Positions 1-64,000 of a stretch of DNA of 64,000 bases are shown piece by piece. The translations under genes were made by a program, and so were the position numbers. Source of the DNA: Desulfuromonadaceae bacterium (lineage in GTDB: Bacteria; Desulfobacterota; Desulfuromonadia; Geobacterales; Pseudopelobacteraceae); contig JAQUIG010000006.1 of the NCBI GenBank assembly GCA_028683435.1, positions 48,183-112,182 of the forward strand, given 5' to 3'. Position 1 is the stretch's first letter; every line of letters starts with the position of its first letter. The notes under the pieces were generated by a model that did not search any database, had not been told where the DNA came from, and saw nothing but the letters and a program-made list of their open reading frames with translations.

Positions 1-590
1 GAGTTAAAGCCGCGTATCCGTACAAATCCTTGATGACCATCTTTTCTTGCTGTAAACTCCAGTTCCGCAGCGACCTCCAGATCGGTCATACCAATACGGA
101 TAATTTCCCTGGCACGATTATATACCCGATCAACCTGATCGGCGGCGTTCTGCATAAGGTGAATCTCGTAATGAGATTTAATCATCCTTACTTTACGAAT
201 CAACGGAGTGGCGTCAGAAAAGTCGGCGTTCGGGTAAATAGTACGGTATCGTTCAAAGAAGTTTACCGGTAGGACGTCAAGCTCCAAACCGACCCGTTTT
301 GGCTCTGCGTATCCGTACCGAGCCAGAATAGCCGGAATATCCCTCATCGTGTTAAATGGTATCACCTCCTTAAGGCCGGACTCCATCCTGGCCCGCCCGG
401 CATCCTTACGAACCATAAAGAGCGGCTGACCGGAGACAGGAACATACAGGTTCCCGCTCTGGACAGTACCGGTAAAATAAAACAGGTCGGCATTCTGGAC
501 TATTATGACTGCATCCAGTGAGTCCGTTATCATCTGTTCCTGAAGTTTTTTGCAGCGATATTCAAGCTCTATTGCAGGTGTTAAATGCAT
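1..590 (-). CDS. M24/creatinase-type Xaa-Pro aminopeptidase, N-terminal part (runs off the left edge)
   Basis: Absent from the ORF track because it is truncated. Reverse complement from 590 reads MHLTPAIELEYRCKKLQEQMITDSLDAVIIVQNADLFYFTGTVQSGNLYVPVSGQPLFMVRK... open to position 1, typical of a creatinase N-terminal domain. RBS AGGAG upstream of ATG(590). Confidence 0.8.
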   Translation of the reverse strand, partial: MHLTPAIELEYRCKKLQEQMITDSLDAVIIVQNADLFYFTGTVQSGNLYVPVSGQPLFMVRKDAGRARMESGLKEVIPFNTMRDIPAILARYGYAEPKRVGLELDVLPVNFFERYRTIYPNADFSDATPLIRKVRMIKSHYEIHLMQNAADQVDRVYNRAREIIRIGMTDLEVAAELEFTARKDGHQGFVRIRGFN

Positions 591-629
591 CAAATTCTCC
601 TATTAATTACAGTACATTTCAGTATCCCT

Positions 630-1733
630 TTAACCTGGCGGAACCGGCGGCAGCACAAATCCAAACAGCAGATCCAGCTCGTGCTGCTGCCCGACAGCAA
701 TCCAGGCGGGAAACCCCTGCTTCCAGACCAGTGACTCGCGAGTTAACTGCCCTGAATGTGCCATCTTCCGCATAGCGGACAGGTCGTATGGACCCGACTG
801 CCTGCCGTCCAGAGCAACATAAAACTGTCCATCCGCAGGTAATGGCGGCGGAAGCGGCAAGCGAACCGGAGGAGTATTACCGGCCATGGCACCTGCTATC
901 TGCCCCCCCATGCCAAACCCCATTCCGACGCCTACACCAGCCGCAGCCAGTCCACCCGGATTATTGGCCGCATCGCGAATAGCACTGGCGGTTTCATACT
1001 GGGTATAACTCTGCATATCTCCAATAATTCGCATGGCGCCGGCTTTGTCAATGGCTTTCTCAACCTCCTCAGGCAATCCGATATCCTGAACCTGTACTTC
1101 AACCAGATCGAGGCCTAAACTTTCAAAAGCCGGCACTATCCTGCTTTTGAGCGTTTCACCCAGTTGAACCACCTTGCTTTCGAGGTCGATGATCGGTATG
1201 CCAGCCTCCGGCATAACCTCCTTAATACGGGTGCCGATCTTGCCGCGTAGATTATCTTCAATCGATCCAGTTGAAAATGTGCCGTCGGTGCCGACAACTT
1301 CACGGATAAAAAGCTCAGGAGTCTTTATTTTGATCGAATACAGCCCATAAGCCGTGACCCGCACCACTCCGAACTCCGGATCGCGCATAGTACAGGGGCC
1401 TGGTGTACCCCACTTCAGATTTGTGAATTGACGGGTGCTGCAAAAGTATATTTCAGCCTTGAAAGGGCTTTCAAACCCATATTTCCACGCCTGCAATGTT
1501 GCCAGAACCGGCAGGTTTGCCGTTTCAAGGGTATAGGTGCCAGGCTTGAAAACATCCGCCAGATGCCCTTCATGTATGAACACCGCCACCTGTCCCTCGC
1601 GCACGACCAGCTTGGCATGATGCTTTATCTCGTTGTTATAGCGTTCAAAACGGTAAACAAGCGTATCATCGGAGTCGTCCAGCCATTGGATTATATCCAG
1701 TAATTCACCTTTCACCTTATTAATAAACCCCAT
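630..1733 (-). CDS. SPFH domain protein with C-terminal GYF_2 domain (virion core protein-like/YdjI-like)
   Basis: MGFINKVKGELLDIIQWLDDSDDTLVYRFERYNNEIKHHAKLVVREGQVAVFIHEG...; C-terminus FYVALDGRQSGPYDLSAMRKMAHSGQLTRESLVWKQGFPAW resembles GYF_2. Start placed at the internal Met (1733), which has an AGAGGA RBS. Confidence 0.8.
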   Translation of the reverse strand: MGFINKVKGELLDIIQWLDDSDDTLVYRFERYNNEIKHHAKLVVREGQVAVFIHEGHLADVFKPGTYTLETANLPVLATLQAWKYGFESPFKAEIYFCSTRQFTNLKWGTPGPCTMRDPEFGVVRVTAYGLYSIKIKTPELFIREVVGTDGTFSTGSIEDNLRGKIGTRIKEVMPEAGIPIIDLESKVVQLGETLKSRIVPAFESLGLDLVEVQVQDIGLPEEVEKAIDKAGAMRIIGDMQSYTQYETASAIRDAANNPGGLAAAGVGVGMGFGMGGQIAGAMAGNTPPVRLPLPPPLPADGQFYVALDGRQSGPYDLSAMRKMAHSGQLTRESLVWKQGFPAWIAVGQQHELDLLFGFVLPPVPPG

Positions 1734-1906
1734 AAGCATCCTCTGTTTCAAATGTATATTCATGTTCAGCGGCCAAGAGTGGATCAATTATAAACAAGTT
1801 ATTACAGGATGCAAGCGATGCAATAAATTTGAAACATTTTTAGCACACCACAGCAAACGATTGACCGACAACTGCAAATTGTCTAGTATCGACTCCCCGA
1901 TGCAGG

Positions 1907-3346
1907 ATGATCAACTCCAACTCTCTTACGGCGGTACCATATTTAATGCATGCCTATCCCTATACCATAACAATCTCTTCCGAAAAAGGGGGCGTCGGCA
2001 AGACAACCCTCGCAACCAATCTGGCAATCTATCTCAAAGCGATGCGCGAGGATCTCCCGGTAACAATATTATCCTTTGACAACCACTTCACAATTGACAA
2101 GATGTTCGAATTAAAAAAACGTCATGGGGAAACTCCCGATGTCCATGCCCTTCTGATGGGTGCAAAAGCAAGCGAAGTCGTTCAGACCGGGCAGTATGGA
2201 GTCGGCTTTATCCGTTCTTCAACAGAACTTGGCGATATCCACGAACGCTTCAAAGGACCGATGACCCTGACCCGGATGCTGGCTGAGTCCGGCATCTCAG
2301 GCATCGTGATCATCGATACGCGCCCTGATCTTAACATCCTGACCCAGAATGCCCTGTATGCCGCCGACCGGGTGCTGATTCCGGTCAAGGATCTACCCAG
2401 CCTTGAAAACTGCAAAAACATTTTTTCCCTGTTCGACCAGCGTGGCATCGACAAAAAGTCACTGGCATTGATCCCCTGCCTGATCGACGAGCGTATAAAG
2501 TTTGAGGGGATATTCAAGGATCAGAAAACGCTCCTGCGTGCAATCGCAGTTAATCTCGGCTATCGTTGCCTGGATTCGTATATTTCAAAAAGCCCGAAAG
2601 TCGAGAGCCTGAATACAAATCCGGATGGTAAAATATATCCGATCCTGACCCACGCCCGCGGCACTGAAGTTCATGGCCAGTTCATGGAAATAACCCGTGA
2701 CATCCTCAGAAGCGTCGATGCGACGAAAGAAACCAGGGCGTGCCTTTATCACACCTGGCTGCTAGAAAAGGAGGCGGGCAAGAAGGAATCATATCTGGCC
2801 CGGCTTGAAGGTTTGGCGGAGCGCTGCCTGATCTGCGGCGCTGTACTGGCAGAACACAGCAATGACCGCAGCTTCTATTTTGAAACGTCTGATCGTTCCG
2901 CCCGCGGTTTCCTGCATGGAAACTGTGTCAGCAGCATGCTCTGTTCGACACTTTATGGCCTAGAGGAAAACGACCCGGCATTCGCTGCGGCCAGGACCCT
3001 GGTTGCCGACAAGGCCGCGAGAGTCGTGTCACTACTGTTGCCACGGATCAGTCCGGAAACATGCAGGCTTGATTATCGTCAGTTCAGCATGACCGGAGAG
3101 CAGCTGCTCCAGAAGAATGTACAAATGCAGGGGTTTGATGCCGGAGAATTCAACGGTGTACACGATCGTTTATATCTGCTGTTAAACGAGGCTCTGGCAG
3201 GTTTTGAAGGCGCCTTACGGAAAGAGAGTTGGCTTTCAGTGTATCCGGTGGACCCGGACAAACCTGAGGCCGTTCTGCATGAAGAGTCGTACAAAAATAT
3301 TTCCCGGTTGCAGAAGCAGCTTGCTGAAGAAATTTCGGCTATCTGA
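1907..3346 (+). CDS. ParA/MinD-like P-loop ATPase with uncharacterised C-terminal extension
   Basis: Deviant Walker A SEKGGVGKTTLATNLAIYL; switch-like VIIDTRPDLN. Start could also be 1946 (MHAYPYTI). Confidence 0.8.
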   Translation: MINSNSLTAVPYLMHAYPYTITISSEKGGVGKTTLATNLAIYLKAMREDLPVTILSFDNHFTIDKMFELKKRHGETPDVHALLMGAKASEVVQTGQYGVGFIRSSTELGDIHERFKGPMTLTRMLAESGISGIVIIDTRPDLNILTQNALYAADRVLIPVKDLPSLENCKNIFSLFDQRGIDKKSLALIPCLIDERIKFEGIFKDQKTLLRAIAVNLGYRCLDSYISKSPKVESLNTNPDGKIYPILTHARGTEVHGQFMEITRDILRSVDATKETRACLYHTWLLEKEAGKKESYLARLEGLAERCLICGAVLAEHSNDRSFYFETSDRSARGFLHGNCVSSMLCSTLYGLEENDPAFAAARTLVADKAARVVSLLLPRISPETCRLDYRQFSMTGEQLLQKNVQMQGFDAGEFNGVHDRLYLLLNEALAGFEGALRKESWLSVYPVDPDKPEAVLHEESYKNISRLQKQLAEEISAI

Positions 3347-4310
3347 CGAGCTGTGACGCCGGGACCAACCGCACACCTTGGCCGGCAAGTGCAGGCAGTG
3401 ACGCTGCAAGGGTTGCGATCGTGGCTGGATGTGGATGGCAGATGGCTATTGCCGAACCGTTTTTCCTGGCCAGCCTGACAGCCTGATTGAGCTGGCCAAG
3501 AATGTAGCTCCGCTCCTGTTCGTTATCAAGAAAGACATTCCGCCGTGCCGACCTTATACCTATTCGCTGTGCTACCCTCAAACCTGTGCTATCCGCTGAC
3601 GTTACGCTGTCGATAAAAAACAGATTTTTCCCCTTCAAGGTCTGAAGCGTAGTCGCCATCTGTTCTTCATGTTCGGTAAATTCCGAACCCATATGATTAT
3701 TGACTCCTACCGCCCCAGGAAATTGCTGTATGAACCCTGCCACCCGATTCTGCAAATCATCGTCACTCATGGCGACAAGAAGGCCATTTGCTTCCAGACG
3801 TTTTGCCGGCCATCCCTTCGGCTGCATCGGAATATGGATCATCGTTTCAATATTTTTTGTGGCCGCATAGGCCGCTACCTCCTTGTCGGCCGGTAACCCC
3901 GGTATGATTGCAAAAGTCAGCGGCACTTTGATTGCTGCCAGCGTACTGGCTTCTGACAAACGGCTACCCATATCATCGATAATTATCGCCAAGCGTCCAG
4001 AGGTACCGCCCACCGACCCTCGTTTTTCAGTTTCATGAATTGCAGGCGCCGGATAATCGTACTGATTACCGTGTAGAGGCGGGGAAACGGCTGACTTCTC
4101 CGAAATGGCAGCCTGCGGAATGTGTGCGTCGGGGATGCCCGGCGTAACATGTGAAAGTTCCGGTTTTCCGTGTGTCACACTCGTTTTTGTGGCAGGAGAG
4201 AAAAGAACATAGCCGCCAACTGCTATGGCAATCAGAAACAGCATCACCAGCGCAGCCACCCGGGATCCGGATGGCTGCTTTCGGGATTTCTTTTTGGCGG
4301 GAACGGCCAT
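3339..4310 (-). CDS. Divergent polysaccharide deacetylase family protein (YibQ-like)
   Basis: N-terminal TM; LAIIIDDMGSRLSEASTLAAIKVPLTFAIIPGLP... IHIPMQPKGWP...VGVNNHMGSEFT is typical of the divergent polysaccharide deacetylase family. Confidence 0.85.
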   Translation of the reverse strand: MAVPAKKKSRKQPSGSRVAALVMLFLIAIAVGGYVLFSPATKTSVTHGKPELSHVTPGIPDAHIPQAAISEKSAVSPPLHGNQYDYPAPAIHETEKRGSVGGTSGRLAIIIDDMGSRLSEASTLAAIKVPLTFAIIPGLPADKEVAAYAATKNIETMIHIPMQPKGWPAKRLEANGLLVAMSDDDLQNRVAGFIQQFPGAVGVNNHMGSEFTEHEEQMATTLQTLKGKNLFFIDSVTSADSTGLRVAQRIGIRSARRNVFLDNEQERSYILGQLNQAVRLARKNGSAIAICHPHPATIATLAASLPALAGQGVRLVPASQLVR

Positions 4311-4351
4311 TATTTATCCGCTACCATTATGGCGCAATTTCCGATAATCAT

Positions 4352-5737
4352 TTAATATTTATCACTCCCCATTGCCTTGATGAGCTCCCACCCCTTAAGC
4401 AGATCCAGAGCTCTCAGCACCTGATAATCATTTTTCAAATTCTCTTCCATTTTTTGCGGAATATTCTCAGTTTTTTCAATTTTCTCATCTTTTTTATCGA
4501 TCTTCTTCTCATCTTTTTTTACATCATCAACTCCTGGTTTGTCTTCACTTTCAAAATGGTTCTCTAGATCTTTTTCGCTAAGATGCATTGCATCTTTTTT
4601 ACCGGTTGTTTTCGGCAGTTCGACCGCTTCGACCGTAATATCAGGCGTTATACCTTTTGCCTGAATTGAGCGTCCCTTGGGAGTGTAGTAACGGGCGGTT
4701 GTCAAACGGAGTCCAGAATCATCAGACAGTGGAATAATGGTCTGTACCGACCCCTTACCAAAGCTCTGGGTCCCGAGAATAATGGCACGTTTATGGTCCT
4801 GCAGGGCTCCGGCAACGATCTCAGAAGCGCTGGCGCTGCCGCCGTTGATCAAGACAACGATCGGATAATTGGGCTCTTTACCACCTTTATTGGCAGTAAA
4901 CTGCATTTTTGAGTCTTTTTCGCGGCCTTCGGTATAGACGATCATCTGCCCGTCCGGAACAAAATGATCGGCAACCTTGACCGCCTGATCAAGCAGACCT
5001 CCCGGATCGTTGCGCATATCAAGCACCAGACCTTTAAGCTCGCCCTTGTATTCTCCCTTCATGGTCTTAAGGGCCTTCAACAGGTCATTATCGGTTTTTT
5101 CCTGAAACTGGGCAATGCGCACATAACCATAGCCGCCATCCATAAGGTTGAACCGAACGCTCTTGACCTGAATGATATCCCGGACTATCGGGAAATCTTT
5201 CGGCTTATCGAATCCCCCACGCATGATGGTCAGGATGACCTTGGACCCCTTTTGTCCCCGCATACGCTTGACAGCGTCATTGATATTCAAATCCTTGGTG
5301 AATTTGTCGTCTATTTTGAGAATCATGTCACCGGCCTTGATCCCTGCCTTAAATGCAGGTGTATCCTCGATCGGAGAAATAACGGTCAGAACTCCGTCCT
5401 TGACGGATATTTCGATCCCCAGTCCGCCAAAAGCACCCTTAGTATCAATTTTCATCTCTTTATAGGTATCGGGCGGCATAAACGAGCTATGCGGGTCGAG
5501 CGAAGAAAGCATGCCGTTAATAGCACCGTATATCAGCTTTTTGGTATCGACTTCTTCAACGTAACTCTTCTTGACAATCGCCATGACATCCGTAAAGAGT
5601 TCGATAGATTCGTAATCGCTCCCCTTCCCTTCTGCCGAACTGCGACGCTGGGAGCTGATGATAAAGATGGACAAAAATGCCACAACTACTGCGAAACCAA
5701 CGACTATTCTTGTTTTTTTGCTGCCTGGTGTACTCAT
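4352..5737 (-). CDS. ctpA: S41 family C-terminal processing peptidase with PDZ domain
   Basis: YGAINGMLSSLDPHSSFMPPDTYKEMKIDTKGAFGGLGIEI; catalytic region NGGSASASEIVAGALQDHKRAIILGTQSFGKGSVQ. Confidence 0.93.
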   Translation of the reverse strand: MSTPGSKKTRIVVGFAVVVAFLSIFIISSQRRSSAEGKGSDYESIELFTDVMAIVKKSYVEEVDTKKLIYGAINGMLSSLDPHSSFMPPDTYKEMKIDTKGAFGGLGIEISVKDGVLTVISPIEDTPAFKAGIKAGDMILKIDDKFTKDLNINDAVKRMRGQKGSKVILTIMRGGFDKPKDFPIVRDIIQVKSVRFNLMDGGYGYVRIAQFQEKTDNDLLKALKTMKGEYKGELKGLVLDMRNDPGGLLDQAVKVADHFVPDGQMIVYTEGREKDSKMQFTANKGGKEPNYPIVVLINGGSASASEIVAGALQDHKRAIILGTQSFGKGSVQTIIPLSDDSGLRLTTARYYTPKGRSIQAKGITPDITVEAVELPKTTGKKDAMHLSEKDLENHFESEDKPGVDDVKKDEKKIDKKDEKIEKTENIPQKMEENLKNDYQVLRALDLLKGWELIKAMGSDKY

Positions 5738-5774
5738 TTGTTTCCTCCAGATATATTGATGCTTCTATTGCCGA

Positions 5775-6959
5775 TTATCGAACCCATCCGGCAGGGTCTA
5801 CCGGCTTACCCTGATGCCGAATTTCAAAATACAGCATATTACCCTTGGTTGAATCAACATCACCCACAGATCCGATTGTTTCATGCCGTGCCACCTCGGC
5901 TCCAACTTTTTTTGAAAGCCTGGATGCGTGGGCATACAGGGTGAAATAACCGCCCCCATGGTCTACCACCATCATATTACCAAAACCTTTGAAATAATCG
6001 GCAAAAATAACAGTGCCTTCATAAACTGCCTTGATCTCGGTTCCGGATGGAGCAGAAATTGACAGCCCTTTACTGAAGGTATACGAATTAAATTCCGGGT
6101 GTTTATGCTTTCCATATGATTCAATAATTTCGCCGCGAACCGGAAGATTCATACGCCCTTTTTGTGAAGCAAAGCCGCGATCGGGGACCGGTGGCAATTC
6201 TGCAAGCGGTTTAAGCCCGGCTCCAGGCTTTGTATGGCGTGAGGATGCTCTGCGACGACTTAGAGCATTCAGCCGGTTAATCATAACCTGCAGCTTGGAG
6301 GCGTTGACCTGCAATTCCTTTAATGAAGACTCATAACCCTTGCGATCCAGGCGCACCTTGCCAAGATAGGCGGATTTTTTGCTCTTTTCCTTTTCTATCT
6401 CACGTTTTTTTTGCTCGATACCGGTCTTGATGCGTGCTTTTTTTAACGCATCACTTTCAAGATCCGCCTTTAGACCCTTAAGTTGATCAATTTTCTGATT
6501 ATATTCAAGAAAAATCCGCTTGTCGTTTTCAATAATTGATCTCATGTAGCGTATATTTTCGGCAAGTTGAGGAAACGACTCTGCCGAAAAGAACATCCGC
6601 AAGGCGCCAAGCTCACCCGCTTTATATAATGAAGACAAGCGTTGTTCGATCTTCACCCGTTTACGACCTGCTTCTTCAGATACCTTGCTAATCTCGCGCC
6701 CGGTGCGGTCAAGATTCAACTCAACGTCGCTCAGATCACGGTTCAGCCGGCCAAGATCAGATTCTTTCTGTTCAAGATTTCGCAGGATCCCCCGCAACTC
6801 GGTTGAAATCACCGCTTCGACCTTGCGGGTCTTGGTAATGAGTTGTTTTTGAGCCTTGATCTCCCGTTTAACACCACTTAATTCATCTTTGGGGTTTTGA
6901 GCAAAAGTCAGGGAAGCGACCACCATCACCAGAGCACATATAGCTGCAGTTCTCTTCAT
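5775..6959 (-). CDS. envC: Murein hydrolase activator EnvC-like, coiled coil plus M23 peptidase/LytM domain
   Basis: Signal peptide, long coiled coil, C-terminal GTEIKAVYEGTVIFADYFKGFGNMMVVDHGGGYFTLYAHASRL; adjacent to ftsEX. Confidence 0.9.
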   Translation of the reverse strand: MKRTAAICALVMVVASLTFAQNPKDELSGVKREIKAQKQLITKTRKVEAVISTELRGILRNLEQKESDLGRLNRDLSDVELNLDRTGREISKVSEEAGRKRVKIEQRLSSLYKAGELGALRMFFSAESFPQLAENIRYMRSIIENDKRIFLEYNQKIDQLKGLKADLESDALKKARIKTGIEQKKREIEKEKSKKSAYLGKVRLDRKGYESSLKELQVNASKLQVMINRLNALSRRRASSRHTKPGAGLKPLAELPPVPDRGFASQKGRMNLPVRGEIIESYGKHKHPEFNSYTFSKGLSISAPSGTEIKAVYEGTVIFADYFKGFGNMMVVDHGGGYFTLYAHASRLSKKVGAEVARHETIGSVGDVDSTKGNMLYFEIRHQGKPVDPAGWVR

Positions 6960-6962
6960 CAG

Positions 6963-7931
6963 TTACACATTAATAAAACGCTTCAGCGAAGTAAGACTAC
7001 CGAGGAACCCGAGCATGGTACCTGCCAGTAGCAATCCGGCAATGTGCTCTATTGACAGAAAACTCAATCCTGAAGAGGCAGGATTGAAGGTAAGGAAACT
7101 TCCTGCATTTTGTAGAAACCCTTCATACAGACCAAACAGCAGAGCAAGGGAAAGAACCGAACCAACCAGACCCTGTATCAATCCCTCCAGAAGAAAAGGG
7201 GCCTTGATGAAAAAACGCGTCGCCCCGACAAGAGCCATGACCTCCAATTCGTCCCGGCGGGAGTAAATGGTGAGCTTGATCGTATTTGAAACAATGAAGA
7301 TCGCTGCAATCACCAGAAATCCACCCAATAGAATACCGAGAAGTCTCATAAAATTTAAAAACGAGTTAAAGCGGCGTACCCATTCTTCACCATACTGAAC
7401 CTCGGTAATACCGGGAATCCGTTTTAACTCCACAACAAAATTTTCAACTGAGGCCGTATCACGATGGGAACGCTTAAGAGCAATCTCGAACGAAGTGGGA
7501 AGTACCTCGGGGCGTATTCCTTCAAGCAGAGCTTCCTGACCTTGCAAACGAATTTTAAATCGCTTTAGGGCTTCATCTCTCGTCACGTAACTGACGCGGG
7601 ACACCCCGGACAGTGCAGATATTTTCTCACGAAATGCACTCTGATCCTGGCTTGTCAGCTCCTTGTCAAAATAGACGGTTACCTGCACCCGCTCGCTCCA
7701 GCTTTCGGTAGCACTTTCAAGATTGACAAAGACAAGCATAAAGAGGGAAACGATCAGCAGTGCCAGGGTGATCGTACCAACTGTTACGACATTAACAAAA
7801 ATATTTTGACGGATATTGTTTACAGCCCGAGAAAGGAAGAATCCGGCTCTGCCGCCAAAACCATCACCTGCAAGCGTGGGACGCTTAAAGGGTTTGATGG
7901 TCGCTGGCTGTTTCTTTTTCCATTTGTTCAA
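6963..7931 (-). CDS. ftsX: Cell division ABC transporter permease FtsX
   Basis: Four-TM FtsX architecture, ALRVSYVTRDEALKRF-type extracellular domain; overlaps ftsE. Confidence 0.93.
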   Translation of the reverse strand: MNKWKKKQPATIKPFKRPTLAGDGFGGRAGFFLSRAVNNIRQNIFVNVVTVGTITLALLIVSLFMLVFVNLESATESWSERVQVTVYFDKELTSQDQSAFREKISALSGVSRVSYVTRDEALKRFKIRLQGQEALLEGIRPEVLPTSFEIALKRSHRDTASVENFVVELKRIPGITEVQYGEEWVRRFNSFLNFMRLLGILLGGFLVIAAIFIVSNTIKLTIYSRRDELEVMALVGATRFFIKAPFLLEGLIQGLVGSVLSLALLFGLYEGFLQNAGSFLTFNPASSGLSFLSIEHIAGLLLAGTMLGFLGSLTSLKRFINV

Positions 7932-8577
7932 CGATTTCCCCTTTATTTAATGTTACCAAGCGTTTATGACCCTGTTCAATCAGACGACGGTCGTGAGTCG
8001 CAACGATCACCGTTGTGCCGCGAATGTTTGCATCTTTGAATATATTGAGAATCTGGTTTTTGTTGGCATCATCCAGGTTTCCGGTCGGCTCGTCCGCAAG
8101 CAGGATTTTCGGATCATTGACCAGAGCCCGGGCCAAAGCCACCCGCTGCTGTTCACCACCGGAAAGACGCTGTGTAGCAAGATTGTATTTGGATTCAATC
8201 CCCATCTGTTTGAGAATGTGCATGGTTTTCTTGCCTATATCCGCCCTGCCCCACCCCAACACTTCCAGCGCTATGGATACATTTTCAAATACGGTGCGAT
8301 TTTGCAGCAGTTTGAAGTCCTGAAAAACAACTCCGATCGAGCGGCGCAGCAGAGGAATCTGAGATCTGGAGATACGGGTTATATTCTGCCCATCGATCAG
8401 AACCTGGCCGCTATTCGGAGTAAGTGCACCATAGAGCAGGCGCAACAGAGACGTTTTTCCAGCACCAGAAGGTCCGGTGAGAAAGACGAACTCCCCCTTG
8501 CCGATGTTAAGATCGATATTATTGAGCGCCGAAGCATCCTGTTGGTATGCAAGTGACACGTTATGCAGCTGAATCAT
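7885..8577 (-). CDS. ftsE: Cell division ATP-binding protein FtsE
   Basis: Walker [12 protein letters not shown], signature [32 protein letters not shown]. Confidence 0.95.
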
Positions 8578-8580
8578 AGA

Positions 8581-9090
8581 TCACCATTCATTATAGGGGG
8601 TCGTACCGTCCGAACTTACCAAATTTGAACCGCTATGGACATCATACACGTTTCCGGGAGAAGTGCTACTGCTACTACCGTCTCCCGGTTGCGAAGCCGA
8701 CTCGGAACCTGATGGGTCGGGAGGAGGCGCCACAATAACCCAGGAATCAGACGTTCGGGTAAATGGGTCCTTGGGGATCTCCCTCATATACTTCTTTTCT
8801 TTCAGCTCGGCAAGCGAGTCAGGATATTTGCCCTGATCTGCATGGAACTGATCAATAACGGACCTGAAATTATACAGATCCTCACGCAAAACTGCTTCTC
8901 TCGCTTTTATGATCCCCCATTGGTAGTTCGGCACGGCGATGGCGGCGAGGATACCGATGATTGAAACAACAATCATCAACTCAATCAGCGTAAAGCCCCG
9001 CCGATCAAGTTTGTATTTTCCTCCGGAACGATGCAGTTGGACACACTGAACCAAAGTATTACCACTGGTTATATTTTGATTTGCCATCAA
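8581..9090 (-). CDS. Type II secretion pseudopilin (GspG/OxpG-like)
   Basis: Prepilin motif RRGFTLIELMIVVSIIGILAAIAVPNY and a GspG-like body. Confidence 0.88.
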   Translation of the reverse strand: MMANQNITSGNTLVQCVQLHRSGGKYKLDRRGFTLIELMIVVSIIGILAAIAVPNYQWGIIKAREAVLREDLYNFRSVIDQFHADQGKYPDSLAELKEKKYMREIPKDPFTRTSDSWVIVAPPPDPSGSESASQPGDGSSSSTSPGNVYDVHSGSNLVSSDGTTPYNEW

Positions 9091-9562
9091 TTGCGTTTCC
9101 TTCGCTCATCGAATAGACATCAAAAACATCCTCGTTACCCCAGACCGTTGAATCAGGTTTATCCACTGAGGAACGTAAATTCCACCCCCAAGTATCATCA
9201 TTATCACTTTCAGGCGGATGAAATGGATCGTAAATTTTGCGCCGCAGAAATTTGACTTTTCCAGTCCTTGCATCGCCAAAATCGGCACCTTCCAGCAGTA
9301 TTTCGAGTGTTTTTGGATAACTATGCGGCATGCAACTTTCGGGTGGCGGTGCATTCGCAGGTACCTTATCGCACTTCTTTTTAAATTCATCAATGGCGGA
9401 TCGTATAGTGCGAAGATTTCTGCGAAGCTCGATCTCCTTCGTTCTTTGAGCGGTCATGCGTGTCAACGGTATGACTCCAGCCGCCAGAACACCCAGAATT
9501 GTTATGGTCACGACCAGCTCTATGAGTGAAAGCCCCTTGCGAGCTCTTAACGTACTGAACAT
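9059..9562 (-). CDS. Type II secretion pseudopilin (GspG-like)
   Basis: Prepilin motif RKGLSLIELVVTITILGVLAAGVIPL; DPFHPP...WGWNLRSS. Confidence 0.85.
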   Translation of the reverse strand: MFSTLRARKGLSLIELVVTITILGVLAAGVIPLTRMTAQRTKEIELRRNLRTIRSAIDEFKKKCDKVPANAPPPESCMPHSYPKTLEILLEGADFGDARTGKVKFLRRKIYDPFHPPESDNDDTWGWNLRSSVDKPDSTVWGNEDVFDVYSMSEGNAIDGKSKYNQW

Positions 9563-9584
9563 ATCATCTCGGCGTACTTTGATT

Positions 9585-10124
9585 TTAAGGTAAAGTCTGC
9601 TTTAATTCCCGCGTAAACACCCAGTCACTATAATGCTTCTTTTCATCAAGTAATTTTGAATCATATATCTCCTTAAAACTTTTCCTGAATGGTTCTTCCA
9701 TACTGTCGCTCGCGACACCTGAAAAGCGGGTGGCATCACCGACAGGCGTGATTATCTGCCACTGCTGGTTTGTTGTCGGATCCAGGGACGCAGACGCCCT
9801 GAGACGGAATATTTTGTTGATTCCATTCACACAGCGTTCTTCCTTGCCAATAACCAGATCGTCAAGAATAGTGCCGTTAGGAGAATTAACAGCCCACAGG
9901 TACAGGTTTTCAGTATTTTGTGCCGGTTTAGAATTTTTACACAGGTATCCCTGATTTATTACTTCAGCAACCTGATCTCCCCTGAATATCAACTCTTCTT
10001 CAAGTTCGCGCTGTTTGACAGTTTTCCACGACTGGCCAACCATGCCGAGCATTATCCCCATGATCATCACAACTGTCAGGGCAAAAATGTAGGTGAAACC
10101 ATTTTGATTCGTGATAACGTTCAT
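9585..10124 (-). CDS. Pseudopilin-like type II secretion system protein
   Basis: N-terminal NGFTYIFALTVVMIMGIMLGM prepilin-like segment within the pseudopilin/secretin cluster. Confidence 0.7.
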   Translation of the reverse strand: MNVITNQNGFTYIFALTVVMIMGIMLGMVGQSWKTVKQRELEEELIFRGDQVAEVINQGYLCKNSKPAQNTENLYLWAVNSPNGTILDDLVIGKEERCVNGINKIFRLRASASLDPTTNQQWQIITPVGDATRFSGVASDSMEEPFRKSFKEIYDSKLLDEKKHYSDWVFTRELKQTLP

Positions 10125-12640
10125 CAGCGAATATTCACCGCCATACTGAAGGGGAGAATATTCAGGGCAGAGCCGTTTGACGCTCCGAATGCTGCGTTTT
10201 TGAAGGCAAAACTTGCTGACCCCTGTTTTTTTGCCCTGAAAGACGCCGTCGCAAGCGTACCACCACCTGACACGCCTCCGTTTCCCGCTGTTCTGCCCAA
10301 CGTAACCGCCACCGAACCACCGACGGGATCAGCCATGCTGCCGAAAGTCGTCGCTTTGCCGTCACTTTTCATAAATGCACCCTCACTGATCGCTACGAAA
10401 TCAACAAGGGCCGGATCATATGTAAGTACAAACGGGGCCGTGGCAAGGTCCTTTACTTCGCTGATCTTGATCTCCAGAGCGAACTGCTGCCCAACCGTAG
10501 CTGACGAAGGGGCAGCAATCTGCAGCAGGCCACGCTGGGCAGGAACTGCAGACGGCATAGCGGCATCTGGTGGTACTGGAGCAGGTTGAATAACAGCGGG
10601 GTCAGGCATTATTGGAACTGGTGAAACAGGAGCTGGAATAGCAGCGGGAACAGGTATATCCAGGGTTACTGGCGCTTCCGAACCGGATTGTGCTTGAACC
10701 GGCATTTTAGCTTGGGCTGAAGGTGTGCCGTTTTTCTTTTCAAATCCATTTGGCTCGGCTTCACCCTCAAAAACCGGTTCCAGATCAAATGATGCCATCG
10801 CTCTGACGAGCGACGGATGGTCCTCTTTACCGGAACCAAAGGATGAGAGGCCGGGGAGCGGCACCGAAATCCCGCGAACAAGCCGAGGGGTAATAGCCAG
10901 CATCAGTTCGGTCTTGTCTTTGGATGAATTTGTGTTGGTAAAGAGTGACCCGATCAGCGGGATGTCACCCAACAGATATATTTTTGACTTATCATTATTG
11001 GTGCTGTTCTGAATAAGCCCGCCAATAATGCTCGTCTCGCCATCTTTTAAACTGAGCACCGTCTCTACATTACGGGTACCAATCGTCACAACACTGGTAC
11101 TCTTGTCCGCTCCGACGGTTTCTTTCTGCAGTATGGAACTGACCTCAAGGTTGAGTTTGATGGAAATTTCGTTATTGAGCTGAATGGTCGGTTCCGCATT
11201 AACCTTTACACCGACGTCCACATACTGAACGTTTACCTGCGACACAGTGCCGTTCAATGTTGTCGTTGTGATCGGCACCCTTGTCCCGACGTTGAATTTG
11301 GCTTTTTCCTTGTTTTTTACGCGAATTTTAGGATTAGAAAGCACTTCCCCATTGGCAAGGGTTTTACCGAGATTAAAGGTCGCATTCGGCACAGTAACGT
11401 AGCCGCCAAAACCTTTCATGGTAAAAGCACGCACCAGATTTGTAATATCACCGCCACCTGTAGTTATAGTTGTGTCTGTGCCTGAAGCAACCGTTGTCGT
11501 CACTCCTGCAAGAGTCGTAGAGAGCAACTTGTTATTTGGTGGAGGGGAGAATGCCCCCAACTGGACATTATAGTTGCTCAGCAGCATCCCGATATTTGCG
11601 GCGTTCTTGTCACTTATCTCTATAACTTCAATATCAAGAACGACTTCCGCCTCGGGCAGATCGTTGGCATCAAGGATCTTTTCAACCACCGCAACAACAT
11701 CTTCCGTATCCCGAACGACAAGCGAGTTTGATTCTTCGTTTACATATATCTTGCGTACCTGGATCATGGTACGGATCATGTTGATGGCTTTTTTTGCATC
11801 CATGTAGTTGAGGTGAAAGGTGCGCAGCACCATGTCATCATACTGTTTGTTCTTCTCCGGCGTATTCATGTAAACCAGCACGGATGTTTCGTTGAGATTT
11901 TTTGTGCCGAGCTTGTTCATATTGCAGAGCAGATCAAGCGCCTGCTGGAACGACGCGTTTTCAAGAAAAATTGAGACCGGTGCGTCCTTGATGCCATCGT
12001 CAAAGATAAAGTTAATCCCTGAAAGCTGGGTCAGTATACTGAAGACATCCTTTATTTTGGCTTCTTTAAACTTGAGGGTAAACGGCTTGGCTGATTTCAG
12101 GCGCAGTTCATACCCCTCCAGTTTGCTCTTGCGCAGTTGGGTTATCCGTTCAAGAGCAGCCTGATATTCTCTGTTTTCCGGAAACAGCTCAGCGGCCTTG
12201 ATGAATTGCCGATGGGCATCCTTAAGCTTGTTTCCCTTCTCAAATTCACTCCCCTCTTGGTAAGCCAACTGGGCATCCCTGTACCGGGTCGATATCTCTA
12301 TCTGCTGCATGAAGCGCCCCTGGGTCGGGTCAATACCCTGTGCCGCCTGGAATTCCGGCAGCGCATCGACATGATTTCCATTTTCCACCAACGCCATCCC
12401 GCGCTTGAACCGCTGCTCAGCCGCTTTCTGGCGGGTTTTGAGGAATCTGATCCTCGGCTCATTAACCGTCGGATCACTTTTAAATGAGTCTGCATACCTG
12501 TACATTGCCTCTTCATATTTCCCCTCCGCCTCCATTTTTTCAGCAGCACTGAATGAGCGCGAAGCTGGGGAGGCGCAGGCAGAAAGCAGGCCCAGAGCGA
12601 GTAATAAAGAAATAGCTGAAATCAGGTTCAGGTAGCGCAT
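10124..12640 (-). CDS. Secretin (GspD/PilQ family) lipoprotein with C-terminal cohesin-like domain
   Basis: Lipobox LSACA; N0/STN-like region ALDLLCNMNKL; secretin core VPNATFNLGKTLANGEVLSNPKIRVKNKEKAKFNVGTRVPI...SIIGGLIQ...DIPLIGSLF; last ~135 aa resemble a cohesin domain. Confidence 0.9.
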   Translation of the reverse strand: MRYLNLISAISLLLALGLLSACASPASRSFSAAEKMEAEGKYEEAMYRYADSFKSDPTVNEPRIRFLKTRQKAAEQRFKRGMALVENGNHVDALPEFQAAQGIDPTQGRFMQQIEISTRYRDAQLAYQEGSEFEKGNKLKDAHRQFIKAAELFPENREYQAALERITQLRKSKLEGYELRLKSAKPFTLKFKEAKIKDVFSILTQLSGINFIFDDGIKDAPVSIFLENASFQQALDLLCNMNKLGTKNLNETSVLVYMNTPEKNKQYDDMVLRTFHLNYMDAKKAINMIRTMIQVRKIYVNEESNSLVVRDTEDVVAVVEKILDANDLPEAEVVLDIEVIEISDKNAANIGMLLSNYNVQLGAFSPPPNNKLLSTTLAGVTTTVASGTDTTITTGGGDITNLVRAFTMKGFGGYVTVPNATFNLGKTLANGEVLSNPKIRVKNKEKAKFNVGTRVPITTTTLNGTVSQVNVQYVDVGVKVNAEPTIQLNNEISIKLNLEVSSILQKETVGADKSTSVVTIGTRNVETVLSLKDGETSIIGGLIQNSTNNDKSKIYLLGDIPLIGSLFTNTNSSKDKTELMLAITPRLVRGISVPLPGLSSFGSGKEDHPSLVRAMASFDLEPVFEGEAEPNGFEKKNGTPSAQAKMPVQAQSGSEAPVTLDIPVPAAIPAPVSPVPIMPDPAVIQPAPVPPDAAMPSAVPAQRGLLQIAAPSSATVGQQFALEIKISEVKDLATAPFVLTYDPALVDFVAISEGAFMKSDGKATTFGSMADPVGGSVAVTLGRTAGNGGVSGGGTLATASFRAKKQGSASFAFKNAAFGASNGSALNILPFSMAVNIR

Positions 12641-12664
12641 TGAGGGAGTCTCCTCGAAACATGG

Positions 12665-13258
12665 TTATCTCGGCATGGCAAGCGCACGATTTTCTATCAA
12701 TGGGATAATAATTACGGCGCCGGTATCGGTGACCGTCAGAGTTAACGCCTGATCTGAAATATCGGTCGCTTCATAACGGTCGGCGAACTTGTCCCCTTTT
12801 TTTACCAGCAGAATATCATTATCTTTCGCCAGAAAAATAGTTTTCACAGCTCCCTTTTTTAAATACCCCAGAAAGGTGAAGCGCGCCAGCGGGGCGACTT
12901 CAGGTTGAATTATGGCCGGCACCACGGGAGGCATCGGCACCTGGGGGGACGGCTTGATTTCTATGGGTCGCTGTTTGACAGTTTTCACCTCATCGACAAA
13001 AACAGGCTTGAAAAGGTTGCGACGATACCCCTTGAATCCGGTCGGTTCCTGGTCAAGCAGGCTGATTTTAACTCTTCTGCCATCGTCTGCAGTACGGGCT
13101 TGTTTATCCGCTGCAGCGGCAGCCGGCTTTGACTGATGACCCGGCTTAAAGGTCAAACTGCTGACCGTTCTGGGCCTGGGTACAGCTCTGTAGCTCCAGA
13201 ATACGGCGATAGCAAATAATATCACCAGGACCAGCAGAATCAAGCGTTGGCGATTCAC
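12665..13258 (-). CDS. PilP/GspC-like inner-membrane assembly protein
   Basis: Single N-terminal TM; positional evidence between pilO-like and secretin genes; ARFTFLGYLKKGAVKTIFLAKDNDILLVKKGDKF. Confidence 0.65.
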   Translation of the reverse strand: MNRQRLILLVLVILFAIAVFWSYRAVPRPRTVSSLTFKPGHQSKPAAAAADKQARTADDGRRVKISLLDQEPTGFKGYRRNLFKPVFVDEVKTVKQRPIEIKPSPQVPMPPVVPAIIQPEVAPLARFTFLGYLKKGAVKTIFLAKDNDILLVKKGDKFADRYEATDISDQALTLTVTDTGAVIIIPLIENRALAMPR

Positions 13259-13803
13259 ACACCCTCCCGGAGATAAACCGTAATGTGCAGAGCCATGACC
13301 ACATTCTCGACGAAAGGATCGCTGTTTGAAAAAGAAACGGTGTCGACCACTATCAATTCAGGATTTCCCTGAAGATCAGCAAGGTAACTTTTTACGGCAG
13401 CATACCCACCACTGACAGAGAACGACAGCTGATAGGAAAGCAGAGCTTCTTCCTTGACCTGCTGAGGTTTATAACTGATGGCGCCGACTTCGACTCCGCT
13501 GCTTGCCGCCGCTTCCAGCAAATCACTCAATACCCGGGCAAACTCCCTTTTCTCAGGTATCTTTCCCTTTACCGTTTCGAGATCAGCTGACCCCTGCTGA
13601 TAGAGGGCAGCGGGATCCATCTGTCCGGCACCGGCAACCCTCCGGCGCAGGCTGCCCCACTTAGTTTGCAGATCTGCCAAAACAGGGAGTTGATAGGTAG
13701 AGACTACGACAGCGAGGATCATGTTGAGCAGCAGCAGGATCAGGATAATGCTCAAAAAGCGCCATTTCTGACGGACTATTTCGAAAATAAGCTGTTTCAT
13801 CAA
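13255..13803 (-). CDS. PilO/GspM-like type IV pilus/T2SS assembly protein
   Basis: N-terminal TM, coiled coil, PilO-like body (LSFSVSGGYAAVKSYLADLQGNPELIVVDTVSFSN). Confidence 0.75.
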   Translation of the reverse strand: MMKQLIFEIVRQKWRFLSIILILLLLNMILAVVVSTYQLPVLADLQTKWGSLRRRVAGAGQMDPAALYQQGSADLETVKGKIPEKREFARVLSDLLEAAASSGVEVGAISYKPQQVKEEALLSYQLSFSVSGGYAAVKSYLADLQGNPELIVVDTVSFSNSDPFVENVVMALHITVYLREGV

Positions 13804-14336
13804 TTCACTACCTTGCAGGAGATCGTAAATTGTACGCCGTGCATATTTTCACCGAGGGTCAGTTTTTGATGTGACAGCAGCAAAATATTTGAAAAACTTT
13901 CCGATGCTTCCAACCTTTCAAGATACTGCTGCAGTGACTTGAAAGTTCTGGCGCGCCCCTCCAGCTTCCACTCACCCTGATCCTTCCCCTGAGAGAGCGA
14001 TGAGAGCGATATCCCCTCCGGCGTGGCATTCTCAAACGTCTCAAGCTGCTTGAGCCAGTTTAGGCTCTTGCGCTCAATAATTTCGTTATAAAAGCGAATC
14101 CGAGCCTTCTGACGACTGAAATCAGTCTCGGATATACCGCCCGGCTTACTCTCGAATCTGCTTTGGATAGCGGCAATTTCAGCACTCATCCGGCTCTGTT
14201 CACCCATATTTGATGATACCCGGCTGACATTCCATCCCGCCATGACAAGCAGTACTGCGATGACACAATATGCGAGCATGTTCAGCACGCGATGGTCAAG
14301 ATAGGTGCGTGTCGCAAGATTAATAGTGAAACGCAT
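13800..14336 (-). CDS. PilN/GspL-like fimbrial assembly protein
   Basis: INLATRTYLDHRVLNMLAYCVIAVLLVMAGWN N-terminus is typical of PilN; adjacent to pilM/pilO-like genes. Confidence 0.78.
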   Translation of the reverse strand: MRFTINLATRTYLDHRVLNMLAYCVIAVLLVMAGWNVSRVSSNMGEQSRMSAEIAAIQSRFESKPGGISETDFSRQKARIRFYNEIIERKSLNWLKQLETFENATPEGISLSSLSQGKDQGEWKLEGRARTFKSLQQYLERLEASESFSNILLLSHQKLTLGENMHGVQFTISCKVVN

Positions 14337-15283
14337 CAGAGACTCCTCAGAGCCGCACCGATGGCAACAGTGCAGGGAAATAGCCGCTCTTGGTCGCCCG
14401 GTGCAGAATTTCCCGGCGTGACAGCACCTTTTGTCTCGAGCAGAGTCGGCGTGGTTCCGGTCGCTTCGGCGACCATCACCTGATAGTTTTGAGCAATATC
14501 TGGTGATGCCATACAGAAAACCGTCTGCACCGGCCGTTCAGGAAACCGCTCCTTATAAACCAGCAGGGAACTGTTTATTTCCATGTAGACCCGGCTGTCA
14601 GTCGCCAGCGTACCAGCCAGGTACTTGACGCGGATAAACTCCGGAATCCCCTGTGCAAAGGCCACGATTGACAAGGTACTGCCGTAAAACGATATCAGGA
14701 TGCAGTCATCATGGAGCGACAGGCGGCGATCAAAAAGCCGGCAGATATTGAATGTATGACAATCGATACGAACAGGAGAAAGCCCCGCCTCCGTAATCAG
14801 ATCTTCATACTGAGAGAGCACCGTACGAGAGGCAATCGCTACCAAAAGCGCCAGATCGCCATTTTCCCGAACCATCAGTTGCTGATAATCAAGATGGGTA
14901 TCGGCGCTGTCAAGCGGTATACTTTTTTTCAACTTCCAACGAATCAGATCCAGAGCTTCCGGACGGCTTTTGAAACGTCCTTCCAGGTCGAGCAGCATAA
15001 TCCTGCAGACCGCATCAGGCAAAGAGACCGCAACCCTCGGTGATCGGCAGAGCAACTGGTTATAGGCCGATTTCAAACCGGCAACGAATGCTTCGGGATC
15101 AAGAACGTTCTGCTCACGGAGTGAAATCTGAATAGTCTGCGCAGAAAAGGGGGCATAGGCTACACGCTCGACACGTGGAGAGGCGACGCTGCCGCCAGTC
15201 AAGGCGCACGTCACTCCGTGCTGGCTGATTTCAACTCCGATTGGATTTCTAGTAAACAACATGGCGTATCCTGTTCCGGTCAT
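14336..15283 (-). CDS. PilM-like actin-fold assembly ATPase
   Basis: IGVEISQHGVTCALTGG...VAVSLPDAVCRIMLLDLEGRFKSRPEALDLIRWKLKKSIPLD...DCHTFNI. Confidence 0.78.
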   Translation of the reverse strand: MTGTGYAMLFTRNPIGVEISQHGVTCALTGGSVASPRVERVAYAPFSAQTIQISLREQNVLDPEAFVAGLKSAYNQLLCRSPRVAVSLPDAVCRIMLLDLEGRFKSRPEALDLIRWKLKKSIPLDSADTHLDYQQLMVRENGDLALLVAIASRTVLSQYEDLITEAGLSPVRIDCHTFNICRLFDRRLSLHDDCILISFYGSTLSIVAFAQGIPEFIRVKYLAGTLATDSRVYMEINSSLLVYKERFPERPVQTVFCMASPDIAQNYQVMVAEATGTTPTLLETKGAVTPGNSAPGDQERLFPCTVAIGAALRSL

Positions 15284-17004
15284 TCAACAAACGTGACGCG
15301 GTTTATCTCCTTGAGTGTCGTTATACCGGCCGCCAGCTTTTCTTCAGCTGAATCGCGCAAAAACATGACACCTGCCTCACGGGCAGCTTTTTTAAGCTGA
15401 GTGGCGGGAACTTTGGCAATAATGAGATCCCGTATCTGGTCATTAAGTTCCAGAAGTTCGACAATGGCAACACGACCGCGATAGCCGGTGCCGTGACACA
15501 GATCGCATCCGTGCGACTCATACAGCGTCATGCCCCGAAAGCGTTCCGGATCGACGCCGCCGTCGATCAACTGTTCATCGCTGTACCGTACCGGACGCCG
15601 ACAGGCGGTACAGACCTTTCTCACCAGCCTTTGCGCCAGGACGCAGTTAAGGCATGATACGAAATTATAGGGATCTATCCCCATATGGATGAAACGTCCG
15701 ATAACGTCAAAAACGTTGTTGGCATGAACCGTAGTGAACACCAGGTGGCCGGTCAGGGCGGACTGGACGGCGATCTGAGCGGTCTCCGAATCCCGTATTT
15801 CTCCGACCATGATCTTGTCCGGGTCATGGCGCAGGATTGAGCGCAATCCTTTGGCAAAGGTCAGCCCCTTCTTTTCATTAACCGGAATCTGCAGCACGCC
15901 GCGCAACATGTATTCAACAGGATCTTCAATCGTGATGATTTTATCCTCACCGGTATGAATCTCGGTCAAAGCGGCGTAGAGCGTCGTTGTTTTACCGGAA
16001 CCGGTCGGGCCGGTCACCAGCACCATACCATACGGTTCGCGGATTTTTCTCCGTAGACGCTTGATCTCCCGTTCACTGATTCCCAGATTTTCCAACGTCA
16101 ATCCCTTCAGATCGCTGGCGATGCTCTCCTTGTCGAGAATACGGATAACGGCATCCTCACCCATGGAGCTCGGCATGATCGAAACGCGAAAGTCGATCGA
16201 TTTTTCTCCAAAACGGATTTTAAAGCGCCCATCCTGCGGGACACGCCGCTCGGAAATATCCAGCTCGCTCATGACTTTCAGCCGTGAAATAATCGGGGCC
16301 TGAAAGTGCTGGTCGATCGTGTCATTCGCTTTATAGAGCACGCCGTCAATGCGATACTTGATATCGACTCCGTCAGGACCGGTTTCAATATGGATATCGC
16401 TCGCCCGGCGGCTCAGCGCGTCAAGAATAGTTGTATTGATCAGCTTGATAATCGGACTCGTGTCATCGGACAGAGTCTCAACTGATAACACCTCTTCACC
16501 CCGGTCGGTTTCCTTGACCAGCTGAAGCATAAAGTCTTCGGATACTTCGCGCAGAACACGGCGCGTTCCCTCACCGGCTTTTGTTACCGCGGCAATCGCG
16601 GAGTCGGATGCGATGCGGATCTCAACCTGGCGGTCCAGCAGCAGTTCAAGCTCATCCAGCTTGACAACGTCGGTCGGGTCAGCCACGGCGACAACAATGG
16701 CATGCGGATGAATTTCAAGCGGCACAAAATGAAACCGGTAGATTGCATCCGGTGGCAATTGATTGAGCAGTTCGGAGTCCATTTTGAAATTAAGCAAATC
16801 CACATATTCAAGGTTGAATTGTTCCGCCAAAGCCCGCGCCAGAGCTTCTTCCGTTATAAACCCTTCGTGAATGGCAATTTCGCCAAAACGCTGCCTGGTT
16901 GTCGTCTGGATTTCAATGATAGCAGGGAGCTGATCGGGATTCAGGCTTCCCCGTTCTATCAGAATAACCCCGATATTTTTTCTTCTGAAGGGTTGCATCG
17001 CCAT
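15280..17004 (-). CDS. GspE/PilB family secretion ATPase
   Basis: Walker A VTGPTGSGKTTTLYAAL, IEDPVEYMLRGVLQIPVNEKKGLTFAKGLRSILRHDPDKIMVGEIRDSETAQIAVQSALTGHLVFTTVHAN; Zn-binding CTACRRP...CDLCHGTGY. Confidence 0.95.
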   Translation of the reverse strand: MAMQPFRRKNIGVILIERGSLNPDQLPAIIEIQTTTRQRFGEIAIHEGFITEEALARALAEQFNLEYVDLLNFKMDSELLNQLPPDAIYRFHFVPLEIHPHAIVVAVADPTDVVKLDELELLLDRQVEIRIASDSAIAAVTKAGEGTRRVLREVSEDFMLQLVKETDRGEEVLSVETLSDDTSPIIKLINTTILDALSRRASDIHIETGPDGVDIKYRIDGVLYKANDTIDQHFQAPIISRLKVMSELDISERRVPQDGRFKIRFGEKSIDFRVSIMPSSMGEDAVIRILDKESIASDLKGLTLENLGISEREIKRLRRKIREPYGMVLVTGPTGSGKTTTLYAALTEIHTGEDKIITIEDPVEYMLRGVLQIPVNEKKGLTFAKGLRSILRHDPDKIMVGEIRDSETAQIAVQSALTGHLVFTTVHANNVFDVIGRFIHMGIDPYNFVSCLNCVLAQRLVRKVCTACRRPVRYSDEQLIDGGVDPERFRGMTLYESHGCDLCHGTGYRGRVAIVELLELNDQIRDLIIAKVPATQLKKAAREAGVMFLRDSAEEKLAAGITTLKEINRVTFVE

Positions 17005-17010
17005 CCTGTC

Positions 17011-18219
17011 CTATCCTACCGTGCCGGCAATTTTAAAAATCGGAAGGTACATCGCAATAATGATGACACCGATAACGACACCCATAATCAGCATGATGGC
17101 CGGTTCGATGGCGGTAGTCAGCAGATGCATCCGCTCCTCAAGTTCATCTTCCAGATAATTGGAAATATCAATCAGCATATCTTCGAGCGCGCCGGTGGTT
17201 TCACCCACCCCCAGCATGCGCAGTGCCAACGGCGGCATGATGTTAATACGTTCAAGTGCTACCGAGAGACGGCCCCCCTCTTCAATAAAACGGATCGCCT
17301 CAAACAGACGTTTCTCCATGAATACGTTATTCAGGGTGCCGATCGACATTCGCAGTGATTCAATGATCGGAATTCCGCTTCCCAGAACAGTTGCCAGGGT
17401 ACGGGTAAAACCGGCCACTGAATACTTGGTAAAAACATCCCCGGCTACCGGTACTGATAGCTTGAAACGATCGAGTGCATATCGCCCCGCTTCGGTACTC
17501 TTCCACGATCTGAATGCGGCAAGTAAACCAATGCAGACGATTATCACAAAAACAAAATAACGCCTGAGCAAGGAAGTAAATGTAATCAGTAACTGTGTCA
17601 GGGCGGGGAGTTGCGACCCTGAATCGGCGTACACCTGACTGAAGGTAGGAACGACATAAACCAGCAGAAGCGTAATCGCAAGAAAGGCGAAGACAACAAG
17701 GATGGCGGGGTAGAATATGGCCGCCACTATTTTTTTCCGCAGCGTGCCGACCCGCTTTAAATATTCGATATACCGCCTGATGGTTTGCGGAAGATCGCCC
17801 GTCCGTTCACCGGCACGAATAGAAGCTACGTAGAGATAGGGGAAGGCCCGACCATGTTTTTCCATCGCAACCGACAGTGCGGCACCCGCCTTTACATCTT
17901 CACGCAGCTGGACCAGAACTTCATACAACGCGCCCGAATCATGACGCTCCAGAATCGCATCAAGAACCTGCATGATCGGCATACCGGCCTTAATCAGCAC
18001 GAGCATTTCCTGATTAAAGGTCAGAAGAGCCCTGTTGTCTATTTTTCTGCGTTTAAGGCCCTTATCAAACAGAAACTGAAACGGCTTCTTTTTAACTTCA
18101 AAAACAAAAAAGCCCTGATCCTCCAGGTTTTTGCGCAAAATTCCACCATCTGCGGCCTCAAAATCCCTGATGAGAATTTTTCCGTCTGATGCGCCAAGTT
18201 TGCATGAATAGAGTGCCAT
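17011..18219 (-). CDS. GspF/PilC family type II secretion inner-membrane protein
   Basis: Two T2SSF domains; TFNQEMLVLIKAGMPIMQVLDAI ... LGSGIPIIESLRMSIGTLNN. Confidence 0.93.
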   Translation of the reverse strand: MALYSCKLGASDGKILIRDFEAADGGILRKNLEDQGFFVFEVKKKPFQFLFDKGLKRRKIDNRALLTFNQEMLVLIKAGMPIMQVLDAILERHDSGALYEVLVQLREDVKAGAALSVAMEKHGRAFPYLYVASIRAGERTGDLPQTIRRYIEYLKRVGTLRKKIVAAIFYPAILVVFAFLAITLLLVYVVPTFSQVYADSGSQLPALTQLLITFTSLLRRYFVFVIIVCIGLLAAFRSWKSTEAGRYALDRFKLSVPVAGDVFTKYSVAGFTRTLATVLGSGIPIIESLRMSIGTLNNVFMEKRLFEAIRFIEEGGRLSVALERINIMPPLALRMLGVGETTGALEDMLIDISNYLEDELEERMHLLTTAIEPAIMLIMGVVIGVIIIAMYLPIFKIAGTVG

Positions 18220-18304
18220 AGTCTTATTCTAATACCACAGTATGCAAGATAGTAAAGTATAGCCTGTAGCCTTGATCCTAGAGTCATGACAACAGCTTAA
18301 AGAA

Positions 18305-18490
18305 TCAGGCATTTAGCATTCCTATAATCCATATAAAGAATGAAATTATCGCGGCCGATCCCCAGCGGATTCCGATCGACGCTATAAAAATATCTTTTTG
18401 GGGAAAGGCCTTCAGCATCAACATGATGCTGGAGAATAACCATCCGGTTAAACCGGTTATGAGAATGACTGACCAAGTATCGTGCGACAT
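18305..18490 (-). CDS. Small two-TM membrane protein, downstream of the GT2 gene
   Basis: 61 aa, hydrophobic, starts 8 bp after the glycosyltransferase stop. Confidence 0.6.
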   Translation of the reverse strand: MSHDTWSVILITGLTGWLFSSIMLMLKAFPQKDIFIASIGIRWGSAAIISFFIWIIGMLNA

Positions 18491-18497
18491 AGTACTA

Positions 18498-19256
18498 TTA
18501 TTTCCCCAGCAGTCGTGAATAAATAGTGTGCAGTCGAAGCTTCCAGACCATTGTTACCGCTTCCCGGACGATGGAACCGGACATTTTAGAACTGCCGGCA
18601 TGGCGATCAATAAAAATAATCGGAATTTCGGTTATGCGAAACCCTTTTTCCATGCAGCGGTAATTCATCTCTATCTGAAATGAATAGCCGTCCGATGTAA
18701 CATGAGACAGATTAATTGCTTCGATGGTAGAGCGGCGGAAACATTTAAAGCCGCTTGTGCAGTCACGCAGCTGCAAGCCGGTAACCCACCGTGTATAGAC
18801 ACTCGCAAAATAACTTAAAATCAGGCGCCTGATCGGCCAGTTGACAACACTGACTCCATTCAGGTAGCGGGAACCAATAACCAGATCGCTATCCTTGATT
18901 GCAGAGAGAAAAAGCGGCAACGTAGCCGGATCATGAGAAAAATCAGCATCCATTTCCAGCAGACAATCCGCACCCATCGCAAGTACAGTCTTGAACCCCT
19001 CTCGATATGCTGAACCCAAACCAAGCTTACCTGGACGATGGAGCACATGGACACGGTCATTCACTGACACCAGATCATCAATAATAGAACCGGTGCCGTC
19101 CGGAGAATTATCATCGACAAACAGAATCTGGAGGTCAGGATGTTGTGCAAGGACGGCGCTTGCCAAAGATCTGACATTATCCTTTTCGTTATAGGTTGGT
19201 ATGACAACAAATGCCTTCAAATGATTTCTCTCCACGTGACGTTCATCGAACGCCAA
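18498..19256 (-). CDS. Polyprenol (dolichyl)-phosphate mannosyltransferase-like GT2
   Basis: FVVIPTYNEKDNVRSLASAVLAQ..ILFVDDNSPDGTG...MDADFSHDPATLP..VIGSRYLNGVSVVNWPIRRLILSYFASVY. Confidence 0.9.
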   Translation of the reverse strand: MAFDERHVERNHLKAFVVIPTYNEKDNVRSLASAVLAQHPDLQILFVDDNSPDGTGSIIDDLVSVNDRVHVLHRPGKLGLGSAYREGFKTVLAMGADCLLEMDADFSHDPATLPLFLSAIKDSDLVIGSRYLNGVSVVNWPIRRLILSYFASVYTRWVTGLQLRDCTSGFKCFRRSTIEAINLSHVTSDGYSFQIEMNYRCMEKGFRITEIPIIFIDRHAGSSKMSGSIVREAVTMVWKLRLHTIYSRLLGK

Positions 19257-19373
19257 AGACTTCGGGGCTTATTATCCCACATATTTCAAACAGTTTCATG
19301 AAACAATACAAGATTAAAACAATAAAAGTCAAGATCGGCAGGAAACAGGTAAACAAGTGGAGGTACCGATTTG

Positions 19374-20636
19374 CTACAATGAAACCGCCCGGCGTTTTTT
19401 AGCCGTGATAAGCCGGACCTGCCGTTCGTGGAACCAGTATGCATACGTCCAGTTCATCATGACGACCAATCGGTTCCGAAACCCGATCAGATAGTACAGA
19501 TGGAGCAGCAGCCAGGCGAGCCAGGCGATATAGCCGCGGAATTTGAAACCTGCGGCGGCAGCTACGGCACAACTCCTGCCGATAGTCGCCATCGAACCCT
19601 TGTCATAATAATGAAAGGGTGGTAGAGACCGCCCCTGTTCACGCGCAAGAATGGCCCTGGCAACATAAGCACCCTGCTGTGTCGCCACCGGCGCTATCAT
19701 AGGTAATGGCGCCCCCTCCTCAAGAAAGCAGGCCATATCGCCAACGACAAACACCTCCGGATGCCCTTTAATGCTGAGATCCGGCTGAACCACGATCCTC
19801 CCGGCAGCGCCACGCTCAACCCCTTGAAGGTATTCCGCCACTTCTGCGGCAGACACCCCGGCAGACCAGAACAGCGTATGTGATGCAATGACGGCTCCAC
19901 CATCCATCTCAACTGTTTCAGCTGTCGCTCCGACGACCCGGTTCTCAAGCAGCACTTCAACTCCCATGGAGAGCAGTTTCTGACATGCGTACCGTCGGAG
20001 ATCTAACGGCATGGCTCCCAGCAATGAACCGGCAGCCTCAACCAGAATTATCCTGCTTTCTGTGACCGAAATGGCCGGATAATCTTGCGAAAGAACGTAT
20101 ACTATCAACTCTCTCAGCGCTCCGGCAAATTCGACTCCGGTCGGACCGCCACCGACGATCACGAACGTCAGCAAAGCCGATCTTCGCTCCGGATCCGGCT
20201 CACGGGAAGCTCGTTCGAACATTAACAGAATATGGTTGCGCAAATCTTCTGCCTGATCAAGACGCTTGAGATCAAAGGCATGTGCTGCGATGCTTTCCAT
20301 GCCGAAAAAATTGGTGCGGCTGCCGGCTGCGATGACCAGATAATCATAAGGAACCATGCCGGCATCGGTCAGGACGCATTTTCCAGTCAGATCGATGCCG
20401 CTGATTTCAGCGAGCAGAAACGAAGCGTCCCGCCATCGGCGGGTCAAGCCACGCAGAGGATAAGCTATTGCTTCCTGTTCAAGCCCGGCGGTTGCCACCT
20501 GATACAGCAGCGGCTGGAAAAGATGATAATTATTACGGTCAACCATGGTCAATTCAACAGCGTTTTCAGCCAGTGCTTTAGCGGCTCGTAATCCGCCAAA
20601 TCCCATTCCGGCAACGACAACACGTTTTTTGGACAT
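19374..20636 (-). CDS. NAD(P)/FAD-dependent oxidoreductase, type II NADH dehydrogenase-like
   Basis: VVVAGMGFGGLRAAKAL Rossmann motif, FVIVGGGPTGVEFAGALRE, VFVVGDMACF; C-terminal membrane-anchoring helix. Confidence 0.9.
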   Translation of the reverse strand: MSKKRVVVAGMGFGGLRAAKALAENAVELTMVDRNNYHLFQPLLYQVATAGLEQEAIAYPLRGLTRRWRDASFLLAEISGIDLTGKCVLTDAGMVPYDYLVIAAGSRTNFFGMESIAAHAFDLKRLDQAEDLRNHILLMFERASREPDPERRSALLTFVIVGGGPTGVEFAGALRELIVYVLSQDYPAISVTESRIILVEAAGSLLGAMPLDLRRYACQKLLSMGVEVLLENRVVGATAETVEMDGGAVIASHTLFWSAGVSAAEVAEYLQGVERGAAGRIVVQPDLSIKGHPEVFVVGDMACFLEEGAPLPMIAPVATQQGAYVARAILAREQGRSLPPFHYYDKGSMATIGRSCAVAAAAGFKFRGYIAWLAWLLLHLYYLIGFRNRLVVMMNWTYAYWFHERQVRLITAKKRRAVSL

Positions 20637-20763
20637 TTATACCCTTGACAGCGGATTTATTGCGCGGCAATAAACTCTCATACCTTGCCGCTATTGCTTT
20701 TAGCTCAGACATACCTTATAAACCGAAACACATTGAAGAGGCAAATTTCAAATAAGAGGCGCA

Positions 20764-22719
20764 ATGTACTCATTCCTCAATAAATTTAAACTTCGTGGAA
20801 AATTGCTGGCGCTGGTCTTGCCGCTTGTTATAATCCCGATTTTAGTCGTTGCCGGAGTAATCGGCCTCATCGCCAATCAGCAGGCCTATCTGGGTATAAC
20901 CAAAACCAGCAAGGACGACCTGCAGCACCTTTCCGCATTCTGCATCGACCTGCTTAATTCACACTATCAGCAGTTCCAGGTCTATAAACAGGACAAAGCT
21001 CAGAATCTCAACAATGAATTGGCGACTTTGACCGCACTTTCCTACAACCTTGTTGCCGCCGAGCACCACCTGTATGCGCAGGGAAAAATTGATCTGAAAA
21101 CAGCCAAGAATGAGGCACGGCAGGCGTTAAAAAAAATAAACGTCGGCGAAAGTGGTTATATATATGCCATGACCAGCCGGGGTGACCTCCAGGCCCATAT
21201 CGCTCGTGAAGGTGAAAATGTATTTGACGAGCGAGATGAGAACGGCCGCTACTTCATCCGTGAAATGTGTGCGGCTGCCCTGGCCAGCAAACCGGGTGAA
21301 ACACTGTTCATAACCTACCCTTGGCGCAATGCTGTCTTGGGGGATACAAAAGCGCGCACCAAAGTTGTTGCATACAAATATTTCCGCCAATGGGACTGGA
21401 TAGTTGCATCCGGCAGTTATCCGAGTGAAGCTATCGGAGATGCCGCCTTTGAACGACAGGCATTTGCCAAACTTAAAGAGAGCATACGAGCCAAAAAAGT
21501 CGGTATGACCGGCTACATATTCTGTATGGACAGTAAAGGCACCTTTACAATCCATCCCGATTCCGAAGGGAAAAACCGGATCAACGAGAAGGATCTGGAT
21601 GGAAACAGCTTTATCAGGGAAATGTGCACTAATAAAAGCGGCTGGATTCGCTATCCCTGGAAAAACAGTGGTGACAAAGCGGCCCGGATGAAAATTGTAC
21701 GGTATGAATACTTTGAACCATGGGACTGGATTGTTGCTGTCGGATCGTACGAGGACGAATTTTATCAGGAAGCAAACAAGATCAAAACATATATTCTCCT
21801 TATCATGACACTTCTGATTCTGGTGGTAGGTGCGGCAGCAACGGCAATGGTTGTTAGAGCCTCAAAAGTTTTTACCGACCCTATTACACACATGATGACC
21901 GTCATAAAAAGTATTAAACGGGGCAATCTGGACGAACGGATCACCGCCAGCGGTGAAGACGAACTTGCCGAACTTGCGAGTGCCTTTAATCGCATGACTG
22001 ACATTATTCAGCGCAACAAGGCTATGGAATCCAATCTTGCTCAACAAGGGAAAATGGCCTCGCTGGGTGTACTGTCATCTGGCGTAGCCCATGAGATAAA
22101 TAACCCGCTGGGGGTGATTATGGGCTATGCAGGCTACCTGGAAAGCAAGATAAGTGAAGATGATCCCAACTATCAGTACATCCACGAAATCAAGCGAGAA
22201 AGCAAGCGGTGCAAAAAAATTGTTCAGGACCTGCTATCCTACGCCCGTACGCCACGCCCGATCCTTGAACCAACTGATCTCAATGCTCTTCTGCAGCAGA
22301 TTGTTGATTTTGCCGCCAATCATACCGATATGCGCGGGGTGACGATCAGCACCGATCTTGCAAAGAATCTGCCTCTGGTTGAACTGGATGGTGACCAGAT
22401 GCGCCAGGTCGCTATAAACCTTATCCTGAATGCCGGAGGGGCCATGCCGGACGGCGGAAACCTGACCCTCAGCACCGAAGCACTTGATTCCACACATGTA
22501 AACATAATATTCAGCGACAGCGGCGGCGGTATCCCGGCAGAAAGTCTGGAAAAAATTTTCGAGCCATTCTACACGACTAAAGCTAGCGGCACCGGACTGG
22601 GTCTGGCCATCACCCGGCAGATCATAGAGCAGCATCATGGCGAGATCCATATCGACAGCACAGTCGGCAGTGGTACGCGCGTCACCGTCACGCTGCCAAC
22701 AGAGCGAGAGGAACTTTAG
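20764..22719 (+). CDS. Cache-domain (double) membrane histidine kinase with HAMP
   Basis: Two repeats GESGYIYAM.../GMTGYIFCM...WDWIVA.GSY (sCache-like); H-box SSGVAHEINNPLGVIMGYAGYLE; N/G boxes FSDSGGGIP..FYTTKASGTGLGLAI. Confidence 0.93.
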   Translation: MYSFLNKFKLRGKLLALVLPLVIIPILVVAGVIGLIANQQAYLGITKTSKDDLQHLSAFCIDLLNSHYQQFQVYKQDKAQNLNNELATLTALSYNLVAAEHHLYAQGKIDLKTAKNEARQALKKINVGESGYIYAMTSRGDLQAHIAREGENVFDERDENGRYFIREMCAAALASKPGETLFITYPWRNAVLGDTKARTKVVAYKYFRQWDWIVASGSYPSEAIGDAAFERQAFAKLKESIRAKKVGMTGYIFCMDSKGTFTIHPDSEGKNRINEKDLDGNSFIREMCTNKSGWIRYPWKNSGDKAARMKIVRYEYFEPWDWIVAVGSYEDEFYQEANKIKTYILLIMTLLILVVGAAATAMVVRASKVFTDPITHMMTVIKSIKRGNLDERITASGEDELAELASAFNRMTDIIQRNKAMESNLAQQGKMASLGVLSSGVAHEINNPLGVIMGYAGYLESKISEDDPNYQYIHEIKRESKRCKKIVQDLLSYARTPRPILEPTDLNALLQQIVDFAANHTDMRGVTISTDLAKNLPLVELDGDQMRQVAINLILNAGGAMPDGGNLTLSTEALDSTHVNIIFSDSGGGIPAESLEKIFEPFYTTKASGTGLGLAITRQIIEQHHGEIHIDSTVGSGTRVTVTLPTEREEL

Positions 22720-24111
22720 ATGGGCGATAAAAAACGTATCCTACTTATTGATAATGAAGCTGGACTTTGCCGGATGATGGAACAGATTCTGCTGGATCAT
22801 GGTTATTTGACAAGATCCTTCACATCACCCCGCCAGGCGGTCGAAGAGTTCAAGGCCGCCGCATGGGATCTGGTCATCAGTGACATTAAAATGCCCGGCA
22901 TGAGCGGAATTGAGGTATTGCAGGCGATTAAAGCCAAGCAGCATGATATTCCGGTCATCATGATCACCGCATACGCAACCGTTGAGATGTCAATCCAGGC
23001 ACTTCGCAAGGGTGCGTACGACATGCTTACCAAGCCGTTCGAGCCTGACGAACTTGTCTACAGGGTAAAAAACGCCCTGCAGCAACGACAGCTGCTCGAG
23101 GAAAACCGTGAACTGCGAGCAGAACTTGAAAAAAAGTTTCGTTTTGAAAATATCATCGGAGCCTGCGAAGGGCTGAAGAGTGTTTTGGAACGTGTCGGCA
23201 AAATCGCCGTCAGGGATACGTCAATCCTGGTTACCGGTGAATCCGGAACCGGTAAAGAGTTGATCGCACAGGCGATCCATTATAACTCTCCACGCCATGA
23301 GAAAAGATTCGTTGCCATTAATTGCGGCGCTCTACCTGAAAACCTGTTGGAAAGTGAACTGTTCGGCTATAAAAAGGGGGCCTTCACCGGAGCGACGGAG
23401 AGTCGCTGCGGACTTTTGGAGACGGCCAACGGCGGCACCCTCTTTCTGGATGAAGTTGGCAACCTGCCGATGAATGTGCAAAAAACACTGCTCCGGTTTC
23501 TTCAGGAAAAGGAGTTCAACCGGCTTGGAGATACAACCCCTACACGTGTGGATGTAAGGATTCTCTCGGCTACCAACTCGGATATTAAAGAAGCCATAAA
23601 ACAGGGAGTTTTCCGTGAAGACCTCTACTATCGCCTGAATGTTGTCAATATCCATCTTCCCCCCCTGCGGGAACGACGCAGCGATATCCCGCTTCTAGCT
23701 GCCCACTTTATACTCCTTCAGAACCAGCAGTTTAAAACTGCGGTCAAAGGGTTTGAGAGCGAAGCCATGAGAATATTAAGCGAGTACGGGTGGCCGGGTA
23801 ATATCCGTCAGCTTAAAAATGTCATTGAAGCCTGTATGGCAATGGAAACGGGAGAATATATAGCCAGAGATACACTTGCCCAGTTTATTGAGGCTGGCCC
23901 AGACCGGCGTGCTGTTTCATGCGAAGCGCTACTGGCGAGCGATGACATACCGTATACAACGGCTTTGGAGCATTTCGAAGCAGATTTATTGGCAGGACTT
24001 CTGAAAAGACATAGAGGTAACATTGACCTGGCCGCGCGTGAAGCCGGCATGAACATGGCGACCATGTACCGAAAGATAAAGAGGTATGGCATTAAAAAGG
24101 AAAATTACTGA
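22720..24111 (+). CDS. Sigma-54-dependent NtrC-family response regulator
   Basis: REC domain, AAA+ VTGESGTGKELIAQAIH, GAFTGA motif (ELFGYKKGAFTGATES), C-terminal Fis-type HTH. Confidence 0.95.
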   Translation: MGDKKRILLIDNEAGLCRMMEQILLDHGYLTRSFTSPRQAVEEFKAAAWDLVISDIKMPGMSGIEVLQAIKAKQHDIPVIMITAYATVEMSIQALRKGAYDMLTKPFEPDELVYRVKNALQQRQLLEENRELRAELEKKFRFENIIGACEGLKSVLERVGKIAVRDTSILVTGESGTGKELIAQAIHYNSPRHEKRFVAINCGALPENLLESELFGYKKGAFTGATESRCGLLETANGGTLFLDEVGNLPMNVQKTLLRFLQEKEFNRLGDTTPTRVDVRILSATNSDIKEAIKQGVFREDLYYRLNVVNIHLPPLRERRSDIPLLAAHFILLQNQQFKTAVKGFESEAMRILSEYGWPGNIRQLKNVIEACMAMETGEYIARDTLAQFIEAGPDRRAVSCEALLASDDIPYTTALEHFEADLLAGLLKRHRGNIDLAAREAGMNMATMYRKIKRYGIKKENY

Positions 24112-24134
24112 TGTTTAGTTAACAGCTATTACGT

Positions 24135-24175
24135 GCAAAGAGAAAGCCCGGATTAAATCCGGGCTTTCTCTTTGC
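24135..24175. terminator. Bidirectional intrinsic terminator between convergent genes
   Basis: Perfect 20-bp arms GCAAAGAGAAAGCCCGGATT-a-AATCCGGGCTTTCTCTTTGC followed by an A run. Confidence 0.85.
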
Positions 24176-24207
24176 AAAAATACAAGCTCTATTAATGGTG
24201 ATTACAA

Positions 24208-25254
24208 TTATTTCTTTGCAATAGCTGCTTTGAGAGGACCATTCATACGGATTGCTGTAGCAAACTCCATCCAGAAGACAAGATAGATTGAAATCATCAG
24301 CGAAAGGCCGATGTTCTGATTCTCAGCACCCAATGCTTTGGCCAATATTGGCGAAGCAAACCCAGCTCCATGAGTTCCAGTCACATGCTCAAGTATATAA
24401 AAAAGTGGCAATGTCAAAGCAGTCCCTACAAACATGATGGCGATACCAACAGGTCTCTTGACCCAATACTTCGGTGAGAAGCCGTACATACGCATAAAGA
24501 TGACAACCCAGATGATCCAGACGGAATAATCAACAGCCGCATCCGGCAGGGCCAGCTTGTTTTTTACCAGCACCACTTCCAGAACCGTTACGATGCCGAG
24601 CAGGGTAAACATCCAGTTAAACTTTTCATTGGCCTGGGTCTGCCAGTTACGGCTGTCCGGTGCCTGAACCTCTTTGAAGGAGTGGCTGTGAGTTCCGAGG
24701 GCAGAGAAAAGTATCGCAAACCAGATACCGGCGTTATGGAACAGGAGCGAGGCATGATTACCGGCTACGTTGGCAATACGTGACATCGGATCCCTGGCAA
24801 AATCACCGGCAATTCGCATCAGGAAGAGATTGGCTATAACGGAACAACCGATGATCACAGCAATGGTGAATAACCGTCGCGGAAGCAGGTACGGGTCAAC
24901 CTTGTCCGGAAAACCGATAATAAAAGCGAACCAGATCAGGAACATGATCAGCGGAATTCCGAAGGTTATCCCGTACACAGAGTTACCGGCAAAGTCTCCG
25001 CTCTGCGCATAAATGATATAATCATTTTTTGGATCAGCATCTGTATTAACAGCTTTGACAACATCTTTAGGCACTTTACCAACATGCGGCAGCAGCCCCA
25101 TGGCGTACCAGCCATGCTCACCCTGGTGCGTATCTATAACCCAGTACTGATCTCCCATCATTTCATCAAGACCAGCGAAGAGTTGCATACTGAAAGCGGC
25201 ACTGATGACGCAGGCAAGCAGCAGCAGAATAATATTGGGCATTTTCATTGGCAT
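24208..25254 (-). CDS. Polytopic membrane protein of unknown function
   Basis: 348 aa, about 8 hydrophobic segments, operonic with small membrane ORFs upstream. No family recognised. Confidence 0.75.
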   Translation of the reverse strand: MPMKMPNIILLLLACVISAAFSMQLFAGLDEMMGDQYWVIDTHQGEHGWYAMGLLPHVGKVPKDVVKAVNTDADPKNDYIIYAQSGDFAGNSVYGITFGIPLIMFLIWFAFIIGFPDKVDPYLLPRRLFTIAVIIGCSVIANLFLMRIAGDFARDPMSRIANVAGNHASLLFHNAGIWFAILFSALGTHSHSFKEVQAPDSRNWQTQANEKFNWMFTLLGIVTVLEVVLVKNKLALPDAAVDYSVWIIWVVIFMRMYGFSPKYWVKRPVGIAIMFVGTALTLPLFYILEHVTGTHGAGFASPILAKALGAENQNIGLSLMISIYLVFWMEFATAIRMNGPLKAAIAKK

Positions 25255-25318
25255 TTTTAATTCCCCCTATAAATAAGTATCTGAAATCATTCCCTGACAG
25301 CATAAAAGCGGGGTTTAA

Positions 25319-25570
25319 TCATTCTTTATGCGTAGTCCAGAACATTGAAACCGCATTAGCTGCAAAAAGTCCATACAGCCACATAGTGTTCCAGGCTGGA
25401 CCTGACCAGTGGCTACCGCGCCCACCACCAACAACTCCCGAAGCTATGACAATACCGATAATTGCGGTAAATGCCACCATCGCCACCGACCTCAGAATAG
25501 CGCTGTTTCGCCAGGTATGACGTTCAAGATCTTCAATCCGTCCCAGTAGTTCAAGCTCTCTTTCGCTCAT
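25319..25570 (-). CDS. Small membrane protein, 83 aa
   Basis: MSERELELLGRIEDLERHTWRNSAILRSVAMVAFTAIIGIVIASG...; AAGGAG RBS upstream of ATG(25570), preferred over the annotated alternative start at 25588. Confidence 0.65.
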   Translation of the reverse strand: MSERELELLGRIEDLERHTWRNSAILRSVAMVAFTAIIGIVIASGVVGGGRGSHWSGPAWNTMWLYGLFAANAVSMFWTTHKE

Positions 25571-25673
25571 TTCTTTTCTCCTTGGCAATTAGTAGTACAA
25601 CAAAAAGTGTGCTGACAAATACAGCCGGTGCAATAGGTACGTGACTATAATTAAGTGCGAAATGATACAGCAT
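25551..25673 (-). CDS. Micro-ORF, 40-aa single-TM protein (not in the supplied track)
   Basis: Reverse strand: MLYHFALNYSHVPIAPAVFVSTLFVVLLIAKEKRNERKRA*; RBS AAAGGGAGAACGCT-ATG; stop overlaps the start of the following gene. Confidence 0.55.
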   Translation of the reverse strand: MLYHFALNYSHVPIAPAVFVSTLFVVLLIAKEKRNERKRA

Positions 25674-25701
25674 AGCGTTCTCCCTTTACCTGTATTATTT
25701 A

Positions 25702-25914
25702 TTAGTACGTTCCTGCACAACACCGGCCTTCTGCAGGAAAGCGGTCAGACAGCTCAAGATATTTGATACAATGGAGATGGCGCCCATGGCAGTAGCGGAT
25801 GATCATATTGACATCGTGCGGAGATATGTACCCGCATCCGACATCACATTGATCGTCATTTTTTCCATAAAACGGGCAGATAGTTTCGGATATCATATGT
25901 TCCTCAATTGACAT
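25702..25914 (-). CDS. Cysteine-rich small protein, 70 aa (putative metal-binding)
   Basis: ICPFYGKNDDQCDVGCGYISPHDVNMIIRYCHGRHLHCIKYLELSDR; multiple Cys/His; first gene of the 25914-24208 operon. Confidence 0.65.
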   Translation of the reverse strand: MSIEEHMISETICPFYGKNDDQCDVGCGYISPHDVNMIIRYCHGRHLHCIKYLELSDRFPAEGRCCAGTY

Positions 25915-26019
25915 AATTCACCATATACTTTGCACATGCTGTGCCAAACAGCCAATATTCGTATTTTACTATTAAATACAATGTGTTATATAATATTGAA
26001 TCTTTATTTAATAAATGCT

Positions 26020-26035
26020 TTTGCAAACATGCAAA
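26020..26035. promoter_or_regulatory. Palindromic operator candidate TTTGCA-N4-TGCAAA, copy 1
   Basis: TTTGCAAACATGCAAA, overlapping a second perfect palindrome ATGCAAATTTGCAT (26029-26042). Confidence 0.6.
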
Positions 26036-26145
26036 TTTGCATCAATCCACTGAAATATTTTAACCTCACTGCAGACGAACATATAAATTTATATGCCTAA
26101 TATTTACAGTTACATGGAGCCATATACAGTCACTTAACCGCTTAT

Positions 26146-26161
26146 TTTGCATATCTGCAAA
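26146..26161. promoter_or_regulatory. Palindromic operator candidate TTTGCA-N4-TGCAAA, copy 2
   Basis: TTTGCATATCTGCAAA. Confidence 0.6.
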
Positions 26162-26168
26162 TTACGTT

Positions 26169-26184
26169 TTTGCATTTTTGCAAG
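26169..26184. promoter_or_regulatory. Palindromic operator candidate, copy 3 (one mismatch)
   Basis: TTTGCATTTTTGCAAG, 23 bp from copy 2. Confidence 0.5.
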
Positions 26185-26447
26185 CCATGTATATTCATTT
26201 CTTTTGCCTGCCAGCAATGATCTTAGATGCCGGGTCAGTTACAAACTCTCTAACCGTAGAAGGAAAATAGTGAACTCATCTTGCACGAGGCCCGGTATTC
26301 TGTTAATACACAATGATATATTTTTAGAATGACGTAGAAGAAAGCATATCTGTGTCGAGCAGAACGGCGGTGCCGGTAATGGCCGTGACTTTTCGGCAGC
26401 CTGCAGGTGCATTCCCTGCATTAACGGGCAGATAAAGGAGGGATACC

Positions 26448-26909
26448 TTGAAAGAAACGGATCACAAGGCCGTGGTAGTGTCGGATGAGAGGTGGAGGCA
26501 CTTTGTGCTGGTCCCATTGGTCGGCGTCTACCTCTTTTCCATGCTCATAACTCTTTCCCACCTTGGTGAACCGTTTCCCTTTATGGGGGAATTATTCTCA
26601 GAAGAGACCAGCGAATCCTTAATCTTTGCCGACAGCGTTATCTCTTTATACCTCATTGTCGGAATACTGAAGCGGCAACGACTCACCCTCTGGCTGCTCA
26701 TCGCCTACAATTTTGTCGTAAGTTTTAATGGGATCGCCAACCTCTTTCTGCTCCCTATCCAGCAGATAGTCACAGCTTCGGGAACCATCGCCCCCGACCA
26801 CCACTACCGCCTCAATGCTTTCGGCGTGTTCGTTTTGTTCCTGATGCTGAACGTGTTCCTATATTTCAACCGGCGCCACTTCGACAATAAATCCATTTAC
26901 CTGTGGTAG
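26448..26909 (+). CDS. Four-TM membrane protein of unknown function
   Basis: TTG start with strong RBS (AAAGGAGGGATACC); 153 aa with four hydrophobic segments. Confidence 0.7.
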   Translation: MKETDHKAVVVSDERWRHFVLVPLVGVYLFSMLITLSHLGEPFPFMGELFSEETSESLIFADSVISLYLIVGILKRQRLTLWLLIAYNFVVSFNGIANLFLLPIQQIVTASGTIAPDHHYRLNAFGVFVLFLMLNVFLYFNRRHFDNKSIYLW

Positions 26910-26965
26910 CCGACCGTCGATTGCCGGCCCCAACAGTATTCGCCCTGCCGGGCGCACACACAGAA

Positions 26966-26995
26966 GAAGGGCCATGCTGGTTGCCATGGCCCTTC
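26966..26995. terminator. Putative intrinsic terminator between convergent genes
   Basis: GAAGGGCCATG-ctggttgc-CATGGCCCTTC, perfect 11-bp arms. Confidence 0.65.
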
Positions 26996-27062
26996 AGACT
27001 TTTCACAATTCAATTGGATGTTCCCCCAACCCCGGTTCGAGGGATGTGGCCAGAGAGGGTGT

Positions 27063-27692
27063 TTATGCGGTAACCTCTTTAGCAGCGAGGACTTCCTCAG
27101 TTTGGGCCTTGTCCTTGAGCCAGGCCTCTCCGACAGGGAGCTTAATGCCTGATTCAGCATACACGGTGACTGCCATCAGGTACAGCGCGGAGAAACCGCA
27201 AATAAGCAGGTCATACGCTGCAAAGGTTCCGGCAAGGGCGCTGCCGGCAAGTTCTTTCAGGTCAAGACCGATAAATCCAAGGAGCAAGGTAAGGAAGATA
27301 AAGGCCAGTGTCGCGTTATGCTTCATCGAGGCGATAAAGAGGATGAAGGTGAAGAGGGTCCATGCTACCAGGAAGAATCCGAGATCGTTTGCGGTGAAGG
27401 CGAGAGTTGGATAGGCCTTGGCCAGATCCGGGCTCTTCCCGAATATCACCATAAGACAAAGGGAGATCCAAAAAGCTCCATAACCGGTAAAGGCACAAAA
27501 ACCGAAGTTGTTGCCGGTTTTAAACTCCATCAGGCCGGCGATGAGTTGAGCTGAACCACCGAAGCAGAGCCCGAGCCAGAGGACGGGGGCGATACCGCAC
27601 CATCCCAAGTTATGACATTGAAGCACCAATGTTGTCATTCCGAAACCAGCGAGTCCGACTACCGCAGGATTTCCAAGTTTTAATTCACCCAT
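27063..27692 (-). CDS. Acetate uptake transporter family protein (GPR1/FUN34/YaaH, SatP-like)
   Basis: LGNPAVVGLAGFGMTTLVLQCHNLGWCG...FGGSAQLIAGLMEFKTGNNFGFCAFTGYGAFWISL matches the YaaH signature pattern. Confidence 0.92.
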   Translation of the reverse strand: MGELKLGNPAVVGLAGFGMTTLVLQCHNLGWCGIAPVLWLGLCFGGSAQLIAGLMEFKTGNNFGFCAFTGYGAFWISLCLMVIFGKSPDLAKAYPTLAFTANDLGFFLVAWTLFTFILFIASMKHNATLAFIFLTLLLGFIGLDLKELAGSALAGTFAAYDLLICGFSALYLMAVTVYAESGIKLPVGEAWLKDKAQTEEVLAAKEVTA

Positions 27693-27949
27693 TTCTTCCT
27701 CCTATTTCACTTTGCTTTATTTTATTTTGCTACTTTATTATCTACAGCAAGTAACATACCAATGTTATATAATTTTGTATTCTCAAAAAAAACGCAAATT
27801 ATCGAGGTGTTACATCCAACTGCACAAAAGCTCACACTCCTGCCAGTTTCGCAGCATTGCAAAAATATTCTTTGACGGTTTACTCAATGGGAGGGTGAAA
27901 AAGACTAAAATCCTGCTAGTTCAGGCTGTGCGGGGTAACATGGTGGATG

Positions 27950-27965
27950 TTTGCAAAAATGCAAA
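27950..27965. promoter_or_regulatory. Palindromic operator candidate TTTGCA-N4-TGCAAA, copy 4
   Basis: TTTGCAAAAATGCAAA upstream of the SatP-like gene. Confidence 0.6.
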
Positions 27966-27970
27966 TTAGA

Positions 27971-27986
27971 TTTGCAAATATGCAAA
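27971..27986. promoter_or_regulatory. Palindromic operator candidate TTTGCA-N4-TGCAAA, copy 5
   Basis: TTTGCAAATATGCAAA, 21 bp centre-to-centre from copy 4. Confidence 0.6.
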
Positions 27987-28065
27987 GACTGTTTGTTCTC
28001 TACGAGAGGCCATGACGGGAACCAGGTTCTTTCATATTATGCAGGAGCAAATATTCCATAAAAAA

Positions 28066-28097
28066 GCGAGCTATCGCGGTGAAATGCAACAGCTCGC
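28066..28097 (-). terminator. Intrinsic terminator of the acyl-CoA synthetase gene
   Basis: Stem GCGAGCT/AGCTCGC followed on the minus strand by TTTTTT. Confidence 0.65.
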
Positions 28098-28120
28098 CTT
28101 ATGATATCAGGACGTTAGAT

Positions 28121-29779
28121 CTACACCGTTTCGCCCATATCCTCCAACTGCAGCTCCTTGATCGCCATTTCCCTCATTTTGAATTTCTGGATCTTTCCGG
28201 AGGCGGTCATCGGGTAGCCGTCTACGAATTTGATGTATTTTGGGATCTTGTAGTTGGCAATCTTTCCCCGGCAGAAGCTGCGAACCTCTTCTACGCTCAT
28301 TTCCACCCCCTTTTTAAGGATGATGGCGGCCATAACCTGCTCCCCGTATTTCCTGTCGGGGACGCCGTAAACCTGAATATCGGAGACTTTGGGGTGAGTA
28401 TAAAGGAATTCTTCGATTTCACGCGGGTAAATGTTTTCGCCGCCACGGATAATCATCTGTTTAATACGTCCGGTGATTTTGCAGTAGCCGTTTTCATCCA
28501 TGATGGCGAGATCCCCGGTATGTAGCCAACTGTCAGCGTCGATCACGCTGGCAGTTTCCTCCGGCATCTTGTAATACCCCTTCATCACCATGTAGCCCCG
28601 GGCACAGAGCTCCCCCTGCTTCCCAGGAGGGAGAGTCGCTCCGGTTTCAATGTCCACTATCTTTACCTCTGCACCTGGTAGAGCACGACCCACCGTCGCT
28701 ACCCTCAGCTCAATAGCATCATCGGTACGGGTCTGGGTAATACCGGGGGAAGACTCGGTCTGCCCATAGACGCTGGTTATCTCAGTGACATGCATATCCC
28801 TGACGGCACGTTTCATCACCTCGATCGGGCAGACTGAGCCGGCCATAATACCGGTCCTCATGCTGGAGAGATCGAATTTTGCAAAGTCCGGATGTTCCAG
28901 CTCGGCAATGAACATGGTGGGGACGCCGTGAACGGCCGTACACTTCTCTTTCTCGATGGTCTGCAGCACCTTCAGCGGATCAAATATCTCTACCGGCACC
29001 ATGGTTGATCCGTGAGTAACACAGGCCATCACCCCGAGCACACAGCCGAAACAGTGGAAAAACGGCACTGGAATACAGAGCCGGTCATGTTCGGTAAACT
29101 TCATACATTCACCGATCTGAAATCCGTTATTCACCAGATTGTAATGGGTGAGCATGACCCCTTTTGGAAAGCCGGTGGTGCCTGATGTATATTGCATGTT
29201 GATGGTTTCATAGCAGTTTAGGCTGGCTTCGACGGCGGCCAGTTCTGAGTCCGGCACCACCTCCCCCATCTGCACGATACTATCGAAGTTGAGCATGCCG
29301 ACGGGAGTTTCCTCGCCGATGAAGACGATGTTTTTCAGATACGGGAGGTTGGGACTTACCAGTTGTCCCGGTTCAGAGGTCCCCAGCTCCGGGACAACGC
29401 TGGCTAGGGTTTCAACGTAGTCTGTATCTTTAAAGGAGCCGACCATAAAGAGCGATGTGGAGTCGGATTGCCTGAGTATATAGTCAAGTTCGGCTGACTT
29501 GTAGCTGGTGTTTACGGTGACGAGGACGGCACCGATTTTGGCGGAAGCAAATTGCAACAGAACCCATTCCGGTACGTTGTAGGCCCATACGGCAATGTTG
29601 TCCCCTTTTTTGATTCCCAGACGCAGCAGTCCTTTGGCTGTCTGGCGGCAGAGATCGTTAAACTGACTGTAGCTGTAGCGGAGGTTGCGCTCGGGATAGA
29701 CCAGTGCTTCGTTGTCGGGATAGCGGCGAGCCATTTCATCCAGCAGGTTGCCGACGGTGTAATTGAGTTGTTGGGACAT
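28121..29779 (-). CDS. AMP-binding acyl-CoA synthetase
   Basis: INMQYTSGTTGFPKGVMLTHYN AMP-binding motif; DSWLHTGDLAIMDENGYCKITGRIKQMIIRGGENIYPREIE; PMTASGKIQKFKMRE. Confidence 0.95.
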   Translation of the reverse strand: MSQQLNYTVGNLLDEMARRYPDNEALVYPERNLRYSYSQFNDLCRQTAKGLLRLGIKKGDNIAVWAYNVPEWVLLQFASAKIGAVLVTVNTSYKSAELDYILRQSDSTSLFMVGSFKDTDYVETLASVVPELGTSEPGQLVSPNLPYLKNIVFIGEETPVGMLNFDSIVQMGEVVPDSELAAVEASLNCYETINMQYTSGTTGFPKGVMLTHYNLVNNGFQIGECMKFTEHDRLCIPVPFFHCFGCVLGVMACVTHGSTMVPVEIFDPLKVLQTIEKEKCTAVHGVPTMFIAELEHPDFAKFDLSSMRTGIMAGSVCPIEVMKRAVRDMHVTEITSVYGQTESSPGITQTRTDDAIELRVATVGRALPGAEVKIVDIETGATLPPGKQGELCARGYMVMKGYYKMPEETASVIDADSWLHTGDLAIMDENGYCKITGRIKQMIIRGGENIYPREIEEFLYTHPKVSDIQVYGVPDRKYGEQVMAAIILKKGVEMSVEEVRSFCRGKIANYKIPKYIKFVDGYPMTASGKIQKFKMREMAIKELQLEDMGETV

Positions 29780-30023
29780 GAGAATCTCCGATCAAAAAAT
29801 ATTCAGTATGCTGAAACATGATAACAAGTATAACAGTTCGTATTTACAGGTTTTTTTAGATAGCACGAGCAGAGTGGTGAGTCAAGCGGGAAAACGCCCT
29901 GTTTTGTGAGCGGCTAAGGCTGCTAAATAATAAAACAAGGAAAGACATTAAATTCAGCGAAGGTTATGATATAGTCTATTATGGCCTCGGCCGGTTTATC
30001 TATTCATCTGGAGCCTAAAATAA

Positions 30024-31226
30024 ATGAGCTTGGCTGCGTACCCTACCCCTCCGGAATTGCCGGACCTGACTGATATCACAAGATATTGCCGGTTTGAAGA
30101 TATTGAACCGTTCCTGCAGATGATTTCGGCAACTGTTGAAAACGACAACAACCGCATTATTGAGTGGCGCTGCAAAAAAGAGCAACTTGTTGCGTCGATA
30201 CAACAAACGGAAGGTCCCCCGCTCAAAACTATTCACGAGAGCCTCAACCAGATTGAAATGGAACTCTTCCTGCTGGTTCCTTCTGTTAATGGATTGCACC
30301 GGTCATGCACAGAATATCGAGATCGTCTATCGTCTCGGGTCATGGATACGGTTATTTCAGGTATGGACGCAGCCGGATTCGTGCGCCCGCCGGTACCTTT
30401 TGCACTCATCAGCATGGGTAGCGACGGCCGTGAAGAGCAGACCCTCATTACAGATCAGGACAACCTGCTTGTCTATGGCGATGGCGGTGGTGAAGAGGCT
30501 GACAGCTACTTTATAGAATTTGCAACCCGTTTGGTCGACAGACTGGAAGAGGCAGGTTTCAAACGCTGCACAGGCGATATCATGCCGACCAATCAGACTT
30601 GGCGCGGTTCGTTCAGCCAGTGGCGCAAGCGACTATTTTCTACTGTCAGGTATGAGGTAGAGGACATCGGCAAGAACACCATGGATCTGATCGTACTCTC
30701 AGATGCCCGTTATGTTGCCGGCGATCAAGGGTTGGCCTCTAAATTGATCGAAATGATAAGAGATATGGAACGTGATTATTTTCAGGTTCTCTGGGGAATG
30801 GCCAAGACGGCAACGGAGATGAAACTGGCCCTCGGCTTTATGAAGCGCATCTGGACTGAGGGAACCGGCGAACATAAAGGTGAATTTAATGTAAAATTGC
30901 TGGCTTGGGCTCCACTCGTTATGAATGTCAGGATTCTGGCAATAAACCAGAGTATTCCTGCTACGAGCACGTTGGAGCGTATTTCGCGTCTGGAAGCGGA
31001 GGGGAGTTTTTCCTCGTCCTTTGCAGGCGATCTTATCGACGCCTATCACGTCCTCACCAGGCAGCGAATCCTGATCCAAATAAAGGCCCTTAAAGGAATT
31101 CAGAACGATTCTTACTACCTTAATCCCTATCAACTTTCAACAGCAGAGCGTGAGCAGATCCGCCACGCCATGATCAAGATCGAAGAGCTGCAGAAAATCA
31201 TTCATGCCAACTTTCATATTGTATAG
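30024..31226 (+). CDS. DUF294 nucleotidyltransferase-like (GlnD-like) protein
   Basis: FALISMGSDGREEQTLITDQDNLLVY is the G-S-x-G-R-x-E...D-x-D NTase motif; C-terminal helical DUF294_C-like domain. Confidence 0.85.
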   Translation: MSLAAYPTPPELPDLTDITRYCRFEDIEPFLQMISATVENDNNRIIEWRCKKEQLVASIQQTEGPPLKTIHESLNQIEMELFLLVPSVNGLHRSCTEYRDRLSSRVMDTVISGMDAAGFVRPPVPFALISMGSDGREEQTLITDQDNLLVYGDGGGEEADSYFIEFATRLVDRLEEAGFKRCTGDIMPTNQTWRGSFSQWRKRLFSTVRYEVEDIGKNTMDLIVLSDARYVAGDQGLASKLIEMIRDMERDYFQVLWGMAKTATEMKLALGFMKRIWTEGTGEHKGEFNVKLLAWAPLVMNVRILAINQSIPATSTLERISRLEAEGSFSSSFAGDLIDAYHVLTRQRILIQIKALKGIQNDSYYLNPYQLSTAEREQIRHAMIKIEELQKIIHANFHIV

Positions 31227-31378
31227 GATAAAACTTTTTTGCGGTCAAATCATCCCCGTGTCATCTATTTATGTACAATTTTATGTGAGGAACCATTTTT
31301 TACTTGGTTACAACCGCTGAATAGGTGATATTGCGGCTGACAGCCGCTTTAATGAAGATTTGCGGAAGGAATGCTTGC

Positions 31379-33055
31379 ATGAAAAAGTTGAAAACAGGTA
31401 CAAACCTTATCCGAACACTCCTGGCTCTTGGGATTATCCTTTCCCTGATCGGCCTCTTCACCTCACTGACGCTGGAAACGCCCAATCGGGCTTTTCTTGC
31501 ACTCCTCTACGCATTCAACATCGCCTTCATTGTGGCGGTGGTCTGGATTCTGGCGGCCCGCAAACTGGTTGTCCGCATCAAACAGATCGCCGGCGCAATG
31601 AACAGGGCTGCCGATGGGGAGTTAACGGAACGGGTCAGTTTCATGGGTGAATCGGAGATGTCACTACTGGCCGAAAACTTCAACTCCATGATGGAGCGGT
31701 TGGCCGGGGCGATCGCCAAGGTACATTCATCGCTGCATGAACTCAGGAGCATCTCCGGGACCATCAGTCAACTATCCGAGAAGGGGGTATCCTCGGCCGC
31801 CGTACAATCAGAGGGACTCAAACGAACTTCCACGGCAATTCGGGAAATCAACCATTCAATAACGGATATCTCAGAATCCGTTGTCACCATGTCCAGCCTG
31901 TCGTCAAGCAATACCGACTCCATGACCGGCATGTCGCAAAGTCTTGAATCAACTACGCTGCATCTTGAATCTCTCGTACTTTCGGTTGAAGAGGTCAGCT
32001 CATCAATCATAGAAATGGCGGCGGCCGTACGTCAGATCGAGGAAAATGCCGCCATCCTCGCAAAAGACACCACCAAAACTGCGGAATTTGTAAACGGGAT
32101 GGACTGCGCCATCAAACAGATAGGGTCCCAAGCTGCTGATACCTCCCGCATAGCCGAGGCGGTCAGAAATGATGCCGAGGAAGGGTGGAAGGCGGTCGAT
32201 GCGACGATTGCCGGTATCAACGAGATCCGATCATCATCAGCCATCACCTTTGACGCCATAGAAAATCTTTCCAAAAGGGTGGCAAATATCGGTACGATAC
32301 TCTCTGTTATTGATGAGGTCGCCGAACAGACAAATCTTCTCGCTCTTAACGCATCAATAATCGCCGCGCAGGCCGGAGAAAGCGGTAAAAGCTTTTCGGT
32401 GGTTGCCGGAGAAATAAAAAACCTGGCGAAGCGGACCGGAAGCAACACCAGGGAGATATCCGAAATAATATTGGGAATCAGACAAGAGACAGATCGGGCG
32501 GTAAAGGCCATTACACTTTCTGAAAAGCGCATTTCCGAGGGGAGTGAGCTATCGCAACGATCCGGCGAGGCTCTGCTGAAGATTGTTGACAGTATTCAGG
32601 CTGCCAGCAGCCAGATGATGGAAATAAACCGTACGGCTGTCAATCAGGCGGAAGCGAGCAAGGCCATGAGAGCGGCAATGGACCGTGTTGCCGAAATGGT
32701 GGAGCAGATCGCTCGCGCGACACAGGAACAGAGCCACGGCAGCGAGTTGATAACCTCGGCAGTTGAACGCATGAGAGAACTCACCCGGGAGGTTATGCAT
32801 TCCATAAGTACCCATAAGAATTCTGCGGCCCAGGTTGTTAACGCCAATGAAGAAATCAATATTATGGTTGCGGAGATTTGTGAAGCATCCGTACTCCAGA
32901 CAGCCAGCGCCGAGAGGATCGGCGAATCACTGAAGGATTTTGAGGAATCAACCGATGTGCACGTTACCTCAACCCTGGTCATTGACGAGGTTCTGGTTAA
33001 ACTGGCCCGGCAGATAGATGCGCTTCAGGAAGAAATAGAGCGATTCAAGACATGA
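31379..33055 (+). CDS. Methyl-accepting chemotaxis protein
   Basis: MKKLKTGTNLIRTLLALGIIL TM, HAMP, and hairpin tip IDEVAEQTNLLALNASIIAAQAGESGKSFSVVAGEIKNLAKRT. Confidence 0.93.
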   Translation: MKKLKTGTNLIRTLLALGIILSLIGLFTSLTLETPNRAFLALLYAFNIAFIVAVVWILAARKLVVRIKQIAGAMNRAADGELTERVSFMGESEMSLLAENFNSMMERLAGAIAKVHSSLHELRSISGTISQLSEKGVSSAAVQSEGLKRTSTAIREINHSITDISESVVTMSSLSSSNTDSMTGMSQSLESTTLHLESLVLSVEEVSSSIIEMAAAVRQIEENAAILAKDTTKTAEFVNGMDCAIKQIGSQAADTSRIAEAVRNDAEEGWKAVDATIAGINEIRSSSAITFDAIENLSKRVANIGTILSVIDEVAEQTNLLALNASIIAAQAGESGKSFSVVAGEIKNLAKRTGSNTREISEIILGIRQETDRAVKAITLSEKRISEGSELSQRSGEALLKIVDSIQAASSQMMEINRTAVNQAEASKAMRAAMDRVAEMVEQIARATQEQSHGSELITSAVERMRELTREVMHSISTHKNSAAQVVNANEEINIMVAEICEASVLQTASAERIGESLKDFEESTDVHVTSTLVIDEVLVKLARQIDALQEEIERFKT

Positions 33056-33062
33056 TTACTGA

Positions 33063-33932
33063 TTAAACAGATGTCCCACTTTTACTGTAACTCTCCATAA
33101 TCCAGCGGGAAATACTCCGCTTGCTGCCGGGTGACGCAGGCAGGGTATCTTCACTAAACCACTCCGCTTCGACAACTTCCACACCGTCAGGCCTGACTTC
33201 CCCCCCGGCATAGTCGGCCAGAAACCCGATCATCTGTTGGCTGGGAAAAGGCCAGCACTGGCTCCCCACATAGCGGATATTTTCAACCTCTATCCCGGCC
33301 TCTTCGCGCACCTCCCGCTGCACACACTCCTCAAGGGATTCTCCGAAATCTACAAATCCTGCTACCAGGCTGAAACGCCCCGGATTCCAGGCGGCATTGC
33401 GGATCAGCAACAGTTCGTCACCTCTCCTGACCAGTACAATGATGCAGGGGTGAATATGAGGGAAATGGACATCACTACACGACGGACAACGCTTGCCCCA
33501 ACTGGCCGTAATTCTGGTCAGCTCACCTCCGCAGTGGGAACAGAAGCGGCTGCGCCGCTCCCAATGGAGTATCTGGGCAGCCCGACCGGCTATGGTTGCC
33601 AGAGTGTTGTCCAAACGGGTATCCTGACCCTGGAATGGAAGCGCTTCATACCCCGCCGGCAATATAGCGCCAGCGACTATACTTACAGCCCGTAACGGTT
33701 TCCCCTGCCAGAGGCCGATCCTCAACGGCGCTGCTTCTGCAGTAATATCTGCCGGCAGCGATCCCTCCGGAAGCTGCGCCTGCCGCGATTCCACAAGCAC
33801 CAAGAGAGAATACCCCTGTAAAACAGCCCAGAATCCGGGAGTATCGTCCAGCTCCTGTTCTGGTGGAAGCGGCGTGAATAAGCCGCGGACCGTGGATGTG
33901 TTAAAAGGCAAAGAACTCGACATCTTGCTCAT
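33063..33932 (-). CDS. nudC: NAD+ diphosphatase, Nudix family
   Basis: Zn ribbon CSHCGGELTRITASWGKRCPSC; Nudix box GFVDFGESLEECVQREVREEAGIEV; SQCWPFPSQQMIGF. Confidence 0.95.
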   Translation of the reverse strand: MSKMSSSLPFNTSTVRGLFTPLPPEQELDDTPGFWAVLQGYSLLVLVESRQAQLPEGSLPADITAEAAPLRIGLWQGKPLRAVSIVAGAILPAGYEALPFQGQDTRLDNTLATIAGRAAQILHWERRSRFCSHCGGELTRITASWGKRCPSCSDVHFPHIHPCIIVLVRRGDELLLIRNAAWNPGRFSLVAGFVDFGESLEECVQREVREEAGIEVENIRYVGSQCWPFPSQQMIGFLADYAGGEVRPDGVEVVEAEWFSEDTLPASPGSKRSISRWIMESYSKSGTSV

Positions 33933-34039
33933 CCTCTTGCAATTGCAGCTGATTCAACAATTCCCATAAAACAGAGAGAACGGCGCTATGCGGGTGAGTG
34001 CCGCAGCTGCTTGGCAAATTACAACCCTGTTTATCAGGA

Positions 34040-34750
34040 TCAGGTGTTCATCGTTTTAATTGCCGGTATCATTTTATTCCGATCCATAACAATTGCTGCA
34101 GGTATAAACAGATCAACCTCATTGAGTGCAGTTCCGGTCAGGAGGAGAAGAAGCTCCCGAAACTGGTGAAGTTCCCGGGTGAACAATTGTGTGAAGCCGA
34201 AACGTAGATCGGTGAGATGCCGCGGATCTTCTTCGGTGAAATTCATGGTACACCACTCATCAAACAACTCTTCTCCGGAAACATCAATCAAAGGGATACC
34301 ATTCAGACGACAGGTCATCGGTCGATGTGCATAGACCAGACACCCGCCGGTTTTTGACAGCAGCAGGCAGGGAGTTTCGTCCTCTTCCGGCATGAGTGCA
34401 TCCCAATCATTCTCCGGAATGCCGTTCAACAGCCATGGCTCGACAAATGCGGGATTAATTCCTGACAAAAGTTCCAGACGCTGAGACGCCGCAGCAACTA
34501 TTTCCGCTTTCAACGGTTCGGGGAGCCTGTCAAAGCCGCGTTTAAGATAGAATGCATCCAGCAGGGTAATATCAAACAGGCCACGACAGCAGGCAGAGCA
34601 GCCGTGATGACACGAAATCAGATCGGAGTGCAGTTCAGTACATCTCCGGAACCAGGCATCCACCTCGTCCAATAATATGCCATAACGATCCAGAAGCGCT
34701 TCCATGGTGCTACATGTACACCATGACGGTAATCGAAATTGAGCCGTCAA
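34040..34750 (-). CDS. YkgJ-family cysteine cluster protein
   Basis: CHHGCSACCRGLFDIT...CLLLSKTGGCLVYAHRPMTCRLNGIP. Confidence 0.85.
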   Translation of the reverse strand: MTAQFRLPSWCTCSTMEALLDRYGILLDEVDAWFRRCTELHSDLISCHHGCSACCRGLFDITLLDAFYLKRGFDRLPEPLKAEIVAAASQRLELLSGINPAFVEPWLLNGIPENDWDALMPEEDETPCLLLSKTGGCLVYAHRPMTCRLNGIPLIDVSGEELFDEWCTMNFTEEDPRHLTDLRFGFTQLFTRELHQFRELLLLLTGTALNEVDLFIPAAIVMDRNKMIPAIKTMNT

Positions 34751-35207
34751 TCGTCTTGAAAGGTATTGTTACCCCTTTGCACTGCACATTAATGCTCGAT
34801 GATTCATTTGCATCGGGAGGTTCCGAGATGGCCCGCAGTCGGCCGGAGACAACCAGCGGCAGACCGAGAGCAACACTGCCGTACTGTTCGTGATATTTAG
34901 TTTTAAAAACCCCGGCAATATTGTTTGCCAGCTCCCCCATAGCATCACGAATACACTCTTCATCGGCCTCATCCACCATCAGCAGCTCTTTGGCAACACA
35001 TTGGGCACTTGCCTTGTCAGTAGCGATAATAATGTAGCCAACCCGGTCACCGGCGATGCCGACAATACCGGTGACATCCGAATCAACAGGTTCCACTTTT
35101 TTTTCAACCTTGCCGGCCAGCAGGTCGATATTCATATAACTTTTGAACGTATCCTGAGTCGCTGACATGATGGTAAACATGATCTCTTCAAACGAAATAG
35201 TAGCCAA
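34710..35207 (-). CDS. CheX-like chemotaxis phosphatase domain protein
   Basis: CIRDAMGELANNIAGVFKT is the CheX/CheC-type E-x2-N motif; TTG start with GGAGGGTG RBS. Confidence 0.85.
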   Translation of the reverse strand: MATISFEEIMFTIMSATQDTFKSYMNIDLLAGKVEKKVEPVDSDVTGIVGIAGDRVGYIIIATDKASAQCVAKELLMVDEADEECIRDAMGELANNIAGVFKTKYHEQYGSVALGLPLVVSGRLRAISEPPDANESSSINVQCKGVTIPFKTIDGSISITVMVYM

Positions 35208-35320
35208 ACCGACACCCTCCAGAATAAATTTATGTATAATTTCGGTATTCTATTTCACCGCGAGCACAAATTCAACAAGACTTTTAACCTTGGGCGCATT
35301 TATCCTGCCATAAAACAGGA

Positions 35321-35347
35321 CAGGCGCAGGATATTATCCCGCGCCTG
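35321..35347 (-). terminator. Putative terminator of the cytochrome bd operon
   Basis: CAGGCGC-aGGAT-att-ATCCc-GCGCCTG stem with one mismatch, then TCCTGTTTTAT on the minus strand. Confidence 0.55.
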
Positions 35348-35372
35348 CCTGGACTACGTAGTTGGTTGTTGG

Positions 35373-35465
35373 TTACAGCAGGTCGGTCTTTTTGAGTATA
35401 ATAATGGCTCCCTGGTACGATATAATCAGCACCAGCAGCCAGCTTACAAGAAGAATCGTATTCAT
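35373..35465 (-). CDS. 30-aa single-TM micro-ORF in the cydX position (not in the supplied track)
   Basis: MNTILLVSWLLVLIISYQGAIIILKKTDLL*; RBS AAAGGAGTTCTAAA-ATG; 19 bp after the cydB stop; followed by a putative terminator. Confidence 0.72.
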   Translation of the reverse strand: MNTILLVSWLLVLIISYQGAIIILKKTDLL

Positions 35466-35484
35466 TTTAGAACTCCTTTTTTGT

Positions 35485-36621
35485 TTAGTACATTTCGTTG
35501 GCATCTTCGCTCGTCAACTCGGCCAGTGTCAGTTTTTTAGCATCCATCAGCTTCCAGACATAGGCAATATAGCCAAGAACAAAAGGAACAGCCAAGGCCA
35601 CATAGCTCATGACGGTGAGGGTATACTTGCTGCTTGAGGCGTTGTAGATGGTAAGGCTTGATTGCAGATCGGTCACGGACGGATAAAAGGCGGTATTGTT
35701 GTAGCCGGCCAGGAAAAAAATAGCCAGACCAACAAGTACCGTTCCAAGGCCCCCAAACCAGATACCATAATTTTTACCAAGAAAGCCGGTGGCAAGCACT
35801 CCGTAAATAACTGAAACCAGTCCGCCCAGCAGCATGATCAGCACAGCAGGCATACCCAGCAGATTGTGAAGGTATTTACCCTTCTCCATGAAGATGTTAC
35901 CTGTGACCGAATCAACTGCAAAGCCGTCCATGGTGGCAAGGCTGATCAGGATAACCAGCAGAAAGGGGAGGGCCAGCACAAGGTTTATCCAGGTCGCCTT
36001 GCGAGCCCGCAAAACCAGGGCATCATGGTCAACATGGTTGACGATGTACATGGCTCCCAGGGTCCGGGCCAGAAAAACCAGGAACAGACCGAAGGAAAGA
36101 TTGAACAGGTTGAACGCCGCTTCCAGTCCGTGGTACGAAGTACCCCATTTGACAGAGTTGAACATATCGAGGCTGAAACGGGAACCGGTAAAAAAGGTGC
36201 CCACCGCTGCACCGATCAGGAGAATCCCTACGCTGCCGTTAATGAACATGAAGATCTCATAGGTACGCGCGCCGAGAAAATTATCCGGTTTCTTGCGGTA
36301 TTCATAACTGACCGCCTGGAGGATAAAGGTAAAGAGAATAAGCATCCACACCCAGTAGGCACCGCCGAAGCTCGTGGCGTAAAAGAGCGGGAAGGCCGCG
36401 AACAGGGCGCCTCCAAAAAGGACCAGTGTGGTGAAGGTCAATTCCCATTTGCGTCCCATGGTGTTGATGATCAGAGATTTTTCCTCTTCAGTAGTCGCCG
36501 TAGTAAAAATCAGCGTCTGCCCCCCCTGAACAAAAGTCAGGAAGAGAAAGAGTGAGCCGACAACTGAAGTAATCAACCACCAGAGTTGCTGCAGGGTTGT
36601 GTGATCCAGATTTCCTATCAT
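35485..36621 (-). CDS. cydB: Cytochrome bd quinol oxidase subunit II
   Basis: LWWLITSVVGSLFLFLTFVQGGQTLIF..EEEKSLIINTMGRKWELTFTTLVLFGGALFAAFPLFYATSFGGAYWVWM. Confidence 0.95.
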   Translation of the reverse strand: MIGNLDHTTLQQLWWLITSVVGSLFLFLTFVQGGQTLIFTTATTEEEKSLIINTMGRKWELTFTTLVLFGGALFAAFPLFYATSFGGAYWVWMLILFTFILQAVSYEYRKKPDNFLGARTYEIFMFINGSVGILLIGAAVGTFFTGSRFSLDMFNSVKWGTSYHGLEAAFNLFNLSFGLFLVFLARTLGAMYIVNHVDHDALVLRARKATWINLVLALPFLLVILISLATMDGFAVDSVTGNIFMEKGKYLHNLLGMPAVLIMLLGGLVSVIYGVLATGFLGKNYGIWFGGLGTVLVGLAIFFLAGYNNTAFYPSVTDLQSSLTIYNASSSKYTLTVMSYVALAVPFVLGYIAYVWKLMDAKKLTLAELTSEDANEMY

Positions 36622-36623
36622 TT

Positions 36624-38153
36624 TTATGCCTCCGGTCCGGTCTTGATTTGCTTCAGCATAATACGAATTTCAGCCAGCAGCAGTGCAGTAAACAGGGTCA
36701 GGAAGATGAAAAAGGTGGCCTGCACGTTGCTCGTGGCAATGTTAGTACTTGCCACATTCACCGGCAGCAGTCCCTGAATAGCCCACGGTTGCCGACCTAC
36801 CTCAGCCACCACCCATCCAGCCTGTTGCGCCACATAGCCTAAAAAGATGGAAAGAAGACACGCCAGGTTCAGCCAGCGTTGGTTCTCGAGGGTCCCCTTG
36901 AAAGCAAAAAAGAGTACCAGCAGAAAGATCAGCGGAAACAGGGTTCCCAGCACCACCATAATATGGAAACTGTAGAATGCAATGGCCACAGGCGGTACGG
37001 CCTGAGCCGGGCTTTTCAGATAACCGTAACCAAGATCTCCCTTGTGCTGGTTAAAGAGGACCAGAGCGGATGCGGCATCTGCCGCATCCCCACTATTCTT
37101 GGCATTCTTGTAGCGGGTCAGTTCGGCTACGGCGATCTTGCCGGTGACCATGCGCTGTTCGGCGCCGACAATATTACGCTCGGTATTGCCGAAGACCAGA
37201 TCGTTGATCCCGGGAACATAGCTGTCAACATCCCGATTGGCGAGGAGCGAAAGCAGACCGGGGATTTTCACCTCCTGGTGAAATGCAGGGAGGTCATCGC
37301 CCGGTTTCTTGCTGGAGTTGATGATACCTGCGGCGATGATCGGAGCCTTTTCCTGCCCTACATATAATCCTTCTATGGCCGCCAGTTTCATCGGCTGCCT
37401 GTGCGCTACGTTGAAGGCGGCCTCATCACCGGTAAAGGCGCAAAAGATCGAAGCAATGAAACCAAATACTGCGGCGACCACCATGCTCCGCTTGGCCATT
37501 TTCTGATGGCGTTTCTGCAGCAGGAAGAGAGAGGAGATGCCCACAACGAAGAGCGAAGCGAGCAGAAAGGCAGAGCTTGTGGTGTGAGTGAACTTGTGGA
37601 CAGCCACAGGAGAGAGGGCAACGTCCCAGAAGCTTTGCATTTCAAAGCGGGCCCTGTCGGGGTTAAAGGCCATGCCTGTCGGAAACTGCATCCAGGCATT
37701 GGCGACCAGAATCCAGACCGCCGAGAGGCTGGAGCCCACCGCCACCATCCAGGTGGAAAAGAGATGAAAACCCTTGGAAACCCTATGCCAGCCGAAAAAC
37801 ATCACGGCAAAGAAAGCGGCTTCGAGAAAGAAGGCAAAAATCCCCTCGATGGCCAAGGGCGCACCGAAGATGTCTCCCACCATCCAGGAGTAATTGGACC
37901 AGTTGGTGCCGAATTGGAACTCAAGAATGATGCCGGTAGCTATACCGATGGCAAAATTGACGCCGAAGAGCGTCATCCAGAACTTGGTCAGTTTCTTCCA
38001 CTCTTCGTTGCCTGTTTTGACATAGATCGACTCAAAAAAGGCAACAAGAAAGGAGAGTCCCAGTGTCAACGGCACGAAAATCCAGTGATACATGGCGGTC
38101 AGCGCAAATTGCGCCCTCGCCCAATCTACCGTGCTTAAAATTTGATCTTCCAA
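36624..38153 (-). CDS. cydA: Cytochrome bd quinol oxidase subunit I
   Basis: VDWARAQFALTAMYHWIFVPLTLGLSFLVAFFES; EGIFAFFLEAAFFAVMFFGW; FYSFHIMV; GWVVAEVGRQPWAIQGLLP. Confidence 0.96.
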   Translation of the reverse strand: MEDQILSTVDWARAQFALTAMYHWIFVPLTLGLSFLVAFFESIYVKTGNEEWKKLTKFWMTLFGVNFAIGIATGIILEFQFGTNWSNYSWMVGDIFGAPLAIEGIFAFFLEAAFFAVMFFGWHRVSKGFHLFSTWMVAVGSSLSAVWILVANAWMQFPTGMAFNPDRARFEMQSFWDVALSPVAVHKFTHTTSSAFLLASLFVVGISSLFLLQKRHQKMAKRSMVVAAVFGFIASIFCAFTGDEAAFNVAHRQPMKLAAIEGLYVGQEKAPIIAAGIINSSKKPGDDLPAFHQEVKIPGLLSLLANRDVDSYVPGINDLVFGNTERNIVGAEQRMVTGKIAVAELTRYKNAKNSGDAADAASALVLFNQHKGDLGYGYLKSPAQAVPPVAIAFYSFHIMVVLGTLFPLIFLLVLFFAFKGTLENQRWLNLACLLSIFLGYVAQQAGWVVAEVGRQPWAIQGLLPVNVASTNIATSNVQATFFIFLTLFTALLLAEIRIMLKQIKTGPEA

Positions 38154-38241
38154 AATACCCTCCTTGTGTGTGATGACGGCGACACTCTGTCCCGCCTTGA
38201 TTTATAACTGCCCAGATAAAACGGATATAGGCCGGTAAGCA

Positions 38242-38466
38242 TCAACGGATTGGCGAAGTTCTGGTAAGATTTTCCAGAACATGCCCGGCACGCTCGCGCT
38301 CGGTGTTAAAATTATTTTGGAGATAATTGGGGAATAAAAAAAACTTAAGGACGGCAAAAATAATAAACAGCTTTATGACAATGATCTTCCATAGGGTTCG
38401 CCCGACGACCATGGATCGGAAGCCGTCTCGATAAAAAAGATACAGCTGTTTTGACAGTGACAACAT
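38242..38466 (-). CDS. DUF4492-type small membrane protein upstream of cydA
   Basis: LYLFYRDGFRSMVVGRTLWKIIVIKLFIIFAVLKFFLFPNYL; position immediately upstream of cydAB. Confidence 0.8.
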   Translation of the reverse strand: MLSLSKQLYLFYRDGFRSMVVGRTLWKIIVIKLFIIFAVLKFFLFPNYLQNNFNTERERAGHVLENLTRTSPIR

Positions 38467-38678
38467 GCACACCTTCTTTCACAAGACTAATTAGGTCCGA
38501 TTGCTCTGTTGTATATGGAGTCATTTACTCTGTCAAGCTATTTTTCCCAGGAACAGGTGTGAAATAGGTATATATGGCGTGAGATCGAAGCGATCACAGC
38601 CGTTTTTGCGAAGTTTTGAGCCGGTTATCCCGTCTATTTTCCGAATAATGCCAGCGATAATTGAATGAAAAATCAAAG

Positions 38679-40238
38679 TTATTCCCACTCAATCGTTGCC
38701 GGGGGCTTGCTGGAAATATCGTAAACGACCCGATTAATACCCTTCACCTCGTTTATAATACGGCCGCTGATGCGGGCAAGGTCTTCATACGGCATCGGGT
38801 ACCAGCCGGCGGTCATAAAATCCTTGGTCTCCACCGCCCGCAGCGCTACAACATACTCATAGGTGCGGCCATCGCCCATGACGCCGACGCTCTTGACCGG
38901 CAGGAACACCGCAAAGGCTTGACTGATCTTGTCATAATGCCCTGAGGCATAAAGCTCCTCAATATAAATGGCATCAGCCCGCCTTAAGATATCGCAGTAC
39001 TCCTTTTTCACTTCTCCCAGAATCCGCACACCAAGACCGGGGCCGGGAAACGGGTGACGCCAGACCATCTGGCGAGGCAGGCCGAGCTCTTCACCGATGG
39101 CCCGCACCTCATCCTTGAACAGCTCCCTGAGCGGCTCCAGCAGCTTTAATTTCATATACTCAGGCAGACCGCCGACATTATGATGGCTTTTTATATTATG
39201 AGCTTTGCCGGTCTTTGCGCCGGCGGATTCGATGACATCCGGATAGATGGTACCCTGGGCCAGCCAGTTTGCATCCGCTATAAGCTTAGACTGCTCTTCA
39301 AAAATGTCAACAAACAGACCGCCGATGATTTTGCGCTTCTTTTCAGGATCAGAAACACCGGCCAGCGCGGACAAAAAGCGCTCCTCGGCATCGACACGTA
39401 TCACCTTGACTCCCAGATTCCTGGCAAAGGTTGCCATAACCTGATCCCCCTCCCCCAGACGCAGCAGCCCGTTATCGACGAAGACGCAGGTCATCTGGTC
39501 GCCGATGGCACGGTGGATCAGCGCTGCGGCAACAGATGAGTCAACACCGCCTGAGAGTCCGAGAATGACAGTATCACTACCTACCTGGCTACGAATCCGT
39601 TCAATGGAATCTTCGATAATTTGACCGGGAGTCCATTGTCCGCTGCAGCCGCAAACTTTCCGAACAAACATATCGATGAACTGTTCGCCGCGCGGCGTAT
39701 GGTTGACCTCGGGATGGAACTGCACGCCGTAGAGATTTCTGCCGACATTCTGAATGGCGCAGACCGGGGCGTTGGCTGTTGCAGCAACGATCTCAAAACC
39801 GTCCGGCACCTTGGCAACATGGTCACCGTGGCTCATCCAGACCGGACTGGATCCATCAACAAAGAATCCGTCAAAAAGCGGTCCCGGAACCCCGACAGAG
39901 AGCAGTTCGGCGTGGCCGAATTCGCGTTTGCCGGCAGGCACAACCTCACCGCCGAAATGGCGGCTCATCAGCTGCATGCCGTAGCAGATGCCAAGCACCG
40001 GGACACCGAGCTCGAACAGCTCCTCAGCGACGCCAGGAGCACCCGTGTCATACACCGAGCAGGGGCCACCCGAAAGAATGATCCCGCTTGGAGCAAAGGT
40101 GCGTATTGCCGCGAGATCCATATCGAAGGGGTGCAGCTCACAATAGACATGGGCTTCACGAACACGGCGCGCGATCAGCTGGGTGTATTGGGAACCGAAA
40201 TCGAGGATCAGAATTTTCTGGCTGTGAATATCAGACAT
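38679..40238 (-). CDS. guaA: GMP synthase (glutamine-hydrolysing)
   Basis: [73 protein letters not shown] terminus. Confidence 0.98.
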
Positions 40239-40398
40239 AAGAATACCTTTAGATTGAATTATTTATGCAACTCGTTGAATGTCAATATGAATCGGACTGG
40301 GAATGTGTTTACGGCATGAGGAAAGTGCGATTCTCTGTATGTCGTTTCGATATACCGTTGCGACCTGGATGTCAACCATTGAAACCGAGCAACGACGA

Positions 40399-40431
40399 GA
40401 AATGCCCCGCTTGTACGACCCGGGGCATTTC
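40399..40431 (-). terminator. Intrinsic terminator/hairpin downstream of guaB
   Basis: GAAATGCCCCG ... CGGGGCATTTC perfect 11-bp arms. Confidence 0.65.
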
Positions 40432-40443
40432 CGTTCAGGAGTG

Positions 40444-41913
40444 TCAGCTGCCTACGCGATAATTTGGCGCTTCTTTTGTGATGGTAACGTCGTGAACGTG
40501 AGATTCCTTGAGTCCGGCACCGGTGATGCGGATAAAGCGCCCCTTATCCTGCAACTCCTTGATAGTCCCGCAACCGGTGTACCCCATTCCGGAGCGCAAA
40601 CCACCGAGCAATTGGTGAATGTTGGCCGAGAGCGGCCCGCGCAGCGGCACCATCCCTTCGATCCCCTCCGGAACCAGCTTGACGTCCTCACCGACATCGG
40701 ACTGAAAATAACGATCCTTGCTGCCGTCCTTCATCGCTCCGATGGAACCCATACCGCGATAACTTTTATAGGTCCGCCCCTGATACAGCACCGTATCGCC
40801 GGGAGATTCCTCGGTTCCGGCAAACAGCGAGCCGATCATGATGCAGTCGGCGCCGGCCGTTACGGCCTTGGGAAGATCACCGGAATATTTGATACCACCA
40901 TCGGCAATAACCGGAATGCCGTACTTATGAGCCATACGGGAGCACTCATGGATAGCGGTAATCTGAGGGACTCCGACACCAGCCACGATGCGGGTCGTAC
41001 AGATCGAGCCGGGGCCGATTCCGACCTTGATACCATCGACACCGGCTTTGATCAAAGCCTCAGCCGCCTCGGCAGTGGCGATGTTGCCGGCGATTATTTC
41101 ACATCCAGGAAATGTTGACTTCGCCCGCTGCACCGCATCTATTACCCCCTGGGAATGACCGTGCGCAGTGTCGATCACGATTACGTCCACTCCGGCCCTG
41201 ATCAGCGCCTCCATGCGTGCTTCCATTTCATCAGTTGGCCCGACCGCCGCACCGACCCGCAGACGTCCCAGACTGTCCTTGCAGGCAAAGGGGTATTTTT
41301 TAACCTTTTCGATATCCTTGATAGTGATCAGCCCCTTCAAAAAACGGGCGTCATCGACCACCAGCAGCTTTTCCACCCGAGTGTGCTTGAGAATCTCTTT
41401 AGCTTGCTCCAGTGTTGTGCCGACGGCAACAGTCACCAGATTACGTTTGGTCATGCGGGCCGAGATCGGCAGATCGAAATCGGTTTCAAAGCGAAGATCC
41501 CGGTTGGTCAAAATACCCACCAGTTTGCCGTTGGCCTTGGTAACCGGCACACCGGAGATGCGATAGCGCTGCATGATATCGAGCGCTTCGCTTATTTTCT
41601 GCGTCGGACGCATGGTAATCGGGTCAACGATCATACCGGACTCGCTTTTTTTCACCTTGTCTACTTCATACGCGTGAGCCTCAATCGAGAGGTTCTTGTG
41701 AATGATGCCAAGACCACCTTCACGAGCCATGCAAATAGCGCTGCGAGCTTCAGTAACGGTATCCATGGCCGCACTCACCAGCGGGATATTCAGATGTATG
41801 TTTCGGGAGATTCGGGTTGTCAGGTCGGCATCGCGGGGGAGAATCAGTGAATGGGCAGGAACAAGCAGTACGTCATCGAAGGTCAGCCCTTCGGTTAGTT
41901 TGTCTAATTGCAT
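40444..41913 (-). CDS. guaB: IMP dehydrogenase
   Basis: [22 protein letters not shown] start at 41913 with AAGGAG RBS; CBS domains; [31 protein letters not shown]. Confidence 0.97.
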
Positions 41914-42032
41914 GGACAACTCCTTGCTGATGTAAATTTTAAAGAAGTTAGTACGGCACACCGGCCAAGTCAAGGGAAATGGCATGGATGACGTGTATAC
42001 TTTTATCTATAATCAAATATGCACCAATTAAA

Positions 42033-43118
42033 TCATTGCGGTATAAATTCCTCCCTGGAGCTAATGCGGCCAAGCGTTGCGACAATCAATCTTGCGGCAT
42101 CTTCCAGATCGGCCAGCGAAAGGGTCTCGATCGGTGTGTGCATATAACGGAGCGGTATCTTTACCAGCGCCGTCGCAACTCCACCGCGCGAAATCTGCAT
42201 GACATTGGCATCGGTGCCGGTGGCACGGGGGGTGGCGGTGTGCTGGATCGCAATCTTTTCTTTCCCTGCTGTTGCCGACAGCAGCTCAAACAGGTGCGGG
42301 TTGATATTGGCACCTCGGGCAAGAATCGGCCCCTTGCCCAGTGCTACTTCACCGTTATGTTTTTTCTCCACATCCGGCTGATCAGTGGCGAAATCCACCT
42401 CAACACAGATGCCGACGTCGGGGCTGACCGTGTAGCAGCTTGTAGTCCCGCCCCGCAGACCAATTTCCTCCTGAACCGAAGAAACGCCATACAGGTCGAC
42501 TGCCAGTTTTTTACCGGAAGCCGCCACCAGTCGCAGCACCTCGGCAACAACAAAGCAGCCGGCCTTATCATCAAAGCCGCGTGAAGCAACCCGGTCACCC
42601 TGCAGACGGGTAAAGGAACTCTCAAAAGTCACCGCATCCCCTACCCTGACCAGCTTCTGTGCCTCCTTCTTGCCCGCAGCACCGATATCAATATACTGTG
42701 CTTCAAGCTTGACGACCGTTTCACGATCCTTGGCATCCATCAGATGGATCGGCTTTTTGCCGATCACCCCTGACAGAGCTCCGTTTTCTGTATGAACCGC
42801 AACCCGCTTGCCCGGTGTCAGATGGGCATCCACCCCGCCGACAGCGGCGAAATAGAGAAAACCGTGATCGTCAATATACTTGATCTGGAGTCCTATCTCG
42901 TCGGTATGACCGACAATCATCACCCGCGGAAGAGCCTTCCCCTTGCCGCTGCCCTTACCACTGATATAGCCGAAAACATTGCCCATGACATCGGTTGTCA
43001 GCTCGTCGCAAAACGGGGCGACATAACTTCTGAAAACACGCTGGGCGGGCTGTTCATACCCGGAGGGACTGGGGGCATCAAGCAGTTGTTCAAGAAATTT
43101 GAGTGATTCTTTGCGCAT
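42033..43118 (-). CDS. M42 family metallopeptidase (glutamyl aminopeptidase/endoglucanase-like)
   Basis: LLDAPSPSGYEQPAQRVF; IVGHTDEIGLQIKYI; RGFDDKAGCFVVAEVL; VSSVQEEIGLRGGTTS. Confidence 0.93.
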   Translation of the reverse strand: MRKESLKFLEQLLDAPSPSGYEQPAQRVFRSYVAPFCDELTTDVMGNVFGYISGKGSGKGKALPRVMIVGHTDEIGLQIKYIDDHGFLYFAAVGGVDAHLTPGKRVAVHTENGALSGVIGKKPIHLMDAKDRETVVKLEAQYIDIGAAGKKEAQKLVRVGDAVTFESSFTRLQGDRVASRGFDDKAGCFVVAEVLRLVAASGKKLAVDLYGVSSVQEEIGLRGGTTSCYTVSPDVGICVEVDFATDQPDVEKKHNGEVALGKGPILARGANINPHLFELLSATAGKEKIAIQHTATPRATGTDANVMQISRGGVATALVKIPLRYMHTPIETLSLADLEDAARLIVATLGRISSREEFIPQ

Positions 43119-43121
43119 CGG

Positions 43122-44171
43122 TTACACCTCGTGAATGGAATAGTGAATATCATTAATAATTGAATAGATAATACTTGAACCTTCCGTTTCTACTTTAAGT
43201 TCTTCCCGAGTGAGAGCAGCGTCCGGAGCAACCCGCATCCGTACCCCTCGCTCGGCCTGGCTCTGCAGACCGCCCCGCTTCACCCCCACCACATCAGAGA
43301 GCCGCGCGGGGTGACAATACACCGTCACATGCTGACCGGGCGTTACAAAACGGCTGATGAGATCCGCATAAAGCTGCGAACGGACCAGCTGCCCCAAGGC
43401 TGGATGCCAGCAACCAGCCAGCACACTTTCGGCATTAAGACCCTCATCGGCCTGCAGCCCGATGCGGATAACCGGTATGCCCGCCTGCATGGCACGCTGC
43501 AGCAGCAGCTTGCAGAGAGATACGCCACGATCGAGAGATAAAGGGGTGAAGTCGCCAGCTGTATAACGCCGCGCCAACTCGGTTTCCTGCAGCACTACCG
43601 TCGGATAGATGCGGATAAAATCGGCACCGGCAGTAATGACCTGTTCCAGTGATGATAGTGAAGAGAGCGGCGTATCACCCGGCAGCCCCGGCATAAGCTG
43701 GGCTCCGGCGCGGAGCCCCAGGCTTTTGACACAGCTGATGGCAGCGTGTGACTCTGCCGCAGAATGGCCGCGCCCGGATGCCGTCAGGACTGTATCGTCC
43801 ATAGACTGCACTCCCAGTTCGATCGTACGCACGCCCTTTCCTGACAGCCACTCCACACGACCGACATCTATACAGTCGGGACGGGTCGAAATCCGCACAG
43901 AGTCAATCGTGCCGCTCTCCAGAAGCGGCTGCAGTGGAGCCAGCAGCGCGGCCTGGATTTTTTCAGGAAGAGCGGTAAAGGTGCCGCCGAAAAAAGCGAT
44001 CTCCAGAGGGTGCTTCCCCGCTGTCGACCGCCAGAGATCAATCTTGGCAGTTATCTGCCCGGCGGTTGGAAGAGTGCCGTTCGCACCGGAAATCGCGCGT
44101 TGATCGCAAAAAATGCAGGTGTGCGGACACCCCTGATGACTGATGAAGAAGGGAACGGTAACCCGTTTCAC
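43122..44171 (-). CDS. Elp3-like radical SAM protein without GNAT domain
   Basis: PFFISHQGCPHTCIFCDQRAISG (CxxxCxxC), EIAFFGGTFTALP, ISTRPDCID, ELGVQSMDD; adjacent to rnc. Confidence 0.85.
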   Translation of the reverse strand: MKRVTVPFFISHQGCPHTCIFCDQRAISGANGTLPTAGQITAKIDLWRSTAGKHPLEIAFFGGTFTALPEKIQAALLAPLQPLLESGTIDSVRISTRPDCIDVGRVEWLSGKGVRTIELGVQSMDDTVLTASGRGHSAAESHAAISCVKSLGLRAGAQLMPGLPGDTPLSSLSSLEQVITAGADFIRIYPTVVLQETELARRYTAGDFTPLSLDRGVSLCKLLLQRAMQAGIPVIRIGLQADEGLNAESVLAGCWHPALGQLVRSQLYADLISRFVTPGQHVTVYCHPARLSDVVGVKRGGLQSQAERGVRMRVAPDAALTREELKVETEGSSIIYSIINDIHYSIHEV

Positions 44172-44890
44172 ACTGTCTGCCCGGCATTCTGCTTAAGCGT
44201 ATCGAGTGCCCCGGATGCGGCAGTCTGCTGGGCAATTTTCTTCGATTTTCCCTGGCCAATGCCGGCACTCTTGTCGCCGACCATAATCTGAAAAACAAAA
44301 GTACGGTCGTGAGGCGGACCGGACTCCTCCACCAGTAGATATTCCGGAGCAGGATAGCCGCGTGCTGATAGATATTCCTGCAGTTCACTCTTTGCATCGC
44401 GTCCCAGAACAAGTGACTCCGGAGCTGCCGCCAGCTCTTCAAACATCAGCTCAACCAGAGCGCGAGCTGCCTGAAGGCCGCCATCCTGATACAGAGCTGC
44501 TATCAGAGCCTCCATGACATCGGCAAGAATCGAATCCTTTTCGCGACCGGCGCTCTGTTCCTCACCACGCCCGAGCAGGATAAAGCTGCCGATTCCCAAT
44601 ATCCGCGCCCGATCGGCCAATAAATCCTGACCAGCCAGCCGGGAGCGCAATTGCGACAGTGCACCTTCATTCCAATCCGGATAGCGGATATACAGCATTT
44701 CAGCCAACAGCAGCCCCAATACAGCATCTCCCAGAAATTCAAGGCGCTGGTAGTCACCCCCATCGTTTCCACCGACTTCATGCAGATAAGATGGGTGTGT
44801 CAGCGCTTGAAGGAGAAGGCTCTGATCACGAAACGGGTATTGGAGCTGTTGCTCTAGTTGTTGAACATTGATAGTCATAGAACACCTCAA
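44168..44890 (-). CDS. rnc: Ribonuclease III
   Basis: QRLEFLGDAVLGLLLAEMLY signature; DAKSELQEYLSARGYPAPEYLLVEESGPPHDRTFVFQIMVGD dsRBD. Confidence 0.96.
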   Translation of the reverse strand: MRCSMTINVQQLEQQLQYPFRDQSLLLQALTHPSYLHEVGGNDGGDYQRLEFLGDAVLGLLLAEMLYIRYPDWNEGALSQLRSRLAGQDLLADRARILGIGSFILLGRGEEQSAGREKDSILADVMEALIAALYQDGGLQAARALVELMFEELAAAPESLVLGRDAKSELQEYLSARGYPAPEYLLVEESGPPHDRTFVFQIMVGDKSAGIGQGKSKKIAQQTAASGALDTLKQNAGQTV

Positions 44891-45042
44891 AACTGTATGA
44901 CTATAGCCACCAGATCAGTTTTTGGCAACCGAAAGTCATTGAAAGTAGGAGAAGTGTGGGAATTTAGGTTGATAATTCAGGGGCGCTTGCCTATAATCCT
45001 GCATTTAAATTAGCCGTAGAATCGACTCTGCAGATCAAGGCG

Positions 45043-45705
45043 ATGCACGTGGGTTATTTCATTACATTTGAAGGGATTGAAGGGTGCGGTAAAACCACCC
45101 AGATCAAGCTGCTGTCAGAGTTCCTCTCGGCTCACGGTATAGACACTGTTCTGACCCGCGAACCGGGTGGCTGCCCGATTGCTGATAAAATCCGCTCAAT
45201 CCTGCTTGATGCCGAAAACCGCGCTCTTTCTCCTCTCGCCGAACTGATGCTGTATGCCGCAGCCAGAGCCCAGCATGTCAGCGAGGTTATCGCTCCGGCC
45301 TTGAATATGGGAAAGGTAGTGCTCTGCGACCGCTTCAGCGATGCAACGGTGGCGTATCAGAGCTTCGGGCGCGGCATCGACCGGGGCGTTATCGACACGC
45401 TTAATCTTCAGGCGTGCCTGGGGATTTCACCCGACCTGACGGTTCTTGTCGATTGTGACCCACGCGTTGGCCTGGATAGGGCTCGCCGCAGAATAGAGGC
45501 AACCAGCGGCCCCCGTGAGGAGCGCTTTGAGTTGGAAGAGTTGGCCTTTCATCAACGAGTCCGCGCCGGATACCAACAGCTGGCGGCTGACGAACCGGAT
45601 CGTTTTTTGATTATCAACGGTGCTGATACAATTGAAGAGATATTTTCCACTATTTCGACACAACTGCTGGCACGGATCCCGGAGGCAGCGAGTGCCTTTT
45701 GCTGA
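45043..45705 (+). CDS. tmk: Thymidylate kinase
   Basis: YFITFEGIEGCGKTTQIKLLSEFL; LTREPGG; LCDRFSDATVAYQSFGRG. Confidence 0.96.
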   Translation: MHVGYFITFEGIEGCGKTTQIKLLSEFLSAHGIDTVLTREPGGCPIADKIRSILLDAENRALSPLAELMLYAAARAQHVSEVIAPALNMGKVVLCDRFSDATVAYQSFGRGIDRGVIDTLNLQACLGISPDLTVLVDCDPRVGLDRARRRIEATSGPREERFELEELAFHQRVRAGYQQLAADEPDRFLIINGADTIEEIFSTISTQLLARIPEAASAFC

Positions 45706-46672
45706 TATCTCCGGACATGATCGAATCATTGAGGTTCTGCGCCGCTCACTGCGTGGAGGCAAAACTGCCCACTCCTACCTGTTTGAGGGTGTACCCGGAT
45801 GTGGACGGAAAAAAACCGCTCTGACACTGATTCAGGCTCTTTTCTGTACGGTTCTGCCGGATGATGCCTGCGGGGCCTGCCCTTCATGCCGTAAAATTGA
45901 CGGCGGCAACCATCCTGACATACATCTGATCGCACCATTGCCGGATAAACGCGACATCAGCATAGAGCAGTTACGGGAGATGCAGCACGATCTGTCGTTA
46001 CGCCCTTACGAAGCCCCCCGCAAGGCGTGCATAATCGATCCGGCTGAACGGATGAGTGTGAGCGCTGCCAACTCCCTGCTGAAAACATTGGAAGAGCCGC
46101 CCGGCAATGCCCTGATTATACTGCTGACCGAAAACGCCGGGCTGCTGCTGCCGACGGTCCGTTCCCGTTGTCAACTGATCAGATTTGCCCCGCTTTCTCC
46201 CGAACATATGCTGTCACTCCTCCAACTGGGCGGGATGGGGGCTGATACAGCCGCACTTGTTGCACCGATGTCCGGAGGGAGTCTGCAGAGAGCAGTGGAG
46301 CTGGACAACGAATCACTGGTCGCGCGCCGTGAAGCGGTATTGTCCAGGGTGTCCCAGCTGAATATTCACCAGATATCTACCGTTTTTGATGCCGCTGAGG
46401 AGTTGTCCGGCAACCGGGACACGACACTCGAACTGCTCGACATGCTGCTCTCCTTCTATCGTGATGCGGTTCATCTGGGAGCGGGGAGCGGGGAAATTGT
46501 CAACCGCTCGGTCAGACCAGCAATCGAATCCATCGCAACCAGGCGATCACTGCGTCGCAACCTTGAACTTCTGGAACGGATCTATGAAACCAAACGTGAC
46601 GTCCAGCGCAATGCAAATCCCAAGCTGGCTCTGGATCACCTCTTTATGAGCATGGCCGGCAGCAGCAGGTAA
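45692..46672 (+). CDS. holB: DNA polymerase III subunit delta'
   Basis: GTG start overlapping the tmk 3' end; GHDRIIEVLRRSLRGGKTAHSYLFEGVPGCGRKKTA; CGACPSCRKIDGGNHPDIHLI; EPPGNALIILLTENAGLLLPTVRSRCQ. Confidence 0.93.
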   Translation: MPFADISGHDRIIEVLRRSLRGGKTAHSYLFEGVPGCGRKKTALTLIQALFCTVLPDDACGACPSCRKIDGGNHPDIHLIAPLPDKRDISIEQLREMQHDLSLRPYEAPRKACIIDPAERMSVSAANSLLKTLEEPPGNALIILLTENAGLLLPTVRSRCQLIRFAPLSPEHMLSLLQLGGMGADTAALVAPMSGGSLQRAVELDNESLVARREAVLSRVSQLNIHQISTVFDAAEELSGNRDTTLELLDMLLSFYRDAVHLGAGSGEIVNRSVRPAIESIATRRSLRRNLELLERIYETKRDVQRNANPKLALDHLFMSMAGSSR

Positions 46673-46707
46673 CCCGGGAATAAACATACTACTTTCAGGA
46701 GGTCTTT

Positions 46708-47817
46708 TTGTCACATATCGTAACCATCCAATTTACCAAAGCCGGCAAGATGTTTGACTTTGACGCCGGATCGCTTGAACTTGCCAAGGGAGATCACGTT
46801 GTCGTTGAAACAGAGCGTGGCGTAGGGGTCGGCCAACTGGTCAAACCGCCGGTAGAAAAAGAGGCCGGCACGACCGGTTCTCTGGCGATTGTCAAGCGCA
46901 AGGCTACCGCCGAAGACATGGCGACAGTTGAGCGTATTTCCCAGAAAGAACAGGAGGCGTACCGCTTCTGCGTTAACCGGATTATCGAACGGTCCATGCC
47001 GATGAAACTGGTACGGGTCGAATACCAGTTCGATAGCAGCAAGGCGGTATTTTTCTTTACTGCCGATGGCCGAGTCGACTTCCGTGATCTGGTAAAAGAT
47101 CTTGCCCACTCTTTTCATACCCGTATCGAAATGCGCCAGATTGGGGTGCGCGATGAAGCCAAGATGACCGGAGGCATAGGGATCTGCGGCCGCGAACTCT
47201 GCTGCAGCTCGTTCCTGCGGGAATTCCAGCCGGTTTCAGTCAAGATGGCCAAAGAGCAGAATCTGGCCTTGAATCCCAACAAGATATCGGGACAATGCGG
47301 GCGGCTGCTCTGCTGCCTTGATTATGAATACGAGACCTATTGCTGCCTGCGCAAAAACTTCCCGAAATCAGGAAAACGGGTCCGCACCGTCAACGCGGTC
47401 GGAGTAGTTGATAAAGTCAATATCCTGACCGGAAACATCACACTCAAGCTTGACGACAACAAGATAATAGTCATCAAACGTGATGAAATTCTTGGTGATG
47501 GCGCTCCCGCTGCGGTTCCGGTTGCAGCTGCTCCCCCGGCAGCTCCCCGTGCCCCCCAGCGCACCCGCGAACGGCGCCCCGATCAGCGCCGCAAACAGGA
47601 AAAAACTTCTCTGGAATCATACACTCAAGCTGAAAACGCCGCTAAAGCAGCACCTGCGCCACCAGTCCGCCAGGAAAACACGGCTGAGACAACTCCCACT
47701 GATGCAGCTAAAACAGGGCAACCACGCAAAAAGCATCGTTCCCGCAAGCACAGCAATCGCAAACCGACCGGCACCACACCGGACAGCGGCACACCGACAC
47801 CATCATCAGGAGCCTGA
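46708..47817 (+). CDS. PSP1 domain protein (RicT/YaaT-like) with Ala/Pro/Lys-rich tail
   Basis: TGGIGICGRELCCSSFLREFQPVSVKMAKEQNLALNPNKISGQCGRLLCCLDYEYETY; likely TTG start with AGGAGG RBS. Confidence 0.92.
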   Translation: MSHIVTIQFTKAGKMFDFDAGSLELAKGDHVVVETERGVGVGQLVKPPVEKEAGTTGSLAIVKRKATAEDMATVERISQKEQEAYRFCVNRIIERSMPMKLVRVEYQFDSSKAVFFFTADGRVDFRDLVKDLAHSFHTRIEMRQIGVRDEAKMTGGIGICGRELCCSSFLREFQPVSVKMAKEQNLALNPNKISGQCGRLLCCLDYEYETYCCLRKNFPKSGKRVRTVNAVGVVDKVNILTGNITLKLDDNKIIVIKRDEILGDGAPAAVPVAAAPPAAPRAPQRTRERRPDQRRKQEKTSLESYTQAENAAKAAPAPPVRQENTAETTPTDAAKTGQPRKKHRSRKHSNRKPTGTTPDSGTPTPSSGA

Positions 47818-47818
47818 T

Positions 47819-49339
47819 ATGAAACCGACCTTTTATGTAACTACCCCGATTTATTATGTGAACGATGTACCGCATATCGGCCACGCCTATACCACGGTTG
47901 CCGGCGATGTCCTCGCACGGTACAAGCGTTTGATGGGCTACGATGTTTATTTTCTGACCGGCAGCGATGAACATGGTCAGAAGGTGGAAAAAGCCGCCAC
48001 TACCGCAGGAGAGACGCCGCTGGAACTGGCAGACCGTGTGGTCAAGCGCTTTCAGGCACTCTGGGAGCGGCTGGGGATATCCAATAACGACTTTATCCGT
48101 ACGACCCAGGAGCGCCACAAAAACGGTGTCAGCCAAATTTTTAAAGACATCCTCGACAAGGGTGACATCTACCTCGGCGAGTATGAAGATTGGTACTGCA
48201 CTCCCTGCGAAACCTTCTGGACCGAGACCCAGCTGAATGAGGGGCGCTGCCCCGACTGCAACCGGCCGGTAGAAAAGCTCAAGGAAGAATCGTACTTTTT
48301 CCGCATGAGCAAATACCAGGAGCAACTGGTGGCGCACATCGAAGCCAATCCCGACTTCATCCAGCCAAAGAGCAAGCGCAACGAGATCATCTCCTTTATC
48401 AAGGAAGGGCTGCGCGACCTGTCGGTGTCCCGCACCACCTTTACCTGGGGCATCCCGGTGCCGGGTAACGACCGCCATATCATCTACGTCTGGTTCGATG
48501 CCCTGACCAACTACATCACCGCCCTCGGCTACCCCGATGAGTCCGGCAATTACGGCCGCTACTGGCCGGTCGATGTCCACCTGCTCGGCAAGGATATCCT
48601 CCGTTTCCACGCCGTTTACTGGCCGACATTTTTGATGGCGGCCGGGCTGCCGCTTCCCAAGAAGGTCTTTGCCCACGGCTGGTGGACGGTCGAAGGGCAG
48701 AAGATGAGCAAGAGCCTGCAGAACGTGGTCGAACCGAACATGCTGATCGACAAATACGGCGTCGACGCGGTCAGATACTTCCTGCTGCGCGAAGTACCAT
48801 TCGGCCTGGATGGCGATTTTTCCCATACCGCCCTCGTTCAGCGGATCAATTCCGACCTGGCCAACGACATCGGCAACCTCCTCAGCCGCTCGACCGCCAT
48901 GGCGGTAAAATACTTTGGCGGCATCCTTCCCGTCGCGACTCAGCTGACGGAAACAGATCAGGCTCTGAAGCTGAAAACAGAGGAGATGGTAACGATCGTC
49001 GACAAGTTCATCGATGAGCTGGCCTTCAGCAAGGCGCTGCAGGCGATTTGGGAGGTCATCTCCGCCGGCAACAAATACATCGACGAAACTGCCCCATGGA
49101 CACTGGCCAAGGATCCGGCCAACAGCGGGCGTCTCGCCACGGTCATGTACTGCCTGCTCGAATCACAACGGGTCACACAATGCATCCTGTCGGCTTTCCT
49201 GCCGGCAACATCGGAAAAGGCACTGGCATCTCTGGGGTGGAATGAAGCGGTGTCTAAAGATGGGCTCGTCTGGGGCGGTTTGAAAGAGGGAACGATTATA
49301 ACCAAAGCTGAAGCGCTCTTTCCGAGGATAGAAGAGTAA
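47819..49339 (+). CDS. metG: Methionyl-tRNA synthetase (no C-terminal tRNA-binding domain)
   Basis: MKPTFYVTTPIYYVNDVPHIGHAYTTVAGDVLARYKR; WCTPCETFW..CPDCNRP; KMSKSLQN; the track start (47480) is too far upstream, inside the RicT-like gene. Confidence 0.97.
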   Translation: MKPTFYVTTPIYYVNDVPHIGHAYTTVAGDVLARYKRLMGYDVYFLTGSDEHGQKVEKAATTAGETPLELADRVVKRFQALWERLGISNNDFIRTTQERHKNGVSQIFKDILDKGDIYLGEYEDWYCTPCETFWTETQLNEGRCPDCNRPVEKLKEESYFFRMSKYQEQLVAHIEANPDFIQPKSKRNEIISFIKEGLRDLSVSRTTFTWGIPVPGNDRHIIYVWFDALTNYITALGYPDESGNYGRYWPVDVHLLGKDILRFHAVYWPTFLMAAGLPLPKKVFAHGWWTVEGQKMSKSLQNVVEPNMLIDKYGVDAVRYFLLREVPFGLDGDFSHTALVQRINSDLANDIGNLLSRSTAMAVKYFGGILPVATQLTETDQALKLKTEEMVTIVDKFIDELAFSKALQAIWEVISAGNKYIDETAPWTLAKDPANSGRLATVMYCLLESQRVTQCILSAFLPATSEKALASLGWNEAVSKDGLVWGGLKEGTIITKAEALFPRIEE

Positions 49340-49341
49340 AC

Positions 49342-51159
49342 CTACAGAATTTCCAATATACGAAATCTCACCAGCAACTCTTGGCCTCCTGGTGACGTAA
49401 AGAACGTGCGGAGGGCTCTTGCTGCCCGTCTATCGGTAGCAGCAAGAGCGGCCAGTTGCTCATCCTCAACCGCCAGCAGCTTATCCAGTGAGGAAAACCG
49501 TCGTGCCAGACGCTGCACCGTCTTCGGCCCGACACCTTGGACACCAAGTGCGGCAGCAAGTTGAAAAGAATCGGGCTGACTGGCGGAACGGATTGCCGCC
49601 GTCAGATGCCGCGCCGTTTTCATACCAAACCCCGGAACAGCAGCCACCGCCTCTTCTTTCAATAAATATAACGAGGGGATATCAGTAACCAGACCCGCCT
49701 CAACCAACTTTTGCAGACGCCCTCGCCCCAATCCATCAATATTAAGCCCTGACTTCGACGTAAAATAAGCTGTTTTACTCAGGAACTGATCCCGGCAAAC
49801 GGGTGAGTCGCGCAGACACGCATCCAAGGAAGACTCCGGAACCTCTCTTGCAGCTGATCCGGCAACGGATTTCCGTGGGATTCTCCCAACCACCTCCTGC
49901 ACCTGGGGAATAACATCTCCCACCAGCGCAATCACCACCTGATCCCCGGCCGCAATATCAAGCCTGGCAATTTCGGCAGCACTGTGCAGCGAAACCCGTG
50001 AAACCTGTATGCCGCCAAGGCGCACCGGTGTCACCTCGGCTATTGGAGTTCGGCGGCCGGTACGACCGACCGTCCAGTTAATTCCAAGCACCTGGGTTCG
50101 AGCTGTATCCGGCGGATATTTCCATGCCGCCGCCCAGAAAGGCGCACGTCCCCCCTCCCCCAACCGCCGGCGTAGAGACAGATCATCCACTTTTACCACG
50201 ATCCCGTCCATGGCAAATGGCAGCTGATCACGATTAGCCAGGTATGTCCGGTAAACAGCCTGCACATCGGCAAAACTTTTCACTGTCTGGGTCTGTTCAA
50301 GTTCAACCGGAAATCCCCAACCTGAGAGCAACTGCAGTGCCGCACGGTCGGAACGCACCGAACCGGTGGTTACCAGTTCAAAGGGGAACAGGCGCAGAAC
50401 CGCCACAACCGCCGGATCAGGTTTTTGCGCTTTCAACACTCCCGCCGCAACATGGCGTGGATGGCGCGCATACTTTTCTTCAGCGCTCCCCGCCCTGTAA
50501 TTTTGCAGCAACCTCAGAGCCGCATAGATCTCGCCACGAACCACCACCCGATGTGGATACAAACCGGTCAACCGGTGAGGAATACCCTGAATTTCGCGAA
50601 CCTGCTCCGTTACATTCTCGCCGAAACGGCCATCCCCGCGCGTCGATGCAGAAACAAGACGGCCGGCATCATAAATCAGCTCCACCGGCAGACCGTCTAC
50701 CTTCGGCTGGACCAGTAACGTTACTTCACCCGCGGTCGCAACTCTTTTCAGCAGCGCTTCTACCGCCTCCGGACCGGTGGCGGAGGTCAAACTGAGCATC
50801 GGCTGTTCATGCTTTACCTTCTGCGTGCCGTCACCAACGCCGTCCCCCACCCTCCTGGTCGGTGAATCTGCAGCGACCAGCGCAGGAAAGCACCCCTCAA
50901 GCTGAACGAGCCTTGCAAACAGCCGGTCATACTCAGCATCACTGATAGCCGGTTGCGCTTTTTCATAATACAGACGATTGTGGTAACGGATCTCGTTTCC
51001 CAAAGTGGTCATCTGTTGTTTGGCTTCAAGGATGGAAATTTTGGGACAGGTAAAAGACAGGACGGGTGAGCAGAGCGTTGAAATCAGGAAAAATAATAGA
51101 AGGGCAAGAACAGGGGGTGGTGTGATATAGTACCATCTTTTCTTCATATATAGATTCAT
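49342..51159 (-). CDS. ligB: NAD+-dependent DNA ligase, LigB-type, with N-terminal signal peptide
   Basis: Signal peptide MNLYMKKRWYYITPPPVLALLLFFLISTLCSPVLSFTCPK; adenylation motif VQPKVDG; degenerate Zn region ACLRDSPVCRDQFLSKTAYFTSKSGLNIDGLGRGRL parallels E. coli LigB; no BRCT domain. Confidence 0.85.
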   Translation of the reverse strand: MNLYMKKRWYYITPPPVLALLLFFLISTLCSPVLSFTCPKISILEAKQQMTTLGNEIRYHNRLYYEKAQPAISDAEYDRLFARLVQLEGCFPALVAADSPTRRVGDGVGDGTQKVKHEQPMLSLTSATGPEAVEALLKRVATAGEVTLLVQPKVDGLPVELIYDAGRLVSASTRGDGRFGENVTEQVREIQGIPHRLTGLYPHRVVVRGEIYAALRLLQNYRAGSAEEKYARHPRHVAAGVLKAQKPDPAVVAVLRLFPFELVTTGSVRSDRAALQLLSGWGFPVELEQTQTVKSFADVQAVYRTYLANRDQLPFAMDGIVVKVDDLSLRRRLGEGGRAPFWAAAWKYPPDTARTQVLGINWTVGRTGRRTPIAEVTPVRLGGIQVSRVSLHSAAEIARLDIAAGDQVVIALVGDVIPQVQEVVGRIPRKSVAGSAAREVPESSLDACLRDSPVCRDQFLSKTAYFTSKSGLNIDGLGRGRLQKLVEAGLVTDIPSLYLLKEEAVAAVPGFGMKTARHLTAAIRSASQPDSFQLAAALGVQGVGPKTVQRLARRFSSLDKLLAVEDEQLAALAATDRRAARALRTFFTSPGGQELLVRFRILEIL

Positions 51160-52310
51160 GCTGTTTCAATCCAATCCCGTTTGCAGCACTGTGATGGCAT
51201 GGCTCCCACGCTGGTTAACAGCATGGTGACGGCATTGACCACTTCATCAACGGTGATATCCCGCATGCATTGGTCGTTTATCGGACAGGGTGGCGTTGTT
51301 CCAAACGTGGTACAGGGGGAGCAGGGCAATTCCTTGTTGATCACGATATGACGATCCCCTCGTGGAGCCCATTTTTTAGCCCTTCCTGGTCCGAACAGGG
51401 ATACCGTCGGCACCCCCAGCCCAACAGCAATATGCAGCACCCCGGAGTCACCACTCAGCATCAGAGAACTCTTTTGAATCACGGCAGCGGTTTCAGATAA
51501 CGAAGTCAATCCGGCAAGATTAAGTCCCAATCCTCCGCCAGCAATCACTTCGCCCTGCTGGTTATCCTCTTTCCCCCCCACGGCAACCGTCCTGATTCCA
51601 AAAATAGACAGCATTTCAGCAACTCGTCGGAACCGATCCGCACCCCAGCGCCGCTCCGCAATACTGGCCCCAGGAAAAAGTGTCACAAATGGTTCATTAT
51701 TCAGTGATTCCAGCAGACCAGCAATTTTGGCAGAGGCTGCATCCGGAACAGACAGAAACGGAGACTCCATCTCCACTTCCCCCGCTTCGATCCCCAGCGG
51801 CTTCAGGAGGTGAGCAAAATTGACCGCCTCATAATCATCATGCGAATAAGGTATCGGATAGGTGAACATCCGTCGGCGCTCGTTAGTATCGAAACCAATT
51901 TTGACCGGTGCCGCTGCGATTCGCGCCACCACCGCCGACAGCCGATGCCACTGCTCAGTATCGATCACGACATCGTAGCTGCAGCGCAAAACCTGAAGCA
52001 ATTCCATGGGACGATCATAACAGAGCAGCCTGTCAACACCGCAAATCAGCAAAAAAGCACCGGCATTTCGCTGCTCGGCCAGGACCGTGACATGAATAGA
52101 TGGATAGATCTTTTTGAGGGAGCGAATGACGGGAGCCAGGAGCACAGCATCACCGATGCCGCCAGGACGGATGAGGAGGACGGAGGTAACAGGGGAAGCC
52201 AAGTCTCTGTGCGCCGGCACAGGTAATGCGGAGGCTGAGATGTATCCAATAGCAGCATCCAGCTTTTTAAGCAGACGTATATTCACCCTGCAACACCGTT
52301 CAAGGTACAT
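51156..52310 (-). CDS. Glycosyltransferase family 9 (heptosyltransferase-like)
   Basis: VLLIRPGGIGDAVLLAPVIRSLKKIYP; FVTLFPGASIAERRWG; SGDSGVLHIAVGLGVPTVSLFGPGRAKKWAPRGD. Confidence 0.92.
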   Translation of the reverse strand: MYLERCCRVNIRLLKKLDAAIGYISASALPVPAHRDLASPVTSVLLIRPGGIGDAVLLAPVIRSLKKIYPSIHVTVLAEQRNAGAFLLICGVDRLLCYDRPMELLQVLRCSYDVVIDTEQWHRLSAVVARIAAAPVKIGFDTNERRRMFTYPIPYSHDDYEAVNFAHLLKPLGIEAGEVEMESPFLSVPDAASAKIAGLLESLNNEPFVTLFPGASIAERRWGADRFRRVAEMLSIFGIRTVAVGGKEDNQQGEVIAGGGLGLNLAGLTSLSETAAVIQKSSLMLSGDSGVLHIAVGLGVPTVSLFGPGRAKKWAPRGDRHIVINKELPCSPCTTFGTTPPCPINDQCMRDITVDEVVNAVTMLLTSVGAMPSQCCKRDWIETA

Positions 52311-53638
52311 TCATCGTTGCCAGTCAACAACCGGTCAGCGACCTCTACCCCTTGCATAAAAGAATGATCCATATTGCCAACTTCGTATTTCCAGGCACCA
52401 AAACGGCCCCGAGAGTAGATGGATCTGGATTCAAGGTACGGCTGAATTGTGGCAAGCGCCTTGTCACGCCCTAACGTCGGCACAGGATAGGAATACGGAA
52501 TATCGATAAGGTAACGACTTGCAATGTGTGCCTTTTGCCCCTCATCAATCATGCCACTGTTCGCAAGCCCCTGGATTGTAGCTTCAACAATTCTTGTTTT
52601 GTCTTCAGGCTTATGTGACGAATAGGTAGTTTCGCACATCAGCGAGAAATACCGTTCTGTACCGCCATCGGGGACATTGAAACGGGAATAGTTGTGAAAA
52701 TTGGTTACCCGGTAGAAGGGGGAATTGTTTTCAGGAAAATACATCCAGCACTTTGAGTCATCACGCCTGCCTTCAAAACCTAGCCCGACGATCAGGCCGC
52801 TATTGTGAATCAGGTTACCGGCGGCAGCTGCTATCGGTTCAGGAATCACACGACATTTCGCCACCAACAGGTCAAGCGGTGATGTATTGATCAGGACATC
52901 ATAGCGTTCGACCCTTCCGTTTGAAAAGGTCACCGTCTTCTGATCAAGATCTATTTCCCTCATCTCATGATGTAGATGAATTTTCTCCTGTAATGGTTTA
53001 GCAATGCCTTCATAAATTGCTCCCGTGCCCCCATATTTTGGAAACTTGAATACGTTATTCGGCCCCCAGCTCAGGTCGTCGCTCCCCTCGGCAATGTTTT
53101 GTTCTATGCGGTCAAGATCCACCACACTCACCCGTTCGGCAATCCAGGCTTTGCTCATAGACTCCAGCGGCACGCCCCATACCTTACTGTTGTAGGGTTC
53201 CATGAAGTACTTGACGATACCGCGGCCGAAGACCGTATCCATCCACCCCCTGAAGTTTGTCGTTTGGTCGGGGAAACCTGACAACTCCCGCAAACCGGCA
53301 ACACATTCACGGAGCGCGTCATCCGGAAGATATCTGATATTGTTCTGAAAAGGATACGGTACCCAACGTTGCAGGATACGGATCCAGCTTTCCCGCTGAT
53401 GCTCGTAGTAGTTATCTCCAAGTGACTCGGCAACGGCTTGGTCGAAGTAGTCATAATGGGAGAAGACAACATGACCGCCAACATCCCAGGTGAAACCGTT
53501 GTCATCACGAAACGAAGCGGACAGACCACCGACATGGTCGTTACGTTCAAAAAGCTGCCAGTCCGTATGGCCAAGTTTGCTGAGATGATGGGCAGCGCCC
53601 AGGCCACAGGGACCGGCACCGAGGATGAGAATTTTCAT
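52283..53638 (-). CDS. FAD-dependent amine oxidase/UDP-galactopyranose mutase-like protein
   Basis: MKILILGAGPCGLGAAHHLSKLG..FERNDHVGGLSASF..GFTWDVGGHVVFSHYDYFDQ. Confidence 0.85.
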   Translation of the reverse strand: MKILILGAGPCGLGAAHHLSKLGHTDWQLFERNDHVGGLSASFRDDNGFTWDVGGHVVFSHYDYFDQAVAESLGDNYYEHQRESWIRILQRWVPYPFQNNIRYLPDDALRECVAGLRELSGFPDQTTNFRGWMDTVFGRGIVKYFMEPYNSKVWGVPLESMSKAWIAERVSVVDLDRIEQNIAEGSDDLSWGPNNVFKFPKYGGTGAIYEGIAKPLQEKIHLHHEMREIDLDQKTVTFSNGRVERYDVLINTSPLDLLVAKCRVIPEPIAAAAGNLIHNSGLIVGLGFEGRRDDSKCWMYFPENNSPFYRVTNFHNYSRFNVPDGGTERYFSLMCETTYSSHKPEDKTRIVEATIQGLANSGMIDEGQKAHIASRYLIDIPYSYPVPTLGRDKALATIQPYLESRSIYSRGRFGAWKYEVGNMDHSFMQGVEVADRLLTGNDECTLNGVAG

Positions 53639-53735
53639 AGATGTTTACGGCCTTTCAATACAAAGATCCAAACCGCCACAACGGAATTCTGATTCCGGAA
53701 CAAATCTCAATACCATTCATAATCTCGGGTTGCGA

Positions 53736-54974
53736 TTAATTCCTGTCCCACAAAGAGCTGATAGGCATAGCAAGAAGGTTACTGCCAAAGGATACGATGT
53801 CGCTGCCACCATACAAAACAATACCTCTCAGAAACTGCTTTCCGGAAGCCTCCGCAAGTGATTGGAGTCCCCGAAAATCGTGTCCTCTGACACTTTTTGC
53901 CGATTTAATTTCTATACCGATAATCCTTCCGGCACGATCTTCAAGAACAACGTCAACCTCCTGCCCTGCCTGTGTGCGAAAATGGAGCATCGCAGGTTTT
54001 GTATCACTCCATGAAATCTGTTTTTTCAGCTCCATTATCACAAAATTTTCTACTACAGCGCCGCATAACGGCGTGTTTTCAAGCCTGACGGCATCAACAG
54101 CAAGCAATGTTGTCAGTAGACCGGTGTCACTCATAATCAGCTTGGAGGTTTTAAAAAGCCTCTTCCCGAGGTTTGAATACCAGGCAGGAAGATGATCAAT
54201 CAGAAATATCGTCTCAAAAAGGGACATATAGCGCTTCAACGTACTTTGGGGAAGACCGGTCGTTCTTGAAAGTTCCGAATAATTTAGCAGCGATGGAGAT
54301 CTGGTTGCAAGCATGGCAAGGAGACGCGGCATTGCGGCAAGACCGTCAATATTAGCTATGTCACGCACATCACGCTGCAAAATAGTGGTGATATAGGATT
54401 CGAACCAGGCACGACGACGTGACTCTGAAGTTCTTGCAGCCGCCTCCGGATACCCTCCCCTTATGGCTCTTTCAATGAGGGTTGCGTCGTTATCACCACT
54501 GTTCAATACTTGAGTGGGTACGTTTTCAGAAAACAGAGTATCAATAAATCTTTCCCTGAGACCCGAAAACTCTCCTTGAGACAGCGGCCATAAGGTAAAT
54601 ATCTCCATCCTGCCTGCCAAAGATTCCGAAAGGCGAGGCAGAAGAAGTACGTTTGCCGATCCGGTAAGCAGATAGCGCCCAGGTTTGCGATTCTGATCAA
54701 CATCTGCCTTGATAGCAACAAAAAGCTCCGGCGCACGCTGAATCTCATCAATCACAACAGATTCGCCCAACCCGGAAAGAAACCCCACAGGATCGTGCTT
54801 TGCCGCAGCAAGCACAGTAGCATCATCCAAAGTTACATAGCGTTCAATATGCTTTTGGTTAATGATGGCTTTTGCCAGGGTACTTTTCCCGGTCTGCCTC
54901 GCTCCGTTTAGCATGACGACAGGAGTATCAGAAAGAGCTTCGATAATTTTAGGGGTAATATTTCTTGTTATCAT
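53736..54974 (-). CDS. AAA ATPase with DUF4143 domain
   Basis: VVMLNGARQTGKSTLAKAII; LDDATVLAAAKHDPVGFLSGL..VVIDEIQRAPELFVAIKADVDQNRKPGRYLLTGSAN; C-terminal nuclease-like IGIEIKSAKSV. Confidence 0.92.
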   Translation of the reverse strand: MITRNITPKIIEALSDTPVVMLNGARQTGKSTLAKAIINQKHIERYVTLDDATVLAAAKHDPVGFLSGLGESVVIDEIQRAPELFVAIKADVDQNRKPGRYLLTGSANVLLLPRLSESLAGRMEIFTLWPLSQGEFSGLRERFIDTLFSENVPTQVLNSGDNDATLIERAIRGGYPEAAARTSESRRRAWFESYITTILQRDVRDIANIDGLAAMPRLLAMLATRSPSLLNYSELSRTTGLPQSTLKRYMSLFETIFLIDHLPAWYSNLGKRLFKTSKLIMSDTGLLTTLLAVDAVRLENTPLCGAVVENFVIMELKKQISWSDTKPAMLHFRTQAGQEVDVVLEDRAGRIIGIEIKSAKSVRGHDFRGLQSLAEASGKQFLRGIVLYGGSDIVSFGSNLLAMPISSLWDRN

Positions 54975-55243
54975 AACCAGATATTAGCCATTCAGTTGCT
55001 AAATATCAACCATAAAATTGCTCATTGAGTAATCCTGTAGTTACAAGCTTGAAAGGTTTTAAAAAACAGACGTTTCTGAATACAATCGCAATCACCTTGG
55101 CCGGAACATGGGGTAAAGATGATGGAAACCTAGTGTCAGGCTTGTAAGATTGCAAGATTAAGTTCCTGCCGGTGGCTTTACCGTAAAAGACTTCTCGATG
55201 GCCATCATTACTGCGATCAGAAACGTATCGGGAAAAATATTCA

Positions 55244-55750
55244 TCAGATACAAGCGTTGATTAGAGTTTTGAGAGGCAGAAAAAGTTTAAGGGGGTCATC
55301 TTGCAGTGGTATAAAATTAAATTGAAGATAAAAACTTTTAGCCTGTTCATCTTTAGCGTCCACAAAAAAACCGGTAATTGCCCCTGACTCGCGAGCAGCA
55401 GAAACAACCCGTTTAACTGCTTCTGCCAGCATCAAAGCACCGTATCCTCTGCCTTGACAGCTCTTTTCAACAGCAAGCCGGGCAAGCTTTGCAGCTGGCA
55501 GACGTGAGGATTTTGGCAATTTATGGGAATATTGTTCAGGCAGAGTCTGAATGCTGACCTCAAAAAAAGCCAGAGTAAAATAGCCCACTATTTTTTCGGG
55601 ACTTTCTTCATCGAGCAACACGTATGTGTTGGAAAGACCTTTTTCTCTGTGCTGCCGAGCAGTTTTCTGCAGGAATTCGTTCAGTATCAGCACGCCGCAA
55701 TCAAACGACTTTCGATCGTGCGATGATGAAAGAACCTGAAATATCAGCAT
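55244..55750 (-). CDS. GNAT-family acetyltransferase, TacT/AtaT-like toxin candidate
   Basis: FDCGVLILNEFLQKTARQHREKGLSNTYVLLDEES; LARLAVEKSCQGRGYGALMLAEAVKR; overlaps a DUF1778 gene. Confidence 0.85.
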   Translation of the reverse strand: MLIFQVLSSSHDRKSFDCGVLILNEFLQKTARQHREKGLSNTYVLLDEESPEKIVGYFTLAFFEVSIQTLPEQYSHKLPKSSRLPAAKLARLAVEKSCQGRGYGALMLAEAVKRVVSAARESGAITGFFVDAKDEQAKSFYLQFNFIPLQDDPLKLFLPLKTLINACI

Positions 55751-56037
55751 TTGACGAGCCTGGTATGTTTATTAATCGCTTCAATAAGCTTTTCATTGGG
55801 AAGAGGCGGTTTATCCAAAGCATTTAAAAAAAACTGTGCATCCTGTTCTGAAAGCCGTAACAACTCTTCACGCTCCAGGATTTCACTAGCGCGATCAAGA
55901 GCAGACTGTACAATAAACTGGTTAATGGTAGCGCCGTAAACCGCAGCTGCTTTCTCAATAACAGCCCTGTTTGACCGTGGAATTCGGGAAACTATCCGGT
56001 CATCAGATGGTATTCTTTTTGTTGCTGTTGCTTGCAT
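55744..56037 (-). CDS. DUF1778 (TacA-like) antitoxin
   Basis: RIVSRIPRSNRAVIEKAAAVYGATINQFIVQSALDRASEILEREELLRLSEQDAQFFLNALDKPPLPNEKL. Confidence 0.88.
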   Translation of the reverse strand: MQATATKRIPSDDRIVSRIPRSNRAVIEKAAAVYGATINQFIVQSALDRASEILEREELLRLSEQDAQFFLNALDKPPLPNEKLIEAINKHTRLVKC

Positions 56038-56071
56038 GGCTGCCTCCTGTTTTTTACCATTCAAACAGAAA

Positions 56072-56088
56072 GTTGCCATTTTGGCAAC
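56072..56088. promoter_or_regulatory. Perfect palindrome, candidate autoregulatory operator of the GNAT/DUF1778 pair
   Basis: GTTGCCA-TTT-TGGCAAC, 35 bp upstream of the antitoxin start. Confidence 0.6.
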
Positions 56089-56154
56089 AATTTAATCACA
56101 CAACACCGCGAATTGTTATACTTTTAATCTTTAAAGCCTGATAATCATCTAAAA

Positions 56155-56239
56155 GGCACCTCCTGAATCAACGGATGCAAAAACCTTCCGATATGCTCAG
56201 TAAGACGTCCAATCTTGCAAAGCACAATCAGGAGGTGCC
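56155..56239. repeat. Inverted repeat upstream of the IS110 transposase, overlapping its RBS
   Basis: GGCACCTCCTGA (56155-56166) and TCAGGAGGTGCC (56228-56239). Confidence 0.7.
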
Positions 56240-56241
56240 CG

Positions 56242-57178
56242 ATGAAACTGTACTCTGGAATCGATCTGCATTCAAGCAACAGCTATTTGGCAATCGTTGA
56301 TGAAGCCGGCAAACGCATCTTCAAAGAGAAAGCTGCTAACGACATAAGGGCAATTGTCCGTGCGTTTGAGCCGTTTCGAAATGATCTTGCCGGTATTGTC
56401 GTAGAATCCACCTACAACTGGTATTGGCTTATCGATGGGCTGATGGCTGAAGGATTCACCCTACACCTGGCGAATCCTTCAGCCATCCAGAAATATTCAG
56501 GCATGAGGTATGCCGACGACAAGCACGATGCCTTCTGGTTGGCCGAGATGCTGCGACTGAATATTTTACCGACGGGTTACATTTACCGAAGGATACCAGG
56601 CCGATCCGCGACCTGCTCAGGAAACGGGGGCACTTGGTATCATTGAGATCATCGCTTTTGATCAGCCTTCAGAACATTATCACCAGAAATTGCGGTGAAA
56701 ACCAACGATATAAAGCGCCTTCGTGAAAACCGTGTTCAGCCGTATCTGGCAGACAACGAGGATCTGGCTCTTGCCGGCCAGGTAAGTAAAGACTCTATAG
56801 ATTTCTTGGCAGATTTACACGATTGAGAGCTTTCTTGAGAAGAAGCTTGAGCTTACAGATACCTACAAGAAGCTAATCACGATTCCCGGCATCGGTAAAA
56901 TTCTGGGACTGACCATCATGCTTGAAACCGGCCCAATTGAACGATTCGAAAAAGTCGGCAACTATGCATCATATTGTCGGGCGGTCTCTACGCAATGGAT
57001 AAGCAACGGCAAATCCAAGGGAAAGGGGAACAAGAAAAACGGCAACAAGTACCTTTGTTGGGCGTTCTCCGAGGCTGCGGAATTTGCAAGGCGTTACGAT
57101 AACAAGGCCAGAGCCGTTGCCAGCAGCCTTTTAATGGGTGACCCGCTTTTTTTCTTAGCCAAAATACCATCATATTAG
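56242..57178 (+). pseudogene. IS110-family transposase, decayed by several frameshifts and a probable 3' deletion
   Basis: MKLYSGIDLHSSNSYLAIVDEAGKRIFKEKA (DEDD start); homologous reading continues in other frames (KDTRPIRDLLRKRGHLVSLRSSLLISLQNIITRNCGEN; ENRVQPYLADNEDLALAGQVSKDSIDFLAD; LITIPGIGKILGLTIMLETG..YCRAVSTQWISNGKSKGKGNKKNGNKYLCWAFSEAA). Confidence 0.88.
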
Positions 57179-57181
57179 TTG

Positions 57182-57505
57182 TTATTTCGGTTGATTGTGA
57201 AATCCGACCAAGTTCGCCAGTTTCAGAATACAGGATTTAGCACAGTATCTAAGACGTATAAGAAAGTGAATAATACGTAAAGCAAAGAAAGGTGGAAGTA
57301 GCGATAAAGTTTTAAGCATGACATTTATCGAAATCATGTAGATTACTTCAAAAACAAAAGTCAGTCTCAGCGCAAGAATATCAAATATTTGAGGGTAACG
57401 AGCAGCAACTTTGGTCGAGGCTTCCCAATCATTTAGCTTTAACCAACGGATACTCAGTCCATCAACAATTCTTCGTATAATCTGTATTCTAAGCGGATAT
57501 GTCAT
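57182..57505 (-). CDS. Hypothetical hydrophobic protein, possibly truncated next to the IS110 remnant
   Basis: Start MTYPLRIQIIRRIVDGLSIRWLKLNDWEAS overlaps the stop of the HAD gene; stop lies at the IS remnant edge. Confidence 0.45.
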   Translation of the reverse strand: MTYPLRIQIIRRIVDGLSIRWLKLNDWEASTKVAARYPQIFDILALRLTFVFEVIYMISINVMLKTLSLLPPFFALRIIHFLIRLRYCAKSCILKLANLVGFHNQPK

Positions 57506-59561
57506 TGTTCTCGATAACCTCTGGTGCAATTCTCTTCCAGCAGACGAATCGTTTTAGTGCAAAGTAAGCATCTTTCAGAAACGGAATACGCGACTTGGCC
57601 AGCAAAGCCTCACGCCAAGGAGTGTTGATAAAATTCCTTAGTGTTGTGCTCGGTCTAAATAAGGAGAAGATTGACAAACTCCCGACTATTCCTCTCTTTT
57701 CTTCAGACCCAAAATCTTCACTATTCTCCATCATTGACAACACATCTATAATTTCAAAATTCGGAAAGCTGATTTTTGAATCGTAATACTGAACTGCAAA
57801 TTGAGACATCGCATGTGAAGTGATACCGGTCATTTTAACCATTGAAGCGTACTCTGCGAGATAGTGCATTACTCCTTTTTGTATTTCTAGTATTCCACTC
57901 GCTATCCGGTGACGTTCATTTAAGCTTGTATTATTGCTTGAAAAAACAGGCATCATTTTGCCTCTGGAGTTTCGCTGGTAACCCATTGTGGTTTCATGAA
58001 GCGATCTGCACGTGAATTCAAGTGATTCGCGGAAAAGACCAATTGCCATTTCCTCGGGTAATGCATGACGGTAATCATAGATCAAACCGGCCTTTCTGTT
58101 CGCAACATTGTATACAGGCGAATTGAGTCCTAAATAGGCTCCTTCAAGATTAGGAAACGATGCATCATCTCTGAACGCATGCTCAAGAGAGTCCTGAATT
58201 GTGCCAAGCCATCCAATATCTACAAGCATAGACGTTCCTCTGTTGTCGGTAAAAAAGCCATGTTCTTTCAAATAAGCCCTGAGCGCGCTTCGCATATTTT
58301 TAGCCCTAGATAAAAGCATCCCAAGAAAACGGTCATCACCAAAGAGCAAATCCATTTTTCTCATGATATATTTATCTGTGCAATCATCTGAGAGCTTGAG
58401 ATTAAATTCTTCAAGCAAACCGGCCAATCTGGTCATATCTCTAAGTCCCAGACGAGTTAAAAAAGACTCCACTTTTCGCACGCCATTAAATGCAAGTATC
58501 CTTTCACGATCACCCATTTCTCTTATGGACGATATAAATGCAGTATAACGACTGATACATAGATATACCGTCCGGGGAGGTTCATCCGGATACATGGATT
58601 GCCAGAATACGTCAAACATTTTCTTGAGAAGAAAACCCTCTCTCGCCATAAAGTAGAGGCTATCAACAGAACCTGTTCTCACCTTTTCAGCTAACCCATG
58701 AATAAAACTGACAAGCAAAGGGGCAACAATTCCCCTCCCCCATTCCTCGTAAAAACCATATTTCTCACTTGCATTGATTTTTTCACTACCCTCAGACAGA
58801 GATGAATGCACCGAAAATCCAAACCAGTAATCAGACTTATGTTCGCGTGATGTAATACTATTCAATCTAAAACGTCGCTGTAGATTCCATTGGTCATAAA
58901 GAAGATGTGACAAAATTCCTTTGGATTTTGGAATAAAATAATCACTTATGAAGTTGTCACCGATATGAAGCATCTGATGAGGCCCAATTCCCATCTTTTC
59001 CATGACAGTTCCGAACAGCCTTCCGCTACCCTTGTTAAGCAAGTAATCGGACGAGCAAAAAACCATTTCAAGAGCATCATCATAGCCAGCTTTACGCAGC
59101 AATCTTTCAACAAACGACCTCGGCAGATAAGTATCTGAAATTGCAATTATTCGACACCGTCCTGCCAAAGCACGGAGAACGCTTAGCATGCCAGGCATCG
59201 GTCTGATAAGCATGCTCTCCACCTCAAACTCAACAGCAATCAGTTTTTCGGTCAACGATGCGTTGTGGATCAGCATTTGTGACAGCTCAGAAAATATTTC
59301 TTGAACAGAGACTTCCGCGTCAAACCCAATCCTTCTGTTTTGCTCACGTAGCTGCTTTTCGATCTGATTTCTTGCTGTAAGCAGATCAACAATAGAAATG
59401 TCAACTAGTTTTCTTTCAACAGCAATTCGGGCTGCAAATCGCTTTGTATTCTCCGGTGGATCCGTCTTACGAATCAGCAGAGTATCAAAAACATCAAATG
59501 AAACGATGTCCGGCACCGCACCATTTAATATTTTAGTTATTTTTTCAGTCGAAGTTAACAT
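57489..59561 (-). CDS. HAD-superfamily hydrolase-like protein, long (690 aa), in polysaccharide locus
   Basis: DIVSFDVFDTLLIRKTDPP (HAD motif I), IIAISDTYLP, GSGRLFGTVMEKMGIGPHQMLHIGDNFISDYF; C-terminal ~450 aa of unassigned function. Confidence 0.8.
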   Translation of the reverse strand: MLTSTEKITKILNGAVPDIVSFDVFDTLLIRKTDPPENTKRFAARIAVERKLVDISIVDLLTARNQIEKQLREQNRRIGFDAEVSVQEIFSELSQMLIHNASLTEKLIAVEFEVESMLIRPMPGMLSVLRALAGRCRIIAISDTYLPRSFVERLLRKAGYDDALEMVFCSSDYLLNKGSGRLFGTVMEKMGIGPHQMLHIGDNFISDYFIPKSKGILSHLLYDQWNLQRRFRLNSITSREHKSDYWFGFSVHSSLSEGSEKINASEKYGFYEEWGRGIVAPLLVSFIHGLAEKVRTGSVDSLYFMAREGFLLKKMFDVFWQSMYPDEPPRTVYLCISRYTAFISSIREMGDRERILAFNGVRKVESFLTRLGLRDMTRLAGLLEEFNLKLSDDCTDKYIMRKMDLLFGDDRFLGMLLSRAKNMRSALRAYLKEHGFFTDNRGTSMLVDIGWLGTIQDSLEHAFRDDASFPNLEGAYLGLNSPVYNVANRKAGLIYDYRHALPEEMAIGLFRESLEFTCRSLHETTMGYQRNSRGKMMPVFSSNNTSLNERHRIASGILEIQKGVMHYLAEYASMVKMTGITSHAMSQFAVQYYDSKISFPNFEIIDVLSMMENSEDFGSEEKRGIVGSLSIFSLFRPSTTLRNFINTPWREALLAKSRIPFLKDAYFALKRFVCWKRIAPEVIENNDISA

Positions 59562-60823
59562 GACATGACCGATTGAATGGTTTCTTTATATTGTTGCGCC
59601 ATTTTTTTGAGACTGTAGTCTTGAACACGTTTAAGCGATTTTTGCGCCATCAACTTACGATGTGCGAGATCAATGCCGCAATAAATAATTGCATTTTCCA
59701 GGGCATGCACATCTTTTGGCGGCACAAGTATTCCGTATTTTCCGTCATCAAGGATCTCATCCGGGCCGCTTTGACATTTTGACGCTATAACTGGCAAACC
59801 AAGTGCCATGGCTTCGAGCAGAACATTCGGAAATCCCTCCCAGAGTGAACTCAAGACAAAAAGATGGCATCGTGCCATCAAAGAGTAAGGATTCGCTTGC
59901 CATCCTAAAAAGAATATGTAATCTGCTATACCCAACTCGTGCGCCAATGTCTTTAGATTACCCTCTTCCTCTCCACACCCCAGAAGCAACAATCGCCAAG
60001 ACAGCCTGTCCTTAATATTGCCAAGGGCGCGTAAAAGATATTCATGTCCCTTCTGCTTGGTTAATCTACCAACCGCCACAATAAGAAGAGCGCCATCCGG
60101 TCGAATTGTTTCCGAAACAACAGGAGAAATCTCTTCATGCGAAATAGCCTCAATCCGTTTAAAATCAATTCCATTGTATATGGTTGTTATTAAACCGATT
60201 GGAACCTGGAATCTTTCATGGAGATCGTCAGCAGCATCTTTTGAAACAGAAACATGCATGTCGGCTAATCGGTACAACTCAAGTATCTTGATTTTATACC
60301 AGTAAGGGTAAGGCAGTGATTTGATCTCGCGCGACAGATAGTTGCGATCAGAACAAATAACAGGAGGGAAAACACCGGATATTTTCTTTGCTTTAAGTAC
60401 AATAAGGTTGGTATTGGGTAGGAAACTGATAATGCAATCGGGGTTAATGTTCTTTACAAACTGAGCAAACTTCCCGGCAACAGATCTGATAACCATGATG
60501 TGATTAAAAAACATCTTAAAGTATCTTAGTGTTACATAATCAATAAACCTTACCAATTTGCATTTTGTATCAGTACTTGAGTAAAACATATCAAGATCGT
60601 TAATCTTGACTATCTTAATATTTTTATCAATTTTATAAGCTATATGATCACCAAGAGTTAATACTATTGTGATTTCAAAATCATCATCAATCAAAACTTT
60701 TGACAGGTTTGCCATAACTCTTTCGGCGCCACCACCTGTCAATGAGTCAATCACAAATAATAACTTTGGTTTTGATTTAATACTCAACCTAAAACTCTCA
60801 TTTGTACAGTATGACCATTCCAT
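59555..60823 (-). CDS. Glycosyltransferase family 4
   Basis: LLFVIDSLTGGGAERVMANLSKVL; LIVAVGRLTKQKGHEYLLRAL; LFVLSSLWEGFPNVLLEAMALGLPVIASKCQSGPDEIL. Confidence 0.93.
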   Translation of the reverse strand: MEWSYCTNESFRLSIKSKPKLLFVIDSLTGGGAERVMANLSKVLIDDDFEITIVLTLGDHIAYKIDKNIKIVKINDLDMFYSSTDTKCKLVRFIDYVTLRYFKMFFNHIMVIRSVAGKFAQFVKNINPDCIISFLPNTNLIVLKAKKISGVFPPVICSDRNYLSREIKSLPYPYWYKIKILELYRLADMHVSVSKDAADDLHERFQVPIGLITTIYNGIDFKRIEAISHEEISPVVSETIRPDGALLIVAVGRLTKQKGHEYLLRALGNIKDRLSWRLLLLGCGEEEGNLKTLAHELGIADYIFFLGWQANPYSLMARCHLFVLSSLWEGFPNVLLEAMALGLPVIASKCQSGPDEILDDGKYGILVPPKDVHALENAIIYCGIDLAHRKLMAQKSLKRVQDYSLKKMAQQYKETIQSVMSC

Positions 60824-61911
60824 ACTCTCTCAATTTGAGCGTATCGTTTGCATAAACTTGATTTTTTTAATCTGAAATATTTTTTTGTAGCTAACTCAAT
60901 TGGATATGCATAGCGAATGTACATTAATATGGCACGAAGCTCATGATGAACGGCCATTTTTCTTGCTTCAAGTACAATGTCCAGAAAGTTCATTGTTATT
61001 TTATCGATATGAAATTTAGAGTTTACAACCTGCTGTGCCTTGGAAATATATGCATTTCTTTCAATCGGGTCTTTTAATTTTTCAAGACATAAATTAAGAG
61101 TAAGTTCATCATCATAAATCCAATCATCTAATCCAGCAAGATGTGCAACACGTTGATAATCTGGAGTACTGCTTGCGACCACTGGGAGTCCATGTACAAT
61201 GGCAGTAACCATTTTGTTTGCACTTTTTGCATTTAGAATCTCTGAGCCCTGATGACTTAGCAAACAAACGTCGAATTTAGAAAGCATGTCAGAAAAAGAG
61301 TTATAGCTCCACTCATGGAAATGGCAGTGAGGATACCGATCAACATCACATGCGGAAGCATTAGTGATTGCATGAAACTCAAAAGATCTGGGTATACTCT
61401 CCCGACTTAAAATATAATTCGGGAAATTTTCAATATTACCAAACCAAACTATCTTCAGCGATTGACTCATCTCATGGAACTTATTTATTGGTTCCAAAAG
61501 ATTATAGTCTATAGGATTTGGTAAACAGAATATTCTATCTTTTGATAAACCGTGAAATAGCTTACCTGCCAAAATTCCTTGTTCAGGAGTTGCTGTTGTC
61601 ACAACATCAGCAAGAGAAACTAATAGCTGGGCTTTATACAGGAACTCAGGGCAGTCAAAAAAATCATCTATATCAAAGATCAAAACCCGAGATTTTCGTT
61701 TGCACGCAAATGCGGCATCAATTGCAATATCTCCTGTGTTTTTTTGGATAATCAAAATATCACAAGATGTATCAAACCCAATTATACTATTAAATCCAGC
61801 TCGTTCCAAACCTTCTCGCAGTTTATAACACCTAAGACGAGAACTGGCTAAATTTTCATCTCCCAACGGAATGAATGAAAATTTAAATTTATTTAGTTCT
61901 TTATACACCAT
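60784..61911 (-). CDS. Glycosyltransferase-like protein (GT4-like fold)
   Basis: FIPLGDENLASSRLRCYKLREGLERAGF; DVVTTATPEQGILAGKLF; DVCLLSHQGSEILNAKSANKMVTAIVHGLPVVASSTPDYQ. Confidence 0.75.
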   Translation of the reverse strand: MVYKELNKFKFSFIPLGDENLASSRLRCYKLREGLERAGFNSIIGFDTSCDILIIQKNTGDIAIDAAFACKRKSRVLIFDIDDFFDCPEFLYKAQLLVSLADVVTTATPEQGILAGKLFHGLSKDRIFCLPNPIDYNLLEPINKFHEMSQSLKIVWFGNIENFPNYILSRESIPRSFEFHAITNASACDVDRYPHCHFHEWSYNSFSDMLSKFDVCLLSHQGSEILNAKSANKMVTAIVHGLPVVASSTPDYQRVAHLAGLDDWIYDDELTLNLCLEKLKDPIERNAYISKAQQVVNSKFHIDKITMNFLDIVLEARKMAVHHELRAILMYIRYAYPIELATKKYFRLKKSSLCKRYAQIERVWNGHTVQMRVLG

Positions 61912-61914
61912 GCG

Positions 61915-63189
61915 TCAAAAACTCCAATCAGCTATAAAAACAACAACACCATGTACACTTGATGGAATTACCCCCGTACCGTATATATCGTTATCCACAA
62001 TATGCAGATCGGTAGTTTTTTCTAAACAGTACGCTTCCGTGAAACCTGGTATTTCAAAATGAATATTAAGGAAATAATCACCTGACATCAGATTTAAACA
62101 TGGGACCTTACACGAAATTGTACCAATATTCTTAAGTGAGGAGATAAAATTGGGATACTGTTGATTGGGGCTCAACACACTAATTACGGTTCCTAGTGAG
62201 TCAACAATATGTATTCCTAATTTTAAGTACTTAGTTAATTTTTTTCTGTAATAATGGATTACTACCTCAAGATTGCTCCCCATACCAACGACATTAGTAT
62301 AGCAACCAGCACTTAGTAACTCTATCTTTAGTGGCATAAAAAATTCATTGTACATATAGGGGTAACAAAAAGTTAAATCAGCCCCCACAGCATGCACAGT
62401 TTGACATTGTTTCATATACTCCGCAATAACGGTTCCAGTTTCGCCCTGCGACTTGACATGACCATCACTTATAAGTATGGAATGATTACAAAAACTGCTT
62501 ACAACACCCAAGTTATGACTTACAAACATTACTGTTCGTCCGCTGGCAGATACACGTTTCATTTTCTCAAGACATTTTGCTTGAAACTGCGCATCCCCAA
62601 CCGCCAGCACTTCATCAACAATCAGAATTTCAGGTTCCAAATGCGCAGCCACGGCAAAGGCCAGCCGCACATACATCCCAGATGAATACCGCTTCACCGG
62701 CGTATCAAGAAACTTCTCTATCTCGGCAAAATCAACAATCTCATCAAACTTCTTCCTAATCTCAGCCCTGCCCATCCCCAGAATAGCACCATTAAGAAAG
62801 ATATTTTCCCGCCCGGTCAACTCAGGATGAAAGCCAGTCCCAACCTCCAGCAAACTGGCTACTCGCCCCTTTATCCTGATAGAACCGGTAGTTGGTTCGG
62901 TAATCCGGCTGAGTATTTTGAGAAGTGTGGACTTACCAGCGCCGTTACGGCCGATGATGCCTACCCGGTCGCCTTGTTTAACTTCGAAGGAGACATCTTT
63001 AAGTGCCCAGAAATCTTCTTGAGAAGCAGTTAAGGGTGAAGAGTGAGGAGTGAATGGTGATAAGATTTTTTTTGAAAGGTTCCTGACGCCGTTGGTTATG
63101 ACATCACGTAAGGCGGTGTACTGTTCTCGCTGCTGATGCTGCAAGGTGTACTTTTTACCCAGGTTTTCTACGGTGATGACGGTTGACAT
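61915..63189 (-). CDS. ABC transporter ATP-binding protein, Wzt-type polysaccharide exporter with C-terminal Wzt_C-like domain
   Basis: ALKDVSFEVKQGDRVGIIGRNGAGKSTLLKILSRITEPTTGSIRIKGRVASLLEVGTGFHPELTGRENIFLNGAILGM; C-terminal beta domain. Confidence 0.92.
   Translation of the reverse strand: MSTVITVENLGKKYTLQHQQREQYTALRDVITNGVRNLSKKILSPFTPHSSPLTASQEDFWALKDVSFEVKQGDRVGIIGRNGAGKSTLLKILSRITEPTTGSIRIKGRVASLLEVGTGFHPELTGRENIFLNGAILGMGRAEIRKKFDEIVDFAEIEKFLDTPVKRYSSGMYVRLAFAVAAHLEPEILIVDEVLAVGDAQFQAKCLEKMKRVSASGRTVMFVSHNLGVVSSFCNHSILISDGHVKSQGETGTVIAEYMKQCQTVHAVGADLTFCYPYMYNEFFMPLKIELLSAGCYTNVVGMGSNLEVVIHYYRKKLTKYLKLGIHIVDSLGTVISVLSPNQQYPNFISSLKNIGTISCKVPCLNLMSGDYFLNIHFEIPGFTEAYCLEKTTDLHIVDNDIYGTGVIPSSVHGVVVFIADWSF
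63030..63062. repeat. Degenerate heptanucleotide tandem repeat inside the wzt-like CDS
   Basis: Minus strand TTATCAC CATTCAC TCCTCAC TCTTCAC CCTTAAC (consensus NYTTCAC). Confidence 0.65.
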
Positions 63190-63190
63190 A

Positions 63191-63802
63191 CTATTTACCG
63201 AACCCACGTAACTGTTTAAGTATTTCTTTTGCCCAGTCGTGCTTATTCAGGTCTGAATACTTTTTGTATAACTTACCATCGCGAGTCCTAAAAAGCAGCT
63301 CCGGTGAACAACCTTCAACAGAGTTATCGTTTGCATAAAGCCTATCAGAAAGAGCAGATGCATATACACACATTTGCATTGAACTGAAGTAGCGCTTGAT
63401 AATTTTGCCAATAGGAACCTCGTGCCCACCCTCCAAAATACGGCGAGCAACACGAGCAGCATTTATTTCAGGTGTATCTGTACCAATAAAAAAAACTCTT
63501 ATAAAAAAGCCCGCTTCCTTAGCCCTCCGAATAAAATCTATCTTTTCTTCAGTAGAAAGGACTGTTTCGACAAGCATGCTTCTCTTATTACGTAGACACT
63601 CTTCGCGAAGTTCTGCTGCACGATTCGCAGCCTTATAAACGGCGTCAGGTGAATTCCAGTCACCAAATTCGTTTTGGGCAATATCGTCCGGATTTATGAA
63701 CAGGCAATCTTCAGACCAATGATGCCCCAAAAGCAACCTGGTAAAGGTCGTTTTACCAGATCCATTGGGACCTGCTATGATAAGCAGCTTAGGCTTTTCC
63801 AT
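63191..63802 (-). CDS. Zeta-toxin-like P-loop kinase
   Basis: MEKPKLLIIAGPNGSGKTTFTRLLLGHHWSEDCLFINPDDIAQNEFGDW...; zeta-like kinase fold motifs. Confidence 0.85.
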   Translation of the reverse strand: MEKPKLLIIAGPNGSGKTTFTRLLLGHHWSEDCLFINPDDIAQNEFGDWNSPDAVYKAANRAAELREECLRNKRSMLVETVLSTEEKIDFIRRAKEAGFFIRVFFIGTDTPEINAARVARRILEGGHEVPIGKIIKRYFSSMQMCVYASALSDRLYANDNSVEGCSPELLFRTRDGKLYKKYSDLNKHDWAKEILKQLRGFGK

Positions 63803-63992
63803 GTATAAGACGGACTCCATTCTCGTTTACATGGCTTAGTTCTTTATGCAACGTAGCTTTCACCATTTTCTTTACGGCTAAACTATTTGAACGAACTATT
63901 TTTCTAAATTCAATCGAGATTTTAGAGAAATCTTTCTCTGTCTCATCCATTTTTGAATACACCACTCGTTTTTTTTCAGCGATGTTCTTCAT
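63789..63992 (-). CDS. Putative cognate antitoxin of the zeta-like toxin (5' end may lie outside the window)
   Basis: 67 aa, overlaps the toxin start by 14 nt; charged small protein MKNIAEKKRVVYSKMDETEKDFSKISIEFRKIVRSNSLAVKKMVKATLHKELS. Confidence 0.55.
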   Translation of the reverse strand: MKNIAEKKRVVYSKMDETEKDFSKISIEFRKIVRSNSLAVKKMVKATLHKELSHVNENGVRLIHGKA

Positions 63993-64000
63993 ACAGAGCT

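Follow-up and report, generated by a model that had tools for sequence, protein, structure and literature searches.

The AtoSC two-component system of Escherichia coli, associated with acetoacetate and short-chain fatty acids, combines an NtrC-type response regulator with a σ54 promoter and a palindromic upstream activating sequence (UAS) (PMC3118216), and the AtoC site consists of two inverted 20-bp copies (GCTATGCAGAAATTTGCACA). The CrbS/CrbR system of Pseudomonas and Vibrio places acetate utilisation and transport under two-component control, with a conserved inverted repeat as the DNA element; the sensor CrbS contains an SLC5 domain, the regulator CrbR is of the LuxR type, and PMC5715377 describes no enhancer-type σ54 control for the system. 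In Desulfovibrio vulgaris, a member of a sulfate/metal-reducing lineage, σ54-dependent lactate/pyruvate regulons such as that of DVU3023 employ enhancer-binding response regulators for carboxylate uptake and metabolism (PMC4641369). Ligands of this class are also bound by the Cache domains of PscD, Adeh_3718 and a V. parahaemolyticus chemoreceptor (5G4Y, 4K08 and 4EXO). PscD binds propionate, acetate, glycolate and pyruvate, and 4K08 and 4EXO contain acetate and pyruvate, respectively; the PscD ligand accepts hydrogen bonds from Tyr90, His103, Tyr143 and Lys156 and is sandwiched between Trp92 and Trp145 (PMC5062169).

The locus described here lies within a 64-kb stretch of DNA from a Desulfuromonadaceae bacterium; this whole stretch is referred to as the window, and the features of the locus are listed in Table 1. 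Elsewhere in the window, a cydAB-like cytochrome bd oxidase gene pair at 35485-38153, recognised by eye from the translations, is a sign of oxygen tolerance.

The initial annotation drew attention to three TTTGCA-N4-TGCAAA palindromes between a membrane-protein operon and the gene starting at 26448. Judged from the sequence, it is probable that these palindromes and those of a second cluster are the UAS of two σ54 promoters and are bound by the response regulator of a monocarboxylate-sensing two-component system encoded next to the operon.

Table 1. Coordinates and assignments of the features of the locus (positions are those of the window)
Feature	Position	Strand	Sequence or remark
Sensor histidine kinase	20764..22719	+	two Cache modules, HAMP, HisKA (H443), HATPase
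AtoC/NtrC-type response regulator, proposed site binder	22720..24111	+	receiver D55, AAA+ GAFTGA (220), Fis-type HTH
M348, uncharacterised polytopic membrane protein	24208..25254	-	
S89, small membrane protein, 83-89 aa	25319..25570	-	conserved upstream of M348
40-aa putative one-helix membrane peptide, uncertain gene	25551..25673	-	
Small Cys-rich protein, first gene of the operon	25702..25896	-	CPFYGKxDDxCDVGCGYIxPHDVNMIIRYC
Predicted σ54 -24/-12 promoter of the membrane-protein operon	25931..25946	-	TGGCACAGCATGTGCA
Predicted UAS 3 of the membrane-protein operon	26020..26035		TTTGCAAACATGCAAA, exact; position kept in relatives
Predicted UAS 2 of the membrane-protein operon	26146..26161		TTTGCATATCTGCAAA, exact; position kept in relatives
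Predicted UAS 1 of the membrane-protein operon	26169..26184		TTTGCATTTTTGCAAG, 1 mismatch; position kept in relatives
M153, 153-aa membrane protein	from 26448	+	
SatP / GPR1-FUN34-YaaH (AceTr) acetate uptake transporter, acetate/succinate family	27063..27692	-	
Predicted σ54 promoter of SatP	27746..27761	-	TGGTATGTTACTTGCT
Predicted promoter-proximal UAS of SatP	27848..27863		TTCGCAGCATTGCAAA, 1 mismatch; position conserved
Predicted UAS upstream of SatP	27950..27965		exact
Predicted UAS upstream of SatP	27971..27986		exact

Palindromic Sites in the Window and in the Genome

All three copies that had been noted are present, one of them with a mismatch (the counterpart of UAS 1 is exact in G021 and G030), and a second cluster that had been overlooked lies 1.7 kb from the first, upstream of the SatP gene. 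Pattern searches of the whole 3.17-Mb genome found four exact matches, all between 26020 and 27986 of the window, and none to a reversed-pattern control; with at most one mismatch, 14 sites were found against 3 for the reversed control, 6 of the 14 being in the two clusters. First-order Markov copies of the whole window contained a mean of 0.005 exact matches per copy, and in none of 5000 shuffles did the intergenic region at 26 kb contain three or more sites with at most one mismatch.

When intergenic and coding matches were compared, as had been suggested, the top six matches of a position weight matrix (PWM), built from other genomes and scanned over the 64-kb window, are exactly the six intergenic sites, the best five scoring 21.6-25.0 bits and the sixth 18.5 bits, and the strongest coding match, at 13665, scores 16.8 bits, below all six. 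A two-mismatch site at 24171 (TTTGCAAAAATACAAG, PWM score 12.1 bits), which overlaps a hairpin separating the regulator gene from the convergent M348 gene, probably arose by chance.

Arrangement of Sites and σ54 Promoters

A search for the σ54 element TGGCAC-N5-TTGCW with GG-N10-GC has shown that the -24/-12 consensus, including GG-N10-GC, is present ahead of both the membrane-protein operon and SatP. The centre of the promoter-proximal site lies 82.5 bp from the -24 GG in the operon (26020) and 95.5 bp from it in SatP (27848), both within the roughly 80-200 bp at which activator sites are expected ahead of a promoter.

The arrangement of site and promoter recurs among 80 named loci retrieved with the M348 protein, 74 of which had sites and enough upstream DNA. 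With a threshold score of at least 10 of 12, an element on the operon strand was found no more than 180 bp downstream of the last site in 70 of these 74 loci, and on the opposite strand in 1 of 74, the shuffle expectation being 0.81. The usual set consists of a pair of sites about 30 bp apart (range 21-33) and a third site 102-139 bp, mostly 123-139 bp, nearer the promoter, and the centre of the last UAS is on average about 99 bp from -24. The SatP promoters and those of an SfMCT-type lactate transporter gene show the same arrangement as the M348 operon promoter: the regions upstream of SatP carry sites in 9 of 9 cases and a σ54 element in 6 of 9, none being recognised at the SatP site clusters of L174, L175 and L193. 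As read from this arrangement, the sites are UAS of σ54 promoters that are conserved throughout Geobacterales, and TTTGCA-N4-TGCAAA most likely represents docking sites for the neighbouring two-component activator. The reading of the palindromes as sites of a dimeric transcription factor is supported, and they have kept their positions in orthologous regions. Neither outcome that the initial annotation named as refuting its view, equal frequency in coding DNA or a lack of positional conservation, is observed.

Isolated exact single sites that lack a recognised σ54 element occur in some relatives (L154-L156, L159, L163, L164, L185 and L186) and are treated as chance occurrences or as sites with other functions. 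Two of them (5132 in L154 and 2302 in L159, from G003 and G022) are exact sites located between genes for a CheA-like protein and a different NtrC-type regulator. In the related genomes G101 and G100 (L181 at 3537 and L183 at 3756), an exact site and, 31 bp from it, a one-mismatch site lie close to a pair of NrfD/4Fe-4S electron-transfer genes, a possible further target.

Membrane-Protein Operon and Transporter Targets

The first gene of the operon encodes the small Cys-rich protein, which is possibly metal-binding. A GAGG Shine-Dalgarno-like sequence favours its ATG at 25896 over the in-frame ATG at 25914, which is too near the predicted transcription start. Homologues are found in L166, L187, L189 and L190, and a Pfam scan of one of them gave no match. 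None of the operon products (the Cys-rich protein, the 40-aa peptide, S89 and M348) has a convincing Pfam or NCBIfam match; the predicted structure of M348 has a pLDDT of 51.5, and a profile search of the PDB with M348 returned nothing at E<=1. S89 and M348 (24208-25588) form a membrane-protein pair that is highly conserved and belongs to no known family, and the view that the sites are part of the regulatory region of a scarcely described membrane-protein system is upheld. Among 297 sampled genomes of the phylum, M348 was found outside Geobacterales in one other family only (L200 and L201), where the regulator, a site and a promoter accompany it, suggesting horizontal transfer of the whole module.

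The proposal that both genes flanking the first cluster are controlled from it holds for the minus-strand operon, through its predicted σ54 promoter, and is not supported for M153 on the plus strand. No good σ54 element faces the 26448 gene in the window, and its homologues located away from the M348 operon have no sites. The gene is therefore probably not a target, and neither a divergent promoter for it nor a shared divergent control region is supported. In relatives, M153 is the convergent neighbour of SatP.

SatP scores 143.2 bits against NCBIfam NF038013 (cut-off 50) and aligns along its length with the solved SatP structures 5zug and 5ys3. In relatives, L-lactate transporters of the SfMCT type (397-403 bits against NF049980, cut-off 320) are encoded directly after M348 in 29 of 73 named loci, and where the SfMCT gene does not follow M348 it has its own sites and σ54 promoter. 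A close SfMCT was not found in the genome studied here, which has SatP. Among the M348-bearing genomes of the family, SfMCT is present in 1 of 9 with SatP and in 38 of 48 without it (Fisher 2e-4), so that the two transporters look interchangeable in the regulon. The predicted targets would be the uncharacterised membrane-protein operon and either SatP or an SfMCT-type lactate transporter. Leang et al. have mapped an RpoD start for the G. sulfurreducens 'oxalate-formate antiporter' GSU2490 (PMC2725144), which counts against this assignment, and against the UAS model as a whole, should GSU2490 be the orthologue of the SfMCT-type target. A tentative hypothesis, to which we give less than even weight, is that S89/M348 and the Cys-rich protein make up an undescribed membrane module that acts in concert with SfMCT or SatP alike, perhaps as an accessory subunit or one that gates or energises transport, and that a tandem-Cache, acetate-sensing two-component σ54 pair characteristic of Geobacterales switches the whole uptake system.

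Sensor Kinase and Its Signal

Four PDB chains match the second Cache module of the kinase, and each is a chemoreceptor Cache domain. Among 40-74 kinase orthologues, both Cache modules retain the equivalents of Tyr90, His103, Tyr143, Trp145 and Lys156 of PscD without variation, and the equivalent of Trp92 differs from PscD, being Tyr in module 1 and Phe or Tyr in module 2. These features suggest that the ligand of the kinase is a C2/C3 monocarboxylate, most likely acetate, with propionate, pyruvate or lactate as possible ligands.

The same architecture and regulator could instead respond to another signal, such as an amino acid, a larger acid or the envelope or redox state, so that regulation of the transporters would be incidental. 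Cache domains bind many ligands, and M348 and the Cys-rich protein are of unknown function, both of which leave room for such a signal; we nevertheless regard it as unlikely, since the four PDB relatives of module 2 are chemoreceptor domains whose bound ligands are acetate, pyruvate or propionate (PMC5062169), all four hydrogen-bonding residues and one sandwiching Trp are invariant, and the two targets that can be recognised both transport monocarboxylates.

We also considered autoregulation of the kinase and set it aside: 18 of 40 kinase orthologues are preceded by sites, the kinase in the window has none upstream, and no σ54 element was recognised at the kinase-upstream sites of the 18 orthologues. 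Like the SatP clusters of L174, L175 and L193, these sites weigh against the UAS reading.

Response Regulator as the Candidate Binder

The 22720-24111 regulator has the architecture of NtrC-type enhancer-binding proteins, with a receiver, a σ54 AAA+ domain with GAFTGA and a Fis-type HTH. Its orthologues, present in most genomes of the order, share 68-95% identity, and its paralogues no more than 46%, leaving a clear gap. In a sample of 112 genomes of at least 90% completeness, an exact site is present in 82 of 85 genomes with the regulator and in 10 of 27 without it (Fisher 1e-10, a value that ignores the shared ancestry of these genomes, which are related and not independent samples). Of the three genomes that have the regulator but no exact site, two (G056 and G075; L165 and L166) show sites with one mismatch ahead of M348. 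Geomonas, Citrifermentans and others have kinase, regulator, sites and operon side by side, and in distant families (L102, L189 and L190) the regulator, sites and operon likewise adjoin one another. In L200 and L201, which belong to a different family of the same phylum, the regulator gene adjoins the operon, the intervening DNA contains a site with one mismatch and a σ54 element, and M348 of L201 is followed by an SfMCT-type gene. Because its orthologue accompanies the sites throughout the order and directly adjoins them in distant lineages, the regulator is singled out as the likely activator.

Alternatively, another enhancer-binding protein, encoded away from this locus, might act at these UAS, for example a paralogue with 40-46% identity. 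Several NtrC-type paralogues occur in the genome (8 matches at E<=1e-100), the regulator gene lies away from the sites in several genomes, and a few genomes keep sites without an orthologue of the regulator (G022, G039 and G128 with 3-5 sites, and also G030, where the regulator could be missed because a contig ends next to M348, an explanation limited to G030). Against this, co-occurrence and adjacency point to the orthologue of the 22720-24111 regulator, and its recognition-helix region NMxTxYRK is distinctive, being invariant in orthologues and different in paralogues. Binding by another such protein is quite improbable.

The link drawn by the initial annotation to acyl-CoA-responsive XRE-type regulators of the ScfR family (RamB/PrpR/PccR) has in its favour a superficial TTTGC/GCAAA likeness and a short-chain acid theme, and is almost certainly wrong because no ScfR-family protein is encoded that could bind: PF09856 is unmatched in this 99.9%-complete genome, the same search finds its matches in Caulobacter and Corynebacterium, and the sites lie at enhancer distance from σ54 promoters. 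That the theme lies near a function regulated by RamB/PrpR is a coincidence.

From the sites, the promoters and their spacing, together with conservation, co-occurrence, domain architecture and the retained ligand residues, we infer the following course of events for the 22720-24111 regulator. A periplasmic C2/C3 monocarboxylate, acetate or a similar compound, would bind to the two Cache modules of the kinase, which would phosphorylate the regulator or alter the phosphorylation of D55. Regulator dimers would then occupy the two distal sites and the one nearest the promoter and form a higher oligomer, and with looping of the DNA the GAFTGA-containing AAA+ module would open σ54 RNA polymerase at 25946-25931 and 27761-27746. 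The former promoter would drive transcription of the genes for the Cys-rich protein, the small peptide, S89 and M348, and the latter that of SatP. The response could be induction by acetate or by the absence of acetate.

Comparison with Known Systems

Geobacter-type metal reducers and current producers use acetate as their central electron donor. No regulator of Geobacter acetate uptake was found in the literature searched, and neither the motif nor the regulator is mentioned in the main text of the openly available Geobacter genome and RpoN papers examined. The regulon proposed here, with a two-component σ54 switch that would sense C2/C3 monocarboxylates, is apparently undescribed. The present assignment offers a concrete triple of sensor, regulator and DNA site, together with a ligand class and a small regulon, both predicted, and inclusion of the conserved M348 membrane-protein family in that regulon gives the family a likely physiological context.

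The best curated matches of the regulator and the kinase are AtoC and AtoS, both below cut-off (451.6 bits against 714 and 255.5 bits against 646, respectively). The system resembles AtoSC in its NtrC-type regulator, σ54 promoters, palindromic UAS and short-chain acid theme, but its kinase has two Cache modules with PscD-type ligand residues, its site differs from that of AtoC, and no atoDAEB-type target is seen. With CrbS/CrbR it would share two-component control of acetate-related functions and a conserved inverted repeat, whereas the sensor domain, the regulator class and the site are different. The likeness to the DVU3023-type regulons of D. vulgaris is drawn on the type and role of the regulator, the targets being different. 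The Cache domains of PscD and its relatives are homologous to the ligand-binding modules here, which have the carboxylate residues of PscD; PscD-type proteins are single-Cache chemoreceptors, whereas here two modules precede a histidine kinase. By this comparison of sequences, the kind of switch is familiar, and the assignment of sensor, regulator and site and the link to M348 appear to be new.
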